In this document: piece after piece, positions 1 through 64,000 of the stretch
Numbering within the stretch: the first letter of the stretch is position 1
How the letters are laid out: each line of letters opens with the position of its first letter
Translations under genes and position numbers: made by a program
Notes under the pieces: model-generated
Told to the model about the DNA's origin: nothing
The model's input: only the letters and a program-made list of their open reading frames with translations
The model's database searches: none
Assembly (NCBI GenBank): GCA_020091685.1
Contig: CM034614.1
Location: 370,598-434,597 of the forward strand
From: Lutjanus erythropterus
Taxonomy: Eukaryota > Chordata > Actinopteri > Lutjaniformes > Lutjanidae
Direction of reading: 5' to 3'
Length of the DNA stretch: 64,000 nucleotides

Positions 1-3000
1 CTTCTCTGCCTCCTCCTCGCTCTCCTCCTCCTCCTCCTCGTCCTCCTCCTCATCCTCCTCGTCCTCTTCCTCGTCCTCCTCCTCCTCGTCTTCCTCGCTG
101 CCCGTTGGCTGAGGAGGAGCGGCGGGTTCCTCCTTCACCTCGATGTGGACTTTCTTCAACTCTGACACGACGAGACAAAGATTTAAAGAACCGCGAGTAG
201 AACCGGGTCATTTTGTTTTACAGGAAGAAAACACGACGAGGGTCAAAAGAACATGTTTCATTTCCTCACTGCTCAAGTTTGAATATTTACTGGTTTCCTT
301 AAGACAGAAAACATTTTGTGGTTTTCAGTCTGACGTCCTCCAGCTGCTCCGCCTCAGCGTTCCTACGGTTTTCTGACAGGTTCACTTCCTGTTGGCAGCT
401 ACTTCATGTATGTTGATGTGGACAGATGTTTCATGAAGAAAACATCTGTTTCAAATTGTTTACTGTGCTGCTGTGTGTGATTATTAATCTCCTGGTTACA
501 TCCAGATCAAACTATCGATCAACAAATCAGACCTATAGATTAGTAATAATCATGATAATCAGGAGGAAATAGAGCACCTTTCTCCTCGTCGGTGGCGATG
601 GCCTCCCAGTCGTCCACAGCAGCTTCAGGCTTCACCTCTGCACACAGACGGAGAAGAAGAAGAAGTCGTCAGCGTCACGATAACAAATCCTCATCATCAC
701 CTCTTCCCTGACTCCTCCCACTCACCTGGCTCTGCCGCTGGCTGTTCAGCTTCTGTCTCCATGGCGACGGGCTCTGGGGTCTCTGATGACGGTGAAGTCA
801 CCCCTGAAGTTTCTAGAAGGATTGAAAGTTTTACAGAGGAGGAGGTTTTAGTTCAGGTAGTTAAAGTATTCCAGCTGTTAACGAGCAGCAGCAGCGGCGG
901 CGGCGGTGGCGGCAGCACGCTACCTTCAGGTGTTTGGGCGTTGGGCTTCTTCTTCCTCTTGTCTCCATAAACCGGCTTCTTCTTTGGCATCGAGTCTTTG
1001 GATGGCACTTCAACACCTGCACAGAAAATGTCCAACAAATGCAGAGAAACACATCGTGAACACAGCGAATCCATCAGTTAGAGTTTGATTCTGATGATGA
1101 GGTCACAGCAACGCTGTCCAGCTGTTTCACTGTTAGAAGACAAACAGCTGCAACTGACCGCTTTATTCACTGTCCTTTGATCTGCTGATCACTTTCACCA
1201 TTAATCAATTAGCTGTTTGGTCCATAAAATATCAGAAAAATATTGATCAGTGTTTCTCAAAGTCTAAGATGACATCAACAAATCTCATTCAGTCCAAAAA
1301 CATTCAGTTTACTGTCTTGTTACATCACTTTTCTTTTTCCTTGGTCTCCGTCTTCAGTAAGCAGTGATGTGATTGGTGGACGGACTCTCACCCTGAGCCT
1401 GCAGTAACTTCAGCGTGGCCTCGGCGCGAGCTCGAGCCTCCCTCTGAGATTTAGTCAGCAGCTTCCCCTCCTTCTTCAGTCGCTCCTTCCTCTCCTTCTC
1501 CTTCTGCTTCTTCTTCTCCTTGCGTTCCTGCTCCAGACGCTCCTGGCGGGGACAGACGCAGGGGGGTCAAAGGTCACGATGGACACTGACAGATGAGGTC
1601 GAACAGGAAGTGATGGAGGAGGTATTTTACCTGCTCCTGCCGCTGCTTCTCCAGCTCCTCCAGCCTCCTCAGACGCTCCTCCTCCTCCCTCTTGGCTCGT
1701 TCTTCCTCCTACAAACGACACATCAGTCTTACTCATCACAGAGACTCCCATCATCACAGCTGCAGGACCGCAGTTCCCACAATGCCCCACTCACCTCCTT
1801 CATCTTGGCCAGAGCTTCCTGCATGGCCTTCACTGTGGCCTTACTGGGTCCCTTCTTCTTCTCCTTCTCCTTCTCCTCTCCCTTCGACTTCTTCTTCTTA
1901 TCTTTCTTCTTCTTGTCGCCCTCGGCCTCGTCTGCAGAAAGTGTGTGAACGTGTCAACAGACCAGGTGTGAACGTGTCAACAGACCAGGTGTGAACGTGT
2001 CAACAGATCGAGTGTGAACGTGTCAACAGACCAGGTGTGAACGTGTCAACAGACCAGGTGTGAACGTGTCAACAGACCGAGTGTGAACGTGTCAACAGAC
2101 CAGGTGTGAACGTGTCAACAGACCGGGTGTGAACGTGTCAACAGACCAGGTGTGAACATGTCAACAGACCGAGTGTGAACGTGTCAACAGACCGAGTGTG
2201 AACTTGTCAACAGACCGAGTGTGAATGTGCTAACAGATCAGGTGTGAACGTGTCAACAGACCGAGTGTGAATGTGTCAACAGACCGAGTGTGAACGTGTC
2301 AACAGACCGAGTGTGAACGTGCTAACAGACCAGGTGTGAACGTGTCAACAGACCGAGTGTGAACGTGTCAACAGACCCGGTGTGAACGTGTCAACAGACC
2401 GAATGTGAACGTGTTAATAAATCGGGTGTGTACGTGTCAACAGACCGAGTGTGAACGTGCTAACAGATCAGGTGTGAACGTGTCAACAGACCGGGCGTGA
2501 ACGTGTCAACAGACCGAGTGTGAACGTGTCAAGAGATCGAGTGTGAATGTGTCAACAGACCGAGTGTGAACGTGTCAACAGACCAGGTGTGAACGTGTGA
2601 ATGTCAGGTGTTGTTTTGCTACATGTCGGCGTGGCAACTTGACAAACAAAACTAAGATGAAGTTAGCGACAGATAGAAGAGTCATCTTACCTTCGGCTGC
2701 AGGCTCCGCCCCTTCCTGTTCCTCCATTGCTGCTGGAGGAGGGGCTGTCTGAGGGGGCGTGGCCTCTGTCGTCTTCTTCTCCGGCTCTTTCTTCACCTCC
2801 GTGGTGGTGGTGGCGGTCTCCTTCTCCTTCAGCTTCTTCTGCTTCATCCTCTCTTCCTCCTTCTTCTTCCTGTCCCTCTCCTTCTTCTCCGCCTTCTTCT
2901 GCGCCGCTGTCTTCATCTTGAAGCCTCCGCCCTCCTCCTCATCCTGCTCCTCCTCGCTCTCTGCCTTTGCCGCCTTGCTTTTGTTCTTCTTCTTCTTGTC

Positions 3001-5308
3001 TCTCCTGGAGGTGAACTCCTCGTCGTCCTCAGAGTCGTCGTCCTCCTTCCCTCCTCCTCCTCCTCCTCCTCCTCCTCCTCTCCTAACACCTTCGTCCTCG
3101 TCTCTGTCCTCATCCTCGTCATCTGATGGTTTTTTGCCCCCTTTCTTGCCTTCTTTGGTCTTGGGGCGAGAACGTGAGCCGCTGTCGTCGTCAGAGTCAG
3201 AGGGAGGAGCTGGAGGCGCCTGCAGAGGGCGATAGAACAGGTCAGTACGGAGGCTCAGAGGGGACAAAGATACGGTGCTTTTCTAAACAAAATCTTTATT
3301 TGAAGATTAAAAACTCACCTTCTTGTTGTCTTTCTGCTCTCCGTTCCTCTCCTCATGAAGTTGACCATCACCATCATCACCCTCCTCATCCTCAGGGCTG
3401 GCTCCACCCTTCTTACCCTTCCTGGTCTTCTTCTTCTCTGGTTTGGGAGGTTCCACCATCTCCACTTCTTCTGTGGTGTCTGTTTTCTGCACAGGAGGAA
3501 TAAAGAAACGTTTTGTTGCAGCTCATCTATGGAAATCTGAAACTGCAACTGTGGATTATAATCAAGATGAGATCATGTTCAATTTAACTGCTTTGTTTTA
3601 ACTTTAAACCTCGTTGTTTCAAAGTTGAATCACTTTATTGATATCAGTATTGATTGATCAAGGTGTGCAGTGTCAGCCTCATGGTCCTGTGTCCATCGGA
3701 AGATGGACAAGAAGACACAAAAGACCAAAATCTGACCTTTGACTTCCCTCCCTGACTCTCCAGAGACATCTGCTCCAGCTCCTTCAGGATGTCGTCCTCA
3801 CTGCAGGAGGACAGAGACAGAGGGTCAAACAAGACACACAGGAAGAGGAGGACAAGAAGAGGAGAAGGAGGAGGAGGAGGAGGAAGGACAAAAGAGGACA
3901 GAAGAGGGCAGAGGGTCAAAGAGGATGCACAGGAGGAGGAGAGGAAGAAGAAAAAATGAAGAAGAAAGAGAAAGAAGAAGAAGAGAAGGAGGAGGAAGAG
4001 GAGTCATACTCAAAGTCGTCCTTCTTGGCTCCTTTTAATTTCTTCTTTTTCCCTTTCGGCTCCTTGGAGGCTCCAGCTCCTTCGATCTCGGCCGCCAGAG
4101 CGTCGATGTCGACGCCGTCATCTTTGGCACTGAGGAAGGATCAATAACAACACACGATCAATCAGTAGGTGATAATCAGCAGCATCAGCAGGCGCAGTGA
4201 CATCAGCACAATGAGCTGAGAGGAGCTGCTGACTCGTCTGTTTCCTCACAGCCTTTTATTTCCCATCAGCCCCTCTGACACACAGCGAGCGCTGACCTGA
4301 GAACAGCTGCCACTGAAAATACACAGGAACACCAGGCAGTAAAACTGACCTGAGAACAGCTCTGACTGACAATACAGATGAAAACAACAATAAAACTGAC
4401 CTGAGAACAGCTGCACAGAAACAACAGCAAACTCAGATCAGTGTTAATATTGACTATTGATCCAGAATTAATTCAAACATTAGCTCATAGTTTATAAAGA
4501 TGCTTCTAACGTTCCTTCCAAACATAATAAATATTAACTGGCTGCAAACATGTCTGGATCTATGTCTCTACTGACAAGACTGTGACAGCATTAATGAATC
4601 GATCAATCAATAAAATCAATACACACGTGACTGTTACATTATATTAAGAATTATATTAGATATTTATTGCTTGTAAAGAAAATTGATTTTATAGGTAATA
4701 AAATCTGTTTGTATGAGTTTCCACGTGTAACTAACTGACTGAATATGTAATGAGCGCTGGCCGCACATCCTCAGGTGTGCAGTGACGTCACTGGCCAGTG
4801 GTTGGGCAGCAGGTAGCCAGCATTACATCAGCTGACGCACTCCCAGACATCCACCGGCTAACTGCTAACTTTGCCGTTAGCTACAGCTCATGTTAGCATG
4901 TAGCCGTTAGCTTCCACAGGTTCCAGTTGAGACAGTTTAACTGACACACAGGGTTCAGAGGGAACTGACGCTAAGCTAACAGCTGACTGAGCACTGACTC
5001 GTCCAGCTGACACCCGGTTGAGGCTCAGGTGAGCTCAGGTGTGGTTCGCTCAGCTGTTTGATCCACCTGAGGACATTTACAGACTGTTTAAATCACCTGA
5101 ACACACTCACACACACACACTGACTCGTGGTTAGCATCTGCTAGCCGCCGAGCTAACAGTAAGAGGAGCGGTGTGACGGGCCGGCTGTGAGCCGTTCCCG
5201 GGTCAGGACGGTTCAGGTGTGTCTCGTGACTGTGTGGACAAGTGACGTGTGTGGGCTCGTGCCGGTTGTGTACCTGTCCTCTCCGGATTTCTTCTGTTTC
5301 TTCCCCAT
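1..5308 (-). CDS. eif5b: Eukaryotic translation initiation factor 5B, N-terminal part (exons 1-12)
   Basis: eIF5B is the ribosome-dependent GTPase that joins the 60S subunit at the end of initiation. Only the N-terminal charged region is here; the GTPase and C-terminal domains lie off the left edge. Coding exons on the minus strand: 5274-5308, 4010-4129, 3737-3800, 3319-3486, 2691-3219, 1795-1931, 1631-1708, 1392-1542, 924-1016, 726-812, 578-637, 1-161. All junctions are GT-AG and phases agree throughout, giving about 561 codons. The start reads MGKKQKKSGED. Diagnostic stretches are DIDALAAEIEGAG, FDEDDILKELEQMSLE, KTAAQKKAEKKERDRKKK, GPSKATVKAMQEALAKMKE, KLLTKSQREARARAEATLK, VEVPSKDSMPKKKP and DDWEAIATDEE, all in human eIF5B order. 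The last visible exon ends in a long Glu/Asp run. A poly-Gly run (about 10 residues) in the fifth exon is a lineage oddity. Family identification is very secure. Confidence 0.97.
1936..2602. repeat. 23-bp minisatellite in an eif5b intron
   Basis: About 28 tandem copies of a 23-bp unit (core GTGTGAACGTGTCAACAGAC, followed by a variable CAG/CGA/CGG). The array fills most of the intron between the 2691-3219 and 1795-1931 exons and begins directly behind the splice acceptor of the latter. Copies differ by point changes (AACATG, GCTAAC, AAGAGATC), so it is an old, diverged array. Confidence 0.95.
3839..4000. repeat. Purine-rich (GGA/GAA) low-complexity tract
   Basis: Degenerate GGA/GAA run on the plus strand inside an eif5b intron, between exons 4010-4129 and 3737-3800. 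On the transcribed sense strand it is a CTC/TTC polypyrimidine tract that leads into the acceptor of the 3737-3800 exon. Confidence 0.8.
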
Positions 5309-5400
5309 CGTGCCGCTGCGCTGCTCCGCTGCTCTCTGCGCTGCCGCTGCCGCTGCCGCCGGGCCGCACAGCTGACGTCACACACAGATCGTCTACTGCC
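5309..5400 (-). promoter_or_regulatory. eif5b: eif5b 5' leader and proximal promoter with a palindromic CRE
   Basis: GC-rich sequence with a GCC/GCT (Ala/Arg-like) run directly upstream of the eif5b start codon. A perfect cAMP-response element TGACGTCA lies at 5373-5380, about 65 bp from the ATG. A second perfect copy lies at 4783-4790 in intron 1. The transcription start is not defined by the sequence alone. Confidence 0.6.
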
Positions 5401-5862
5401 GCGCACTGATAGGAGGGCTCACTCCGACCCGTGAACCGTCTCCACAGAAACGTCTTCCTCTACTTCTGTGGGATTTAGTTCCATAGAAACCGACGGCAGA
5501 CCGATAATTATTATCCAGATTTTAAAATATTTATTCGTATTTATAGTCAGAAATACAAACATGTAATTATTATATCATTATAATGTGCAAATATGAACGT
5601 TAAATATTGTATGATAGAAAATAATTAAAAGAATTAAATCTCAAGTAACGCGTCACTTTAATTACTAATGTATAATAATTTTAATAGTATTATTATTAAG
5701 AAAAAAAGGAGAATACAGAAGCGTAAAGTTGCCATGCCAGGAAAAAAAGATCAATATCCATTTTTTCACATTATAACATCCATCATATCAAGTCTTTTCT
5801 TACAATAACAATTTGTTTTTAAAATCTTTTCTGATGAAGCACTTCGTGTTATAAGATTTTAC

Positions 5863-5914
<52 letters not shown>

Positions 5915-6837
5915 GTATGCATATTTAATCTGAATTTAAAACCATTAATAACATACTCACATTATTTCGTCCCAGGAGAAATCATCAGAGTGAATCCTCC
6001 TCATTTTTCCCCTCAGCTCAGCAGCGCATGGCTCGAACAAGCAGCACTGCGCATGCGCACTGCCACATGAACTTCCCCACAGCTTCATCGAGGCCGTGGT
6101 GCTTTTATTTTGAAAAGCACGAAAGATTCTTTTAAAGATGCGTTGAAAACATCCAGAAATGTACAGGTTTCACCTTTTGTTTACTTTTCTCTCCTGATCA
6201 TTTTGTCGTGATATTGGCCAACTTTATATTTATATATTAAAGAAAATCTCTAATAATAAAAATGTTTAGTTTTATTCAGGTTTTTATTCTGTAAAGTTGA
6301 AATATCACCTTGTATTTATTCTCAACTGTTACTTTAAAATGTTGAGTTGAATGAATGAACTATAACAGAGTTCAGTTAACTCATTAAATTAAGTTTATAA
6401 AGAAATGTAATCGACATGTTAGCAGACTTCCCAGCATGCACTGTGTGTTCAGACTCTCCTGAAACTCTTCTTTTATTATGGTTTATTTCAACTGAATATC
6501 TGAAGCTTATTAAAGATGTTTTCTGCAGTAAAAGTGAACTCACATCAAGTTTGTTTGATGAGAAAAGTTTGTTTTGAATCATTTTAACCAGGAAGGACGA
6601 CCATATATGGCAGACAACTGTTAACTGAGCAGAACGACGTCCAGGACGGACACACGACAGATTAATAACTTAAAGTTTATTGTGATAAAAAAAGAGAAAT
6701 CAGAGACACAAATAAATAAACAATCTGATTTCATGTCGTCACAAAGAAATAAAAAAGCTCCTCGCTTTAAAGAGCAGATAAATCATCAGGCTGTAGTTTG
6801 TTCCGTAGAGTCGGACTTATGTCATGTTTATGTCACT
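5401..6837. other. eif5b-lipt1 intergenic region
   Basis: No gene seen. It holds an AT-rich stretch, an (AAT)n microsatellite at about 5866-5913, and a short GC island near 6000-6110. That island has a perfect NRF-1-type palindrome GCGCATGCGC at 6049-6058. The right end should include the 3' UTR of the minus-strand lipt1 gene. Confidence 0.6.
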
Positions 6838-8835
6838 TCAGCCCATCACCGACACCACAGCATCACACAGGTGGTGCAGTCTGTCCCGCTGCTCACCGCT
6901 CTCGGACCGCAGCAGCGCCGCCACAGCCGCAGCCGCCGGTGCTGACAAAACCTCTCGCCACCAGCACGCTCAGTTCACCACTCAGCCGGCGTGGCAGCCA
7001 GTCTGCCGACATCCAGCTCGCAGCTCTCAATCACGCCTTCTTCATCTCCATGTTTAGCCGGCGGAGCTGCGAGGACCGCCCATCGCCTGTCAGGTCCAGG
7101 ACGGTTTGGACGCTGAATTTAGGCGTCTTTCCGAACGCCCAGTCCCACTCACGCAGTTCTGCCGCCATCCTGCTGAGACCAGGAAACGCTGCTTCATCGG
7201 CCGGGTCAACGAGGACGGACTCAGCGCTGAAGCTGAACTCTGAGAGGACAGGACAGAGGACAGGGGACAGAAGACAGGACAGAGCATTAGGATGGAAACA
7301 ACGAGGCAATATAGCTGAAAAAGTTCCATATCGGTCGATATTGATAATTATTGATCATGTAATCATGACAGTTACAATGTTGCCATTAGCTACGTTGGTG
7401 AAATGTTATAAAAGACAGTCTGTGGTACTTTTGACACGCCTGCATGACGCTTCCTGTATTTTATATAATAACGATACTGCAACGCTTACCTTTGATCTCC
7501 ACAAACAACATTACACTTAAAACGCTACCTGACGTTCAGAGAATGACGCCACCGTAACGCAGCCTCTAAAACCAGGAAGAGACGACACTGATGACCATAT
7601 AAGGTGATGTCTGGTCTCATGTACGATTTGATACAACAATATAATATCGATATGTTGCCATAGGAACAACAGAGACAGTGGCCACACCGTCAGTGATGTC
7701 ACCATGTGCCAACACACCTGTACATCAGGTCAAACCTCTGGAGGTCCTGACGTCAATGTTTGTTGTTTCCATGTAACGATCGACATGCAGAGTGATCGAT
7801 CGATCATTTATCAATGAATGTGTCTCATCAATCCGCCTCAGGTTGTATTTTGCTATAGTTACACTGTGCTTCCAGCAGGGGGCCTCTGTCACACCTGTGG
7901 AGTACCTGTGTTGTACTGCTGCACCAGAGCGTCCAGCAGCTCCTCCCACTGCAGCGAGGCGTGGTCCAGCAGGTTGGCAACAGGTGAGGGGATGCTGGGC
8001 GTGCGTTGCTCTGGATCCCGGTACAAGAGGGGCGGAGCACGGTGGCGAGGGCCGAGCGGTCAGCTGAGTGAAGCAGAGTGCAGTGATGGTAGGACGACGC
8101 CCTGCTCAGTCTGGACGCACTGCCTGGACACGTAAACAAATATAAACAACAACAAAACAACAAAAACATAAACAACAGTAACATAATAAATCAAGTAAAC
8201 AACATCAACATAAACAAAGGAGACTGTAAACAACACAGAAAACAACTAAGTAAACAACATGTCATGTTCCTACTGCAGTGCTTTCGGGACTTGTAGTTCT
8301 CTTGTTGGACAGTAGTCCCCGCCTCTCCCTACCTGAGATCTTGAAGTGTCCATTGAGTAAAATGTCGATCTGTCGGTGGCGTGGACGCCCAGTCCCGCCG
8401 CAGACGCCAGAGCTCCTCCGTGACGACCCGCAGGTTCCTCTGTCGGTTGTATGCCTTCTGGAAGTAAAGAAGGTCAGGTTGAGGTCCCGAGGTCATGGAA
8501 GACGGTCCGCCGCCGCTCGCCTGCGGGCCAGTGGGATCCCCGCCTTCCTCATGGCGGCAGGTTGCACTCGGTCCAGGGGTTCTGGTGGCGGCCGATGACC
8601 ACGCCGCCGGTTCCTCCACAGCAGGAGGACGCGCGCGCTGCAGGTCCACGCGCGCCAATCCAGTCCTCAAGAGCCAAGTTCTCTACACGCCTGTGGACTG
8701 GGAGTGGAGGACCAGCCCGCCTTACTGCTGTCAGAGGAGGCGGAGCTGCTCACACACACCTGTCTGCTGGTTGGACACCTGCAAACACCTGAGCGGCTCT
8801 CAAAAGAGACAACGCCTCCAGATGTGAGACATCAT
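6838..8835 (-). CDS. lipt1: Lipoyltransferase 1, frame-broken in this sequence
   Basis: LIPT1 is the mitochondrial enzyme that transfers lipoyl groups to E2 subunits of 2-oxoacid dehydrogenases. Three coding exons are seen: 8333-8835, 7906-8123 and 6838-7239. The start is CACCATGATG (ATG at 8835-8833) and the stop is TGA at 6840-6838. Conserved pieces in order are NLALEDWI, VVIGRHQNPW, RRRSGGG-like plus TVFHDLG-like, LNLTFFTS, LLNGHFKISG, SASRLSRASSYHHCTLLHS, GIQSNA, LLDHASLQWEELLDAL, FPGLSRMAAELREWDW, FGKTPKFS, and a C-terminal VAALLRSESGEQRDRLHHL. These blocks fall in different frames. At least eight single-base losses are needed to join them, for example near 8684, 8605, 8556, 8515, 8463, 8000, 7041 and 6990. 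Splice sites and residue conservation are otherwise normal, so I infer sequence error rather than a pseudogene. Position next to eif5b matches vertebrate synteny. Confidence 0.88.
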
Positions 8836-9394
8836 GGTGTCTCTTCCAGACTCCTCCGTCTCTGCTTCACAGCCACATGGTGGACAAAATCTATGATGGG
8901 AAAATAAACAGTTCAGTCCACAGGTGAGTCCAACCAGACAGGTGGCGACGGAGCTGCAACGATTAAAGGATTATGAAATTCATTGTCAACAATTCTGATG
9001 AATCATTTAGAAATTTAAAAATATCTAAATTCTCTGATTTCAGTGAAATAAATGTGAATCTTTCTGGTTTTTCTCTCTGACAGTAAACTGATGATCTTTG
9101 AGTTGTGGACAAAACGAGACATTTGAGGACGTCATCTTGGACTCTGATCAACATTTTCTTACATTTTATAAACTAAACAATTAATTGATTACTGGAAAAA
9201 TAATGAACAGATTAATTCACAATAAAATAATTGTAACAGGAAAGGCCTGAAAATAACTTTTTTTTTTTTTTTACTTTAGTTCCGTTGAATAAAACAAAAG
9301 TAACTGAACCATTTCGTTATTATTTACTACTTGTCTTTCATAAATTAAATGGAAATGACGTAAAGTTTGACTGTTCAACTGTCCTAGTGTAGTT

Positions 9395-9710
9395 TTGGGC
9401 GGTTCCTAGAAAAGAACCCCAGACCCACGACAGATATCGCGAGAGTTGATCATTTTAACCCAAATCTTGCTCCTCTTTAAGTCGACCTGATGTTTTCTGT
9501 CCGGAAACCCGCTCAGATCTGAAACATCAACAACAGTCACTTTATGAACCATCTTCAGTTTGAACAACGAACACGATTAAAGAGCAACAGCATAAAATCT
9601 CGCGAGAATTTCACGAATCTGGGGTTCCATTCTAAGTGCGCCGCTTCACGAGCCAGCGTTAGCATTAGCTTTAGAGTTCGCCGTGTTCGCTGATGACGTC
9701 ACTGAAAAAA
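9395..9710 (-). promoter_or_regulatory. lipt1: Probable lipt1 promoter (CGCGAGA motifs and CRE)
   Basis: Lying 560-870 bp upstream of the lipt1 ATG, this block carries the palindrome TCTCGCGAGA at 9598-9607. A second CGCGAGA lies at about 9438-9444, and a perfect TGACGTCA at 9694-9701. TCTCGCGAGA is a known element of vertebrate housekeeping and bidirectional promoters. A short inverted repeat (GAACCCCAGA near 9414, TCTGGGGTTC near 9619) frames the block. In mammals LIPT1 shares a promoter with MITD1, but I found no MITD1 exons to the right. Confidence 0.5.
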
Positions 9711-10573
9711 CAGACGACAGCTTTAATGAATTACTTCCGAACAAACAGTCTGACGGATTAAATGATGTTAAAGAGGCAGAGAACAGTCCGGTCTCGTGCT
9801 GACCTGAGCCGGTGGAGAAGCTAGACGACCGACTTTACACACAACTTCCGTTATCGACCTTCAAAATAAAAGAACAGGACGCGTCCTCTGTATCGTTCTG
9901 CAGTTGTAAAAGAGACGCAGTGAACTCAGTGAGTGTAGGGCGGTGTGAAAAACTTTACAGAAAATATTTTCATCACTCAACGAAATCTGAAGGGTAAAAA
10001 TGAAGAAAATTATTTGGATTCATAACCTCAGAATTTCTAAAAATATATGTGTTTTGTCAAATTGATAATATTAACAATAAATTGGTCACTTATATCAATA
10101 ATACTAGCCAATTAACAAGTCAAATTCCTAAATAATGTTTTGTAACAATAATGATGATGTTAAACACAGTCTGTACACAGGATACATTATTTTTGTATTT
10201 TGTCCATTTATGTCCCTGTCCTGACTGGTTTTGTTTGTATGTGTTGTATCATTGTATGTAATATTGTATTGGTTAAAATAATATACCGAAAATAGATCTT
10301 AAACAATGTATAAACATTATTTTATTGTTATCTGTCATATTTAATCGTGCATCACACTTTATAAATCGAACAAAACAAAAAGTAACACTTGAATTTTGTC
10401 CTCTTTTATTCTGAAGGGTTAAATCGCTTTAGATGGACCCATTTCCTGTTTGTTGCTCTGACCTCGGTCCCGCACTGAGAAGGCACCGTGCAGCGCTGCG
10501 ATCCGCCCGACAAAGGTTCCGCCTGTGACATTGAGGCGGATAGTGACCATGTTCTCATCATGGCAAGCATTTG

Positions 10574-10656
10574 TCATAATAATATAATATAATATAATAT
10601 AATATAATATAATATAATATAATATAATATAATATAATATAATATAATATAACTAT
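10574..10656. repeat. (AATAT)n pentanucleotide microsatellite
   Basis: About 15 uninterrupted copies of AATAT/TATAA. It lies in the otherwise gene-free 9.8-10.9 kb interval, which is AT-rich with nothing else recognisable. Confidence 0.95.
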
Positions 10657-10888
10657 ATAATAATATAATATTATTGTCACTGACACTGTCAACATTCTAA
10701 CAGAACACATTCCACCTTCATATATTTGTAGTTTTTCCTTGAATTGTACTTATTTGTGTATTTTATTTGTCTCATATTTTCATTTTTCTGTGTGTTTGAG
10801 CTCGTCAGAGTCACTGGCCTGTGAGATCGGCATCATGAGGAAGAAACAGAGACGACCAGAGAGAGGGAAGAACATGTGACCACATCCT

Positions 10889-10889
<1 letters not shown>

Positions 10890-10934
<45 letters not shown>
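10890..10934. repeat. (CA)n microsatellite
   Basis: About 22 CA units. It is followed at 10957 by an ATG-TTT-CAG/gtgag that could be a tiny first coding exon of the plus-strand gene. That reading is speculative. Confidence 0.95.
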
Positions 10935-10936
<2 letters not shown>

Positions 10937-11577
10937 CAGAGTCAGTCGAGTCGAGGATGTTTCAGGTGAGAAGTTATTTCATTTACATTTTATATCAAAC
11001 TAAATGTTAATGTAAGATCAGCTGTTTGCTCTCTGTTTGTTTTTATTTACTGTTTGTACTTTAATTTTCTGTGTGACATCATTACTCTCTGTACACTCTG
11101 AATTGTGATGAATTTAAATTTTTATGTTTTAAAATGACGACTGAGAGGAAATGACAGAAAGTGTGAGAGAATTTTTAAAGATAATTAATTTAGTCCTTTC
11201 CAAAAGTCAGAGAACGTCCATCTGAATGACAGAAAATAAGTTTGAAGAAATGAAATATGGAATAATTTGTGTTGATTTTTGTTTGAAATTAAACTGAACG
11301 TGTCCTTAAGAGAAGTCAGCTCAATCAACTGTGGGTGCGAATTTTAGAAGTGTCCTGTTATCACACGTTCACACTGAGTCATACGGTCGCGAGCTGCTGT
11401 CGTCTCTGTGCTCTCACTTTATATCTTCACTTCAACACTTTACAACCCAGTAAGACCAGTTCAACCAGTAAGACTAGTTAAAACAATCAGCCATGGAAAT
11501 GTTTTCAAGGTTGCACTTTCCTGTCCACTACAGATAAAAACAGGTGATTTTCATTTAAAGATCAGACACAATAAGAA

Positions 11578-12226
11578 CTACCAGGTGTCACACGTGAGAG
11601 ACAGTAAGGACCAGGTGTCCACGTGAGAGACAGTAACGCACCAGGTGTCCACGTGAGAGACAGTAAGGACCAGGTGTCCACGCAGACAGACAGTAACGAC
11701 CAGGTGTCCACGTGACAGACAGTAAGGACCAGGTGTCCAGGTAGAGACAGTAAGGACCAGGTGTCCAGGTACAGACAGTAAGGACCAGGTGTCCAGGTAG
11801 AGACAGTAACGACCAGGTGTCCAGGTAGAGACAGTAAGGACCAGGTGTCCACGTGCACAGACAGTAAACGACCAGGTGTCCACGCACAGACAGTAAGGAC
11901 CAGGTGTCCACGTGACAGACAGTAAGGACCACCAGGGTCCACGCATAAGACAGTAATAAGGACCAGGTGTCCACGAAGAGACAGTAACGCACCACCAAGT
12001 GTCCAATGAAGAGACAGTAACGACCACCAGGTGTTCACGTGACAGACAGTAAGGACCAGGTGTCCACATACAGACAGTAACGACTCAGGTGTCCATGCAG
12101 GGACAGTAATGACCAGGTGTCCATGTACAGACAGTAAGGACCAGGTGTCCACGCAGGGACAGTAAGGACCAGGTGTCCACGCACAGACAGTAACGACCAG
12201 GTGTCCACGCAGGGACAGTAAACAGA
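11578..12226. repeat. 28-30 bp minisatellite
   Basis: About 22 copies of a unit like GACCAGGTGTCCACG followed by a variable TGAGAGACAGTAA. The array is GC-rich and stop-poor on the minus strand, so it opens long spurious reading frames there (up to 300 codons of a HLVLTV/TPGPYC-like repeat). I do not regard these as genes. Confidence 0.95.
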
Positions 12227-12439
12227 CAGTCTCATTCAGTATTTGATAATAATAGTCCTCTGTTATCACAGCAGATGAGTGAGTTTTACTAACCAGACTT
12301 GTGTCCTTCTGCAGATCATCAGATTGACATGAAACCGTCCTCCAGATAAGACACAACCTGTTCATACACTCAGAATCATGCTCAGAGACACACCTCAACT
12401 CAGTGTCAACAGATGCGTGTGTGACATCATGTCTGACTT

Positions 12440-14044
12440 GTGGCCATTTTCTCATCGTGTCCACCTCCCATCATCCATCCCTTCCTCCCCGTCTGTTAAC
12501 CACCAACCACGAAACTCTCCTCATGCCAAGGTTCTTATTTACTTATTTACTTACTCATCTAATCATGTACTGATGTAGTTATTCATGCACCTATTTTTTT
12601 TTATTGAAGTCCTTATTAATTTATGTACTGTCCTCGCTTTCTTACCTCACATTGATTTTTTATGCACGTCCTCATCTACAGGTGCCTCTTGAATCACTTC
12701 ATGCCTCAGACCCAGGTATCCTCCCCTCACCTCCTGAGCATCAGGTCACCTCCCTCATCATCTCCAGATGACCTCCTTCACCTCTCCCACCCTCAGGAGG
12801 TGACTCCTCACATTGTACCTGAGACCCAGGTGACTCCCCTCAGCTCCTCTATCAGACCCAAGTCACCTCCCTCACTGTGTGCCCTGGTCCCAGGCGCCCT
12901 CCTCATCTCCTTCCTCAGGCTCAGGTAACCTCCCCTACCTTGTACCGCAGTCCCAGGTGACCTCCCTCACCTCCTCCTTGCCTCAGTACCACCTCTCCAA
13001 CCACAATCATGATCCAGGTTTAGATGATCCCAACTGAGCAGAGCTGAAGCACCTTCTGACCTGTGCCACCAGCTGAAGAGCTCCTGCCAGGTAAGTCAGT
13101 CCAACCCAAACCAGAACCAGAGAAGATCACAGCAGGTTCCCTGGCACTCATGTGGCATATTGTTTATAACCTGTCTAACCCTGAAGGTGTCTGGTCAAGA
13201 ACTTCTGATGTTGCCAAGGATGCAGATTTTCACAGTTCTGACCCAGACAACATACAAAGACAAGAAAGTGTCCTGACATTGTCTTGTTGAAATGGATGGA
13301 TGGCAGCATGTCACTCCAAACCGAAACACGAAATTCTTGTAAAAGTCGCATCATATGCAAAATAAGTCTGAAAATAAACCTGAAAAAGAGTTTGAAAATC
13401 AACATTTTCCATCGCCACGAGACAACAATTCAAGATGGCTTCAAACATTAGCTGACCTCAGCTACAACAAAGACTCTTAACTAGACACCGCCAGGTCCTG
13501 AAAGACGGTTACATAAAATGCCATGCGGGTGCGGGAACGTTTCTTCCACTAGACTTTTACTATCTTTCTGCTCTAAAACAGAACCAGACCACAGCCCACC
13601 TGGATCTCCACCTCCAGAACCAGAACCAGTTCTGTACTGGTGTGACTCACCCCAGAGATGAACTGGAGAACACACACACCGGCCTATAACACCCACACGC
13701 CCTTGCCAGTGGCGTATGAACAGGGTGAGGCTCTGGGTGCAGTCCAGGACACCTGGGGCCGCGGGCCGTCTCTGTCCCAGCTGCAGTGTTCTCCGCTGGG
13801 CTCCATGTCTGGAGAAGTCCCTGGGGAGATGGAGCTCTTTGGACTTCAGTTCAGCACCTGCCAAGATTCCTCCAACAATCTTTTTCCATGACAGTTACCA
13901 TGACAACAATGCCTCCAGCCCTTCTGTAGCCCCAACACCCCGGTCCAAGTCCTCATTACCCACAAAACCCGAGCACTCCAGCCCCGGCCCTCAAATATAT
14001 CCTAGAGAAGAGAGACTGACTTTCATTCACAAACATCCAGACAG
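12440..14044 (+). other. Proline/serine-rich region, possible upstream exons of the ELM2-SANT gene
   Basis: Between about 12.66 and 14.04 kb the plus strand carries discontinuous Pro/Ser-rich frames. Examples are SPHLLSIRSPPSSSPDD near 12.72-12.77 kb and TPRSKSSLPTKPEHSSPGP near 13.94-14.0 kb. There are plausible donors at 13090 (CCTGCCAG/gtaagt) and 14044 (CCAGACAG/gtgagc). The frames are broken relative to each other. Low-complexity regions of this kind precede the finger in the family, but I cannot set exon starts. Confidence 0.35.
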
Positions 14045-14079
14045 GTGAGCAGAGATCAAACCTCAGCTGTTGTCTACAG

Positions 14080-14918
14080 GAGTATGACAGCTACGCCGTG
14101 ACCTCTGACTCCCGGTCAGCACCACCAACACCTCCTCCAGACCCAAAGTGAGCCAATCCAGGACCAGACGGGCCTCCTCGACACCACCGGGAACTCTGAG
14201 AGCTGCTTCTCTCCACAGGGAGGAGACCAGGCGCCAGCAGTGCTGGCCAGTCTGCAGGGGAGGAGGAGGAAGAGAGGAGGAGGAGGAGGAGAGGAGGAGG
14301 AGGAGGAAGAGGAGGAGGAGGAGGAAATGGACAACCAGACTGGACCTGGGTAAGTTAGATATACCAAAAATATTCAAAGTAAATATTAAAGTTCATTTTT
14401 CAAATGTAGCCCTAATCCTAAAGGTGTAAATATGTACATAAACAAAAAGACAAAGTAAATATGTCAGTAAACAAATAAATAAGTTCATAAATGAGTGAAT
14501 ATGTAAACAAGTGTACAGAGAAGTGCGTCAGTAACTAATGCATGAATTAGAGTGTAAATAAATAAGTGTGTAAATAAGAAACTAACAAATTAATAACACG
14601 TTTCAGTAAACAAAATATTCCATCAGAATCAGTTTTATTTTTCAAACTGATTTAAATCTGTCTGTTTATTTTCAGATGAAACGATCACAACTGAAACACA
14701 ACACAGAGGTTTTAGACAGCAGGTAACCTGAGTGAAGGTGAACGATGATGATGATGATGATGATGATGATGATAATGATGTCATTTCTTCTGCTGTGTGT
14801 GTGTGTGTGTTACAGTGTTGTCGTGTGTGGTGTGTGTTGACTTCAGGAGTCTGCCGGCGCTAAACGGACACACGCGCTCCCACAGCTGCTCCAGATCTGC
14901 TACATTGTCCAACAAGGT

Positions 14919-14980
<62 letters not shown>

Positions 14981-16124
14981 TTTCCATCATTTTGGAGGAC
15001 GTTAACAATCGACCCTTTCTATGTCCCGCCCTTTTGCTCTGTCCCCAATAAAGTTTGTAATGTACCTTAATGAGCAACTTGTCCCTGTCAGGAAAACTGT
15101 CCTCATCGTGTCAGTGTGTGGACAGACACACCCTGTCTGTGCTTCATGTGAGGTGTAGGCTGATCTCATGACTATTCTTTAATGTCCTCTGTTTTCCTCC
15201 AGGCCAAGGCTCCACCCCATCGGCCCCATCCTCCATCTCCATGGTGATGCCGTCACCGTGCCCGCCCAATCCAGAGGCGCGTTACAGGTGCACAGGGGTG
15301 GACAGAGGAGATGCAGCCTCTCTCCAGCCAGCGGACACACTGTGCTCTACCGCAGCTTTCTGCACCTAGAGGAAGAAGAAACGGTTGCTTAATGGGCAAC
15401 ACAGCAGTAGAGGCGATGATGAACAATCAGCCCTCAGTGGTGATGGAGTGGTTGCCGGGGGTGACAGTGTCACAGGACATTACACCCCTCCGCCAATGCT
15501 GTGTCCACTCAGGGTGGGGTTGTACTGTTCTCACCACCAGGAGGCAGCAGAGAGTGCAGACTGTACAACTTCACAACACACACAGTAAGTAGATTTATCA
15601 TTAAAATAAACACATCCGTGAATTCATTCTTTGTCTCACTGGTGCTCCACTCATACATCAATCCTAAACAAATGAGTGCATAGATATATAAGTGCATAAG
15701 TATGTACAGATAAGTGCATAAATGATCAAGTGCATAAATGATCAATGCATAAATAATCAAGTGCATAAATAATCAAGTGCATAAATAATCAAGTGCATAA
15801 ATAAGTGTTGTGGAAAAAATGAAGAGTCAAATATGTAAGTGTTTAAATAAGTGCACATGTTTATAGGTAAGAGCATAAATAAATGCATAAAAAGAAAGTG
15901 CTTAACTAAGTGTATAAATAAGTAAGTAATTAAACAGATGTGTAAATAAGTGCATAAATAAATAAATAACAACATAATAACATGTCTCAATAAACAAAAC
16001 ATTACATCATACTGCTCATCCAATCGACACTGCACTCTCTGCCTCCTCATCAATACACCGCAGAGTGTGATGAAGGTTTGATGAACAGTTCTTGAAATAT
16101 GCGGGACAATCACACACACACACA

Positions 16125-16155
<31 letters not shown>

Positions 16156-16493
16156 TGATTCCTTCTGTGTTCATGATGTCAAACTCTGGCTTCTCTGATT
16201 GGCAGATGGACTCAATGATCTTGTTGCCACAGAGACGATGTCTCCTCCTCCTGGAACTTTAACATCAGGAATCAATAAGCCGCAAAGTTTACCTCCCATT
16301 GAATCACGCTTATTTGTTGTGATGATGTCACTGCTCACGCTGAGCTGTCAATCACAGGCGGATCAATGGGGCGGAGCTTCCAGGCTGAAATCCCACCTCT
16401 ACAGGGTCGAAAATGCACTCACTCCAACTCCCACAGTGCCCTGCTGCTGTGGACACCGTGGGACGAGCTGGAACATCCTGTCAATCAACAGAG

Positions 16494-16563
<70 letters not shown>

Positions 16564-18356
16564 TCTCATTATAATCATGATTATTATTGGATGATCATTT
16601 GATTGATACACTGTTTGTCCAGTTGAAGCTCTGCTGATGATGGCTCGCTCAGCGTGGTGCCAGGGGCGGGCCAGTCCAGATTCTGCTCTTCATGTCCTAT
16701 CAGAGTGCAGAGGAGACTTCCTGTAAAATCTCATTGGCTGTTTGATCTGTTACTCTAACCTGTTACTGGTTGACAGATTTAGAGAAGTTATAATTGTTAA
16801 CGGGCTCATTAGTGAGTTTTACACGTGTTGGTTGGTTTTTGAAGAGCTGAAGCTCCAGCCAAGCTAAGCTAACTAAATCCTGACATGTTGTGTATTTCGC
16901 TTGCTTCAGTCTTCCAAATCAAAGATGGCTGCTGTGACACTGAGGTGAGTTTCTGTTTGTCTTCCAGCTGACGTGGAAAAGCTGTCGACTCCTGAAACCT
17001 CCAACAACAACAACAACAACCACGCAGCTCAACAGCTTACGAGTATAAGTTCTATTTAATACCAGTGAGCAGGGTCACACATCTGATGACTGTACACTCG
17101 ACAAAATCAAAAAGACTTGCAGCTGGACTTTGACTTGAACATCAACTGGAGTATGTCGGTTTGACTTGGGACTTGACTCAGGACATGCCTGTCTTGACTT
17201 GAAGCTTGTTTTGGCACTTAGCGGTCTGTACTTGTGACTTTATCTCAAGTGTGTCAGTCTTGACTTCAAATCACTCTGGACTTGACTAACTTGAGACTTG
17301 ACTTGTCACTCGCTTGATCTTGGGAACTGTCAGATGTCTAACTTGTAATGGAGTACAGTGATGTAACTGTAATATATATGACAGTGAATGTCTGTTGTAG
17401 GTGTGAGCTGGAGTGAAGCAGAGAGAAGGTCGCTGGTTAAATCTCTGCAGCTTCATCACAAAGACTTCAGCACAATCCAGAAAGCTGTGAGTCTCACAGT
17501 CAAACACCAGATCAGTCTGGTCTACACTTCATCCATCTGTCCACATGTTCATCTGTCCACGGTTCATCGTCCACGTGTTCATCGTCCACATGTCCATCTG
17601 TCCACTGTCCACGTCCATCTGTCCACATGTCCATCTGTCTCATGTTCACTGTCCACCTGTCCATCTGTTCATGTCGCATGTCCATCTGTCAATTCGTCCA
17701 TGTGTCCATCTGTCCACTCTGTCACATGTTCATCTGTTCATTCCGTCCACTCTGTCCATCTGTCACATGTCCGCATGTCCATCTGTTCACTGTCCATCTG
17801 TCTACATGTCCATGTGTTCATGTCCACCTGTCCATCTGTCTACATGTCCATCTGTCCACATGTCCGCATGTCCATGTGTTCATTCTGTTCATCTGTCCAT
17901 GTGTTCATTCGTTCATCTGTCACTTCGTCCATGTGTACATGTCCATCTACTTCACTCTGTCCACATGTCCATGTGTCATCTACCTACTGTCTACCTGTCA
18001 TGTGTGTCCATCTGTCCACTGTCACATGTCCATTGTCCATCTGTCCTTCTGTCTACATGTCCATCTGTCCACATGTCCATGTGTCCATCTGTCCTTCTGT
18101 CTACATGTCCATCTGTCCACATGTCCACGTGTCCACATGTCCATCTGTCCATGTATCCATCTGTCCATCTGTCCACATGTCCATCTACCCACCTGTCCAC
18201 ATGTCCATGTGTCCACATGTCCATGTGTCCTTGTGTGTTCAGGTCCAGACGAAGTCCGTCTCCCAGTGTGTGGAGTTCTATTATCTGTGGAAGAAGAAGC
18301 TGAGTCTCAGTCTGAGGACCCCGGCTGGACTGACCGTCACTCTGCCTGACAGAAAT
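14080..18356 (+). CDS. ELM2-SANT domain zinc-finger protein, TRERF1/ZNF541/MIDEAS family
   Basis: Proteins of this family are nuclear cofactors that bind HDAC1/2 through an ELM2-SANT module. Exons I can support are 14080-14349 (Pro-rich start, then a Glu run), 14676-14722, 14816-14916 (C2H2-like finger, CVVC...DFRSLPALNGHTRSH), 15203-15584 (YTPPPMLCPLR, GLYCS, RRQQRVQTVQLHNTHS), 16358-16493 (ELM2: GRSFQAEIPPLQGRK, LLLWTPWDELEHPVNQQ), 16623-16722 (VEALLMMARSAWCQGR, ALHVLSECRGDFL), 17401-17486 (SANT first half, VSWSEAERRSLVKSLQLHHK) and 18243-18356 (SANT second half, QTKSVSQCVEFYYLWKKK). Several joins need single-base corrections (for example within 14080-14349, 15203-15584 and at 16623). Proline-rich frames at 13.6-14.04 kb ending at a donor at 14044, and SKVAKDHMMHPEPMDSPLLEP from 19539, may be further exons. 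The finger favours TRERF1/ZNF541 over MIDEAS; the paralogue is undecided. Confidence 0.82.
14735..14975. repeat. (GAT)n, (TG)n and (CA)n tracts around the zinc-finger exon
   Basis: (ATG)n at about 14742-14772 is followed by a short (TG)n at 14794-14810, ending just before the acceptor of exon 14816-14916. A (CA)n of about 27 units at 14921-14975 starts four bases after that exon's donor. Confidence 0.95.
15660..15990. repeat. AT-rich degenerate array (AAGTGCATAAATAATC)
   Basis: Repeated AAGTGCATAAAT-type units fill the intron after the 15203-15584 exon. Related copies (AAATAAGTGTGTAAATAAG) occur at about 14420-14600. Confidence 0.75.
16109..16155. repeat. (CA)n microsatellite
   Basis: About 22 CA units with one TA interruption, inside the intron upstream of the ELM2 exons. 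Confidence 0.93.
16496..16561. repeat. (CA)n microsatellite abutting a 5' splice site
   Basis: About 32 CA units that begin inside the donor (gtacacac) of the ELM2 exon 16358-16493. Confidence 0.95.
17525..18240 (+). repeat. Minisatellite (CATCTGTCCACATGTC) filling the intron between the SANT exons
   Basis: Dozens of copies of a short CATCTGTCC/ACATGTCC unit (12-18 bp) occupy nearly the whole 756-bp intron 17487-18242. The intron has no in-frame stop and both flanking junctions are phase 0, so the SANT reading frame continues through it as a Cys/His/Ser/Pro repeat. See findings. Confidence 0.95.
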
Positions 18357-18389
18357 GTAAGAAACTGACAGAAAACAGACAGACGGATT

Positions 18390-18765
18390 CTTACACTCTT
18401 ATAAATAAAGGTTCCAAAACGGTTCCTCCTGAAGGGCTTTTATATCTATGGGTTTTATCTAAAACACATTCAGGACGTTCTACGGAGAACCTTTTTATGT
18501 TATGGTACAAAGTAACCGTGACAAACCCAGTTCAGGTTTCAACAATCTTGAGGAACTCTTTTTTTTTTTTTTTTTTCCAAAAACGGTTCTTCAGATGAAA
18601 AGGGTTCTTTGGAAACCTTAATCCTACAAAGAACGCAAGACAAATCATTTTTTCAAAAAGGGTTCTTTAGAAACAAATTGTCCTGGGCAGAACCTCAGCG
18701 CTTCAGGAAGAACTGTTTTGGAACCTTCATATCTGACAGTCAGTGGGTGTGTGGTTCCATGTTTC
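18390..18765. repeat. Dispersed GGTTCT/AGAACC repeat, copy 1
   Basis: Degenerate units such as AAAACGGTTC, AAGGGTTCTTT and GAACCTT are repeated at 10-60 bp intervals. It resembles the stretch at 27.75-28.29 kb and is probably a degraded mobile-element or satellite family. Confidence 0.6.
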
Positions 18766-18831
18766 AGGTCACTTCAGTCACAGGAAGACAAACGAAACTA
18801 AAGATTGAATGAAGACAAACCACTGAAACCA

Positions 18832-19071
<240 letters not shown>

Positions 19072-19600
19072 CCTGTCAGAGGCATCTGGTTTCTCATCAA
19101 ACTGTGACTTGACATTTCAGTCTTCGTGTGTCAACAGTTAAACTCATCAAGACTTTTCAGAGGGTTCTTTACGATGTTCCACGTTCCCCAGTCTGCTGTC
19201 TGAAATCAACAAGACCAAAGTCAAGTCACAGGTCAAGATGAATGATAAAAGAAAAACCAACAAGTCCCAAGTCAAGACCAACTGGTCCCGAGTCCAGTGG
19301 GGTCCGTTAGAACAGCAGCTGTCACATACGGGTGTCCACATACTTTTGGTCATGTTGTATTTATACTGTAGTCATTTTGAAATATTCTGAGGTTTAATGT
19401 GAGTTTTTGTTCACTCACTGACTCATCGATGAGTCATCAGTTATTGATTAACAGTCTGATTGAATTTTCTGACGGTGTGTTTGTGTCATTATGGTGATAA
19501 GAAAGTGAGTCCTTCTCTTCATCTCTGTGTTTCTCCAGGGTCAAAGGTCGCCAAAGATCACATGATGCATCCTGAACCAATGGACAGCCCCCTGCTGGAG

Positions 19601-19602
<2 letters not shown>

Positions 19603-19660
<58 letters not shown>
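19603..19660. repeat. (CA)n microsatellite
   Basis: About 29 CA units directly following the frame SKVAKDHMMHPEPMDSPLLEP, which may be a 3' coding exon of the ELM2-SANT gene. Confidence 0.95.
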
Positions 19661-19662
<2 letters not shown>

Positions 19663-19739
19663 CATCATCATCATGTTGTGTATTTATTATTTACAGTTTG
19701 CTTCTCTGATTTCAGAAGTCATGTTTTTGTATTGAGCTG

Positions 19740-20797
19740 AAAATTAAAGGAAAATTCCACCAGAAAACATTTGTGTCCTCGTGCTGAATGTCCAATCAGA
19801 GGTGCTGATGTGTGAGAGGTTCTGTATATTTTCAGTTCTGGGATCAGTTTGGGTTTCTTGTTGTTTGTGATGTGTTTTCTGTCAGACTGATCAGAGAGCA
19901 GCTCTGGGTTTTTATTCTTCAGCTCAGGTATGTTGAGATATTGTTTTTCTACCTTAATCCTCTCTGTCTTCCTGTCCTCCTGTCCTCCTGTCCTCCCTCC
20001 GGGTCTCAACATGAACCGCGCTTCACTTATTAAAGCCTGGACAAAAAAAGACGGAGAAGAGAAGAAAACATGAGACGCTTCAGGCTGCAGGGAAATTATT
20101 GTTTTGTTTCTTTAATCGTCTCAAATATCTTTTCACCACACGGACAAAAGTATGTGGACGCAGTAAACAAACAGCAGAGACTCAAACAGGAAAAACACAA
20201 AGTGCTGCTTTTACTCTGAATTATTACATAAAATAAGAAAACAAAACAAACACAAGAAAAGAAACAAAAAGACAAACACATGAGAACAAACAAAAAATAA
20301 AAGAACAAAAAACAAAATAAACAATCCCGTCCCTCAAAAAACCCAACACACATAAAAAACAGAAAACAAGAATCATATACAGAATTATACAAAAACAACA
20401 ACAACAAACAAAACAGGAAACAAATGAATAATCAAACTTAAACTCAAAAAAGAAGAGAAAACAAAAAACTACACCCCCAAAAAATACAAACAAACAAATA
20501 AGAAAAAGAATCACACCTTGTTTTTTTTGTGGTTGTTTGTTTTTTAACAGCTAACAAAATTACAACATGCATCATAAAGTTTTTAGAATCAGATGTTTGA
20601 GGCCACAACAACCAAACAAACCCTGCAGCTGATTGAAACGACTTCATCAGTAAAAATAAAACACATCAGAGTCAAAACGAACCTGTTGTTATTGTTTACT
20701 CTCAGTGTTTATTCAGTAAAACAAACAACAGAAACTCAAACAGGACAAACAAACTGCTGCTGAGTCAACTTTACTGTTTTCACACAGACGGGTGTTG

Positions 20798-20840
<43 letters not shown>

Positions 20841-20900
20841 GATGTTGAAGTCAAACTTTACAAACGTTCAGTCGACACATTCTTCTTCTAATCTCGTCTC
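19740..20900. other. Gene-free A/T-rich interval
   Basis: Likely 3' flank of the ELM2-SANT gene. It contains an AAAC/AAACAA-rich block at 20220-20510 and a (GTT)n microsatellite at 20796-20841. No supported gene. Confidence 0.5.
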
Positions 20901-20956
20901 AGTGAGTTTGTTTCCTGTCGTCCCTGAATGAGCTTCAGGCTACTAATAAAGTTTGA

Positions 20957-20997
20957 CTCCTCCTCCTCCTCCTCCTCCTCCTCCTCCTCCTCCTCGC
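20957..20997. repeat. (CTC)n trinucleotide tract
   Basis: About 13 TCC units upstream of the C1orf115-like exon. The complementary (GGA)n runs lie at 21100-21123 and 21320-21358, so this region can self-pair. Confidence 0.9.
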
Positions 20998-21072
20998 TCC
21001 AAAGGTCCTCCTGCCTGAACACCAGCAGCTCAGAGGAGAAACAGACCTCCAGCAGACGAGGAGGAACGAGGA

Positions 21073-22098
21073 ATGGGAGCACAGGTGAAGGAGAAGGAGG
21101 AAGAGGAGGAGGAGGAGGAGGAGAGGAAGAAGAAACAGAAAACGTCCAAAGAAGTTTATTTCTCCGTCCTGCCAGATAAATACGAGCCTCTGATCGAGGA
21201 GGAGGAGGAGGAGGAGACAGAGGAGGAGAGGAGGAGGAGGAAGGAGGAGAAGAAGAGGAAGAAGAAGCAACGATACAAGAAGTACAGGAAGGTAAGACGG
21301 AGGGATGACCTTTGACCTGAGGAAGAGGAGGAGGAGGAGGAGGAGGAGGAGGAGGAGGCATTCAGTTGTTGGTTTTTGTATCAGTCTCTGTGGATCAATA
21401 AAGGTATTTTATTTTATTACATGTAAAACTATACACAAATCAATACACCGATCATATGTTTTTTTATTTATATTTTAATTCTGAAAAGGGTCAAACAGAA
21501 GTTTAATTACAAACACCATCGTTACACAAGAAACAGAAACAGAAATCAATAATCAATCAATGAAAAAGAACATGAAACACTTCATCTGGAAATAAAACAT
21601 ACACAGAATTAAATTAAAATAATAATTCATTCATATAAAAAATAAACGATACAAATACATATCCTGAAATAAAACAAAGATTTAAAAAATGAAATGTTAT
21701 TAAATAATAAAGACGTATAAATGAAAATAAAACAGTTTAAATATATAAGATATGGTGAAATTATAAATAAAAATATAAACATAGCAGTTAAATGAAAAAC
21801 AAATAATTATAGAAAAAATAAATGAATAAAAATTAATTTATTTAAAAATCTATGAAATGTATGAAGAAATTCATAACTACAAAAACTAAAAGTAATCTAA
21901 AATGAAATATAAATAAAACTGAAACTAATCTAAAAATCCAGGTATAAAATAAACATTATTATCAACAAACAACAATAAATAACATATTCAGATCAACTCA
22001 ACACGTTTTTTTTCAGAGTTAAAAATATCAAACATGTATTCAGAAATAAAATACGATATATAATAAAATAAAAGATTCGCAAACTGATCAAATCTGAA

Positions 22099-22129
<31 letters not shown>

Positions 22130-23213
22130 ATGCCAGTTTACTTAAATAAATACAATAAAATATAAAAATAGAAATGAGAAATAAGAATTATTAGAAATAA
22201 GAGCAACATGTTGAAGTTAAATGTGCTGAATCAGCAGACTGACTCTGACCTTTGACCCTGTCTCTCTGATAAACACAAAGTCCTCCGCTTGGCTCCGCCC
22301 AGCACCTCTCTGATTGGTTAAAAGAAAAACAAACAAAGAGGGTTTTTTTTCCCCTGTGGGGGAATGTTTCTGGTTTGAGCCAAACATTTGTGCAACGTCC
22401 ACACAACGTCCACACAACCACAACGTCCACTCAACGTCCACACAAACACAACGTCCACACAACCACAACGTCCACACAACGTCCACACAAACACAACGTC
22501 CACACAAACACCACGTCCACACAAACACAACGTCCACACAAACACAACGTCCACACAACGTCCACACAAACACAATGTCCACACAACGTCCACACAAACA
22601 CAACGTCCACACAACGTCCACACAAACACAACGTCCACACAAACACAGATACCTGTAAGGCTCAGTAAAAAACCCACAGGAGGGAAGTAACTGAGTACAA
22701 ATACTCCAGTACTGTACTTCAGTAGACTCTTCAGGTATCTGTACATTAATATCTGAATTTCTCCTCATGTTTTATAAACAGACTCGTTACTTTAGTTTGA
22801 ATGACTCTGAGGTGAATTATTGATTATTGATTATTTTGCATCATCGTGTGTCGCCTTCAAACATCAGACTGATTTCAACCTGAATGGACGAAACAATAAG
22901 ACACAGAAAAGCAGTTGCTGTTATTGATCAGTCCAAACTGGGCTGTTAAAGGTTCTCAGTGTTCAGGTGAAGGAAGTGAAGCTGTGGGTTTTTACTCCCT
23001 GTGTTTTGTCTGACAGAACGCGAGGAAGGCGCAGTGGGTTTTTATTCCCTGTGTTTTGTCTGACAGAACGCGAGGAAGGCGCTGAGGTTCAGCTGGCGCT
23101 GTCTGATGGCTGGTTTACAGAGCATGGTGTCCTCCTACTCCACCCCGCTGTCAGCCGTGTCCACGGTGGTGACTGAGATTCACCGCTCCGCCAGCAGCAG
23201 CAGCAGAGCATGA
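21073..23213 (+). CDS. C1orf115 homologue (RDD1-like small membrane-associated protein)
   Basis: Two exons, 21073-21291 and 23067-23213, encode 121 residues (human protein 142). The first gives MGAQVKEK, a Glu-run, then VYFSVLPDKYEPLIEEE and a basic stretch KKRKKKQRYKKYRK. It ends phase 0 at AAG/gtaag. The second gives NARKALRFSWRCLMAGLQS, then MVSSYSTPLSAVSTVVTEI and a Ser-rich tail to TGA at 23211-23213. Human C1orf115 has the same plan: HFALLPERYEPLEE, a Lys-rich block, then a hydrophobic GLQGFAAAYSAPFAV-like helix. That protein has been called 'required for drug-induced death protein 1'. The 3' half of exon 2 is probably membrane-associated. The acceptor of exon 2 is duplicated upstream (see repeat). 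Confidence 0.85.
21430..22200. other. AT-rich intron body
   Basis: Intron of the C1orf115 homologue, strongly AT-rich, with (AAAT)n at about 22097-22131. No coding potential seen. Confidence 0.6.
22393..22647. repeat. Minisatellite CACAACGTCCACACAAA
   Basis: About 15 copies of a CACAACGTC-CACACAA-type unit (9- and 17-bp alternations) in the intron of the C1orf115 homologue. It is open in several frames on both strands (THSTQTQRPHNVH-like and VWTLCLCGRCV-like), which is a composition effect. Confidence 0.95.
22984..23083 (+). repeat. 50-bp tandem duplication containing a splice acceptor
   Basis: Two head-to-tail copies of a 50-bp unit (22984-23033 and 23034-23083), identical except for one or two bases (TACTCC against TATTCC, and the last base). 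Each ends with TTTTGTCTGACAG followed by the exon start AACGCGAGGAAGGCGC. So the acceptor and first 16 bases of the last C1orf115-homologue exon are present twice. Confidence 0.97.
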
Positions 23214-24826
23214 TGGGACATGGAGTATGAGACGACTGAGCTGTTTGGCCCCGTCCAGGAGGACGACGAAGACATACAGACGTTTATTTTCAGTCATAAA
23301 GAAGAAGCTGTTATTTATAACGATGAAGGAAGTTGTGAGGATTAAAGACGGATAAAAGAATACAGGAATGTTTCAATAATTAATGAAAACAAATGGTAAT
23401 AAACTCATATTAAAACAGGAACATCTAAAAACTCCATTTATTATGAAGAAAACAACTTTTTAAAGTTATTTTAAATGAATAATAGTTTAAGTAACAAATT
23501 CTCTGATATGTGTTTACCTGGAGTTTGTCTGTTTTTCATTATTATTATTATTATGACTTTTTATTATATTTACCATCACTCTGTGTCTGTTTTATATTTA
23601 ATACATCTCATATAATGTGTATTATCATCGTTAAATGAACGTATTTACTGGACCTGATCAAATAAATTCACTTTCAGCTGTAAAATGATTTATTGTGTTA
23701 AAGTTGAAATCCTCCATGTCCTTCCTCGTCTCCTTTCCTTCTTCCTTCTCCCCTTCCTCACCACTTCTTTATTTTTCTTATCCTTTCATCACAAAACTGA
23801 TGTGAGATGTTACATGTTACAGCTTTAAATATATAATCTATATTAATATAATCTATAATCTATATTAATCTTATTTATATACATATTTAACCTTCTGTGC
23901 TGCACATTGTGATGCTGGAGGGTAAAATGTTTTTTGTCATAAAATAGACCAAGTTATCATAATTTAAGAAATACTGAGAAAATGATTTTTTTTTAGAGTA
24001 AACTTCAGGCTGTGTTACAACACTGAACCATCATGTTAAGGAATAAAAAGTTATTGTTTAAAATTTGATTCAAATGTTTGACATCACTGATCACCTCAAC
24101 AGCTTCAAATCTGAGCCATGAAACGATGAAATCATTAAAAACTCTTTGTGAGTTTGTTTGTCAGATAAGATACAGACAGAATTTTAATCTTAATTTTGTC
24201 AAAACATCAAATTAACACTAATTCATTATTTATTATTAGTTATTTGTAGTCAGACTTAACAAACACTAAACCTGAATAAATTATCAGTACAGAAGAGAAT
24301 AAATTCTGAGCATCAAACCCGTTATTTCATGTTCAACACACTCAATATAATAATGAATAAAATATATTTTTTTAATCTCTTAATTTTTTGTGTGTTTTCA
24401 GGACTTTATTTCCCTCATTAATGAAAAACTGAGTTCATAAACACAAAAGAAAAATAGTTTTAGTGACACTCAACATTTTTAAGTTAAATTTTCTGTCGTC
24501 ATTATTTATTACAGATAATTAATTTGAGACACTGAATGTCCTGCTGCTGTAAAACATCAAGTGACCACAAGGCGTCGCTGCGTCACTACAATGACTCACG
24601 GTCACGGGAGAAGAAGGCGGGAGACAACGTCCACATCAAAGTTCACTTTAACTTTCAACCTGCTGTCTGTCTCTCTGTCTGTCTCTCTGTCTGTCTGTGG
24701 GTCTCCTGGTGACAGCAGCGGCTGGTCCACCGGAGACAGACAGACCACAGACTTCTGAGAGGACACACCAACATGGACAGGTCCTGAGACTTCACGATCC
24801 TTCATCCAGTCAAACTTTTCTTCCTC
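23214..24826. other. C1orf115 3' flank and transporter upstream region
   Basis: AT-rich interval with no gene seen. A short (TCTG)n run at about 24663-24697 lies just upstream of the SLC22 start and may be in its 5' UTR. Confidence 0.5.
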
Positions 24827-26612
24827 ATGTCCTCCTCCTTCAGGACCTTCTGGACACGTGTCTCCGACCTGACGGAGGGAATGTCTCCGCTGCAGCTGTC
24901 CGTCTACTGGCGTCTGTCCCTCGTCTTCTTCTTCACCTCTTTTCTCTTCTTTCTCGACATTTTCACCGCCGCCATCGTCGCGGCCACCTGTCACCATGGC
25001 AACGGCACCGGCGCGGCGGACGCCTGGCGCGGAACGCTGCCACCGAACGCGGAAGGCAACCAATCGTGGCCCGGGGAGGGTGACGCTGATTGGACGACGA
25101 AGAGCGGGAACCGAGACGTGAGTGACTTCAAGGAGTTTCCGTCATGTTGCTGTGAGATCCGGTTTTTTACGGTTAACGTCTGACCAAGATCCACTTTTAA
25201 ACCGGATTAAATCCTGGTTTCAGTCTAAATTATGTTGCACCAAACTTTAAAACTTGAAAGAAAGATTCGATTTAAACCTCTCTGGATTAACTTGCATTAA
25301 ACTGAATTAAAAGTAATTTAAGTTCCAGTATTAACGTCAGACTTAGACCTGAGGAGGTTTAACTTTTTAAATTTTCTAAATAACAATAATCACAAAGAGT
25401 TAAACTCCAGTCAGCTGACTCAAATCAGAGCTTCTCTGCTGAGCGTCACGACTTTTTAGTTTAACATTTAACTTTTTTAGATGACGAACAATAATTAGAT
25501 TTTTTACTCCTTAGCTAGCAAGGAAACAATACGACATTTATCTGTACTTTTAGTACATAATAATATGTTTCCTTAACTCTAAACTTCAGTCATTTAATTT
25601 GTGGAAACAAGCATCTCCATTTTGATTAAAGTCTTTAATTTCATACCTAAACTTGAGATTAATTTTTACAACAGAGCTCCGCTTAATTTTAAAGCTGGAG
25701 TTGCCCATTTTAAACATAGTTTAACTAAACCCTGATCAGAACTACCCAGTCTAAAAACTTTAAATAGGTTAGCTTTGTGTATTTGTTAGATGAATCAGTG
25801 TGAAGATTTAATATCAAGATTAGTGACTGAAATGATCACTGAAGTCATTTTTTATTTCAAAGTTTTATTTTGAAAACCTGCCAGTGATTTGAAATGACCT
25901 CATGTCCTTTGTGATGTCAGTGCGCCTGCGTCTGGGAGACGGTTGCTAACATTGATTAATCCTGCGATACTGTTTTCATAATAATTGAAATATGAAATGA
26001 TGACAGCAGCAGCGGTTCAGTCTGTGGATGAAACGCTGATCACATGACACGACAGACGACTGTACAGATTAACACGCGGCGTTAATGAGCAGCTGAAGGC
26101 GTTAACGTTGATACTTTCTGTCTCCTGTTGAACGGAAACATTATTGTGTCGGCCATCTTAACTCAGAGTCTAGGTTCCGGGACGTGTTAGCCTAGCTTAG
26201 CATAAAGACTGGAAGCAGAGGGAAAACATTTTCCAGACAAAGAACACTGACGTGGTGCATTTCTCCCAAATTAAGATGTTTGTGTTTCAAGAACCAAATA
26301 AGAATTAATTCTACAAAAGAATCATTAAGAGTTTTTTTTTTATTTTGATTCTACTTATTGATTCCTACATAAATTTGATTTGTGTTAGTTTCAAATTAAA
26401 CTGTATACTGCAAACATCGTCCATATATGGACATGTGACCACAGATGTTTAGTGTGAACGTGTGACTTCCTGTCTCTCAGTGTTGATCCTCGCTGTCAGC
26501 TGATCGACTCACTGCTCATTTGATTGAACAGCAGACGAATAACAAACTGAGTTTCAGTAACAAACTCAAACATTGCACAGAATTTCTGCAACACAACTTG
26601 TCTTTAGCGATT

Positions 26613-26670
<58 letters not shown>

Positions 26671-26774
26671 AGTCAGTGTGTGGTTGGACAGAGCGGTTGT
26701 CCTACGGTCAAACTCTCTTCATGGTTGGGATGCTGCTGGGATCTCTGGTCGGAGGAGCCGTATCTGACCGGTAC

Positions 26775-26839
<65 letters not shown>

Positions 26840-27196
26840 TGATGTGCTGTAGCGGGCAACATGGCAGCACAATAACAACTTAACATCTTTAGATAATGAC
26901 TTCGTATCTCAGTCATTTTGAGAAAGTTTCTAATTTTTTTGAAATATAAAGATCTTATTTTGACAAAGTGTCTCATTATAACGACTTACAGGATCTTATT
27001 TTCCATCATATTGTCATAAATGTGTTTCCATGGATACAGACATGTGTTATCCACAGTTCACTGATAAACCACAGAGTTATGTGTTTATATCACGTCGACA
27101 CTTCAGTCTGTGTTCACGACGTGAGCGTCGTCCAGTGAACGCCTCACGCTGTTCACTGGACGGGCCTGTAAAACCTAGAAAAGTGTTTGTACAAAC

Positions 27197-27253
<57 letters not shown>

Positions 27254-27408
27254 GTATGGGAAGCGTTCCGTGCTGCTGGTGTGTGTGTGCGTGCACACCT
27301 TGTGCGGCCTCGTTCCCGCCATCCTGCCTCAGCCGCTCCTCTTCCTCGCTGTTCGCTGCCTGACGGGCGTCTGCTGCTGCTGCATCAACATCTGCTCCTT
27401 CAGCCTGG

Positions 27409-27463
<55 letters not shown>

Positions 27464-30400
27464 CGGTGTGTTGTGGTTGGCTGGTTTTTCGGTGAGTGTT
27501 ATTGGACCACAGCAGGACACATGTCTGATAAAGAACACGTGTCCCACATGAAGTCCTGAGTGCTAATGAAGCAGGACGGCGTCCAGCAGCGCCCTGACCT
27601 CTGACCCCTGCTGCGCTCTGATTGGACGAGATGGTTGTGAGACTGAAATTCTGTTTGGGAGCAACAGGTTCATGACAGCTCCCGGGGTTTAAAGGGACAG
27701 TTCACAGGATTTAAAGTCTGGTGAGGTACACTGTGTTACCTACAGGAGAACACTCTTAGAAATAAGGGTTCCACAGGGGTTCTGACCAAAGGGCTGAGGT
27801 TCTACCCAGAACCATGAAGAAAGGGGTTGTCAAGGTTTCTTTCTAAGACTAAAGGTTCCATTAAGAACCCTTTTCATCTAAAGAATGATTTTTGGGAAAA
27901 CAAGTTTAAAAGTTTAAAGTTTGTTGAAATCCTTAAAGAACTCTTTCATCAAGGGTTCTTTGCACCATAATATAAAAAGGTTCTCTGCAGAACCCCTGAG
28001 TGTGTTCTAGATAAGAAATATAACAAAGTTCTGGGTAGAACACCCTGGATGGGTTCTTGGTAGCACCCATAGGAAGTGGAAAAGTTCTGGATGGAATGCC
28101 CAGAGAGGGTTCTGTGTGGAACCAATACCCCATAAAAGTCTTCTCTGTAGAATCTCTTATGGGGGTTCTGGGTGGAACCTTTCACAGATGGTTCAAGGGT
28201 TAACCCTTTATGTTGAGTTGGAATTCTTTGAAAGGGATTCAAGTGAACGTTTATAAGAGGTTCTACCAGGAACCAAACAGGTAGTTTAGATTAGAATTTG
28301 GTTGGACTGTGCCTTTAAGACTCACTGTGTGTGTGTTCCAGCGGTGGAGTGGACGCCGCCCGCTGCTCGTCTCTGGCCGCCGGCCTTCCTGCCGTTCTGC
28401 TTCAGTCTGGGGACGATGGGCGGAGCTCCGCTGGCCTGGCTCAGCCCCACCTGGAGACAGCTGCACCTGTCGCTGTCTCTGCCACAGCTCCTCTGTCTGC
28501 CGCTCTACCTGTAGGTCCACACACACCTGTCCACACACACCTGTCCACACACCAGTCCACAGACACCTGTCCACACACACCAGTCCACAGACACCAGTCC
28601 ACACACACCTGTCCACACACCAGTCCACAGACACCTGTCCACACACACCTGTCCACACACACACCTGTCCAGCTGTCCACGCCTGTCCACTACATGTGTC
28701 CCTCTGTCTTCCCAGTTCAATCCCAGAGTCTCCTCGCTGGTTGCTGTTAAGGAGGAGGATGGATGTTTTGGACCGTTACCGTAGCAACAGCCCTGCAGAC
28801 AAACACTGTCTGGACCTGGTAAACAGTCTGAACCAAGTGAACTAACCAGTTTCAGGATGAAGATAATGTTGCGTTGACAGGAAGTAAACAGATGTGTGTT
28901 TCCGTGTGTGCAGCTGTTGGACTCAGCCTGGTCTGACTTGCAAAAAGCCACTGAGGCTCAGAGGGAGCCGCCTCCCAGAGGCCACGCCCTCAGTGACATC
29001 ATCCACCTCAGACACCCGACGGTCCTGATGCGGCTGTTCATCATGAGCTACCTGAGGTACAAACTTTACAGACTCAGCTGATGAATAAAAACACCAAAGA
29101 ATAATAAGAACTATTAATAGTTAATAAAAATGTCATTTATGTTTTAATGTTTTATTTCAGGCTTACATTTCATACTGTTATAATCTGTGTCTGTCCTCCC
29201 ATCATGCAGTGCAGCGTCGGCGCTGACGTACTTCGGCATCTGCATGAACATCGGCTCGTTTGGTGTCGATGTTTACTCCGCCCAGTTCTTCTCCGGCCTA
29301 TCAGAAGCCCCCTGCCTGCTCGTCCCATTGGTTCGCCTGGGACGCCGGCCGCTCAGCATGCTCGCTCTGTTCCTGAGTGGAACCGCCTGCTTCCTGTCGT
29401 TACTGCTGTCCAGATACAACGGTGAAATATCAGACGTCGTGTAGCAACTTTAACATTAGCATGCTAAATCATTCATGACGCGCTCATAGTTTCTAAATAT
29501 TTGGATGATATTAACACTTGTGCCTTGTGTTCTTGTGTCCACCTGCTGAGGAACAAAAAGGATCCTGACTGACTGGTTATTGATCAGTTATCAGGAATAT
29601 TTATTGTGTGCAGGTGAGCCGGTGCTGGTGATGAGTCTGGCTCTGTTGGGGAAACTCTGCATCCTGGCTGCCATCTTCATCTCCATCCTGTACAGCATTG
29701 AGCTGTTCCCTACTGTTGTCAGGTACACGCTAACATGCTAACATGCTAACACGCTAACACACACTCAGAGGTTTACCTGCTTAAATACAAGGATGCTAAC
29801 CATGTCATTCCACTCCAGACAGCGCTGTGTGTCCGTGGCCAACTTGTGTTTCCGGCTCGGCTGTCTGGTCAACTCCGTCGTCTCCCACAACCGAAACGGA
29901 GCGATCTCATTCGCTGCCATGGTAGTGTACAGCAGCGGACCAATCGTAGGCTGCGGTCTGTGCCTGCTGCTGCCGGAGACCAGTGGCATCCCGCTTCCCG
30001 ATTCGGTGGAGGACTGTGAGAGGCAGCCTCGGCCCCGCCTACACAGCGTGGACACCCTCTGGAGGACACGGTGAGGACAACAGCTTCATCTCCCTCAGCC
30101 AGACGGAGGCTTTTATTTGAAAGAGGCCTGTATTAGAGACAACGTCCACAGTTTCATCATAGTAAGAAAAAAAAGTCAAAACTTCTGAGAACCACCACAA
30201 GAACATTTGACTGATCATTTTATCTGATAAATAATCTTGTTATAATTAATATTTAACCGGGCAAAGCAAGTTGAGTATCTGTTTCCTGAGACGTCCAGCT
30301 GCCCGGGACGAGAGAGAGAAGACGAAAAATATTCTCTATGAAGCATCTGTATGACTCAGGACGGTAAAACGAGAAAAATTTACTGGTAAAAATGTTTGCA

Positions 30401-30617
30401 AAAAGCAGAACATCAGGTTGTGTGTGTTTGTTTGTGTGTGTGTGTTTGTTTGTGTGTGTTTGTTTGTGTGTTTTTTAATCATTGTTTAGTCTCATGACTC
30501 AAACTGTTGACAGCTTTTAACCTCAGTGCTCCTTTTATCAATATCAGTTCAGATCAATAAAGTTCAATAACGTCTCTGAGTTTTGGGCTTTCAGAAGCCT
30601 CGAAACTGTTGAGCAAG

Positions 30618-30676
<59 letters not shown>

Positions 30677-30865
30677 CAGCACGTGGAGCTCCTGATCGAG
30701 CTGCTCAAGTTTTTCCTGCCAGAGGTTTTGAGTCACGTTGTGACCAGAGAATTAAAATTAATATTTAAACACGGTGAGCCACAAAGTTCAAACTAAACAT
30801 CAACTGAAAGAAATCACATCACACACACATTAACAGCTGCAGAGTGAATCATTCCAATGATTTAT

Positions 30866-30906
<41 letters not shown>

Positions 30907-31040
30907 GTGTGTGTGTGTGTGTGTTTTCCAGGAAGTTGGTGAGCAGCCAGACGAGGAAAGTGGAGCTCGACCCTGCAGAGAAAGACGACACACACACACC
31001 GAACACACACACAGAGCTGATGGCAGCGCGCTCAGTGTGA
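24827..31040 (+). CDS. SLC22-family transporter (divergent, A17/A23/A31-like)
   Basis: Major-facilitator membrane transporter of the SLC22 (organic ion) family; substrate unknown. Ten exons, all GT-AG with consistent phases and no frameshift, give 546 residues: 24827-25117, 26673-26770, 27254-27408, 28342-28510, 28716-28818, 28914-29056, 29210-29421, 29614-29722, 29819-30070, 30932-31040. Exon 1 holds TM1 (WRLSLVFFFTSFLFFLDIF) and a short loop of about 40 residues with two N-glycosylation sequons (NGT, NQS); typical SLC22 loops are longer. The MFS loop signature GGAVSDRYGKR spans exons 2-3, and the family motif SIPESPRWLLLRRR is in exon 5. Later helices follow (YSAQFFSGL, ILYSIELFPTVVRQR). 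The C-terminus is basic, then THTPNTHTE-rich where a CA repeat is translated. The subfamily is a guess; slc22a31 is one candidate. Confidence 0.9.
26183..26235. repeat. Dispersed repeat CTTAGCATAAAGACTGGAAG, copy 1
   Basis: Part of a short interspersed family. Related copies are at about 33243-33275 and 48885-48925. They share GCTTAGCACAAAGACTG and a following GGAAAC-like or GAACATGGAGC-like tail. Confidence 0.65.
26614..26669 (+). repeat. (TG)n immediately before the exon 2 acceptor
   Basis: About 28 TG units ending at the TCAG acceptor of SLC22 exon 2 (26673). It replaces the usual polypyrimidine tract. Confidence 0.95.
26775..26837 (+). repeat. (CA)n immediately after the exon 2 donor
   Basis: About 31 CA units starting within five bases of the donor gtacaa of SLC22 exon 2. 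It is complementary to the (TG)n before the exon. Confidence 0.95.
27200..27250 (+). repeat. (TG)n immediately before the exon 3 acceptor
   Basis: About 25 TG units ending in the CAG acceptor of SLC22 exon 3 (27254). Confidence 0.95.
27412..27463 (+). repeat. (CA)n immediately after the exon 3 donor
   Basis: About 25 CA units directly after the donor gtaaca of SLC22 exon 3. Confidence 0.95.
27750..28290. repeat. Dispersed GGTTCT/AGAACC repeat, copy 2
   Basis: Runs of GGTTCT, AAAGGTTCC and AGAACCC every 20-45 bp in SLC22 intron 3, the same family as 18.4 kb. Confidence 0.6.
28511..28692 (+). repeat. CCACACACACCTGT minisatellite
   Basis: About 12 copies of a 14-16 bp CCACACACACCTGT/CCACACACCAGT unit. 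It starts right after the exon 4 donor and fills most of the 205-bp intron 4. Confidence 0.93.
30618..30676 (+). repeat. (CA)n microsatellite in the last SLC22 intron
   Basis: About 29 CA units in intron 9, complementary to the (TG)n at 30866-30924 in the same intron, about 190 bp away. Confidence 0.95.
30866..30924 (+). repeat. (TG)n before the last SLC22 acceptor
   Basis: About 29 TG units with one GC interruption, ending in TTTTCCAG at the acceptor of exon 10 (30932). Confidence 0.95.
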
Positions 31041-31127
31041 GTCGTAGTTTAATGAAGCAACTTTAAGTTTTATTTGAGTTTAGTTCTGAGTTTAAATTAA
31101 AGACCAAAGAGGTGCAGGAGATCAGAG

Positions 31128-31156
31128 AAGAAGAAGAAGAAGAAGAAGAAGAAGAA
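31128..31156. repeat. (GAA)n tract in the transporter 3' UTR
   Basis: About 10 GAA units between the stop codon at 31040 and the polyadenylation signal. Confidence 0.9.
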
Positions 31157-31206
31157 GACGTGATTTGAATGTGTTTTTATTCTCCTGTTGTTTTTGTCAC
31201 TGTGGA

Positions 31207-31212
31207 AATAAA
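31207..31212 (+). terminator. Polyadenylation signal of the SLC22 gene
   Basis: AATAAA 167 bp after the stop codon, followed by a T/G-rich stretch (TTTGTCTGATTTGTTC). This is a plausible cleavage site for the transporter mRNA. Confidence 0.7.
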
Positions 31213-32846
31213 CTGTACATCATTTGTCTGATTTGTTCTTAAACTATGTGAGAAATGAATCTGCAGCTCAGAGGACGAATACTGAAGAATCCATCAGAGA
31301 CAGTTTCATAAACTTTATTACGTTTCTTCAAAGTCAACAGCTCAGAAAAATCAGATTTTTTATGGTGGTTTACTTTTACAAAATGAAGATACTCAAGTAA
31401 AGTATAAGTACCTCAGAAGTGTAACAGTACTTGATTAAATGTTCTTAGGTTGTTGTACAGTAACGGCGCCCTCTGCAGGACAAAAGAGGCACTGCAGCCT
31501 TTAAACTACACGTTATCATGGACTCATCTCTTACTCAGATAAAACTTTATTATTTCACTTTTCACGGACATTTTAGAGATTCTGTTCAGAATCTGTTGAT
31601 TTTCCAGGACAAAAATAATCAGATTTAAACACAATCTTTATAAATGAGTTTTATTTATGAGTTCTGATATGTAAAAACAATCCCCCAAAAACACCACAGG
31701 AATATCTGATGTTTTAACTATAGAAACTACGTCCAGTTTAAAGGTGGAGGCAGTAACAGAAACCAGAGGAGGAGCTTAAACACTGTTTGATATCAAAGTA
31801 ACATAATCTTTAACAATCTAAACTTCAATTTAAATTCACCCTTTCAAAGTAAAACTTACACAAGTATTTGAGTGAAAACAGAAAAACATGAGTGGATATT
31901 TTGGGTGTGAAACCGTCACCATCACCTCCACAATAACCAGATAAACACAAACGAACAGGAATCAAAGTGCCGGGATTTCAGACGCTCCCTGAACTCACCA
32001 CTTGACAGTTTTAAGTGCAGCTCAAACGTGCTGAAAATTATAAATATTTCATTTTTATTCTCTCTGAACCAGATAAAGTTGTTTTATTAAAGTTTTGTGG
32101 GTTTTTTTCAGCCTGACAGAAACTTTTTAAAATGACTTTAATATAAACAGTTATTATATTTTTATTAGACTTTATTTATGGTTGTTTTTTCTTCTTTCAC
32201 ACAGCCTCAATAAATGTTTTAATCCAGAAAAAGCTCACTTCTCTGTCGTGTTCACACTTTACAGAAGCTTAAATCTGCCACCGCTAACTAATTCTCCTAA
32301 TTCTCTGTCTACAGTTTTATAAGAATTATTTTCAGATCATGAAACAAACAAACCTGCTGACACTTCATGTAACTCGCCTGAAAAAAATTACATTAAATAA
32401 ATCTGTTGTTTTGGTTTGAGCTGAAGGGACAAATCTGCTCATAACAACCACTTTACGATTAATTAAGAAAAAATATTGTATATTATCAGAAAAATTACAG
32501 ACCTGTAAAATAAAGTGAGGCTGCAAATTATTAATCTAGTTATTGACTAATTTTCTTGATCAAAAGATAATTTTTTGTCTATTAAATAGAATGAGAAAAT
32601 GCCCCTCAAAGTATCTCAGACATCATTTAAGAGCAAGAAAAGTGTCGAATTCTCACATACGAGAACCTAAAAGTGTTACGCTGTTGGTGTAATTAATATA
32701 ATTCATTAAAAATAACTGATCGACTCTAAAATTGTTGCCAATTAATTATCTTTCCATCAACTGATTGATTATTCGACTGATCAATGCAGCTCTACAGTGT
32801 TAGAAACTGCGGTTCCTCCGTCAGGCCACCAGGGGGCGGCACTCTG
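31213..32846. other. Convergent 3' region between the transporter and sh3yl1
   Basis: No coding exon seen. It should contain the 3' UTR of minus-strand sh3yl1. Several minus-strand AATAAA signals (plus-strand TTTATT, for example 31314-31319 and near 32160) are possible ends. Confidence 0.5.
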
Positions 32847-33626
32847 TCAGTACGTGACAAAGTTGGCGGGAAAGATCCCGACCCGCCCGTCGCACAGTTG
32901 CCCCTCCCACCAGTCGTACTGCGAGTCCGTCTTGGTGATGACGGTGATGCGGTCGCCGGGGACGAAGCTCAGGTCGCCAGGCTGCTGTCCTGTGAAGGGG
33001 TGGGTCGCCGTGACGACCAGCTGCCCGCTGGCTCCGCCCACAGATGATCCTCCACCTATAGGAAAATAAAGTGTAGTTTTGAACTTCATTTAAAGGAAAG
33101 TTTCAGTATTTTAAGAAATTACTGAATCACCTTCTAGTTAAGACCAATCTAACATTTTTATTGATCATTTTTTATTGATATTTGATATATATTTGCTTTT
33201 TTTATTTTTAAAAAATGACTTGCTACAGATGTACAGTCCTTGCTACCGTAGCTTAGCACAAAGACTGAGAACATGGAGCTACAGGTAACAAAATAAATAG
33301 TTAAAAACAACTTAAACATGTTATTATGAGATTATTAACAGAGGAAGATGTTTTCTTCATGTGTGTTTGTTCGTCATCTTCAGTTTGTTGATCTATATGT
33401 ATGTTTACGTCACATGATCTCACGTGTGCAGTGATGTCATACCGTAGTTTGGAGAGTTTCTGGAGGAGAACTGACCTGAAACACCAAGAAAACATCAATG
33501 AACTGATTCAACCACAGGAAATTAAGTCTTATCATTAACTGATGATCTATAATCAATAAAAGTTGTTATTGCAGACTGCTGTTCTACTCCAGCTGCAGGT
33601 CGATGGTGTGACCACCAGAGGGAGCT

Positions 33627-33672
<46 letters not shown>

Positions 33673-33755
33673 CAGGATTACTGATGACCCGAGTGTGTGT
33701 TGATATTTCTGTTTCATCGAGGTCACGAGTTAATGACACACCTGAGTACACACAT

Positions 33756-33788
<33 letters not shown>

Positions 33789-36700
33789 ACATCATCTGTC
33801 AAAGACGGTAATGAAGGAGACAAGGACATGACCAGTGGAGGAAAGAAAAGGAAAGAGGGACGGAATGAAGGAACAGAGGTAGAAGAGAAGGAAAGAAGGA
33901 GATACAAAAGGAAGTATAGAAGGAGGTATAGAAGGAGGTTGAGAAGGAAAGAAGGAGATAGGGAAGGAGGTATAGAAGGAGGTATAGAAGGAGGTATAGA
34001 AGGAGGTAGAGAAGGAAAGAAGGAGATAAAGAAGGAGTGTAGGAGGTCAGCAGTCTGTCAGCTTGAAGGTGGAGGCAGGTGAGACTCACCTGAGGTCTCA
34101 GATTTATAGATGGAGATGCTCGGGTAGAGGGAGTTTTTACTTCCTGTACTCGCCCCTGCACACACATCATGACATCATCACGACATCATCACTGTTCACG
34201 TCCTGTATTAACAGTTGAATGCGTCGAGTTTTGGGCGAGCCGTTACCTGTGCCGCTGGGCGGCGGCTGGTCGTAGCTGCTCGTTGCTCTCTGCTGAGGTG
34301 GAGCCGGAGGCCTGGATGGAGGAACAGACGACTGCAGACAAAAACAGATTCGTCTTATTCGTCATTCTGCGTTTCCTCAAGAAAGAGCGCGTGAATTCTG
34401 ACACCTGAAACGGAGGCTGAACATGAGCGAGTGTAAAGGTGTTCTTCACCTTTGGACGCATGTTCTTGCTGGTCCAGTCGGCCGTGTACGCCTCAGTGTA
34501 CTCGTCCAGGATGTGGTAGAGGTCGTAGCATTCTGACGGCGGAGCCACATCGCCGTTCAAAATGGCCGAAGCTCGGATGTCCTGGGAGTAGAACCTGCAG
34601 CCGTAAACACACAAATTTAAACTCATAAGACACACGAGTTTTGCTGTGTCACATTTGAATACGTTTCTAAAACAAAGTGTGACTGAATGCTCCACTGTCA
34701 CCGTCACAAAACCATGATACCGCGTCAACGGTCAGTCATGTGACTTAAACGTTTGCTACATCAGAACCGGTTCACCAAAAGTGTTTCCATCTCCCAGTTT
34801 AGAAAAAGACAAATCCAGCTGGTGACAAACGTCTCTCATGTTTGCGTACTTGCGGTTGGTTTCTTTGCGTTCGATCAGGTACGATCCCTCCAGAGAAATC
34901 CCAGCAAACAGACCTCTGGACCGACAGTAAGTGAAGACGGCCGCCGTGCTGCGAAGAGCGACGTCGGCCTCCACGTTCCTGAAAGAGACGACGATAAAGG
35001 AAACTCTGTGAGGAGCAGGTAACACGATACACACCTCCAACTTCTCAGTTAGGAAACCAGTTCCTTTCACTGTGTCCCGCTACTCAACTCGACTCAAGTC
35101 TCAAGTCTCAAGTCAAGACCAACAGGTTCCACGTCAGGTCAAGTCAACCTGAACATGCTTTTAGTATTTTTTGTGTTTGTCTTCAAAAATAAATGTTTAT
35201 GTATAAAATCTGCAGCCTCTTATTTTGGAAACAGCCACAGTTTGACATCCACACGTTCACATCAACACTTATTTGTCTTTCTGTCTGCAGTTCACGTAGT
35301 CCACAGCATCAGACAACTATTCTGATGTCAGCATTTACCTGCCAGTCAAATACCTGGCCACGCCCACACACACACACCTGCCAACACACGTGCACGCGAC
35401 AAAACCTGTCGAGCGACCCTGAAACAACACTGACCGCCTCGTTCTAAATTTAACCTCACACACATAAATCAGAGCGTCTAAAGTAAATCACATCTGATGT
35501 TGTAACCGCCGCCAAAGTTGAAGAAACAGCAAATCAGCGAGTGTTTCTGCTTCAAGCCTCCAAACACAAACACAACAACTGTCATTAAACGCCTCGTAAA
35601 TCAGCAGGCAGAATAAAGCATTAAACCCTGAGCTATAATTAACATCAAGAGTCACCATTACATGTAATTAAGACACAGACAGGGTGCAGGTGCTCACCTG
35701 CCCATGGGGCCCACGGCGACGGTGCAGTTCCCACCCAGCGTCAGGTTCCCGCCCTTCGTGAAGGCCTCGATGGCTCGCCGCTGGTTCAGGATGATCACCA
35801 GATCTGACACCTGAGAGAGAAACAAACACGCACAAACCTGGTTTGAGAGCGAGTAAAGTGCTACTCCATTACAGTTACAGGGAGAGAAGTGTAATCAGAT
35901 TACAGATAATCAGAGTTAAAAAGCGTTTTATTCACTGAATAGAATTCAAAATCAGAAAAGAGGAGAAACATCATAGAACAGAGACCGTTCTGCCTTCAGC
36001 TGTGAGAACACTGTCATCATCAGAGAACGCAACATTAAAAAAAACATTTACAGGTCAGAACAATCGCTAATGTTAGCTACACTGAACAATCGCTAATGTT
36101 AGCTACACTGAACGATCGCTAATGTTAGCTACACTGAACGATCGCTAATGTTAGCTACACAGAACAACGGCTAATGTTAGCTACACTGAACAATCATTAA
36201 TGTTAGCTACACAGAACAACGGCTAATGTTAGCTACACTGAACGATCGCTAATGTTAGCTACACTGAACAATCGCTAATGTTAGCTACACAGAACAATCG
36301 CTAATGTTAGCTACACAGAACCAATACGCTAATGTTAGCTACACTGAACAATCGCTAATGTTAGCTACACAGAACAATCGCTAATGTTAGCTACACTGAA
36401 CAATTGCTAATGTTAGCTACACAGATAAACTAAACACTTAACAAACAAAAACATAAACAATTACAAAATATTTGGTATTGAGGTAATCCAAAAGTAACAA
36501 AGTAATCGATTACCTTTGAACCTTTGAACAGGTAATTAGTAACTGTATCAGATTACATTTTCAAAGTAATCTCTCTCTACTTTTCTGTGCAGTTTTAAAC
36601 TTCATATACTGTCTGAATGATTTATTTCTGTAGACCGGAACATTTCAGGGGCCAGTCAGTCAGATCCTGGCGTGATCACTGACCTCCACCCGATCTGAAG

Positions 36701-38348
36701 CCTCCTCCCAGACCAGCGATGCGATGGCGGCGGTGCCGACCAGCCTGAACAGAAACAGGGCGATGACATGAGACGGTCTGATGCTGTGACATCTTCCTCA
36801 GTCAACAATCCGACTGACACACCAGTTCAGACAAAATAAACAGCTGGTCATGTCGGGGTGAACTGTCCCTTTAAGAGCAATGATGATTTGTGAAAGATTT
36901 GATTGTGATGTCACAACAGATTTTAGGCAAAAACAAACTTTGAAGCTTTCTGAGCAGCTGCAGGAACAAGAGAGTGGACTGGGGCGACAAAGTGTCCAAC
37001 GTCTCCACCGTCCACTGTGTCAAAGCAATAAAACAGCAGCTAAGGTAGCTAACACTAGAGTTAGCAAACACTATCATTAGCTACTTTTAGCAAAATCGAC
37101 TGTTAGCGAACAGTGTAGTTAGGTACTGTTAGCCAGTTAGCTTGTACTCCAAGTGGAAAAGTGAAAACAGAACAGATCGTCTGAACATTTATTTAACATT
37201 TATTAATGTCTCCAATCTGGCTGTTCATCTGTCTAATCACCATGGTAACAAATAGGTCCTCACCTTAATCACCATGGTAACCAAACAGTTCAGTTAGGAG
37301 CTGCATGTTGGAAGACCCAAATCTGACCTGAAAGGAGAAGCCACAACTCCTTGGCTCACAGAGACGTTCTCGACTCAGCAGAAGATGTGTATAAGAGACA
37401 GCCCCCTCCTCCTCCTCCTCCTCCTCCTCCTCGATGTTTATCAGTTGACAGTCAGATGTTATCAGTGATCTTATATTTAAAATCTGGATGGAAAATAAAA
37501 AGCTCCAGTTTTTATTGGCGCCACTGTTTTCAGATTTGGCTGAACGGTTCTCATAAATCAGGAGAACCAGCAAACCACCAGAAGGCCCCGCAGAGGAAGC
37601 GCGACGTCACATCAGCCGTGTGATCCTCGCCGGCGTTTTGGCACCACGACAAACATCCGCGACCAAAATGTCAGTGCCTGCACCACCGGACGAGTCCTTA
37701 ACACCCGGAACACATCAGATGACTGCACACACACACGCCGCCGCCCACAACGCTGCGGGGACATCTGAGAGAACGAGGCTGTTTGTAACCACGGCAACAC
37801 AAAAAGTCCCCAAAAAATAAAACCTGAAGGGGACACAGAGAAACACGAAGGAAAGACCTACCAGGACCGAAGGGCTGTAAGACTGTAGGACTATGGGACT
37901 TCTGGAAGAACACTTTATTTTGTCCACTAGGACACTTCAGAGGACACTTTGTCCTGTATTTTTTATGTCCTCCCTCTGTCCTCCACCGAGGACATGAAAG
38001 CGGACATACAGTCACATGACGTTGTGTTTGGTGCGTCTTACGTCTGTCGGCCAGTCTGGCGATGACGATGCCGCTGCCTCCTCTGGCGGTGATCATGAAG
38101 CCGGCCTTGATGACGGAGATGATGGCGAGACCCTCGGCCTTCGCGATCACATGAGCTGCAACACACGTCATGTCAAACATGTAGTGACTCCGTCTCTCTG
38201 CTCTCCATCACTTCTTATGTTTATATCATTTCTTTACCGGGGATGAGTTTGTCCGGCCCGTTCCTGTTGGAGATTTCCGTGAAGTCTCTCAGGATCTTGG
38301 CGGCTTTCTTGGCCTCTGACCTCAGGTTGGACGGGATGGGGTTACTCA
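32847..38348 (-). CDS. sh3yl1: SH3YL1 (SYLF lipid-binding plus SH3 domain protein)
   Basis: Phosphoinositide-binding SYLF domain followed by a C-terminal SH3 domain; the family acts in membrane ruffling and actin regulation. Minus-strand exons: 38238-38348 (SNPIPSNLRSEAKKAAKIL), 38042-38155 (HVIAKAEGLAIISVIKAG), 36684-36744, 35698-35810 (VSDLVIILNQRRAIEAFT), 34850-34978 (ALRSTAAVFTYCRSRGLFAG), 34450-34594 (FYSQDIRASAILNGD), 34247-34331, 34090-34155, 33443-33475 (QFSSRNSPNYG) and 32847-33055 (SH3: PGDLSFVPGDRITVITKTDS then YDWWEGQL, GIFPANFV, stop). The 36684-36744 exon encodes WSAP...IAGLGGGF but is about 4 bases too short to stay in frame; the others are intact. The start codon must be in an upstream exon (expected MVSNP or MSNP), probably near 40.8 kb, which I could not pin down. 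Confidence 0.95.
33243..33275. repeat. Dispersed repeat CTTAGCACAAAGACTG, copy 2
   Basis: TACCGTAGCTTAGCACAAAG and following bases match the copies at 26.2 and 48.9 kb. It lies in an sh3yl1 intron. Confidence 0.6.
33627..33787. repeat. (CA)n and (TG)n pair in an sh3yl1 intron
   Basis: (CA)n at 33629-33669 and (TG)n at 33757-33786, about 90 bp apart and in inverted orientation. Confidence 0.93.
33890..34045. repeat. AGAAGGAGGTAT minisatellite
   Basis: About 12 copies of a 12-13 bp AGAAGGAGGTAT unit. On the sh3yl1 sense strand it is pyrimidine-rich. Confidence 0.9.
36060..36424. repeat. 26-bp minisatellite (CGCTAATGTTAGCTACACTG)
   Basis: About 14 tandem copies of a 26-bp unit (CGCTAATGTTAGCTACACTG plus AACAAT) in an sh3yl1 intron. 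The GCTAATGTTAGC core is itself a near-palindrome found in dispersed repeats elsewhere in the window (42.8 and 48.4 kb). Confidence 0.95.
37344..37401 (+). other. Sequencing-adaptor artefact: Tn5 mosaic end plus stLFR-like adaptor
   Basis: Positions 37383-37401 read AGATGTGTATAAGAGACAG, the exact 19-bp Tn5 mosaic end used in tagmentation libraries. The 39 bases before it (37344-37382, CAACTCCTTGGCTCACAGAG then ACGTTCTCGACTCAGCAGA) match, as I recall it, the reverse complement of the BGI/MGI stLFR read-2 adaptor. Translated, it gives HRDVLDSAEDVYKRQ, a known contaminant signature in predicted proteins. A (CCT)n run follows directly. Confidence 0.93.
37402..37433. repeat. (CCT)n tract next to the adaptor
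   Basis: About 10 CCT units beginning at the adaptor end; probably the hard-to-sequence site where the assembly was joined. Confidence 0.9.
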
Positions 38349-39109
38349 CTGCAAACACACAGAGTTCATTAGAGTTCATTCAGAGTGGCTCCCAAACGTT
38401 CTCCTGTGACGTTCTTCAGCCAGTGAAAACTCAAAGTCACACAGTGACGAGTCAAACGTTCTGTTGAAGAGCTGCTTGTTCAGTTACACTTATCTTATAA
38501 TCTGAGCCAAAGGGAGTCGAGCAAACGTCCTAGAAAACTGACGTGTTTTATTTTTCTTTGATGGAACAGAGCGTCTCTTCTTGTTTTCAAAAAGAACACG
38601 ATTAAAGAGGAAGTGTTTCAAAGAAACGTCTGTAAAATTGGATCAAATTCAGCCTGAAGCAGGTATTTCACCTGAAACGCTTTAATGACGTGCAGGTGAC
38701 GTGGGCGTGTCCGCTGTCTGCAGTGATTACTCAGCATCTGTCACGTGACGAGGAGCCAATCACAATCCTTCAACTAATTTATTGACAACCCTAATGAATA
38801 TTCCAAAAAATTAGTAAAGAAGAGAGAAAAAACTTACAGCTGTAGATTCTGTATTTTGTGTGTACGCTTGGAAAAGCATTGTATTTTATTTAGAAAAGCA
38901 CTGAACTTTACTTTGAAAAGCACTGTATATCATTTTGAAACACTGCATTTTTTTTTTGAAAACTACTGTACTTCATTTTGAAACATATTGTATTTTATCT
39001 TAAAAAGCTTTGCATTTTATTTTGAAAAGAAAGACCCAGTATGTCACGTCTGCACAGGAGTCGATCACGATGAGACGCGGCTGAAGAAAATGTTGCAGAA
39101 GATGTTGAT

Positions 39110-39132
39110 CAGGTATCAGGTATCAGGTATCG
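39110..39132. repeat. Short GGTATCAGGTATCA direct repeat
   Basis: Three tandem copies of AGGTATC-type units in the large first intron of sh3yl1. The rest of 38.4-39.7 kb is unremarkable. Confidence 0.7.
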
Positions 39133-39746
39133 GTGTTGACGAACAGCTGAACTGAGCTGTAAAATATCAGCTGATCAGATATCGACAGGAATCCAAAGAG
39201 CTTCAGTTCACTGACATTTAAATAAAGCATCATCACGATGTTTGTTTCTAATCAGTCGACTCTTCCATTAATGTCAAAGTTCAGTCAAAAAAATCAAATG
39301 ATTCAATTAGAGAAGCTGAAACATCAAAAGTTTGAAAGTGACTCTAGAAACAGTAGAAACAGAATCAATGATCTGACTCATGGCTGCAGCTGAAGCTCCT
39401 CCTCCGTCTGCTGACGCGGCCGTTTGTTCGTCTCATCGTTCAGCTCTGACAAATTCTTTTGGATTTAAATGACAGATTCAGTTTTTTGTGATCAGTCAGT
39501 GTGACTGAGGCAGCTGCAGGCCGGGCGCAGGCCGGGCGCGGCGTGGAGCGGAGCGGCTGAAGGACAGCTTTGTTAGCGTGTTGTCGCTCGGCTCAGTTGT
39601 GTCATGTGTCAGGAATGTGCTGGATGCAGCAGGCTGCTCTCTGAACAGGAAGGACAGGATCACTGCTGTCAAACCTCAACTCATCACTTCCTGTTGGTCA
39701 GAGCCTGCAGCCATGGTAACGGCTCTGTGAGGCTCTGTGAGGCTGG

Positions 39747-39754
39747 ACACACAC

Positions 39755-39835
<81 letters not shown>
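39747..39835. repeat. (CA)n microsatellite
   Basis: About 44 CA units with two CG interruptions. Confidence 0.96.
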
Positions 39836-39839
<4 letters not shown>

Positions 39840-40679
39840 TTAGCAGCCACATGCTAACATGCTCACAGAAACCAGTTGTTACCATGGTCACATGTTAGCA
39901 TGCTAACATTCACCAAATATCAATAAACACAAAGTCCAGCTGAGGGTCATCGGTTCTCCAGGTGTTTAGTTCTTAAGTTCTAAAGAGGATGTTCTAGTTT
40001 TCTTTGAGGAAGTTCTATTGATGAGGGGTTTTACTGGTGAAACAATGTTCTAGTTGACTACAAGGATGTTCTAGTGATCTAAGCTACACAGAACCACTGC
40101 TACAGAGATCAACCAGTAACATTAGCTTCACAGAAACTAGCTAACCTGTCAACTGTCCTACTGACCAAACACTGAGACATGTAGTGATTCTGGTGACCAG
40201 GTGGTTTGTGGGTAAAAGGTTTAAGTATAAACAGCTGATTAATTCAATGTGAATAATTTCATTTATTAATGCAAACTAACTAACATAATCATTATATTAG
40301 GCTACATTTGATACTGAAGTAATCCAAATGGAACAGGAAGTAATCAAGTTACTTTAGTCTAAGGTGATAGTTGGATTAGGGGACAGATTACATTTTAACA
40401 GGTAATTAGTTACTGTAATGAAACCCGTTTTAAAATGACTCCCAGCCCTGATCACTGTGATGACGCTGTTCACAGCGGAAACACCTCCAACTGCTGGATC
40501 CTGTGGACAGAGACAACACGCGGAGAGACAGGTGGACACAGACAGGTGGACACAGACAGGTGGAGACACCCGGCAGACCTGTGCAGGTGTCGAACACATA
40601 AATCTTTGCCTTGTATTAAACTTACTTTTCTTCCTGTCACTCGTGTCTTCCTCTCTTGTCTCCGCTGCTTGTTTACCTG

Positions 40680-40920
40680 CCGACAGGTGAGTTCCGCGAG
40701 CCTCTTGCCTCTCTTAACGTCACTTCCGCCTCAACTGACTCTCCCGACAGCCCCGCGCGCTGCCGGGAACCACAGACACGTCAGGTTAAAATAAACGAGA
40801 CGAATGATGAACAAAAACGAGCGCACCTGCAGGACAGGTGAGAGCGCGCGGACGTTACTGATAACGCAGGTGAGAAGAAATGACTGAAGTGTCGTTGTCA
40901 GGGTGACGGGCGCCGCGGAC
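40680..40920 (-). promoter_or_regulatory. sh3yl1: Probable sh3yl1 promoter/first-exon region
   Basis: The only GC- and CpG-enriched block upstream of sh3yl1 exon 38238-38348. It has ETS-like ACTTCCGCC near 40724 and a minus-strand CCTGCAG/gtgcgc donor near 40826-40832. No convincing ATG-bearing exon is visible, so the assignment rests on composition and position. Confidence 0.4.
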
Positions 40921-40926
40921 AGCCCG

Positions 40927-40971
<45 letters not shown>

Positions 40972-40988
40972 ACACACACACACACACA

Positions 40989-41038
<50 letters not shown>
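40927..41038. repeat. (CA)n microsatellite, about 110 bp
   Basis: CA run with two ACTCAC interruptions, at the edge of the GC-rich block. Confidence 0.96.
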
Positions 41039-42215
41039 AGCAGGGCGCGTTCCAGAGGTTGGCGCTTTGTTTCCCTCAGTTTAGTCTGTCAGGCAGAAAA
41101 GTGTTGTTACCTGTAATTCAGCCTGACCTTTATCCAACCATCATGTATGGAAGCCTGATGACGTCAGTAAAAAAAATGTCCACAGAAAGTTATACTCATT
41201 AGATAAAAGTTGAAGTGATGAGAGAAAAAACTAAATTATGAAATTAGACAGTTGAAATTATTCTCCTCAGATTTTTTTTTTTTTTTTTTTTTAAGTGGTA
41301 TGTTTTTTTGACCTGCCTGTGAGTCAACACTCAGGGCAACATATTAAATACACACATCATAAACATTAATGTGACGTTTGATCAGAGTTTTTCATCTGAA
41401 TATGTATTGATCTTTATTATTTATTCAACACTGCTTCAAACAGATATATTCATTATATTTGTTGTGTCTTTTTATTTTTTTTACTCTTTCATTGTTTATC
41501 TTTTTTCTTTCATTTGTTTTAAAATGTGAATTAAAGTTTGTTATTGATGATTTTATTATAAATCTAATGAAGACATGTTGAGGACTGCTGTGGTTGTGTG
41601 TGTTTGTACTGAAACTGGCTTTAATTCAAATAAAGTGATTCTTTCATTTGGTTTCATTTCACCACAAACTTAGTAAAAGTGTCTCAGTGTGTTAATTATG
41701 ATTACAGAATATTATGGGATGGATTTTCTCTGGGATCATGAAAAGATTATTGTTTAGAGTCTCAGATCAGATTCAGATATGAGAATAGATATTGATTTTT
41801 AGAAATATATTCGTACATGTCTGTTCATCAACATACAACACAATCAGCACCAATTCATGAAGCCCCGCCCCTTTTGCTCTGTACTCCAATAACAGTTGCT
41901 TTCTCCCTTTCTATAAAAACATCATCATCATCATCATCATCATCATCAGGGGGTGCTGTGGAGCCTGAAAAAACAAATTTATTTCAAACAGAACCCTAAA
42001 CGCCTCAAATATGTTTTAAAAAAACCAAAATGTTTGCAGGAAATCCAACATGGCCGACTTCCTGTGGAGGAAATAATCGCTAAAAGAACTGAAATATGTT
42101 TTCAGTGGTGAGAGCTGATTCACTCAAGATAAACTTAAATAAACGTTTAATCTTCATCTGTCCTCTCCTCATCCTCTCTCAGGTCTTTATCTTCCTCTTC
42201 ATCTCTCCTGGCTTC

Positions 42216-42360
42216 AGCCTGTCCTCTCTGTCCTCTCTGTCCTCCCCGTCCTCCCCGTCCTCTCTGTCCTCTCTGTCCTCCCCGTCCTCCCCGTCCTCTC
42301 TGTCCTCCCCGTCCTCCCCGTCCTCCCCGTCCTCTCTGTCCTCTCTGTCCTCTCTGTCTC
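42216..42360. repeat. 9-bp minisatellite TCCTCTCTG/TCCTCCCCG
   Basis: About 16 copies alternating between TCCTCTCTG and TCCTCCCCG in blocks of two or three, a higher-order pattern typical of recent unequal exchange. Confidence 0.95.
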
Positions 42361-42428
42361 TGTAAACAATCTGCTGGATAAACATCAGTCTCTCTGCAGA
42401 CATTTGTCTTCTTAATGTGTTTCCACTG

Positions 42429-42431
<3 letters not shown>

Positions 42432-42478
<47 letters not shown>

Positions 42479-42710
42479 AGACCACCCAGTCCTCCAGTCC
42501 TCGGTTCTCCAGTTTATTCCTGTACTCAGATCCTCTAGAACCTCAGTTCTGTGTGGTTGTTCTTACAGACCATCAGTCGTCACATGTCAGAATGTTTTGT
42601 TCTGATGGTGTGATGTGATTGGTTGAGGTGCAGCAGGGCCAATCTGATGTTTTATTGTTTTATTGTTTTAATTTACTTTGTTTTTCACACTTTAAACTGA
42701 CAGAAGCATA

Positions 42711-42784
<74 letters not shown>
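42432..42784. repeat. (TG)n and (CA)n pair
   Basis: (TG)n at 42433-42477 and (CA)n at 42714-42784, in inverted orientation, about 240 bp apart. Confidence 0.93.
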
Positions 42785-42785
<1 letters not shown>

Positions 42786-42804
42786 ATTCACTAGTAGTAG
42801 AATT

Positions 42805-42995
42805 AACAGCTCAGCTAACTGTGTAGCTAATGTTAGCGGTTGGTCTGTTAGCAGTTGGTTTGTGTACCTAATGTTAACTGTAATCTGATTACTTCTTATT
42901 TTCCCCGTAACTGTCATGGAATACAGCCACCTTTCTTTTGTATCCTGATTACGTATTCCTGTTACATGTAATCCATTACTACCCGAGCCTGCTAA
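42805..42995. repeat. Dispersed GTAATCTGATTAC repeat, copy A
   Basis: Contains CTAATGTTAGCGGTTGGTCT, then GTAATCTGATTACTTCTTAT, CATGGAATACAGCCACC and TTACATGTAATCCATTACTA. The same order recurs at 48390-48612. Partial copies are at 35865-35910, 36470-36575 and 40320-40440. Confidence 0.75.
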
Positions 42996-43217
42996 TAATT
43001 GGCTCTGAGAGCCAATCAGGACACAGCTGTTAACATCTGGTGTCTACAGCAGACAAACTGTTAACAAACCCGTCTCCAGTCTGGGTCACGCTGGCCACGC
43101 CCCCCAGCCGCCAATCAAACATCCCCTCCCAGGTATGTGAGACATGCAGTGTGTGTACGCGTGTTTCTGCGTATGAGGCCAATAAGTACAGGAATGTGTT
43201 TATTTAAAGCACATGTG

Positions 43218-43272
<55 letters not shown>
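43218..43272. repeat. (TG)n microsatellite
   Basis: About 27 TG units in gene-free sequence. Confidence 0.95.
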
Positions 43273-43274
<2 letters not shown>

Positions 43275-44368
43275 ACAGTAGCAGTACAGACCTGGCTCAC
43301 ACTCAGGTGTAATTCATCATAGATTAGTCATTACCTGCCACAGGTGTTAGTCACCTCACTGCACTGCTCCTCCTACACTGCTGCTATTGTTTCTACTGTC
43401 ATTTTATATAACTGTACCTTTAATAAGTTCATTTCAAACCAGTATCCACAACAAAAGAACTCCACGTTCCACACTGTTAACTGTTATTACCAACATGTGC
43501 ACCTTTAAAATCACCACCGTCACCCCGACGAAGACATTGAGCCACGTCCAAATGATAGATGTAGGTTAAAACGAGCTGAATCAACATTTTGTTTCTGCAG
43601 TTCAACGTGCCAAAATTAACATCACTGTTACAGACTATTGAACAGAACTGATCTGTAATTTGTTGCCTTTATAGAAAGTTATTCTGTACTTTGTTTAAAG
43701 GTAAATTTGCTGAAGATTTCAAGATACTTTTCAGTTTATTCCAACATTTCTTCAGTTCCATTCAGCTTCTTCTGCAGTTGATCAACATTCCCAAATGTCC
43801 CTCAGTGATATTGTCTGGTAATATTAAAAAACAACATCTTTAATGTGATACATTTACATTTTTTATTTTATTGACTTTCCTCTAAAAGCAAAGTAGGTCT
43901 TAAGTTCAGAAATAGACCACAGTTAATTGATGATGAGGAGATAAAAATAAAAAACACACTGAAAAGAAAATAGGTTAAGAAGAAAAACAAAATCTGCCCT
44001 CTGTGCAGTCATGTGGACTGTGGGAAGTCAGGATTTATTCCTCTGATATCATGTGAAAGCAGACCGGTTTGATTCCCAAACCTCCGCTGAACTCTGTCAC
44101 ACATTCATCAGGAACAAATCAGCTGTTTACGTCTCTGAGGATCCGATCTGCTCCGATGTCTCCGAACATCCTGAGATAAACTAATTCACATTTATGTCTT
44201 TTTCATTCTTGTCTTGTCTTAGTGATTCTTTTTTTTGTGTGTTTCTGCCACCAAACAAAACCAAGATCAAGTAAAAAAAAAAAATGTTGCTCCATCACTT
44301 CTAAAGTCCCAGCAGGTTAACATGTGGTGGAATCAAGGACGAGGACGGCTTCTGGTGGACAAAACACG

Positions 44369-44594
<226 letters not shown>

Positions 44595-44909
44595 CTCTGA
44601 CAGTTTGCTTAATTACTATAAAATGACTGTAAGCGATATTTTGTGCTCATCGAGCCAAAGACAGACAGACAGATCATTATCTGGTTAAAGGAATTCTGGG
44701 TAATTACGTCGTGGATATTATTAGTACAGCGGTGTGTTATTAGTATAATGGTTACCATAGCAACAGTTGAGTGGAAGTCACACAACTGTGTCACATATTG
44801 GCTGAGTGATGTCGTGTTTATAGAGACGGATTAAAGGAACCACCTGGGTCAGGACCGACAGACTCACTCAGTGTTGGTTCTTACTTTTGTTCCACGCACT
44901 CATGAGAAT

Positions 44910-45250
44910 ATTGTTCTGAGAATCTACAGAAGGTTGGAGGTCTTTTACGAGGCCTTAGGGGTTGTTTTGCAGGTGTGGTGGCCATTGAAAATGTTCTAGG
45001 GCTCATTAAAGAGGTTCTAGGGGTTGTTTTGTAGATTTTAGTGGTTACTGATGACCTTCGAGGGTACTCTAGGAGTTTAGACGGTCATTGGGAAGGTTCT
45101 AGGGGTCTTTTAGAGGACCTTTTTACTCGAGGAGTTCTGATGGCTGTGAGAAAGTTCTAGAGGTCTTTCAGGAGGTTTGAACAGCCACTGTGAGTGTTCT
45201 TGAGGTTCTATTGCTCATGAGGAGGTTCTAAAGGACCTTCAGGAGATTAC
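44910..45250. repeat. GGTTCTAGGGGT-type degenerate array
   Basis: Repeats of GAGGTTCTAGGGGTT, TTTTGTAGATTTTAGTGGTTA and GAAGGTTCTAG at 30-60 bp spacing. The same composite motif recurs at 46.2-46.7 and 47.96-48.08 kb. Confidence 0.75.
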
Positions 45251-46229
45251 TGGTGGTTGAACCCCATGACAGATATTGTTGTGGTATGTTCTCCACTATC
45301 ATCCCTCCAGCAGAGTTCAGCACATTTGGAGAACGTCTGGAACGCCTCACTAACACACTTTAAGTTGTTTTTTTCCTTTAATTTGTTACCCATGTGTTAC
45401 ATCAGTGTTTTGAACCCCGGGGTTCCACTGACCCGCAGCACATTTCACAACTGATTTCAAGGTTCTGTTAATTCGTCACAAGGCACTAAATGGCCCGTCA
45501 GAGATTTTATCCCTGTGTTCCGCTGTGAGACCCTCCGGCAGGGACTTTTTATCTGTTCCACAGTCTAATGAGGACATGAGCCCTGATATGACAGCCTGTC
45601 ATTTTTTATTAGGGTTCTATTGTTCTTTACTGCTGTTACATTTTGTGTGTTTGTGTGTAACTTTGCTTCAGTAAATGAAATATTAATAATGCTTTTACTA
45701 TTATTGTTGTAAAATAATGTTCTTCAGGCTGCAAGATTCAATCAAAGGTATAAATAAAGGTTTGAAGAAGCCTTTTTTTTTCTCTTTGCAGCAGCGAGGG
45801 AACGTTCACTGTAAACATGAAGGCGTGCAGCCAAAGTCAACAGAGCTGCTATGTGGTTCACCCTGTCAGAGACAAACGCAGCTTCTGTCTCTGAACTCAG
45901 ACACTTTTATGATTCTGCTGCTCGACGTCTTCAGTCAGTAGTCGTGAATCGCAGCTACAGACTGAGATAAAACTATTTAGTGACCAAAATGATCGCAGTG
46001 TTCTTTAAAAGATTTTGTTAAAATGTTCAAAAAGTACTGATAAACACAACTTTTATTTTGAAAACTCCACATCATGTCCTGTCTCTGACAAACACGTCTG
46101 TCTCTGTGTGTTGATCACAGCTGATGACGCTGATCATCAGAGACATGATCACAGATTATCAATAAATTGATTATTGTTTCAGAATCAAAGCAGAAAGTCT
46201 CTGTTTCTGTTCCAGAAGAAAGAAAAGGT

Positions 46230-46710
46230 TCAAGGGCTTCATTTTGAAAGTGTTCCAGAGGTTCTATTGTACATCAAGGAGGTTCTAGGCGTCACTGTCA
46301 TACTGGTGGAGTTTGAAGGTCCCCTAGGAAGTTCTAGGGCTCAACAAGGAGGTTCTAGGGGTCTCTTTCTAGATTTTAGTGGTTACTAATGACATTCTAG
46401 GGTACTCCAGGAGTTTTGATGATGGCTGTTGAGAAGGTTCAAGAGGTTCTTTAGGAGGTTCTAGGAGTCATTAAGGAGGCTCCTGGAGTCATTTTGTAGA
46501 TTTTATTGGTTATTGATGACATTTGAGGGTTCTGTAATGGTTTTAATGGCCATTGACAAGGTTCTAGGAGGTTAAAATAGTCACTGAAAGTGTTCCAGAG
46601 GTTCTATTGGTCATTGAGGAGGTTTTAGAGTACTTTAGGAGTTTTGGTGGCCATTGAGAAGGTACTAGAGTTCTTTTAGGAGGTTCTAATGCTAATAAAC
46701 AAGTTCCAGA
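46230..46710. repeat. GGTTCTAGGGGT-type degenerate array, second copy
   Basis: Shares TGTAGATTTTAGTGGTTA, GAGGTTCTA and GTACTCTAGGAGTTTTGATG-like segments with 44.9-45.25 and 47.96-48.08 kb in the same order. The larger unit, rather than the hexamer alone, has therefore been duplicated. Confidence 0.75.
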
Positions 46711-47954
46711 AGTAAGAAAACCTCATTCCAAACAGTCTGTGGTCAGTTCCCATGTTTGAGTTTTTTGAGTATTTTTCAGAACAACGTGATAATTCAGGAC
46801 TTTAAGTCAAGGTTCTACAGATAATTTAAAGGGGAACATTTAACAGAAACAACAAAATAAAAATCAATTCTGGGAAAAATATATATCAAACATGTCTTTA
46901 TTCCTCTTTCAGTATGTACATATTGCACACGGGGCGGCAGCTTAAACAATATAAATATATAGTGGAACATTATTATCACTGTTATTATTATTATATCATA
47001 TAACATAGAACACATTCAGCATCTATGAGCTTTCTGTCTTACAGAACAACAGAACAAAAGAGAACAAAGTTTTGTTATTTATTCTGATGTCCAGTCAGAG
47101 GATTTGTCCATTTAGATCCTCAAACATTTCCAAAATGTTTGCAACACGTTTCCAACATCAAAAATAACACAAAAACCAAAATACTGTTGTCCTTTGAGAA
47201 CAAGAGAACATCCGGTCCCAGATGAAAGTTTCTGTTGAGACCTGCGTGAGTTTCCAGATCAAATCGGACGTCTTTTTTTCGAGGGGGACTTTAAACCTTG
47301 TTTCAGCTCATCATTTTCCAGCTCTGTTAGAAACCAGCAGAACCCTGTCGGATCGTCAGAGGAACGTTCGTTCCAGAAAAATAGAAATCCGTCTCGTTTC
47401 AGTCTGAGTCCAGCAGAGTAGAGTCCAGTAGAGGCCAGCTGAGGTGAGTCCGGTTTTGTTGACTGAACTTACAGATTTATAGAACATCATGGAACAGAGG
47501 TTGGAACAGAGATTTTAGATGGAAAAGATCAGAGAGGAACAGAGTCGAGTTGACTGGAAACAGAACAAAGAGGAGGTTCTAAAGTAACGTTAAATAAAAC
47601 TGAGTCAGATTGAATCTATGAAAGTTTACAAAGTGAAAACAACCTCGTCACACCGCCACTCGCTGGGTTTTACACCAGGCGTTCACGTTCCTGCTGAAGC
47701 TACGATGAGGCGTCGCTACGTCAGAGATCCACTCAAATAATAAAACTACAAAAAATACAATAATACAGTTCTGTGTGCGTTAATAAGAGAACTGAAGAAG
47801 ACTTTTAAAAGAACCCACGGGAAAGTAATTCAGTTACTTCCGAGAGAGTAACGAGTCACTTATTACTAAATTTCAGTAACTCAGTACAGACAGACACTGC
47901 TGCTGCCAGAGGAACGCTGACTAAGATTATAGCACAGATGGACAGTGTGACGGC

Positions 47955-48090
47955 CACTGAGAAGGTTCTAGAGGTTCTTTAGGAGGTTTAAGGGCTCATT
48001 AAGGAGGTTCTATGGGTAGCTTTGTAGATTTTAGTGGTTAGGGATAGGTGATGTTCTTGGGTACTCTAGAAGTTTTGATGGCCCGACCTG
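47955..48090. repeat. GGTTCTAGGGGT-type degenerate array, third copy
   Basis: Shorter copy with GAAGGTTCTAGAGGTTCTTT, TTGTAGATTTTAGTGGTTA and GGGTACTCTAGAAGTTTTGA. Confidence 0.7.
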
Positions 48091-48384
48091 AGCCAGACTG
48101 TGTAACTCCGCCCCCACAGTTGTCATGTTCTTTTAGCAGTCAGACGAGATGCTTGAAGACAGAAAACAGAACAGGACAGAAAACAGCAGTGCCAGTGGAT
48201 CCAAGTAGATGACAGCAGTCTCTCAGATGAGTTTCTATTGGCCGGAGGACTTCTGCTCGTCAGTTTGTGGACCTCGTTAGAACGCCCCGCCTTCCTCATT
48301 AACAAGAGACTGAGAAAGAAGAGAACTTTAAGAACCTTTTACTGAACCGAAACAAGATAAACAAGAACAAAGCTACTGTAGAAC

Positions 48385-48612
48385 TACTGTGATGCTAACA
48401 TTAGCGGCTGGTCTATGATGCTAATGTTAGCGGTTGCACATGGAAGTATACTGTTATTTATGTTTAAATGTAGCTATTTTAAAATTGTAATCTTGCTAAT
48501 AATACCTGTTTTTACTAAATGTAATCTGATTACATTTTATTATTTTGTAACTGTAATGGAATACAGTTACTTTTTTGCCATTACATGTAATCTGTTACCC
48601 CCCAGCCTGCAA
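48385..48612. repeat. Dispersed GTAATCTGATTAC repeat, copy B
   Basis: CTAATGTTAGCGGTTGCACA, then TGTAATCTGATTACATTTTA, AATGGAATACAGTTACTTTT and CATTACATGTAATCTGTTAC. This matches copy A at 42.8 kb over about 190 bp with scattered differences. Confidence 0.75.
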
Positions 48613-48884
48613 ATAAATCAAAATAAATAAAAGTAATACTTATTTTTATTTATATTTTATTGTATTTGATATTTTTATGTTGTATATTTTTTCAGTCTCA
48701 CCGTCTCTCAGCGTGTTTATCTCTCCGTGCAGCGAGGGCTGTTGGCCAATCGAGTCAGCAGACGAGCACATCTTTTATAATCTGCAGGAAACAACAACAC
48801 AGCATGTTTATCTGCGGTTTACAAAAAACATTTTCTAAAAACAGACACGACTTGCAGCAGCAGGGTCACAAGGTCCAGCGTGTG

Positions 48885-48925
48885 TGTTAGCCTAGCTTAG
48901 CACAAAGACTGGAGGCGGGAGGAAA
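48885..48925. repeat. Dispersed repeat GCTTAGCACAAAGACTGGAG, copy 3
   Basis: TGTTAGCCTAGCTTAGCACA matches the 26.2-kb copy (TGTTAGCCTAGCTTAGCATA) nearly base for base. Confidence 0.7.
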
Positions 48926-49556
48926 CTGCTAGCCTCCAGCACGTGTCGTCTGATTGGTCTGATAAGTGTTGTAAAAGAGATCATGAGAATGTGTTTGACG
49001 AAATCAGTGTTTTCTGTCCAACTTGTAAAATATCCCATCAGGCCTGTTGTAACAGGCGGAGACAATAAAAGGAACAATCGTTCTGTTTCCTCTCCACGTT
49101 GTCTGTCCTGCTGATGAGAGCATCTAAATCAAACGTGTGACGTGAAAAAACACGCTGCATGTTTAACTGCTGCTCCTCAGGGCTGCGTCACGTCCCTGCA
49201 GCTGGACAGTCCTTACAGCAGGGACACGCAGAAAGACTACAGACAAAAAGACGACAAAGAGTCATACAGCTACAGAGACACACAATGACCTCAAAGACAC
49301 AACGCGACAACAAAAAGGCACAAAACGACTTCAAAGAGACACAACGCAGGAGAGCCGGTGGGGCCTTTTACATGTTTGTGTCCAGGGGCGGATTGACTGA
49401 ATACTGTGTACTGCACCTTTAAAATGAGACAAAGTATTCCAGGGGATTATGGGACATTTATCCAACACACTCATCACAGATCAGTACTTTTACTTGGATA
49501 CTTGTGACCACTGAGTACAGAAGTTAAGTAAATGTACTCAGTTACTTTCCTGCAAC

Positions 49557-49557
<1 letters not shown>

Positions 49558-49605
<48 letters not shown>

Positions 49606-49695
49606 GCAGGTGGCCGGTTCAATTCCCGTCAGTGTTCCTGTGTGTCATGTTGCTGCAGGAGTTTCTTTGAGATCAAAACAGGATAAGACTTGTTT

Positions 49696-49765
<70 letters not shown>

Positions 49766-49874
49766 ACACACACACACACAAATACACAGTCACTCTCTCC
49801 AAGATAAACACAGTGCGACATGCATGATTTAAAGTCACAAGAGCTGCTGCTGTTCTGACATGATTACAGTGATA

Positions 49875-49922
<48 letters not shown>
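49558..49922. repeat. Cluster of (CA)n, (CA)n and (TG)n microsatellites
   Basis: (CA)n at 49559-49602 and 49700-49780, (TG)n at 49877-49922. On the alkal2 sense (minus) strand the last tract is a (CA)n starting about a dozen bases after a donor. Confidence 0.95.
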
Positions 49923-49923
<1 letters not shown>

Positions 49924-49934
49924 TGTGCACTCAC

Positions 49935-52900
49935 AGGCAGGTATTGTGCAGTCTCGGGTGTTGTGGTACAGTCTGTTGAAATGTTTTCTGCACTTTGGGT
50001 TGAAGTAAAGAGGACCTGAGAACACAAAGAACCACACTTCAGAACGCTGGACTCTGATTGGACAGGAGCCATGATGTCATAAGCTCATAAATCGGAGCCA
50101 CTGTAATCAGTGATGTCATCAGCAACCGGTAGAACATGAGATCCAGATGGGAACCAACTTTTCAGGTCCAGAGCCTGCAAAAAGTTCAAAGGTAGGTTCT
50201 TGAACCAGAACGCAGTGGGTTCCATGTTGTGGAAAAGTCCTATCTGGGGGTTCTAACCTGAATCTTTCCACCTTCTAGGGGTGCTAACAAGAACCTACCC
50301 AAGTTTTTGTTTTATATTCCAAGGCTTTCATCTCGGACACACAGGGGGTTCTACCATGAACCATTTCATATTCCAAGGTTTTTTTCTAGAACCCACTCAG
50401 GGGTGTTCTATTGAGAACCTTGGCATATATATTTCATATATATTTTATATACTTGTCCTTGGTGCTGATTCTGGTACTTTGTCCTGTTCCCTCGACTCAC
50501 AGGTGCGTCCTCACCATCCTCTCCTTTCAGGTTGCAAAGGTGTATTCTGCACTTTTTTCTTCTTTTCCTCCCTCTGGCTCAGTTCAGACCAGTCGGACGC
50601 AGAGTGAACATCTACAGTCTGTCTGAGCAGGAAGCAGTGTAACACGTCATGGTTCCTACCTGTCAGGTGTTTGATGAACTTCTCTTTGTGTCGTGGATCT
50701 CTGGGGTGACCGTCTGAAACACATACATCCTCTGGTCAAACACGTGTTCTTCTTATAATAATAATGAAGTTTACAAAGACCTTGTTTCACTTTTTACGCT
50801 GAGTCCTAAAAATAGGACTGAATGTTTTATCTGTGAATCTGTTCAAAATATGACAGAGAGTGATGGAGCAGTCAGGAGCAGCCACAGCAAGATGTTAGAG
50901 GGAGAAGAAGAAGCTACAGCGAGGTGGTTGAAGGAGAAGAAGAAGCCACAGCGAGGTGGTTGAAGGAGAAGAAGAAGCCACAGCCAGCTTTGTTTTGAAC
51001 AGATTTATACGACAGGATGTGTGGAAGCTGCATTTGAACTTCAGTATATTTTGCTCATGTTGCCTGAATCCAAAGCTTCAGGTACAACAGATCAACGCAG
51101 ACTGACGACCACAGAATATTGTGCAGCGCAGCAGGTAAAGCTGAAGATGTTATGAGTGTAATGTGACAGAAAACAACAATCTGTGGTAGAATTATGACTC
51201 AAGATGTGTTCGGTTGGACTAAACCAGCTGCCTGCGGGGACTGATGATGGTTTGGCATCAGCTGACTGCACTAATGGACCCGTCTGTAAATGCACTGATG
51301 AGTTAAAGTGGACTGATCCAAACAACAAAAAGTTCTTAAGTGAGGTTTCAGAAACAGGCTGCATCATGTGTGAGGTATTCCTCTGTTTTCCTGCACTGAG
51401 ATGAAGCCAGTTTGAAGTAGTGTTTATGTTAGTTTTTATAGAACTGTTACCAAACTAAAATAAGGTGGTCCGCTCGAGTTTGACCTTCAAACTGCCACAA
51501 ACGTTCTCTTGTTTCTAGAAAGCGATGCTTAGAAAGAGCCGATGGGTTGACAGTCACTCTGCTGTATGTGTTGATTAGTGTAAATGGACGTCAACCTGCT
51601 GATCCAGTTCTACGGTTCTATAGTCTGTTCACGCTCATCCATCACTGTCACCACACAGGAACAGACAACTACAGACAGTCAGGACCGCACAGAACGTCAA
51701 CCTAACGCTCTGGAACCTGAACACAACCTGCTCCATGGCTCATACTTTACATTCAGAAGCAATGAAAGGGAACGCTCCAAAAACACCTGTTTAGAACATT
51801 TCACAGGTAAACAGGTCTTGTGGTCATTTGATTCATTAATTGATTCATTAATTCTGTCACCATCTTGTCAGTTGAGGAACAGATCCAAACACAAGTGCAA
51901 ACATGTGGAGCCCACAGACGTACGTTTAACCTATAATGTTCCTTTTCTGGTCCTTCCTTCATGCTAGCACAACGACTGTAGAACCTCTACGGGACCCAGA
52001 AACTGTAAAAATGCATAATTTGAAGATAAATTTCTTTAGAATTCTTCCACAGCTAACTGTGATTATTTTTGGTGTTGAGATGAAACGGATTTCAGTCCAT
52101 TCAGAAGTTTGACTCATTGTTCATCATGAATGACTTCCTCAGTTGAAATAAAACCACAGACCACAGACTGACACTGATCTTATCTCACTGCTCGCTGTCT
52201 ACAAGCTTTTATCACGCCGCTCGAGTCGACCAGCAGCAGCACTATTTACAGTAGTCACACTGTCGTAGTAAAGACTGGGTCGGTTCTACTGGTCCGATCC
52301 AGTGTGTGAACTTTCACTGCTTAAATATTGTGCTAGCCGACGAAACGGAACGTGTGCACAATATGGCTGACCTCAACAAACATTACCAGCAACATAAACC
52401 ACAACGTTCTGAACAGACACGTCACAAACACTGAGCAGACCGTAGTGCGGAGCTAAGTAACTAACCAGCTCGTGAACAGACGAGACAACAGTCCTCTCAG
52501 TCTTTACAGCAGATATTTGTGTAAAAGTAGAAGTACTGGTTGTTTAGTGCAGTAAAAGTGAAAAAGTTCAGGTTGTGAAATGTCCTCAAAGTTATTTTGA
52601 CGTGTTGTTATTTTGTCCTGTTACATCTTTTACATGATTTTTTTTGTCTTGTTAAATTTTTTCCATCACTTCTGTCTTTTTGTATTGTTACATGTTGTCC
52701 CGTCTTTTATCTTGTTTTTGTCTTTTTATATCTTCTTATAACATTTTCGTCTCTTACATTTTTAATTTTTCTTTTAAGTTTGTTACATCATTTTCTTCTT
52801 GTTGCACTTTTTCACATGAAAACTAAAGTGACGAGTCTTAATTTCTGTCCTGCGTCGCTGTTTGTTCTTTCAGGTTTCTGCTTTATTTTTATTTTTACTG

Positions 52901-53138
52901 ACCCAGTCCTTGGGGTGACCTGCTCTCCCTCTCTGGGGCTTTAAGCTCCACCCCCAGCTCTGTCCTGGACCTCGGGTAGCGTCCCACCAGCTCCAGCACG
53001 CCGTGTCCGTCCACACGTCCGTCCGCTCGGCTGCTGGAGCCTCTGAGCAGGGTGGCCGTGGTGCAGCGTCCGGCGGCGAGCAGCAGAACGAGGAGCGCCG
53101 ACAAGACGGGGAGCCGCGGGAGCAGCATCACTGCAGAC
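49935..53138 (-). CDS. alkal2: ALK and LTK ligand 2 (augmentor), internal and N-terminal exons
   Basis: Secreted cytokine that activates the ALK and LTK receptor tyrosine kinases. Exon 52920-53138 contains the ATG (53128-53126) and a signal peptide MLLPRLPVLSALLVLLLAAG, then RVDGHGVLELVGRYPRS. Exon 50660-50713 gives DGHPRDPRHKEKFIKHLTG. Exon 49935-50015 gives GPLYFNPKCRKHFNRLYHNT then RDCTIPA, ending phase 1. These match the conserved cysteine-containing augmentor domain (human: KFLKHLTGPLYFSPKC). The expected last exon (YYKRCARLLTRLA) was not found. The phase at the end of exon 52920-53138 (2) does not fit the next exon (needs 1), so the donor is misplaced, a small exon is missing, or a base is lost. 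Position beside sh3yl1 matches human 2p25, which favours alkal2 over alkal1. Confidence 0.88.
50150..50440. repeat. GGTTCT/AGAACC degenerate repeat, alkal2 intron copy
   Basis: Repeated GGTTCTACC/AGAACCT-type units in the intron between alkal2 exons 50660-50713 and 49935-50015. Confidence 0.55.
50895..50985. repeat. 33-bp repeat, about three copies
   Basis: Unit GAGAAGAAGAAGCCACAGCG followed by AGGTGGTTGAAG, in an alkal2 intron. Confidence 0.9.
52600..52810 (+). repeat. Degenerate TTGTTACATCTTTTA repeat, copy 1
   Basis: T-rich array of GTTACATCTTTTACATG and TTGTCTTGTTA-type units. The same family recurs at 54730-55010 and 57350-57490, and inverted at 53585-53700. Confidence 0.65.
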
Positions 53139-53330
53139 CTGAAGGAACACAGGGTGGACATTAAAAACATCTGATTGGTTGGTTGTGAACAACACGAGGT
53201 CACTTACTGAGAACGTTCCACCTGCTGATGAAGGCCATGTGATGTAGCTGAAAGCTCCAGGAACCGACCCTGAGCCAAGATTTTCCTGCTGTACCGCTGT
53301 GTCTAAAGGCAAGAACTGACCTTCAGGATA

Positions 53331-53354
53331 CATTGATTGATTGATTGATTGATG
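53331..53354. repeat. (GATT)n tetranucleotide repeat
   Basis: Five to six GATT units upstream of the alkal2 start exon. Confidence 0.9.
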
Positions 53355-53399
53355 AATGAATTGATCATTTGACCTGTTTTACACTGCAGAAAGTGTATA

Positions 53400-53560
53400 T
53401 CATTAATGTTTTGAAGTGTAGAGATCGGAAGTAACTAAGTACAAGTACTTCGTTCCTGTACTTCAGTAGATTTTGTCAGACATCTTGAATTATTTTTACT
53501 TTTACTCTCTACATTTGAACACAAATATCTGAACTTTCTACCCGACATTTTCATTACTTT
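53400..53560. repeat. Dispersed AGTACAAGTACTTCG-type repeat
   Basis: GTAACTAAGTACAAGTACTT then CTGTACTTCAGTAGATTTTG. Related sequences are at 22686-22760 (GAGTACAAATACTCCAGTAC), 49470-49550 and 57180-57260. Confidence 0.6.
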
Positions 53561-53584
53561 AGTTTAGGTGTCAAGAGACGAAAC

Positions 53585-53700
53585 AACACCAAACAAAAAA
53601 GACGTAACAAGACAAGAAAAGACGTAACAAGACAAGACAAGACGTAACAAGACAAGAAAAGACGTAACAAGACAAGAAAAGACGTAACAAGACGAAGCAG
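53585..53700 (-). repeat. 20-bp minisatellite GACGTAACAAGACAAGAAAA
   Basis: About five tidy copies. It is the reverse complement of the TTGTTACATCTTTT family seen at 52.6, 54.8 and 57.4 kb. Confidence 0.92.
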
Positions 53701-54648
53701 ACAGTCAGACAAATTTATATTTTCTAATCAAATAATGTATTCTGTCAAATGTCAAATGGAATTGGTTAAATTATGTTGCTTAAGTTTTTGTAAACTTAAA
53801 AAAGTAGCTGAAGTTAAGTCAGGCTAAAGTTAGCAATTATTAATTTATTATTATATTTAATAAAGTTAGTGCCACACTAATGTTACTACAAGAAAAATAC
53901 TTTTTCTGAGCAGAACATGAATTTTTGGTAAAAACAAAGTAATATGGTGATTATTCTGACTGAAAATGTGATGTGATGATGATTATGTGACATTTGTTGT
54001 GTCATTAATATCATCAATGCTGTTTGTCACATATTTGAACTTTATCTGAAACTTGCAGGACACAGTTTCACTGATAATTTGAGTGATCGATTGATTTATA
54101 AACTGTTGATCTGAAACATCAGACACAAAGAAAGTGTGTTCATCTACTGTATTAACTTGAACTGATAAAACATTTGTTTGTTACCAGTTTTAGTGTTTAC
54201 AGATGATTCTGAGGATAATGTGGTGGAGACGAATTATAAAGTGGCAGAAAACTGAAGAATGAAAACAAACGTTAATAAATCTGACACACTGAACCTTTAA
54301 TCATTCAGTTTTAATAAAGTAAAATAAAATAGATTTATTCATACGACTAACGGACGCATTGGAAAGGTCTGCTACTTATGTAAGAAATTATATAATAATA
54401 ATAATTTTTTAATACTGTGGTTCTTGTGTTTGGTTTAAATGGGGCTTTTCTTTCCAGACGAGTCATATTTTCCTCATTATTGCTGCCAAATTACACAGTT
54501 TTTAAAAGACACTTATTCAGTAATGATTCAGAGTTTACAGAGCAGTAAAACTAAACATCAAACAGTTTCCTGTTTCTTCCTGAGCGCTGCAAAAACAAAC
54601 AAACAAAAGACAACAATCAGCAGCACTGTGTGAGCTCTGCCTACAGAC

Positions 54649-55579
54649 AGGGGAGACCGGGGGCTAGTGTCACACACTCATCTAGTTTACAGCTTACACT
54701 GATGATGCAGACTTTTCTTACATGTCATTTTTCATCCGATTACGTCTTTTATGTTGTTTTTCATCTTCTTGCATCTTTTTGATCTGGTTACATTTTACAT
54801 CTTTGTTTGTTTGTTTGTTTGTTTTTTGCCTTGTTGTGTCTTTTACTGTATTTTTGTCTGTTTATATAGTTTTTGTCTTGTTACATCATTTACGTCGTTT
54901 TCATGTTGTTATGTGTTTTATGTGTTTTTTATCTTGTTACATCTTTTACGCCCTTTTGTCTTATGTGTAATTTTCATCTTGTTATGTCTTTTATGGTGTT
55001 TTTTTCTTTCTGTCTAAAGTTTAGATGACTGTAAATTTAAACTTGTGTAAATTTTACCTCGAGGTTATTGGTTAAAAATTAACAACAACAACTTATGCTA
55101 ATGTAGTTGTTGCTAGCTAGCATACGATAATTTATCATGGCTGCATGATCAGAATCAACTCAACTTGTCTTTTTAAATTCAGTCCACTTAAACACAATAA
55201 CTTTTTTAAGGTTAAAACAAATATTTTTTTTTCTTTTTATAGTGTACTAATGACAGGAGTAATGTGATTACTTCAAGTTGTGTGTTTATTTGAAAGACAG
55301 TGAGTTAATACAACGGGTCTTACGTTTTCAGTGTTACAACTGCCCCCAACCGCTGTCAATTGTTGTGCCAAGCAAGCAGTTGACAGTGTTTGGGGACAGT
55401 TGTAACATATTAGTTTAATATCACAGTCTTGTTCTTATCAGTGAAAATATGTCATCAGATGTTAATCAGTTATTAATTAGTGCACAAATATCAGTTTCTT
55501 AAATCAGAAGAATATTTCAAGAAGTCTGTCAGTTATGAAGGAAAATGTAAAATATGTTACATTTGCCCCCGTCTCCCCT
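54649..55579. mobile_element. Non-autonomous DNA transposon (MITE-like) with terminal inverted repeats
   Basis: The left end (54649-54674) begins AGGGGAGACCGGGGGCTAGT and continues GTCACA. The reverse complement of the right end (55555-55579) begins AGGGGAGACGGGGGCAAATG and continues TAACA. They agree at about 21 of 26 positions. The interior holds a T-rich TTGTTACATCTTTT array and a 76-bp imperfect palindrome at 55332-55407. There is no transposase frame. Target-site duplications are not clear, so the family is unassigned. Confidence 0.65.
55332..55407. repeat. Imperfect palindrome inside the MITE-like element
   Basis: Left arm TGTTACAACTGCCCCCAACC then GCTGTCAATTG. Right arm CAGTTGACAGTGTTTGGGGA then CAGTTGTAACA. 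They pair with a few mismatches around a loop of about 15 bases. The TGTTACAACTG end resembles the inner part of the terminal repeats (TGTTACATTTG). Confidence 0.85.
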
Positions 55580-56452
55580 AATGTGGGAGAAAAAAAAGAT
55601 TTAATGCAAATTCTTCAGATTTTGAATCAAATTGAAACATTTAAGTTTTTATCTTTAGTGACATTCAGTGTGAAGTAGGATTATAAATTCTTAACCGATT
55701 ATGATAATTGATTAATCGTCAATAAGTAATAAGATAAAAAAATGAAGTTTATTTATCCAACAGACGCCTTCACTGGAGGAGCAGCTACTGCCATTTATAG
55801 ACTATTGATCATTGATTAACACATTTCAATGGATGAAATTAATCGATTCATCATTAATAATTAATAAGATTTTTTTTAAAAATACTTTGTTTCATTATTT
55901 TCTCACTTTAAGTTAATTTATTGAACAGATTCCTCCACAACAAACTATGTAAAATAGGCAGCAAATACTGCCGATTTTAGACTATTGATTACTAATTAAC
56001 ACGTTTGTAATGAGTTAAATTCTGAGCAACAATGAATCAGTTACTCATTAATAATCAATAAGATTTTAAAAATGTACTTTTTTCTCTTTTTTGCTGATAT
56101 TAAGTTTATTGATCCGACAGATCAGATCAGATTATATCAAATGAGAAGAAACTATTGCCAATTCTATTGATTATCGATGATTACGTTTTAATGAGTTAAA
56201 TTCTTAAAAGAAATGAATCACTTAATCTTTAATAATTAATAAGTTAACAATGCAGACTTTTTTTTCTTACATTAAGTTTTCTTATTCATCAGATGCCTCC
56301 GCCAGAGAAAATGATGTCAAATGAGGAGAAACTCGTGCCATATCTGGACTATCGATTAATTATCAGTTAATTCCTCAGACTGGTAAACAGATGAAGGGTT
56401 ATTGATTAACATCCCAGCAGTGATCAGTTTGTTATGAAGATGTCTGTGGTAC

Positions 56453-56900
56453 CTCTGGCTCCTCTGCGGGTCTTTACGCGGCTCGGTGCGCCTCTGCTCC
56501 CCGGCGCTGCGCTCTCTGGTCCCGGCCTCTTCCTCCGGCTCGTCCCGGACCGGGGTGACTCCCCGGGGAGGAGGACGAGGTTTCTGGGTCTTGCTGAGTT
56601 TTATTATCCCGGGTTATTCTCGATCCGAGCCGCGTGCCGAGCGCCGGGGCCCGGTGGCATCTTAGACCCGCGCGGATCACTGGAGGAGCGCGTGCAGCTG
56701 GGAAATCATCATCATCATCATCATCTTCATCATCATCATCATCTTCTTCTTAATCATCATCCTCAGGTCCGGGCAGCGGCTGGCACACAGCTGGACAGGC
56801 TCATGTCTCCTGTCCCGGGTCAGACACCTGCAGCTCCGGCGCGTCTCTGCTCTGATCGATTATTGATCAGGCTGATCAGCTGTGTCTGCACCGCGCGCTC
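56453..56900 (-). promoter_or_regulatory. alkal2: CpG-rich block: probable alkal2 promoter and non-coding first exon
   Basis: The only GC/CpG-rich island upstream of alkal2. On the minus strand it ends in GAGCCAGAG/gtacca (donor at 56452-56451). The ATG exon has a matching acceptor 10 bases before its start codon (TTCCTTCAG at 53139), so an upstream 5' UTR exon is required and this block fits. A 156-codon plus-strand frame through it looks like a composition shadow. (CAT)n lies at 56706-56760. Confidence 0.5.
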
Positions 56901-56969
56901 CTAATAATCCTCCGTCTCTTGTTCTTCTGCGCTCCACATGAGCAACTCTGCCAGAGTACAGGAAATACA

Positions 56970-56999
56970 GGAGGAGGAGGAGGAGGAGGAGGAGGAGGA
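56970..56999. repeat. (GGA)n trinucleotide tract
   Basis: About 10 GGA units, followed by a (CTT)n run at about 57080-57100. Confidence 0.9.
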
Positions 57000-57349
57000 C
57001 ACACTCAGAGACAGATTGACTGATGAGACACGTCTTCAGCGGTGCAGCACTCCCTCTCAGTGGAAAGAATTAAAAATGTTTCTTCTTCTTCTTCTTCTTC
57101 TCTTTTACTGACATTTAATTCAGTCTGTTGCACTTAAAACAGCAGAAGAAGAAACAAACAATAATCAAGTCCTCACGTTCTTTACTGCGGTACAAGTACA
57201 AATACTCGAGTACAAGTAGAAGTACTGATTCAACTTGTTTACTGCAGTAAAAGTGAAAAGGTTCAGGTTCTGAAATGTCCTCAAAGTATCACAGTAAAAA
57301 GTTGTCCTCTGAAGGACATTTTTTTTAATGTAACTTTCCTCTTATTATG

Positions 57350-57490
57350 TCTTTCAGGCAGTTTTTGTCTTTTTTACGTTGTGTTACATCTTTTGTCATT
57401 TTCGTCCTGTTACGTCTTTTCACGTAGTTTTCTGTCTTGTCATGTTGTTTCCATCTTGTTACGTGTTTTGTCGTTTTCGTCAGGTTACAG
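57350..57490 (+). repeat. Degenerate TTGTTACATCTTTTA repeat, copy 4
   Basis: GTTACATCTTTTGTCATTTT and CTGTTACGTCTTTTCACGTA-type units, the same family as 52.6 and 54.8 kb. Confidence 0.6.
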
Positions 57491-57529
57491 TTCTGAATGT
57501 TTTCTGGTGTTTGTGTCTTTGAGGTTCAT

Positions 57530-57960
57530 CACAACCATGAATAGGTTTCTTGGGGTTCTGAGGAAGTTCCACTTGTCTTACAGGAGGTCCAACATGATGT
57601 TCCTTGGGTTAATGAGGAGGCTTCAAGCATTTTTGGGGGGCTAAGGAAGAGGAGTCAGGAGTTTTCATGGAGAACATTTCAGATTCAGGGATCTCAGGGG
57701 AAGTTCCACACATCATTTAGGGATTTGATGGAATCCTCAGAAAGATTCAGGAATCTTCGAGGAGTCTTTGAAGAGGTTTCATTAGTCTTTGGGTTCCTCA
57801 GAGTCATTAAAGGCAATATAAGATATATATAATATAATATAAGAGTTCTAGATGGAGTTCCTTTGGTTCCTGTAGAGTTTTTGCAAGTTTTGTCAATGTT
57901 GGACAGAGTCGTGACTTTGAACGGGTTCCTTGGGGTTTTGAGGAGGTTCCAGTGATCATA
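57530..57960. repeat. GGTTCTGAGGAAG/AGGAGGTTC degenerate repeat
   Basis: Further GGTTC-type units (GGGTTCCTTGGGGTTTTGAG, TTCTTGGGGTTCTGAGGAAG), related in style to the arrays at 44.9 and 46.2 kb. Confidence 0.5.
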
Positions 57961-57999
57961 CAGAAGCTGGAGGTCGAGAAGGTTGATTAAAAAGTACAG

Positions 58000-59553
58000 T
58001 TCAACAGGTAGAGAGAATGGAATTAAATAAACTTTAAACACTTTACAACACAATCAGAAGGTACGACACAACGACAAACATCAAGATAACATTGTACAAC
58101 AACAACATGAGAACAGTGAAAACAACACTTGTACGATGAGGAACCAGCCAAACTGTCAACACACACCTCTTCCTGTTGATGTGAATGGCGGTCTGTTCTC
58201 ACAGTTCCACCCTTATTTGTTCATCTGTTCTATCAGATATCAAATCACTCAGCCGCTCTGAATGTGTGAGTGTGTGTTGGATTGTTAATGTAAACACATT
58301 TGCACATTAGAGTGTAATAGTGGTGATTTACTGTGAATCAGGAATGTATGCAGGGACGCTGCCAGGACGTATGTATTTGTATTTGTTTATACAACATATA
58401 TGTACGTGCGTGCGTGTGTACGAGTGCGTATCCGTGTTTTTTAAACCTGTATTTGTTCAGGGTTTAAGGGGAGGTTTGCAGAGGAATGACGCCCTGCAGG
58501 TCAGCGCACAGCAGACGAACTTTTCTCACGGCCATTAACTCCACTTTGTACACATCCAGGCCTGCAGCGCGGTACTGTGGCGTTTACATGCCCTCTGTTG
58601 GAACGTCTCCAAGAACCTCCCAGAGGAGCCCATTAAATGTCCTTTTAAAACCTCATCAGCCCTTGATATCTCCTAAGGGACCTCTGGACCCTCCTTGAGG
58701 AGCCCCATGCCTCCAGAACCTTCCCAGATATCACTAGAACCAACTTTAAGACCCTCTGGAACTTGAAAGGTCCAAGTTTGGCATTATGGGATCGTTAGCT
58801 TGTCTTTTTTTTTTTTTTTTGCATGCAGAGAGGACATGCTGACAGGAGAGCAGAGCTGGTGGCTGACATGCTGCAACCTGAGCAGTGATTGGCCCATTCA
58901 TCAGGAGATAATGGCGTCCTGTCTGGTTGTGACCTTTCTTGTATTGTAACTAAACAGTAAAGGCAGTAGAGAGCAGAATATTGATCTATATCTGATCAAC
59001 ACTGCAAAGTTTGATAGTTTGATCTAAGTTCAAGAACCTAATTTTCAACTTTTCAGAGCATTTATACCAAAAATAAACTGGGGTGGAATCCAAAAAAATG
59101 AAGACCATGTGAAACAGATGGAACGTTGCAATAGAGACAATGTTGGATAACATCATCCAAATCTAGCTGATGGTACCTGGTACTAATGTCCTGATGATAC
59201 GTGGTTCTGTAGCGTCCTCCTGTCTAATGTCCTGATGGTACATGAGTCTGTAGCGTCCTCCTGTCTTTAAATAAATATAACAGAGTAAAAAGTATAATAT
59301 TTCATTTCAGAAGTAGGAAGTTGAATGAAGAGAAAAGCAGAGTAGTAAATGTACTTTGTCTCTGTCAGGGTTTTAAAAACAGAGTCTGAAGTGTAAGAAG
59401 ATGTTAAGAATTAATTAAGGACAGGAGAGAATAAACCAGATCAAAACACGTCTGTGGCGCCGCAGATTCACTGTGATGAAAGATGGAAGAAAAACTAAAC
59501 ACACACTCACTGAAAGCGTTCCGTTCTGCCAGGTTCACTTAGTGTTATCATTC

Positions 59554-59606
<53 letters not shown>

Positions 59607-59641
59607 CTACTGTCAGCAAACTGTTACCATGACAACAGAAA

Positions 59642-59678
<37 letters not shown>

Positions 59679-61120
59679 CATTTACCCTAATTCTTCAGCA
59701 CACATGTGATTAAGAGAAAAGCCAAAAACAACTCCAGGTGTGTGCAGGTGTGAAACATATGACCGGCCTGGTTTCACTCCTCTGACATCACAGACGCTCG
59801 CTTTAACAAGCCGAGGAGAAACTGAACGACAACAAAAGAAGAAAACGTGTCGGAGACGTCTGAACTCACCAAGTCTCTGATCTGACTCGCGGTTCTAATG
59901 ATCACCTGTCACGCTCCTCTGCTCCCTTGCTGGCTAGATAAAACATTTTCCAGGAGTGAAAGAAACAAAAGAAAACCTTATATTGTTTACTAGCAAGCTA
60001 AACAGTTAGTTAGCCTTGTTAGCCTCCTGATGGCACAACTAGGACAGCAGGGTCAGTTTGAAGTTAGTACTGGATCAGAGTTTAAACTGGAGTTTGATGT
60101 TTTGGTGCAACAGATTTTAATTTAATGTAAGTTTAAAGTCAAAATAAACCAGTTTAAAGTGAAGTAAATGAAAGTTAAAGCAGGATTTGATGAAGTTTAA
60201 AGTGGATCCTTGTTGGTGCAGCTCAGCCTGTTTTCAGTCCAGATTGTTCTGTTCTGTTTCACTCTATTCTGAGATCTGAAACACCAAACTAACCGCCGTG
60301 CAGCTGCTCGGCGGCTTCGCCCGGCAGCCACACGTGTCCTGGTTTCAGTCGTCAACCACGCCGACATAAATAAGAAGGCTGATAAATAAAGTGTCCTGTT
60401 TGTTGGTAATAATATCTGCATGTTGTGTTGTTCCTCCAGGACAGACACACTGCTGCCGCATCACAATACACATATCTGTCTGACTGCTCCATCTGACCTC
60501 TTTCACCCAAAAACACACATATACACAGCTGCTGGCCCTGTGAGAACAATCGGTTCTGTTGTTCTCGCCGATCTCTGCTAGAACAGTGTGATGGAGCTTT
60601 CATGGGAGTTACTGAGCAAAGCACAACTGATCTGAACCGAGATCAGTTTGTCTGATATCACACTGAACTGTCAACTTCAACTGATGGCCCTGAGGGGAGG
60701 GGCCATCCCATTTTCACTAACCAATCACAAGAGGTCAACATATACATCTGAATGTAACATCATGTTGAAGGGATAGTTCAAACTTTTTCAGGTGTGGTTA
60801 CATGAGGTACTTCAGAGTCAATGTATTAACTACACTACTGTTAGCTACTATTAGCCATTGTTAGCTAACGCTACCATTAGCAACTGTTAGCGAACACTTC
60901 CATTTGCTACAGTTAGTGAACATTACGTTAGATACTGTTCACTAACACAGTCGTTAACTAGCACTAGCTAATACCACACTTCCATTAGCTAGTGTTAGCA
61001 AACACTGCTGTTAGCTCCCAGTAAAGCTCCTAGTTCACCGTCATTGGTTTATTTTACCTTCTTGTTTCCTGAATATTGTGAATTATTTCAGTATTTAAAA
61101 AAAAAAAAAAAAAGACCAGA
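58000..61120. other. Gene-free interval
   Basis: No supported exon. It contains (CA)n at 59558-59605 and 59648-59675, poly-T at 58807-58821, a GCTA/TTAGC-rich stretch at 60830-61010 (CATTAGCTAGTGTTAGCAAAC-like), and poly-A at 61098-61113. Confidence 0.5.
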
Positions 61121-61146
61121 AATCAAATGAATGAATCAGTTTGTCC

Positions 61147-61152
61147 TTTATT
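61147..61152 (-). terminator. Polyadenylation signal for the right-edge minus-strand gene
   Basis: AATAAA on the minus strand (GCAATAAAGG), about 2.36 kb after the stop codon at 63512. No competing exon lies between them. This is an inference from position. Confidence 0.45.
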
Positions 61153-63511
61153 GCTTCCATTTCTCCGCCCCTTTATTTACATTCAAATGTTTCCATCTTT
61201 CTCCACTTTCATAAACACTTTCATCACCTTCTCTCATCTGTCTCTTTTCTTCCGTCTCCATGACAACCGTTTTCCAGTTCAGTTGTTTCATTTGTTTGGT
61301 TAATAGAGTAAATGAGAACCTCTTACATTCACACAGAGAAGATAATTATGTTCCTATTGTAAAAAGTTACATCATCGTTCTGACTGTTGCGTCGTCTTAC
61401 TGTCGCCTACTTTTGACACAAAAAACAAAACAAAACAAAAATCAGATGTGAGGCTCTGCGACTCATAACATTGGGGGAAAAAACAAAACTACAGAACGTG
61501 AAAATCCAGCAGCAGCAACACAAAGAAGAAAAGAGACGAAGATGAAACCGGATTATTTACAGCGGAACACAAACGTCTGCTGTCAGTGTGTGGAGCTGCT
61601 GACAACAGGAAGTGACCTTACAACATGTTTTATGTTAGCAGGGATAAAAATATCTCAGCATGAGTTCAAAATATCTGAAATGATCATATTTATAATTTCA
61701 CTTTGTTCAGACGTTTGGAAACGGGATCTAAAACAGATAATTGATCTTTAATATGATACGACTGTACAATAATTAGGTGGTATTGACATTTTATTTCTCC
61801 TGAAAAGATGGTAAATATTATTTTTGCATTTATTTTCTGTCTATACTTTAACTTTGAGATGTCTGATATAAAACGAGGTCATAGTAGTTGTATGATGTGA
61901 TTTATAGTTTACAACATTTCTCTGATCATCAGTTCTAAGTGTGTTCTGAGTGAAGAAAACCCTTTTCCCTTTAAAGTGGTTTTAATCGATGTTCTGTGTT
62001 CTTGGGACACAGTCGAGGTTCCTACAGTCGGTCAGTTTGGAGTGAAGCTGTTGTATGAATGTTGATATAAATGCTGTTTCCTCTGTCCCGTCTGTTAATA
62101 ACTACAGTTTTTAGTTTGGCTGCTCAAATATTACTGATATTTGCTGCAGTGCATCTCTACCTTTACTGTTCACTTCTCTGACCTGCTGAATCATCATGTG
62201 GATGTCAGTGCGCCGCCAGCAGACGCACCTGGTGCTCTTAAAGAGACACGACACTCTGAATGGTTTCATTCACTCAAAACACAAAGTGCAAAGTGGAGTT
62301 TGACACACATGAAATGAATTTGCGTCATGCACTTTGGATCATGAGCTGTAGATCGTCTGAAAGTTAAAATGTTAATTGTGAAAATCAGGTTCATCATCTT
62401 AATTTCTTCTTGCCTTTTTCAGTTAATTCAGCAGCTCTGAGGAATTTATTGCTTCAACTGAGGAACACATGAAAAGTTTTCAACTTTAATGTCAGCAGAA
62501 TTGTATTTGTTTGAGAAAGTGTCTTTATGTTCACGTGCAGGACTGAGAGCGTTATCACCACCTACAGATTACACACGATACACTACATTAGAATTATCAA
62601 CATGAACATTTACTCTGAGATCTCAAGAACGTTTTGTCAAACTTAAACTGATTCCATGTCCTCTTTGTGTCGTGTTCACTGCATGAAACACATTTATCTA
62701 TGCAAATAGTAAAAAAAAGTATGGGATAAATATTATATCATAAAAAGCTTTTGCAAGACTAAAACTAACTGAAACTTGAAAAGACTCGTGTAACGTCTTG
62801 ATGGAAAAAACACAAGTGTGTCACTGTTCCCCCGAGGCGTCACTTTGTTTTCCAGGTTTGAAACCTTGCAAACGATGAAATCTACTGCTCATATGATGGA
62901 AATGTTGAACGGAACCGTTATCTTGAAACTTTTGCAGGTGTACATTTGCATTGCATTGTCATTCCTTTGCGTTGTCGTCCAATCAGACGGTTTTTAAATT
63001 AGATTTCAACCATTCAAAGCTTTTTTTTTTGTTTCAAGTTACGACATAATGTTCATGCCATAAAGACAAAACTAAATCAAGCAAAGATCATTTAAAGTGA
63101 GTACATTAACTGGAGTCGTCGGGGTCGAGGTCTTTTTCAGGATCACAAGAACATTATTGTGTCATCACAAGTTTGTTTTCTTGAAACTGTGAGAAAAGCT
63201 TGAGGAATAATTTCGCACATCCTGTCCAGGTGTCTGTAGTTTCCTGACACATCAGTGTTGCTACTAAAGACAAAGTCCTTTATCAGAGAGTTGCCCAGTG
63301 TGCTTCAGTACATTCAATTCAACGCTTCAGGCAGCAAGGCAGTCCGATCCGGTCTGATCCAGTCCAGTCCGATCAAATCCAGTCTGATCCAGTTCGGTCA
63401 AATCCAGTCCGATACAGGTCTGTTTGCTGCGGCGGTGCAACATGTCCGCTTTCAATCCTGATCGGATCTGGAGGAGACTTTTGATTTGAAGAGGAATCCA
63501 CTTCCTGTCCA

Positions 63512-64000
63512 TCAGGAGATCTCGACCAATCTGTGGCTCAGTTCTCCTGCGACTCCTGGAGACTCAAGAAAAACCTCATCATCTTCCTCCTCTTCTTCTT
63601 CCTCGTCCTCACTTTCCACTTCAAAGATGGCGGTCATGGGGGCGGCGTAGAGGCGGCAGCGAGCGGCGAAGCGTCGGCTGGAGGAGCAGGGAGGAGTGAG
63701 GGATCGAGGCCGCAGGGAAGGGGAGGAGAGGAAGAAGAAGGGAGAGGAAGAGGAAGAGGAGGTGAGGAGGAGGTGGTCCCTGCGCCTCCATCCAAACATG
63801 GTGGAGACGTCCTGGCTGCAGGGAGACGTGGGCGACACCGGCACATCCAGGGTCAGGTGGGCATTGATATCACATGTGTCCAAGGTGGGTTTGACTTGGT
63901 GTTGGTTTGATGGCGGTGGCGGCGGTGGTGGCAGCACACTCTGGAGGTCAGGAGCAGCCGCAGGAGCAGTGATGATGCGAAGCCGCTCAACCGCTGAGAT
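63512..64000 (-). CDS. C-terminal exon of an unrecognised protein with an acidic tail
   Basis: The reading frame is open from the window edge to a stop at 63514-63512. In order it contains AVERLRIITAPAAAPDLQSV, a poly-Pro run, DTCDINAHLTLDVPVSPTSP, STMFGWRRRDHLLL, a Ser-rich stretch, RRFAARCRLYAAPMTAIFEV, a Glu/Asp run (ESEDEEEEEEEDDEVF) and LESPGVAGELSHRLVEIS at the end. The codon pattern and hydrophilic, structured order look like real coding sequence. I do not recognise the family. A long AT-rich 3' UTR to about 61.1 kb would be consistent. FAM110C, near SH3YL1 in human, was considered but does not match. Confidence 0.6.
   Translation of the reverse strand: MSAVERLRIITAPAAAPDLQSVLPPPPPPPSNQHQVKPTLDTCDINAHLTLDVPVSPTSPCSQDVSTMFGWRRRDHLLLTSSSSSSPFFFLSSPSLRPRSLTPPCSSSRRFAARCRLYAAPMTAIFEVESEDEEEEEEEDDEVFLESPGVAGELSHRLVEIS

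Follow-up and report, generated by a model that had tools for sequence, protein, structure and literature searches.

The 58 bases at 37344-37401 of the window, the whole 64,000-nucleotide stretch analysed here, consist of two abutting synthetic pieces, an adaptor and a Tn5 mosaic end (ME). It is confirmed that these bases are real as letters and synthetic by origin, a laboratory artefact and not biology. They almost certainly represent the untrimmed end of a BGI/MGI stLFR (single-tube long fragment read; Tn5-based linked-read) library molecule that was assembled in, leaving a scar in an intron of sh3yl1; a gap next to it was probably closed afterwards.

Make-up of the insert and its place in sh3yl1

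The features at and around the insert are as follows.

37344-37382, minus strand: stLFR reverse (second) adaptor, 39 nt, present as its reverse complement on the plus strand, exact match to the adaptor printed in PMC10989976
37383-37401, plus strand: Tn5 mosaic end, 19 bp, exact, sequence AGATGTGTATAAGAGACAG
37402-37432, plus strand: three C's and a (CCT)n simple repeat, adjoining the ME on its genomic side
36688-36745, minus strand: sh3yl1 exon in which the frame shifts two to four times
38046-38156, minus strand: sh3yl1 exon stretch on the higher-coordinate side of the insert, 84% identical to the SH3YL1 peptide probe, with no gap and no frame break

An exact ME at 37383-37401 had been claimed in an earlier note, together with an stLFR read-2 adaptor in reverse complement for the 39 bases that precede it. 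Both identifications are borne out: the ME agrees at 19 of 19 nt, and the preceding bases agree at 39 of 39 nt with the letters in the portion of PMC10989976 that prints the stLFR forward and reverse adaptors and gives the -R sequence for filtering stLFR reads. The reverse-complemented -R adaptor is 45 nt long, and positions 37344-37382 reproduce its last 39 nt with zero mismatches. The remaining 6 outer nt are mismatched at all 6 positions of the window site, so the left edge at 37344 is correct. The stLFR forward adaptor begins with the same 19 nt in reverse complement, and the ME at 37383-37401 is the sole match in the window at up to 3 mismatches, compared with a mean of 0.04 matches in shuffled-window controls (at least one match in 4 out of 100). 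With equal base frequencies, chance alone would give about 5e-7 exact ME copies in the window and 0.007 in the whole genome. All 14-mers of both adaptors and of the constant tail that follows the forward adaptor were screened, and in the window they occur at the insert site alone. The right flank of the insert is single-copy (1 match), the window contains no N bases, and the (CCT)n tract noted earlier beside the ME is present at 37405-37432, separated from it by three C's.

Exons of sh3yl1 were located with human SH3YL1 peptide probes, which matched the minus strand in order at 38349-38239, 38156-38046, 36720-36688, 35813-35697, and 34980-34846, followed in order by the SH3 part at 33008-32853 on the same strand. 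Pfam Ysc84 matches the minus strand at 34846-34980 and 35685-35813, and these are the only matches in the genome at E ≤0.001 (4 candidates scored). The second of these stretches contains one TGA in the six-frame count, at the 3' edge of the exon, where it appears, as read, to fall in the splice donor. Since minus-strand exons of sh3yl1 lie on both sides of the insert, the insert is intronic, in agreement with the locus proposed earlier; its intron spans 38046 to about 36750, and no exon was found to be interrupted. The peptide DVLDSAEDVYKRQ, called an artefact in the earlier note, is indeed one, a plus-frame reading across intronic synthetic bases. According to a passage of PMC11075570, 18 nt of the Tn5 end encode the linker peptide DVYKRQ. 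There, DVYKRQ is an intended part of a fusion protein, whereas here it is an intronic artefact, and DVYKRQ-type peptides predicted at such places of this assembly are not animal proteins. A Pfam scan of 10 open reading frames, including one across the insert and chosen from 125 that are 90 aa or longer, returned 0 families, and an Rfam scan at gathering thresholds returned 0 matches.

Sister copies and barcoded constructs in the same assembly

The assembly to which the window belongs (937.6 Mb, 444 contigs), a fish genome to judge by the gene and the repeats, was searched for further copies of the synthetic pieces. The 39-mer of the reverse adaptor has 5 exact copies on five different contigs, the stLFR forward adaptor has 64 copies at up to 2 mismatches (47 of them exact), and the ME has 141 copies; the reversed-pattern control of each gave 0. 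The adaptor copies lie inside contigs that measure tens of Mb and occur at more than 60 places.

All 64 forward-adaptor sites were read: eight as L006-L013, 54 by region, and two inside L003 and L004. An exact ME forms the 18 bases before the forward-adaptor 27-mer, its last base being common to both, in 62 out of 64 sites, and it is one base off in the other two. The constant 28-nt tail after the forward adaptor is intact in 54 sites, and beyond it lies variable sequence, an N run, or flank. In six of the 64 sites the tail is followed by a 10-mer and GGAAGG, and three of them (L003, L004, and L013) continue with a 10-mer, CGCAGA, a further 10-mer, CCAGAG, and the reverse adaptor, giving a barcode block of the form 10-GGAAGG-10-CGCAGA-10. 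The reverse adaptor is complete (45 nt) in L003 and L004 and is cut after 23 nt in L013. Thus L003 (contig C6) and L004 (contig C7) carry the whole construct of ME, forward adaptor, barcode block, and 39-mer-bearing reverse adaptor. The two share the same insert of about 170 bases and the same barcode, both lie between (AAT)n and flanks that differ; the barcode of L013 is a different one. Three 10-mers with 6-nt linkers match the barcode layout of stLFR. The sister sites resemble the stLFR construct in this barcode, and the copies in the assembly share with it the Tn5 ME and the forward and reverse adaptor letters printed in PMC10989976. Unlike that construct, the window site has the adaptor and the ME joined without a barcode.

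Allowing up to 2 mismatches, this direct junction of the reverse adaptor with the ME is found in the genome at the window site alone. In the four remaining copies of the 39-mer, the adaptor's inner end directly abuts genomic sequence, which is what 3'-branch ligation predicts; in the library protocol of PMC7751402, transposons are inserted, barcodes are transferred from beads, and the second adaptor is joined by 3'-branch ligation. The uniqueness of the junction points to an unusual by-product or to another BGI Tn5 library; it may be a ligation by-product or a product of such a library, and it is synthetic either way.

Among the ME matches listed (100 of the 141), clusters of four MEs with identical spacing (42, 34, 52) were seen on four contigs: L071-L074 (C1:14693058-14693204), L077-L080 (C2:10822281-10822427), C10:41206863-41207009, and C14:23123055-23123201. 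The clusters on C1 and C2, both of which were read, share one adaptor concatemer.

Repeats, N gaps and the proposed origin of the scar

The forward-adaptor sites are associated with simple repeats and with N gaps. A simple repeat was defined as a perfect repeat of period 1-4 and at least 12 bases, no more than 40 bases from the adaptor. One was present on the genomic side of 50 out of 64 forward sites, compared with 126 out of 2976 same-loci control positions (3200 were drawn, and those containing N or too short were dropped) and 338 out of 5000 window positions; 14 of the 64 sites had no repeat of at least 12 bases on that side. The repeats beside the three 39-mer sites that lack the full construct are GA, TA, and CCT, the last being that of the window. 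N occurs within 120 bases beyond the forward adaptor in 25 out of 64 sites (single Ns in two of the 25), and in 19 sites an N run begins 27-32 nt past the adaptor, about where the constant tail ends; the other 39 sites have no N within 120 bases. In these 39 N-free sites, to which the homopolymer test for unpolished fill was confined by dropping the other 25, long homopolymers were fewer on the outer side in all six settings, a weak effect (one-sided p 0.012-0.21). As synthetic library sequence within an assembly, the copies resemble the adaptor and vector contamination dealt with in assembly curation (PMC7794651). They differ in that they are internal to contigs, number more than 60, and in most cases adjoin simple repeats.

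From these associations we infer an order of assembly steps that ended in a long-read gap fill at the insert. A short-read contig would have ended inside the (CCT)n repeat and would have been extended via adaptor-bearing reads along the constant letters of the ME and the adaptor. This extension would have halted at the CAACTCC edge, and at sister sites where barcodes make the reads diverge. The outer gap, toward lower coordinates, would then have been closed, probably with long reads, leaving the adaptor scar in the sh3yl1 intron. A comparable procedure appears in PMC7751402, where stLFR reads are assembled by Supernova and gaps are filled by TGS-GapCloser with error-corrected long reads.

The exon nearest to the insert on the lower-coordinate side (36745-36688, about 0.6 kb away) retains the conserved GWSAP, IAGLGGGF, and IG, which no longer share one frame: within about 65 bases two frame changes are clear, and up to four are counted with the short pieces AI and VE. 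By contrast, the other five sh3yl1 coding stretches have no stop and no frame break against the probes, and the sole gap in them is a single residue, in frame, within the SH3 part. The frame changes probably reflect base errors left when a gap was filled with long reads and are not the mark of a pseudogene. A 26-bp minisatellite of 14 copies was observed at 36058-36422, where the short-read assembly may have broken a second time. Together, the frame breaks and the minisatellite would fit a gap toward lower coordinates that had been closed with unpolished long reads. Of the two events that the earlier note thought the adaptor might mark, gap filling is thus supported indirectly, by the N gaps beside sister sites and, on one side of the insert, by the broken frame of the nearest exon. 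Nothing points to a misjoin of distant loci, as the sh3yl1 exons keep their order and strand from one side of the insert to the other.

As a tentative generalization, to which we give slightly less than an even chance, such scars may be a systematic sign, in assemblies based on stLFR, of short-read contig ends beside unpolished long-read gap fills. If scars do mark unpolished fills, an adaptor scan would map seemingly frameshifted exons and seemingly broken genes. The insert itself is of use for assembly quality control only. Masking would be needed at more than 60 places of the assembly, and frame breaks beside adaptor scars, such as that in sh3yl1, should not be called pseudogenes without a check of the reads.

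Other sources of the sequence and searches for contamination

The adaptor could instead come from a different BGI/MGI Tn5 library made from this animal, such as one prepared with a single-cell or spatial kit in which the transposon consists of adaptor plus ME. Such a source would explain why the direct adaptor-ME junction is seen at the window site alone, and a transposon of this make-up is suggested by a passage of PMC9643508, in which primer GAGACGTTCTCGACTCAGCAGA amplifies cDNA cut by in-house Tn5. Nevertheless, stLFR barcode blocks are joined to the same reverse adaptor in this assembly, and we regard a second library as unlikely.

A natural insertion of Tn5/IS50 type, or another genuine genomic element of the fish, would account for the exact 19-bp ME but not for the synthetic adaptor that adjoins it or for the barcode blocks at sister sites. 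No 9-bp target duplication was found beside the insert (flanks GAGAAGCCA on the left and CCCCCTCCT on the right), and a transposase cannot fit in 58 bases. Thirty of the 141 ME sites were read (L068-L097), several of them in one cluster and so non-independent. In 28 of the 30 a piece of the forward adaptor directly precedes the ME, either GTCTTCCTA (27 sites) or a form short of one base (one site); the two others, L075 and L097, have a simple repeat alone before the ME. The forward-adaptor 27-mer lies within about 200 bases of the ME in 19 of the 30. A natural element is accordingly extremely improbable. Chance resemblance, in favour of which nothing was counted, is virtually impossible, being contradicted by an unbroken run of 58 bases that agree throughout with synthetic library pieces and by 141 genomic copies of a 19-mer for which 0.007 exact copies are expected.

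Similar sequence was sought in public records. Exact scans found 0 copies of an adaptor 52-mer in viral contigs and 0 copies of an adaptor 33-mer in bacterial and archaeal genomes. With the 58 bases as the query, BLAST matched 88 phage and 67 plasmid records; among the matches listed (20 of the 88 and 20 of the 67), no single place covers 80% of the query. Some of those listed correspond to parts of the ME or of the adaptor's first 19 nt, and others (e.g., in methylase, helicase, and replication genes) were taken as presumable chance matches. Two phage records, PQ358089.1 (25754-25772) and PQ374146.1 (33-51), contain the first 19 adaptor nt no more than about 50 bases from the record ends, which looks like MGI adaptor contamination of public phage records.
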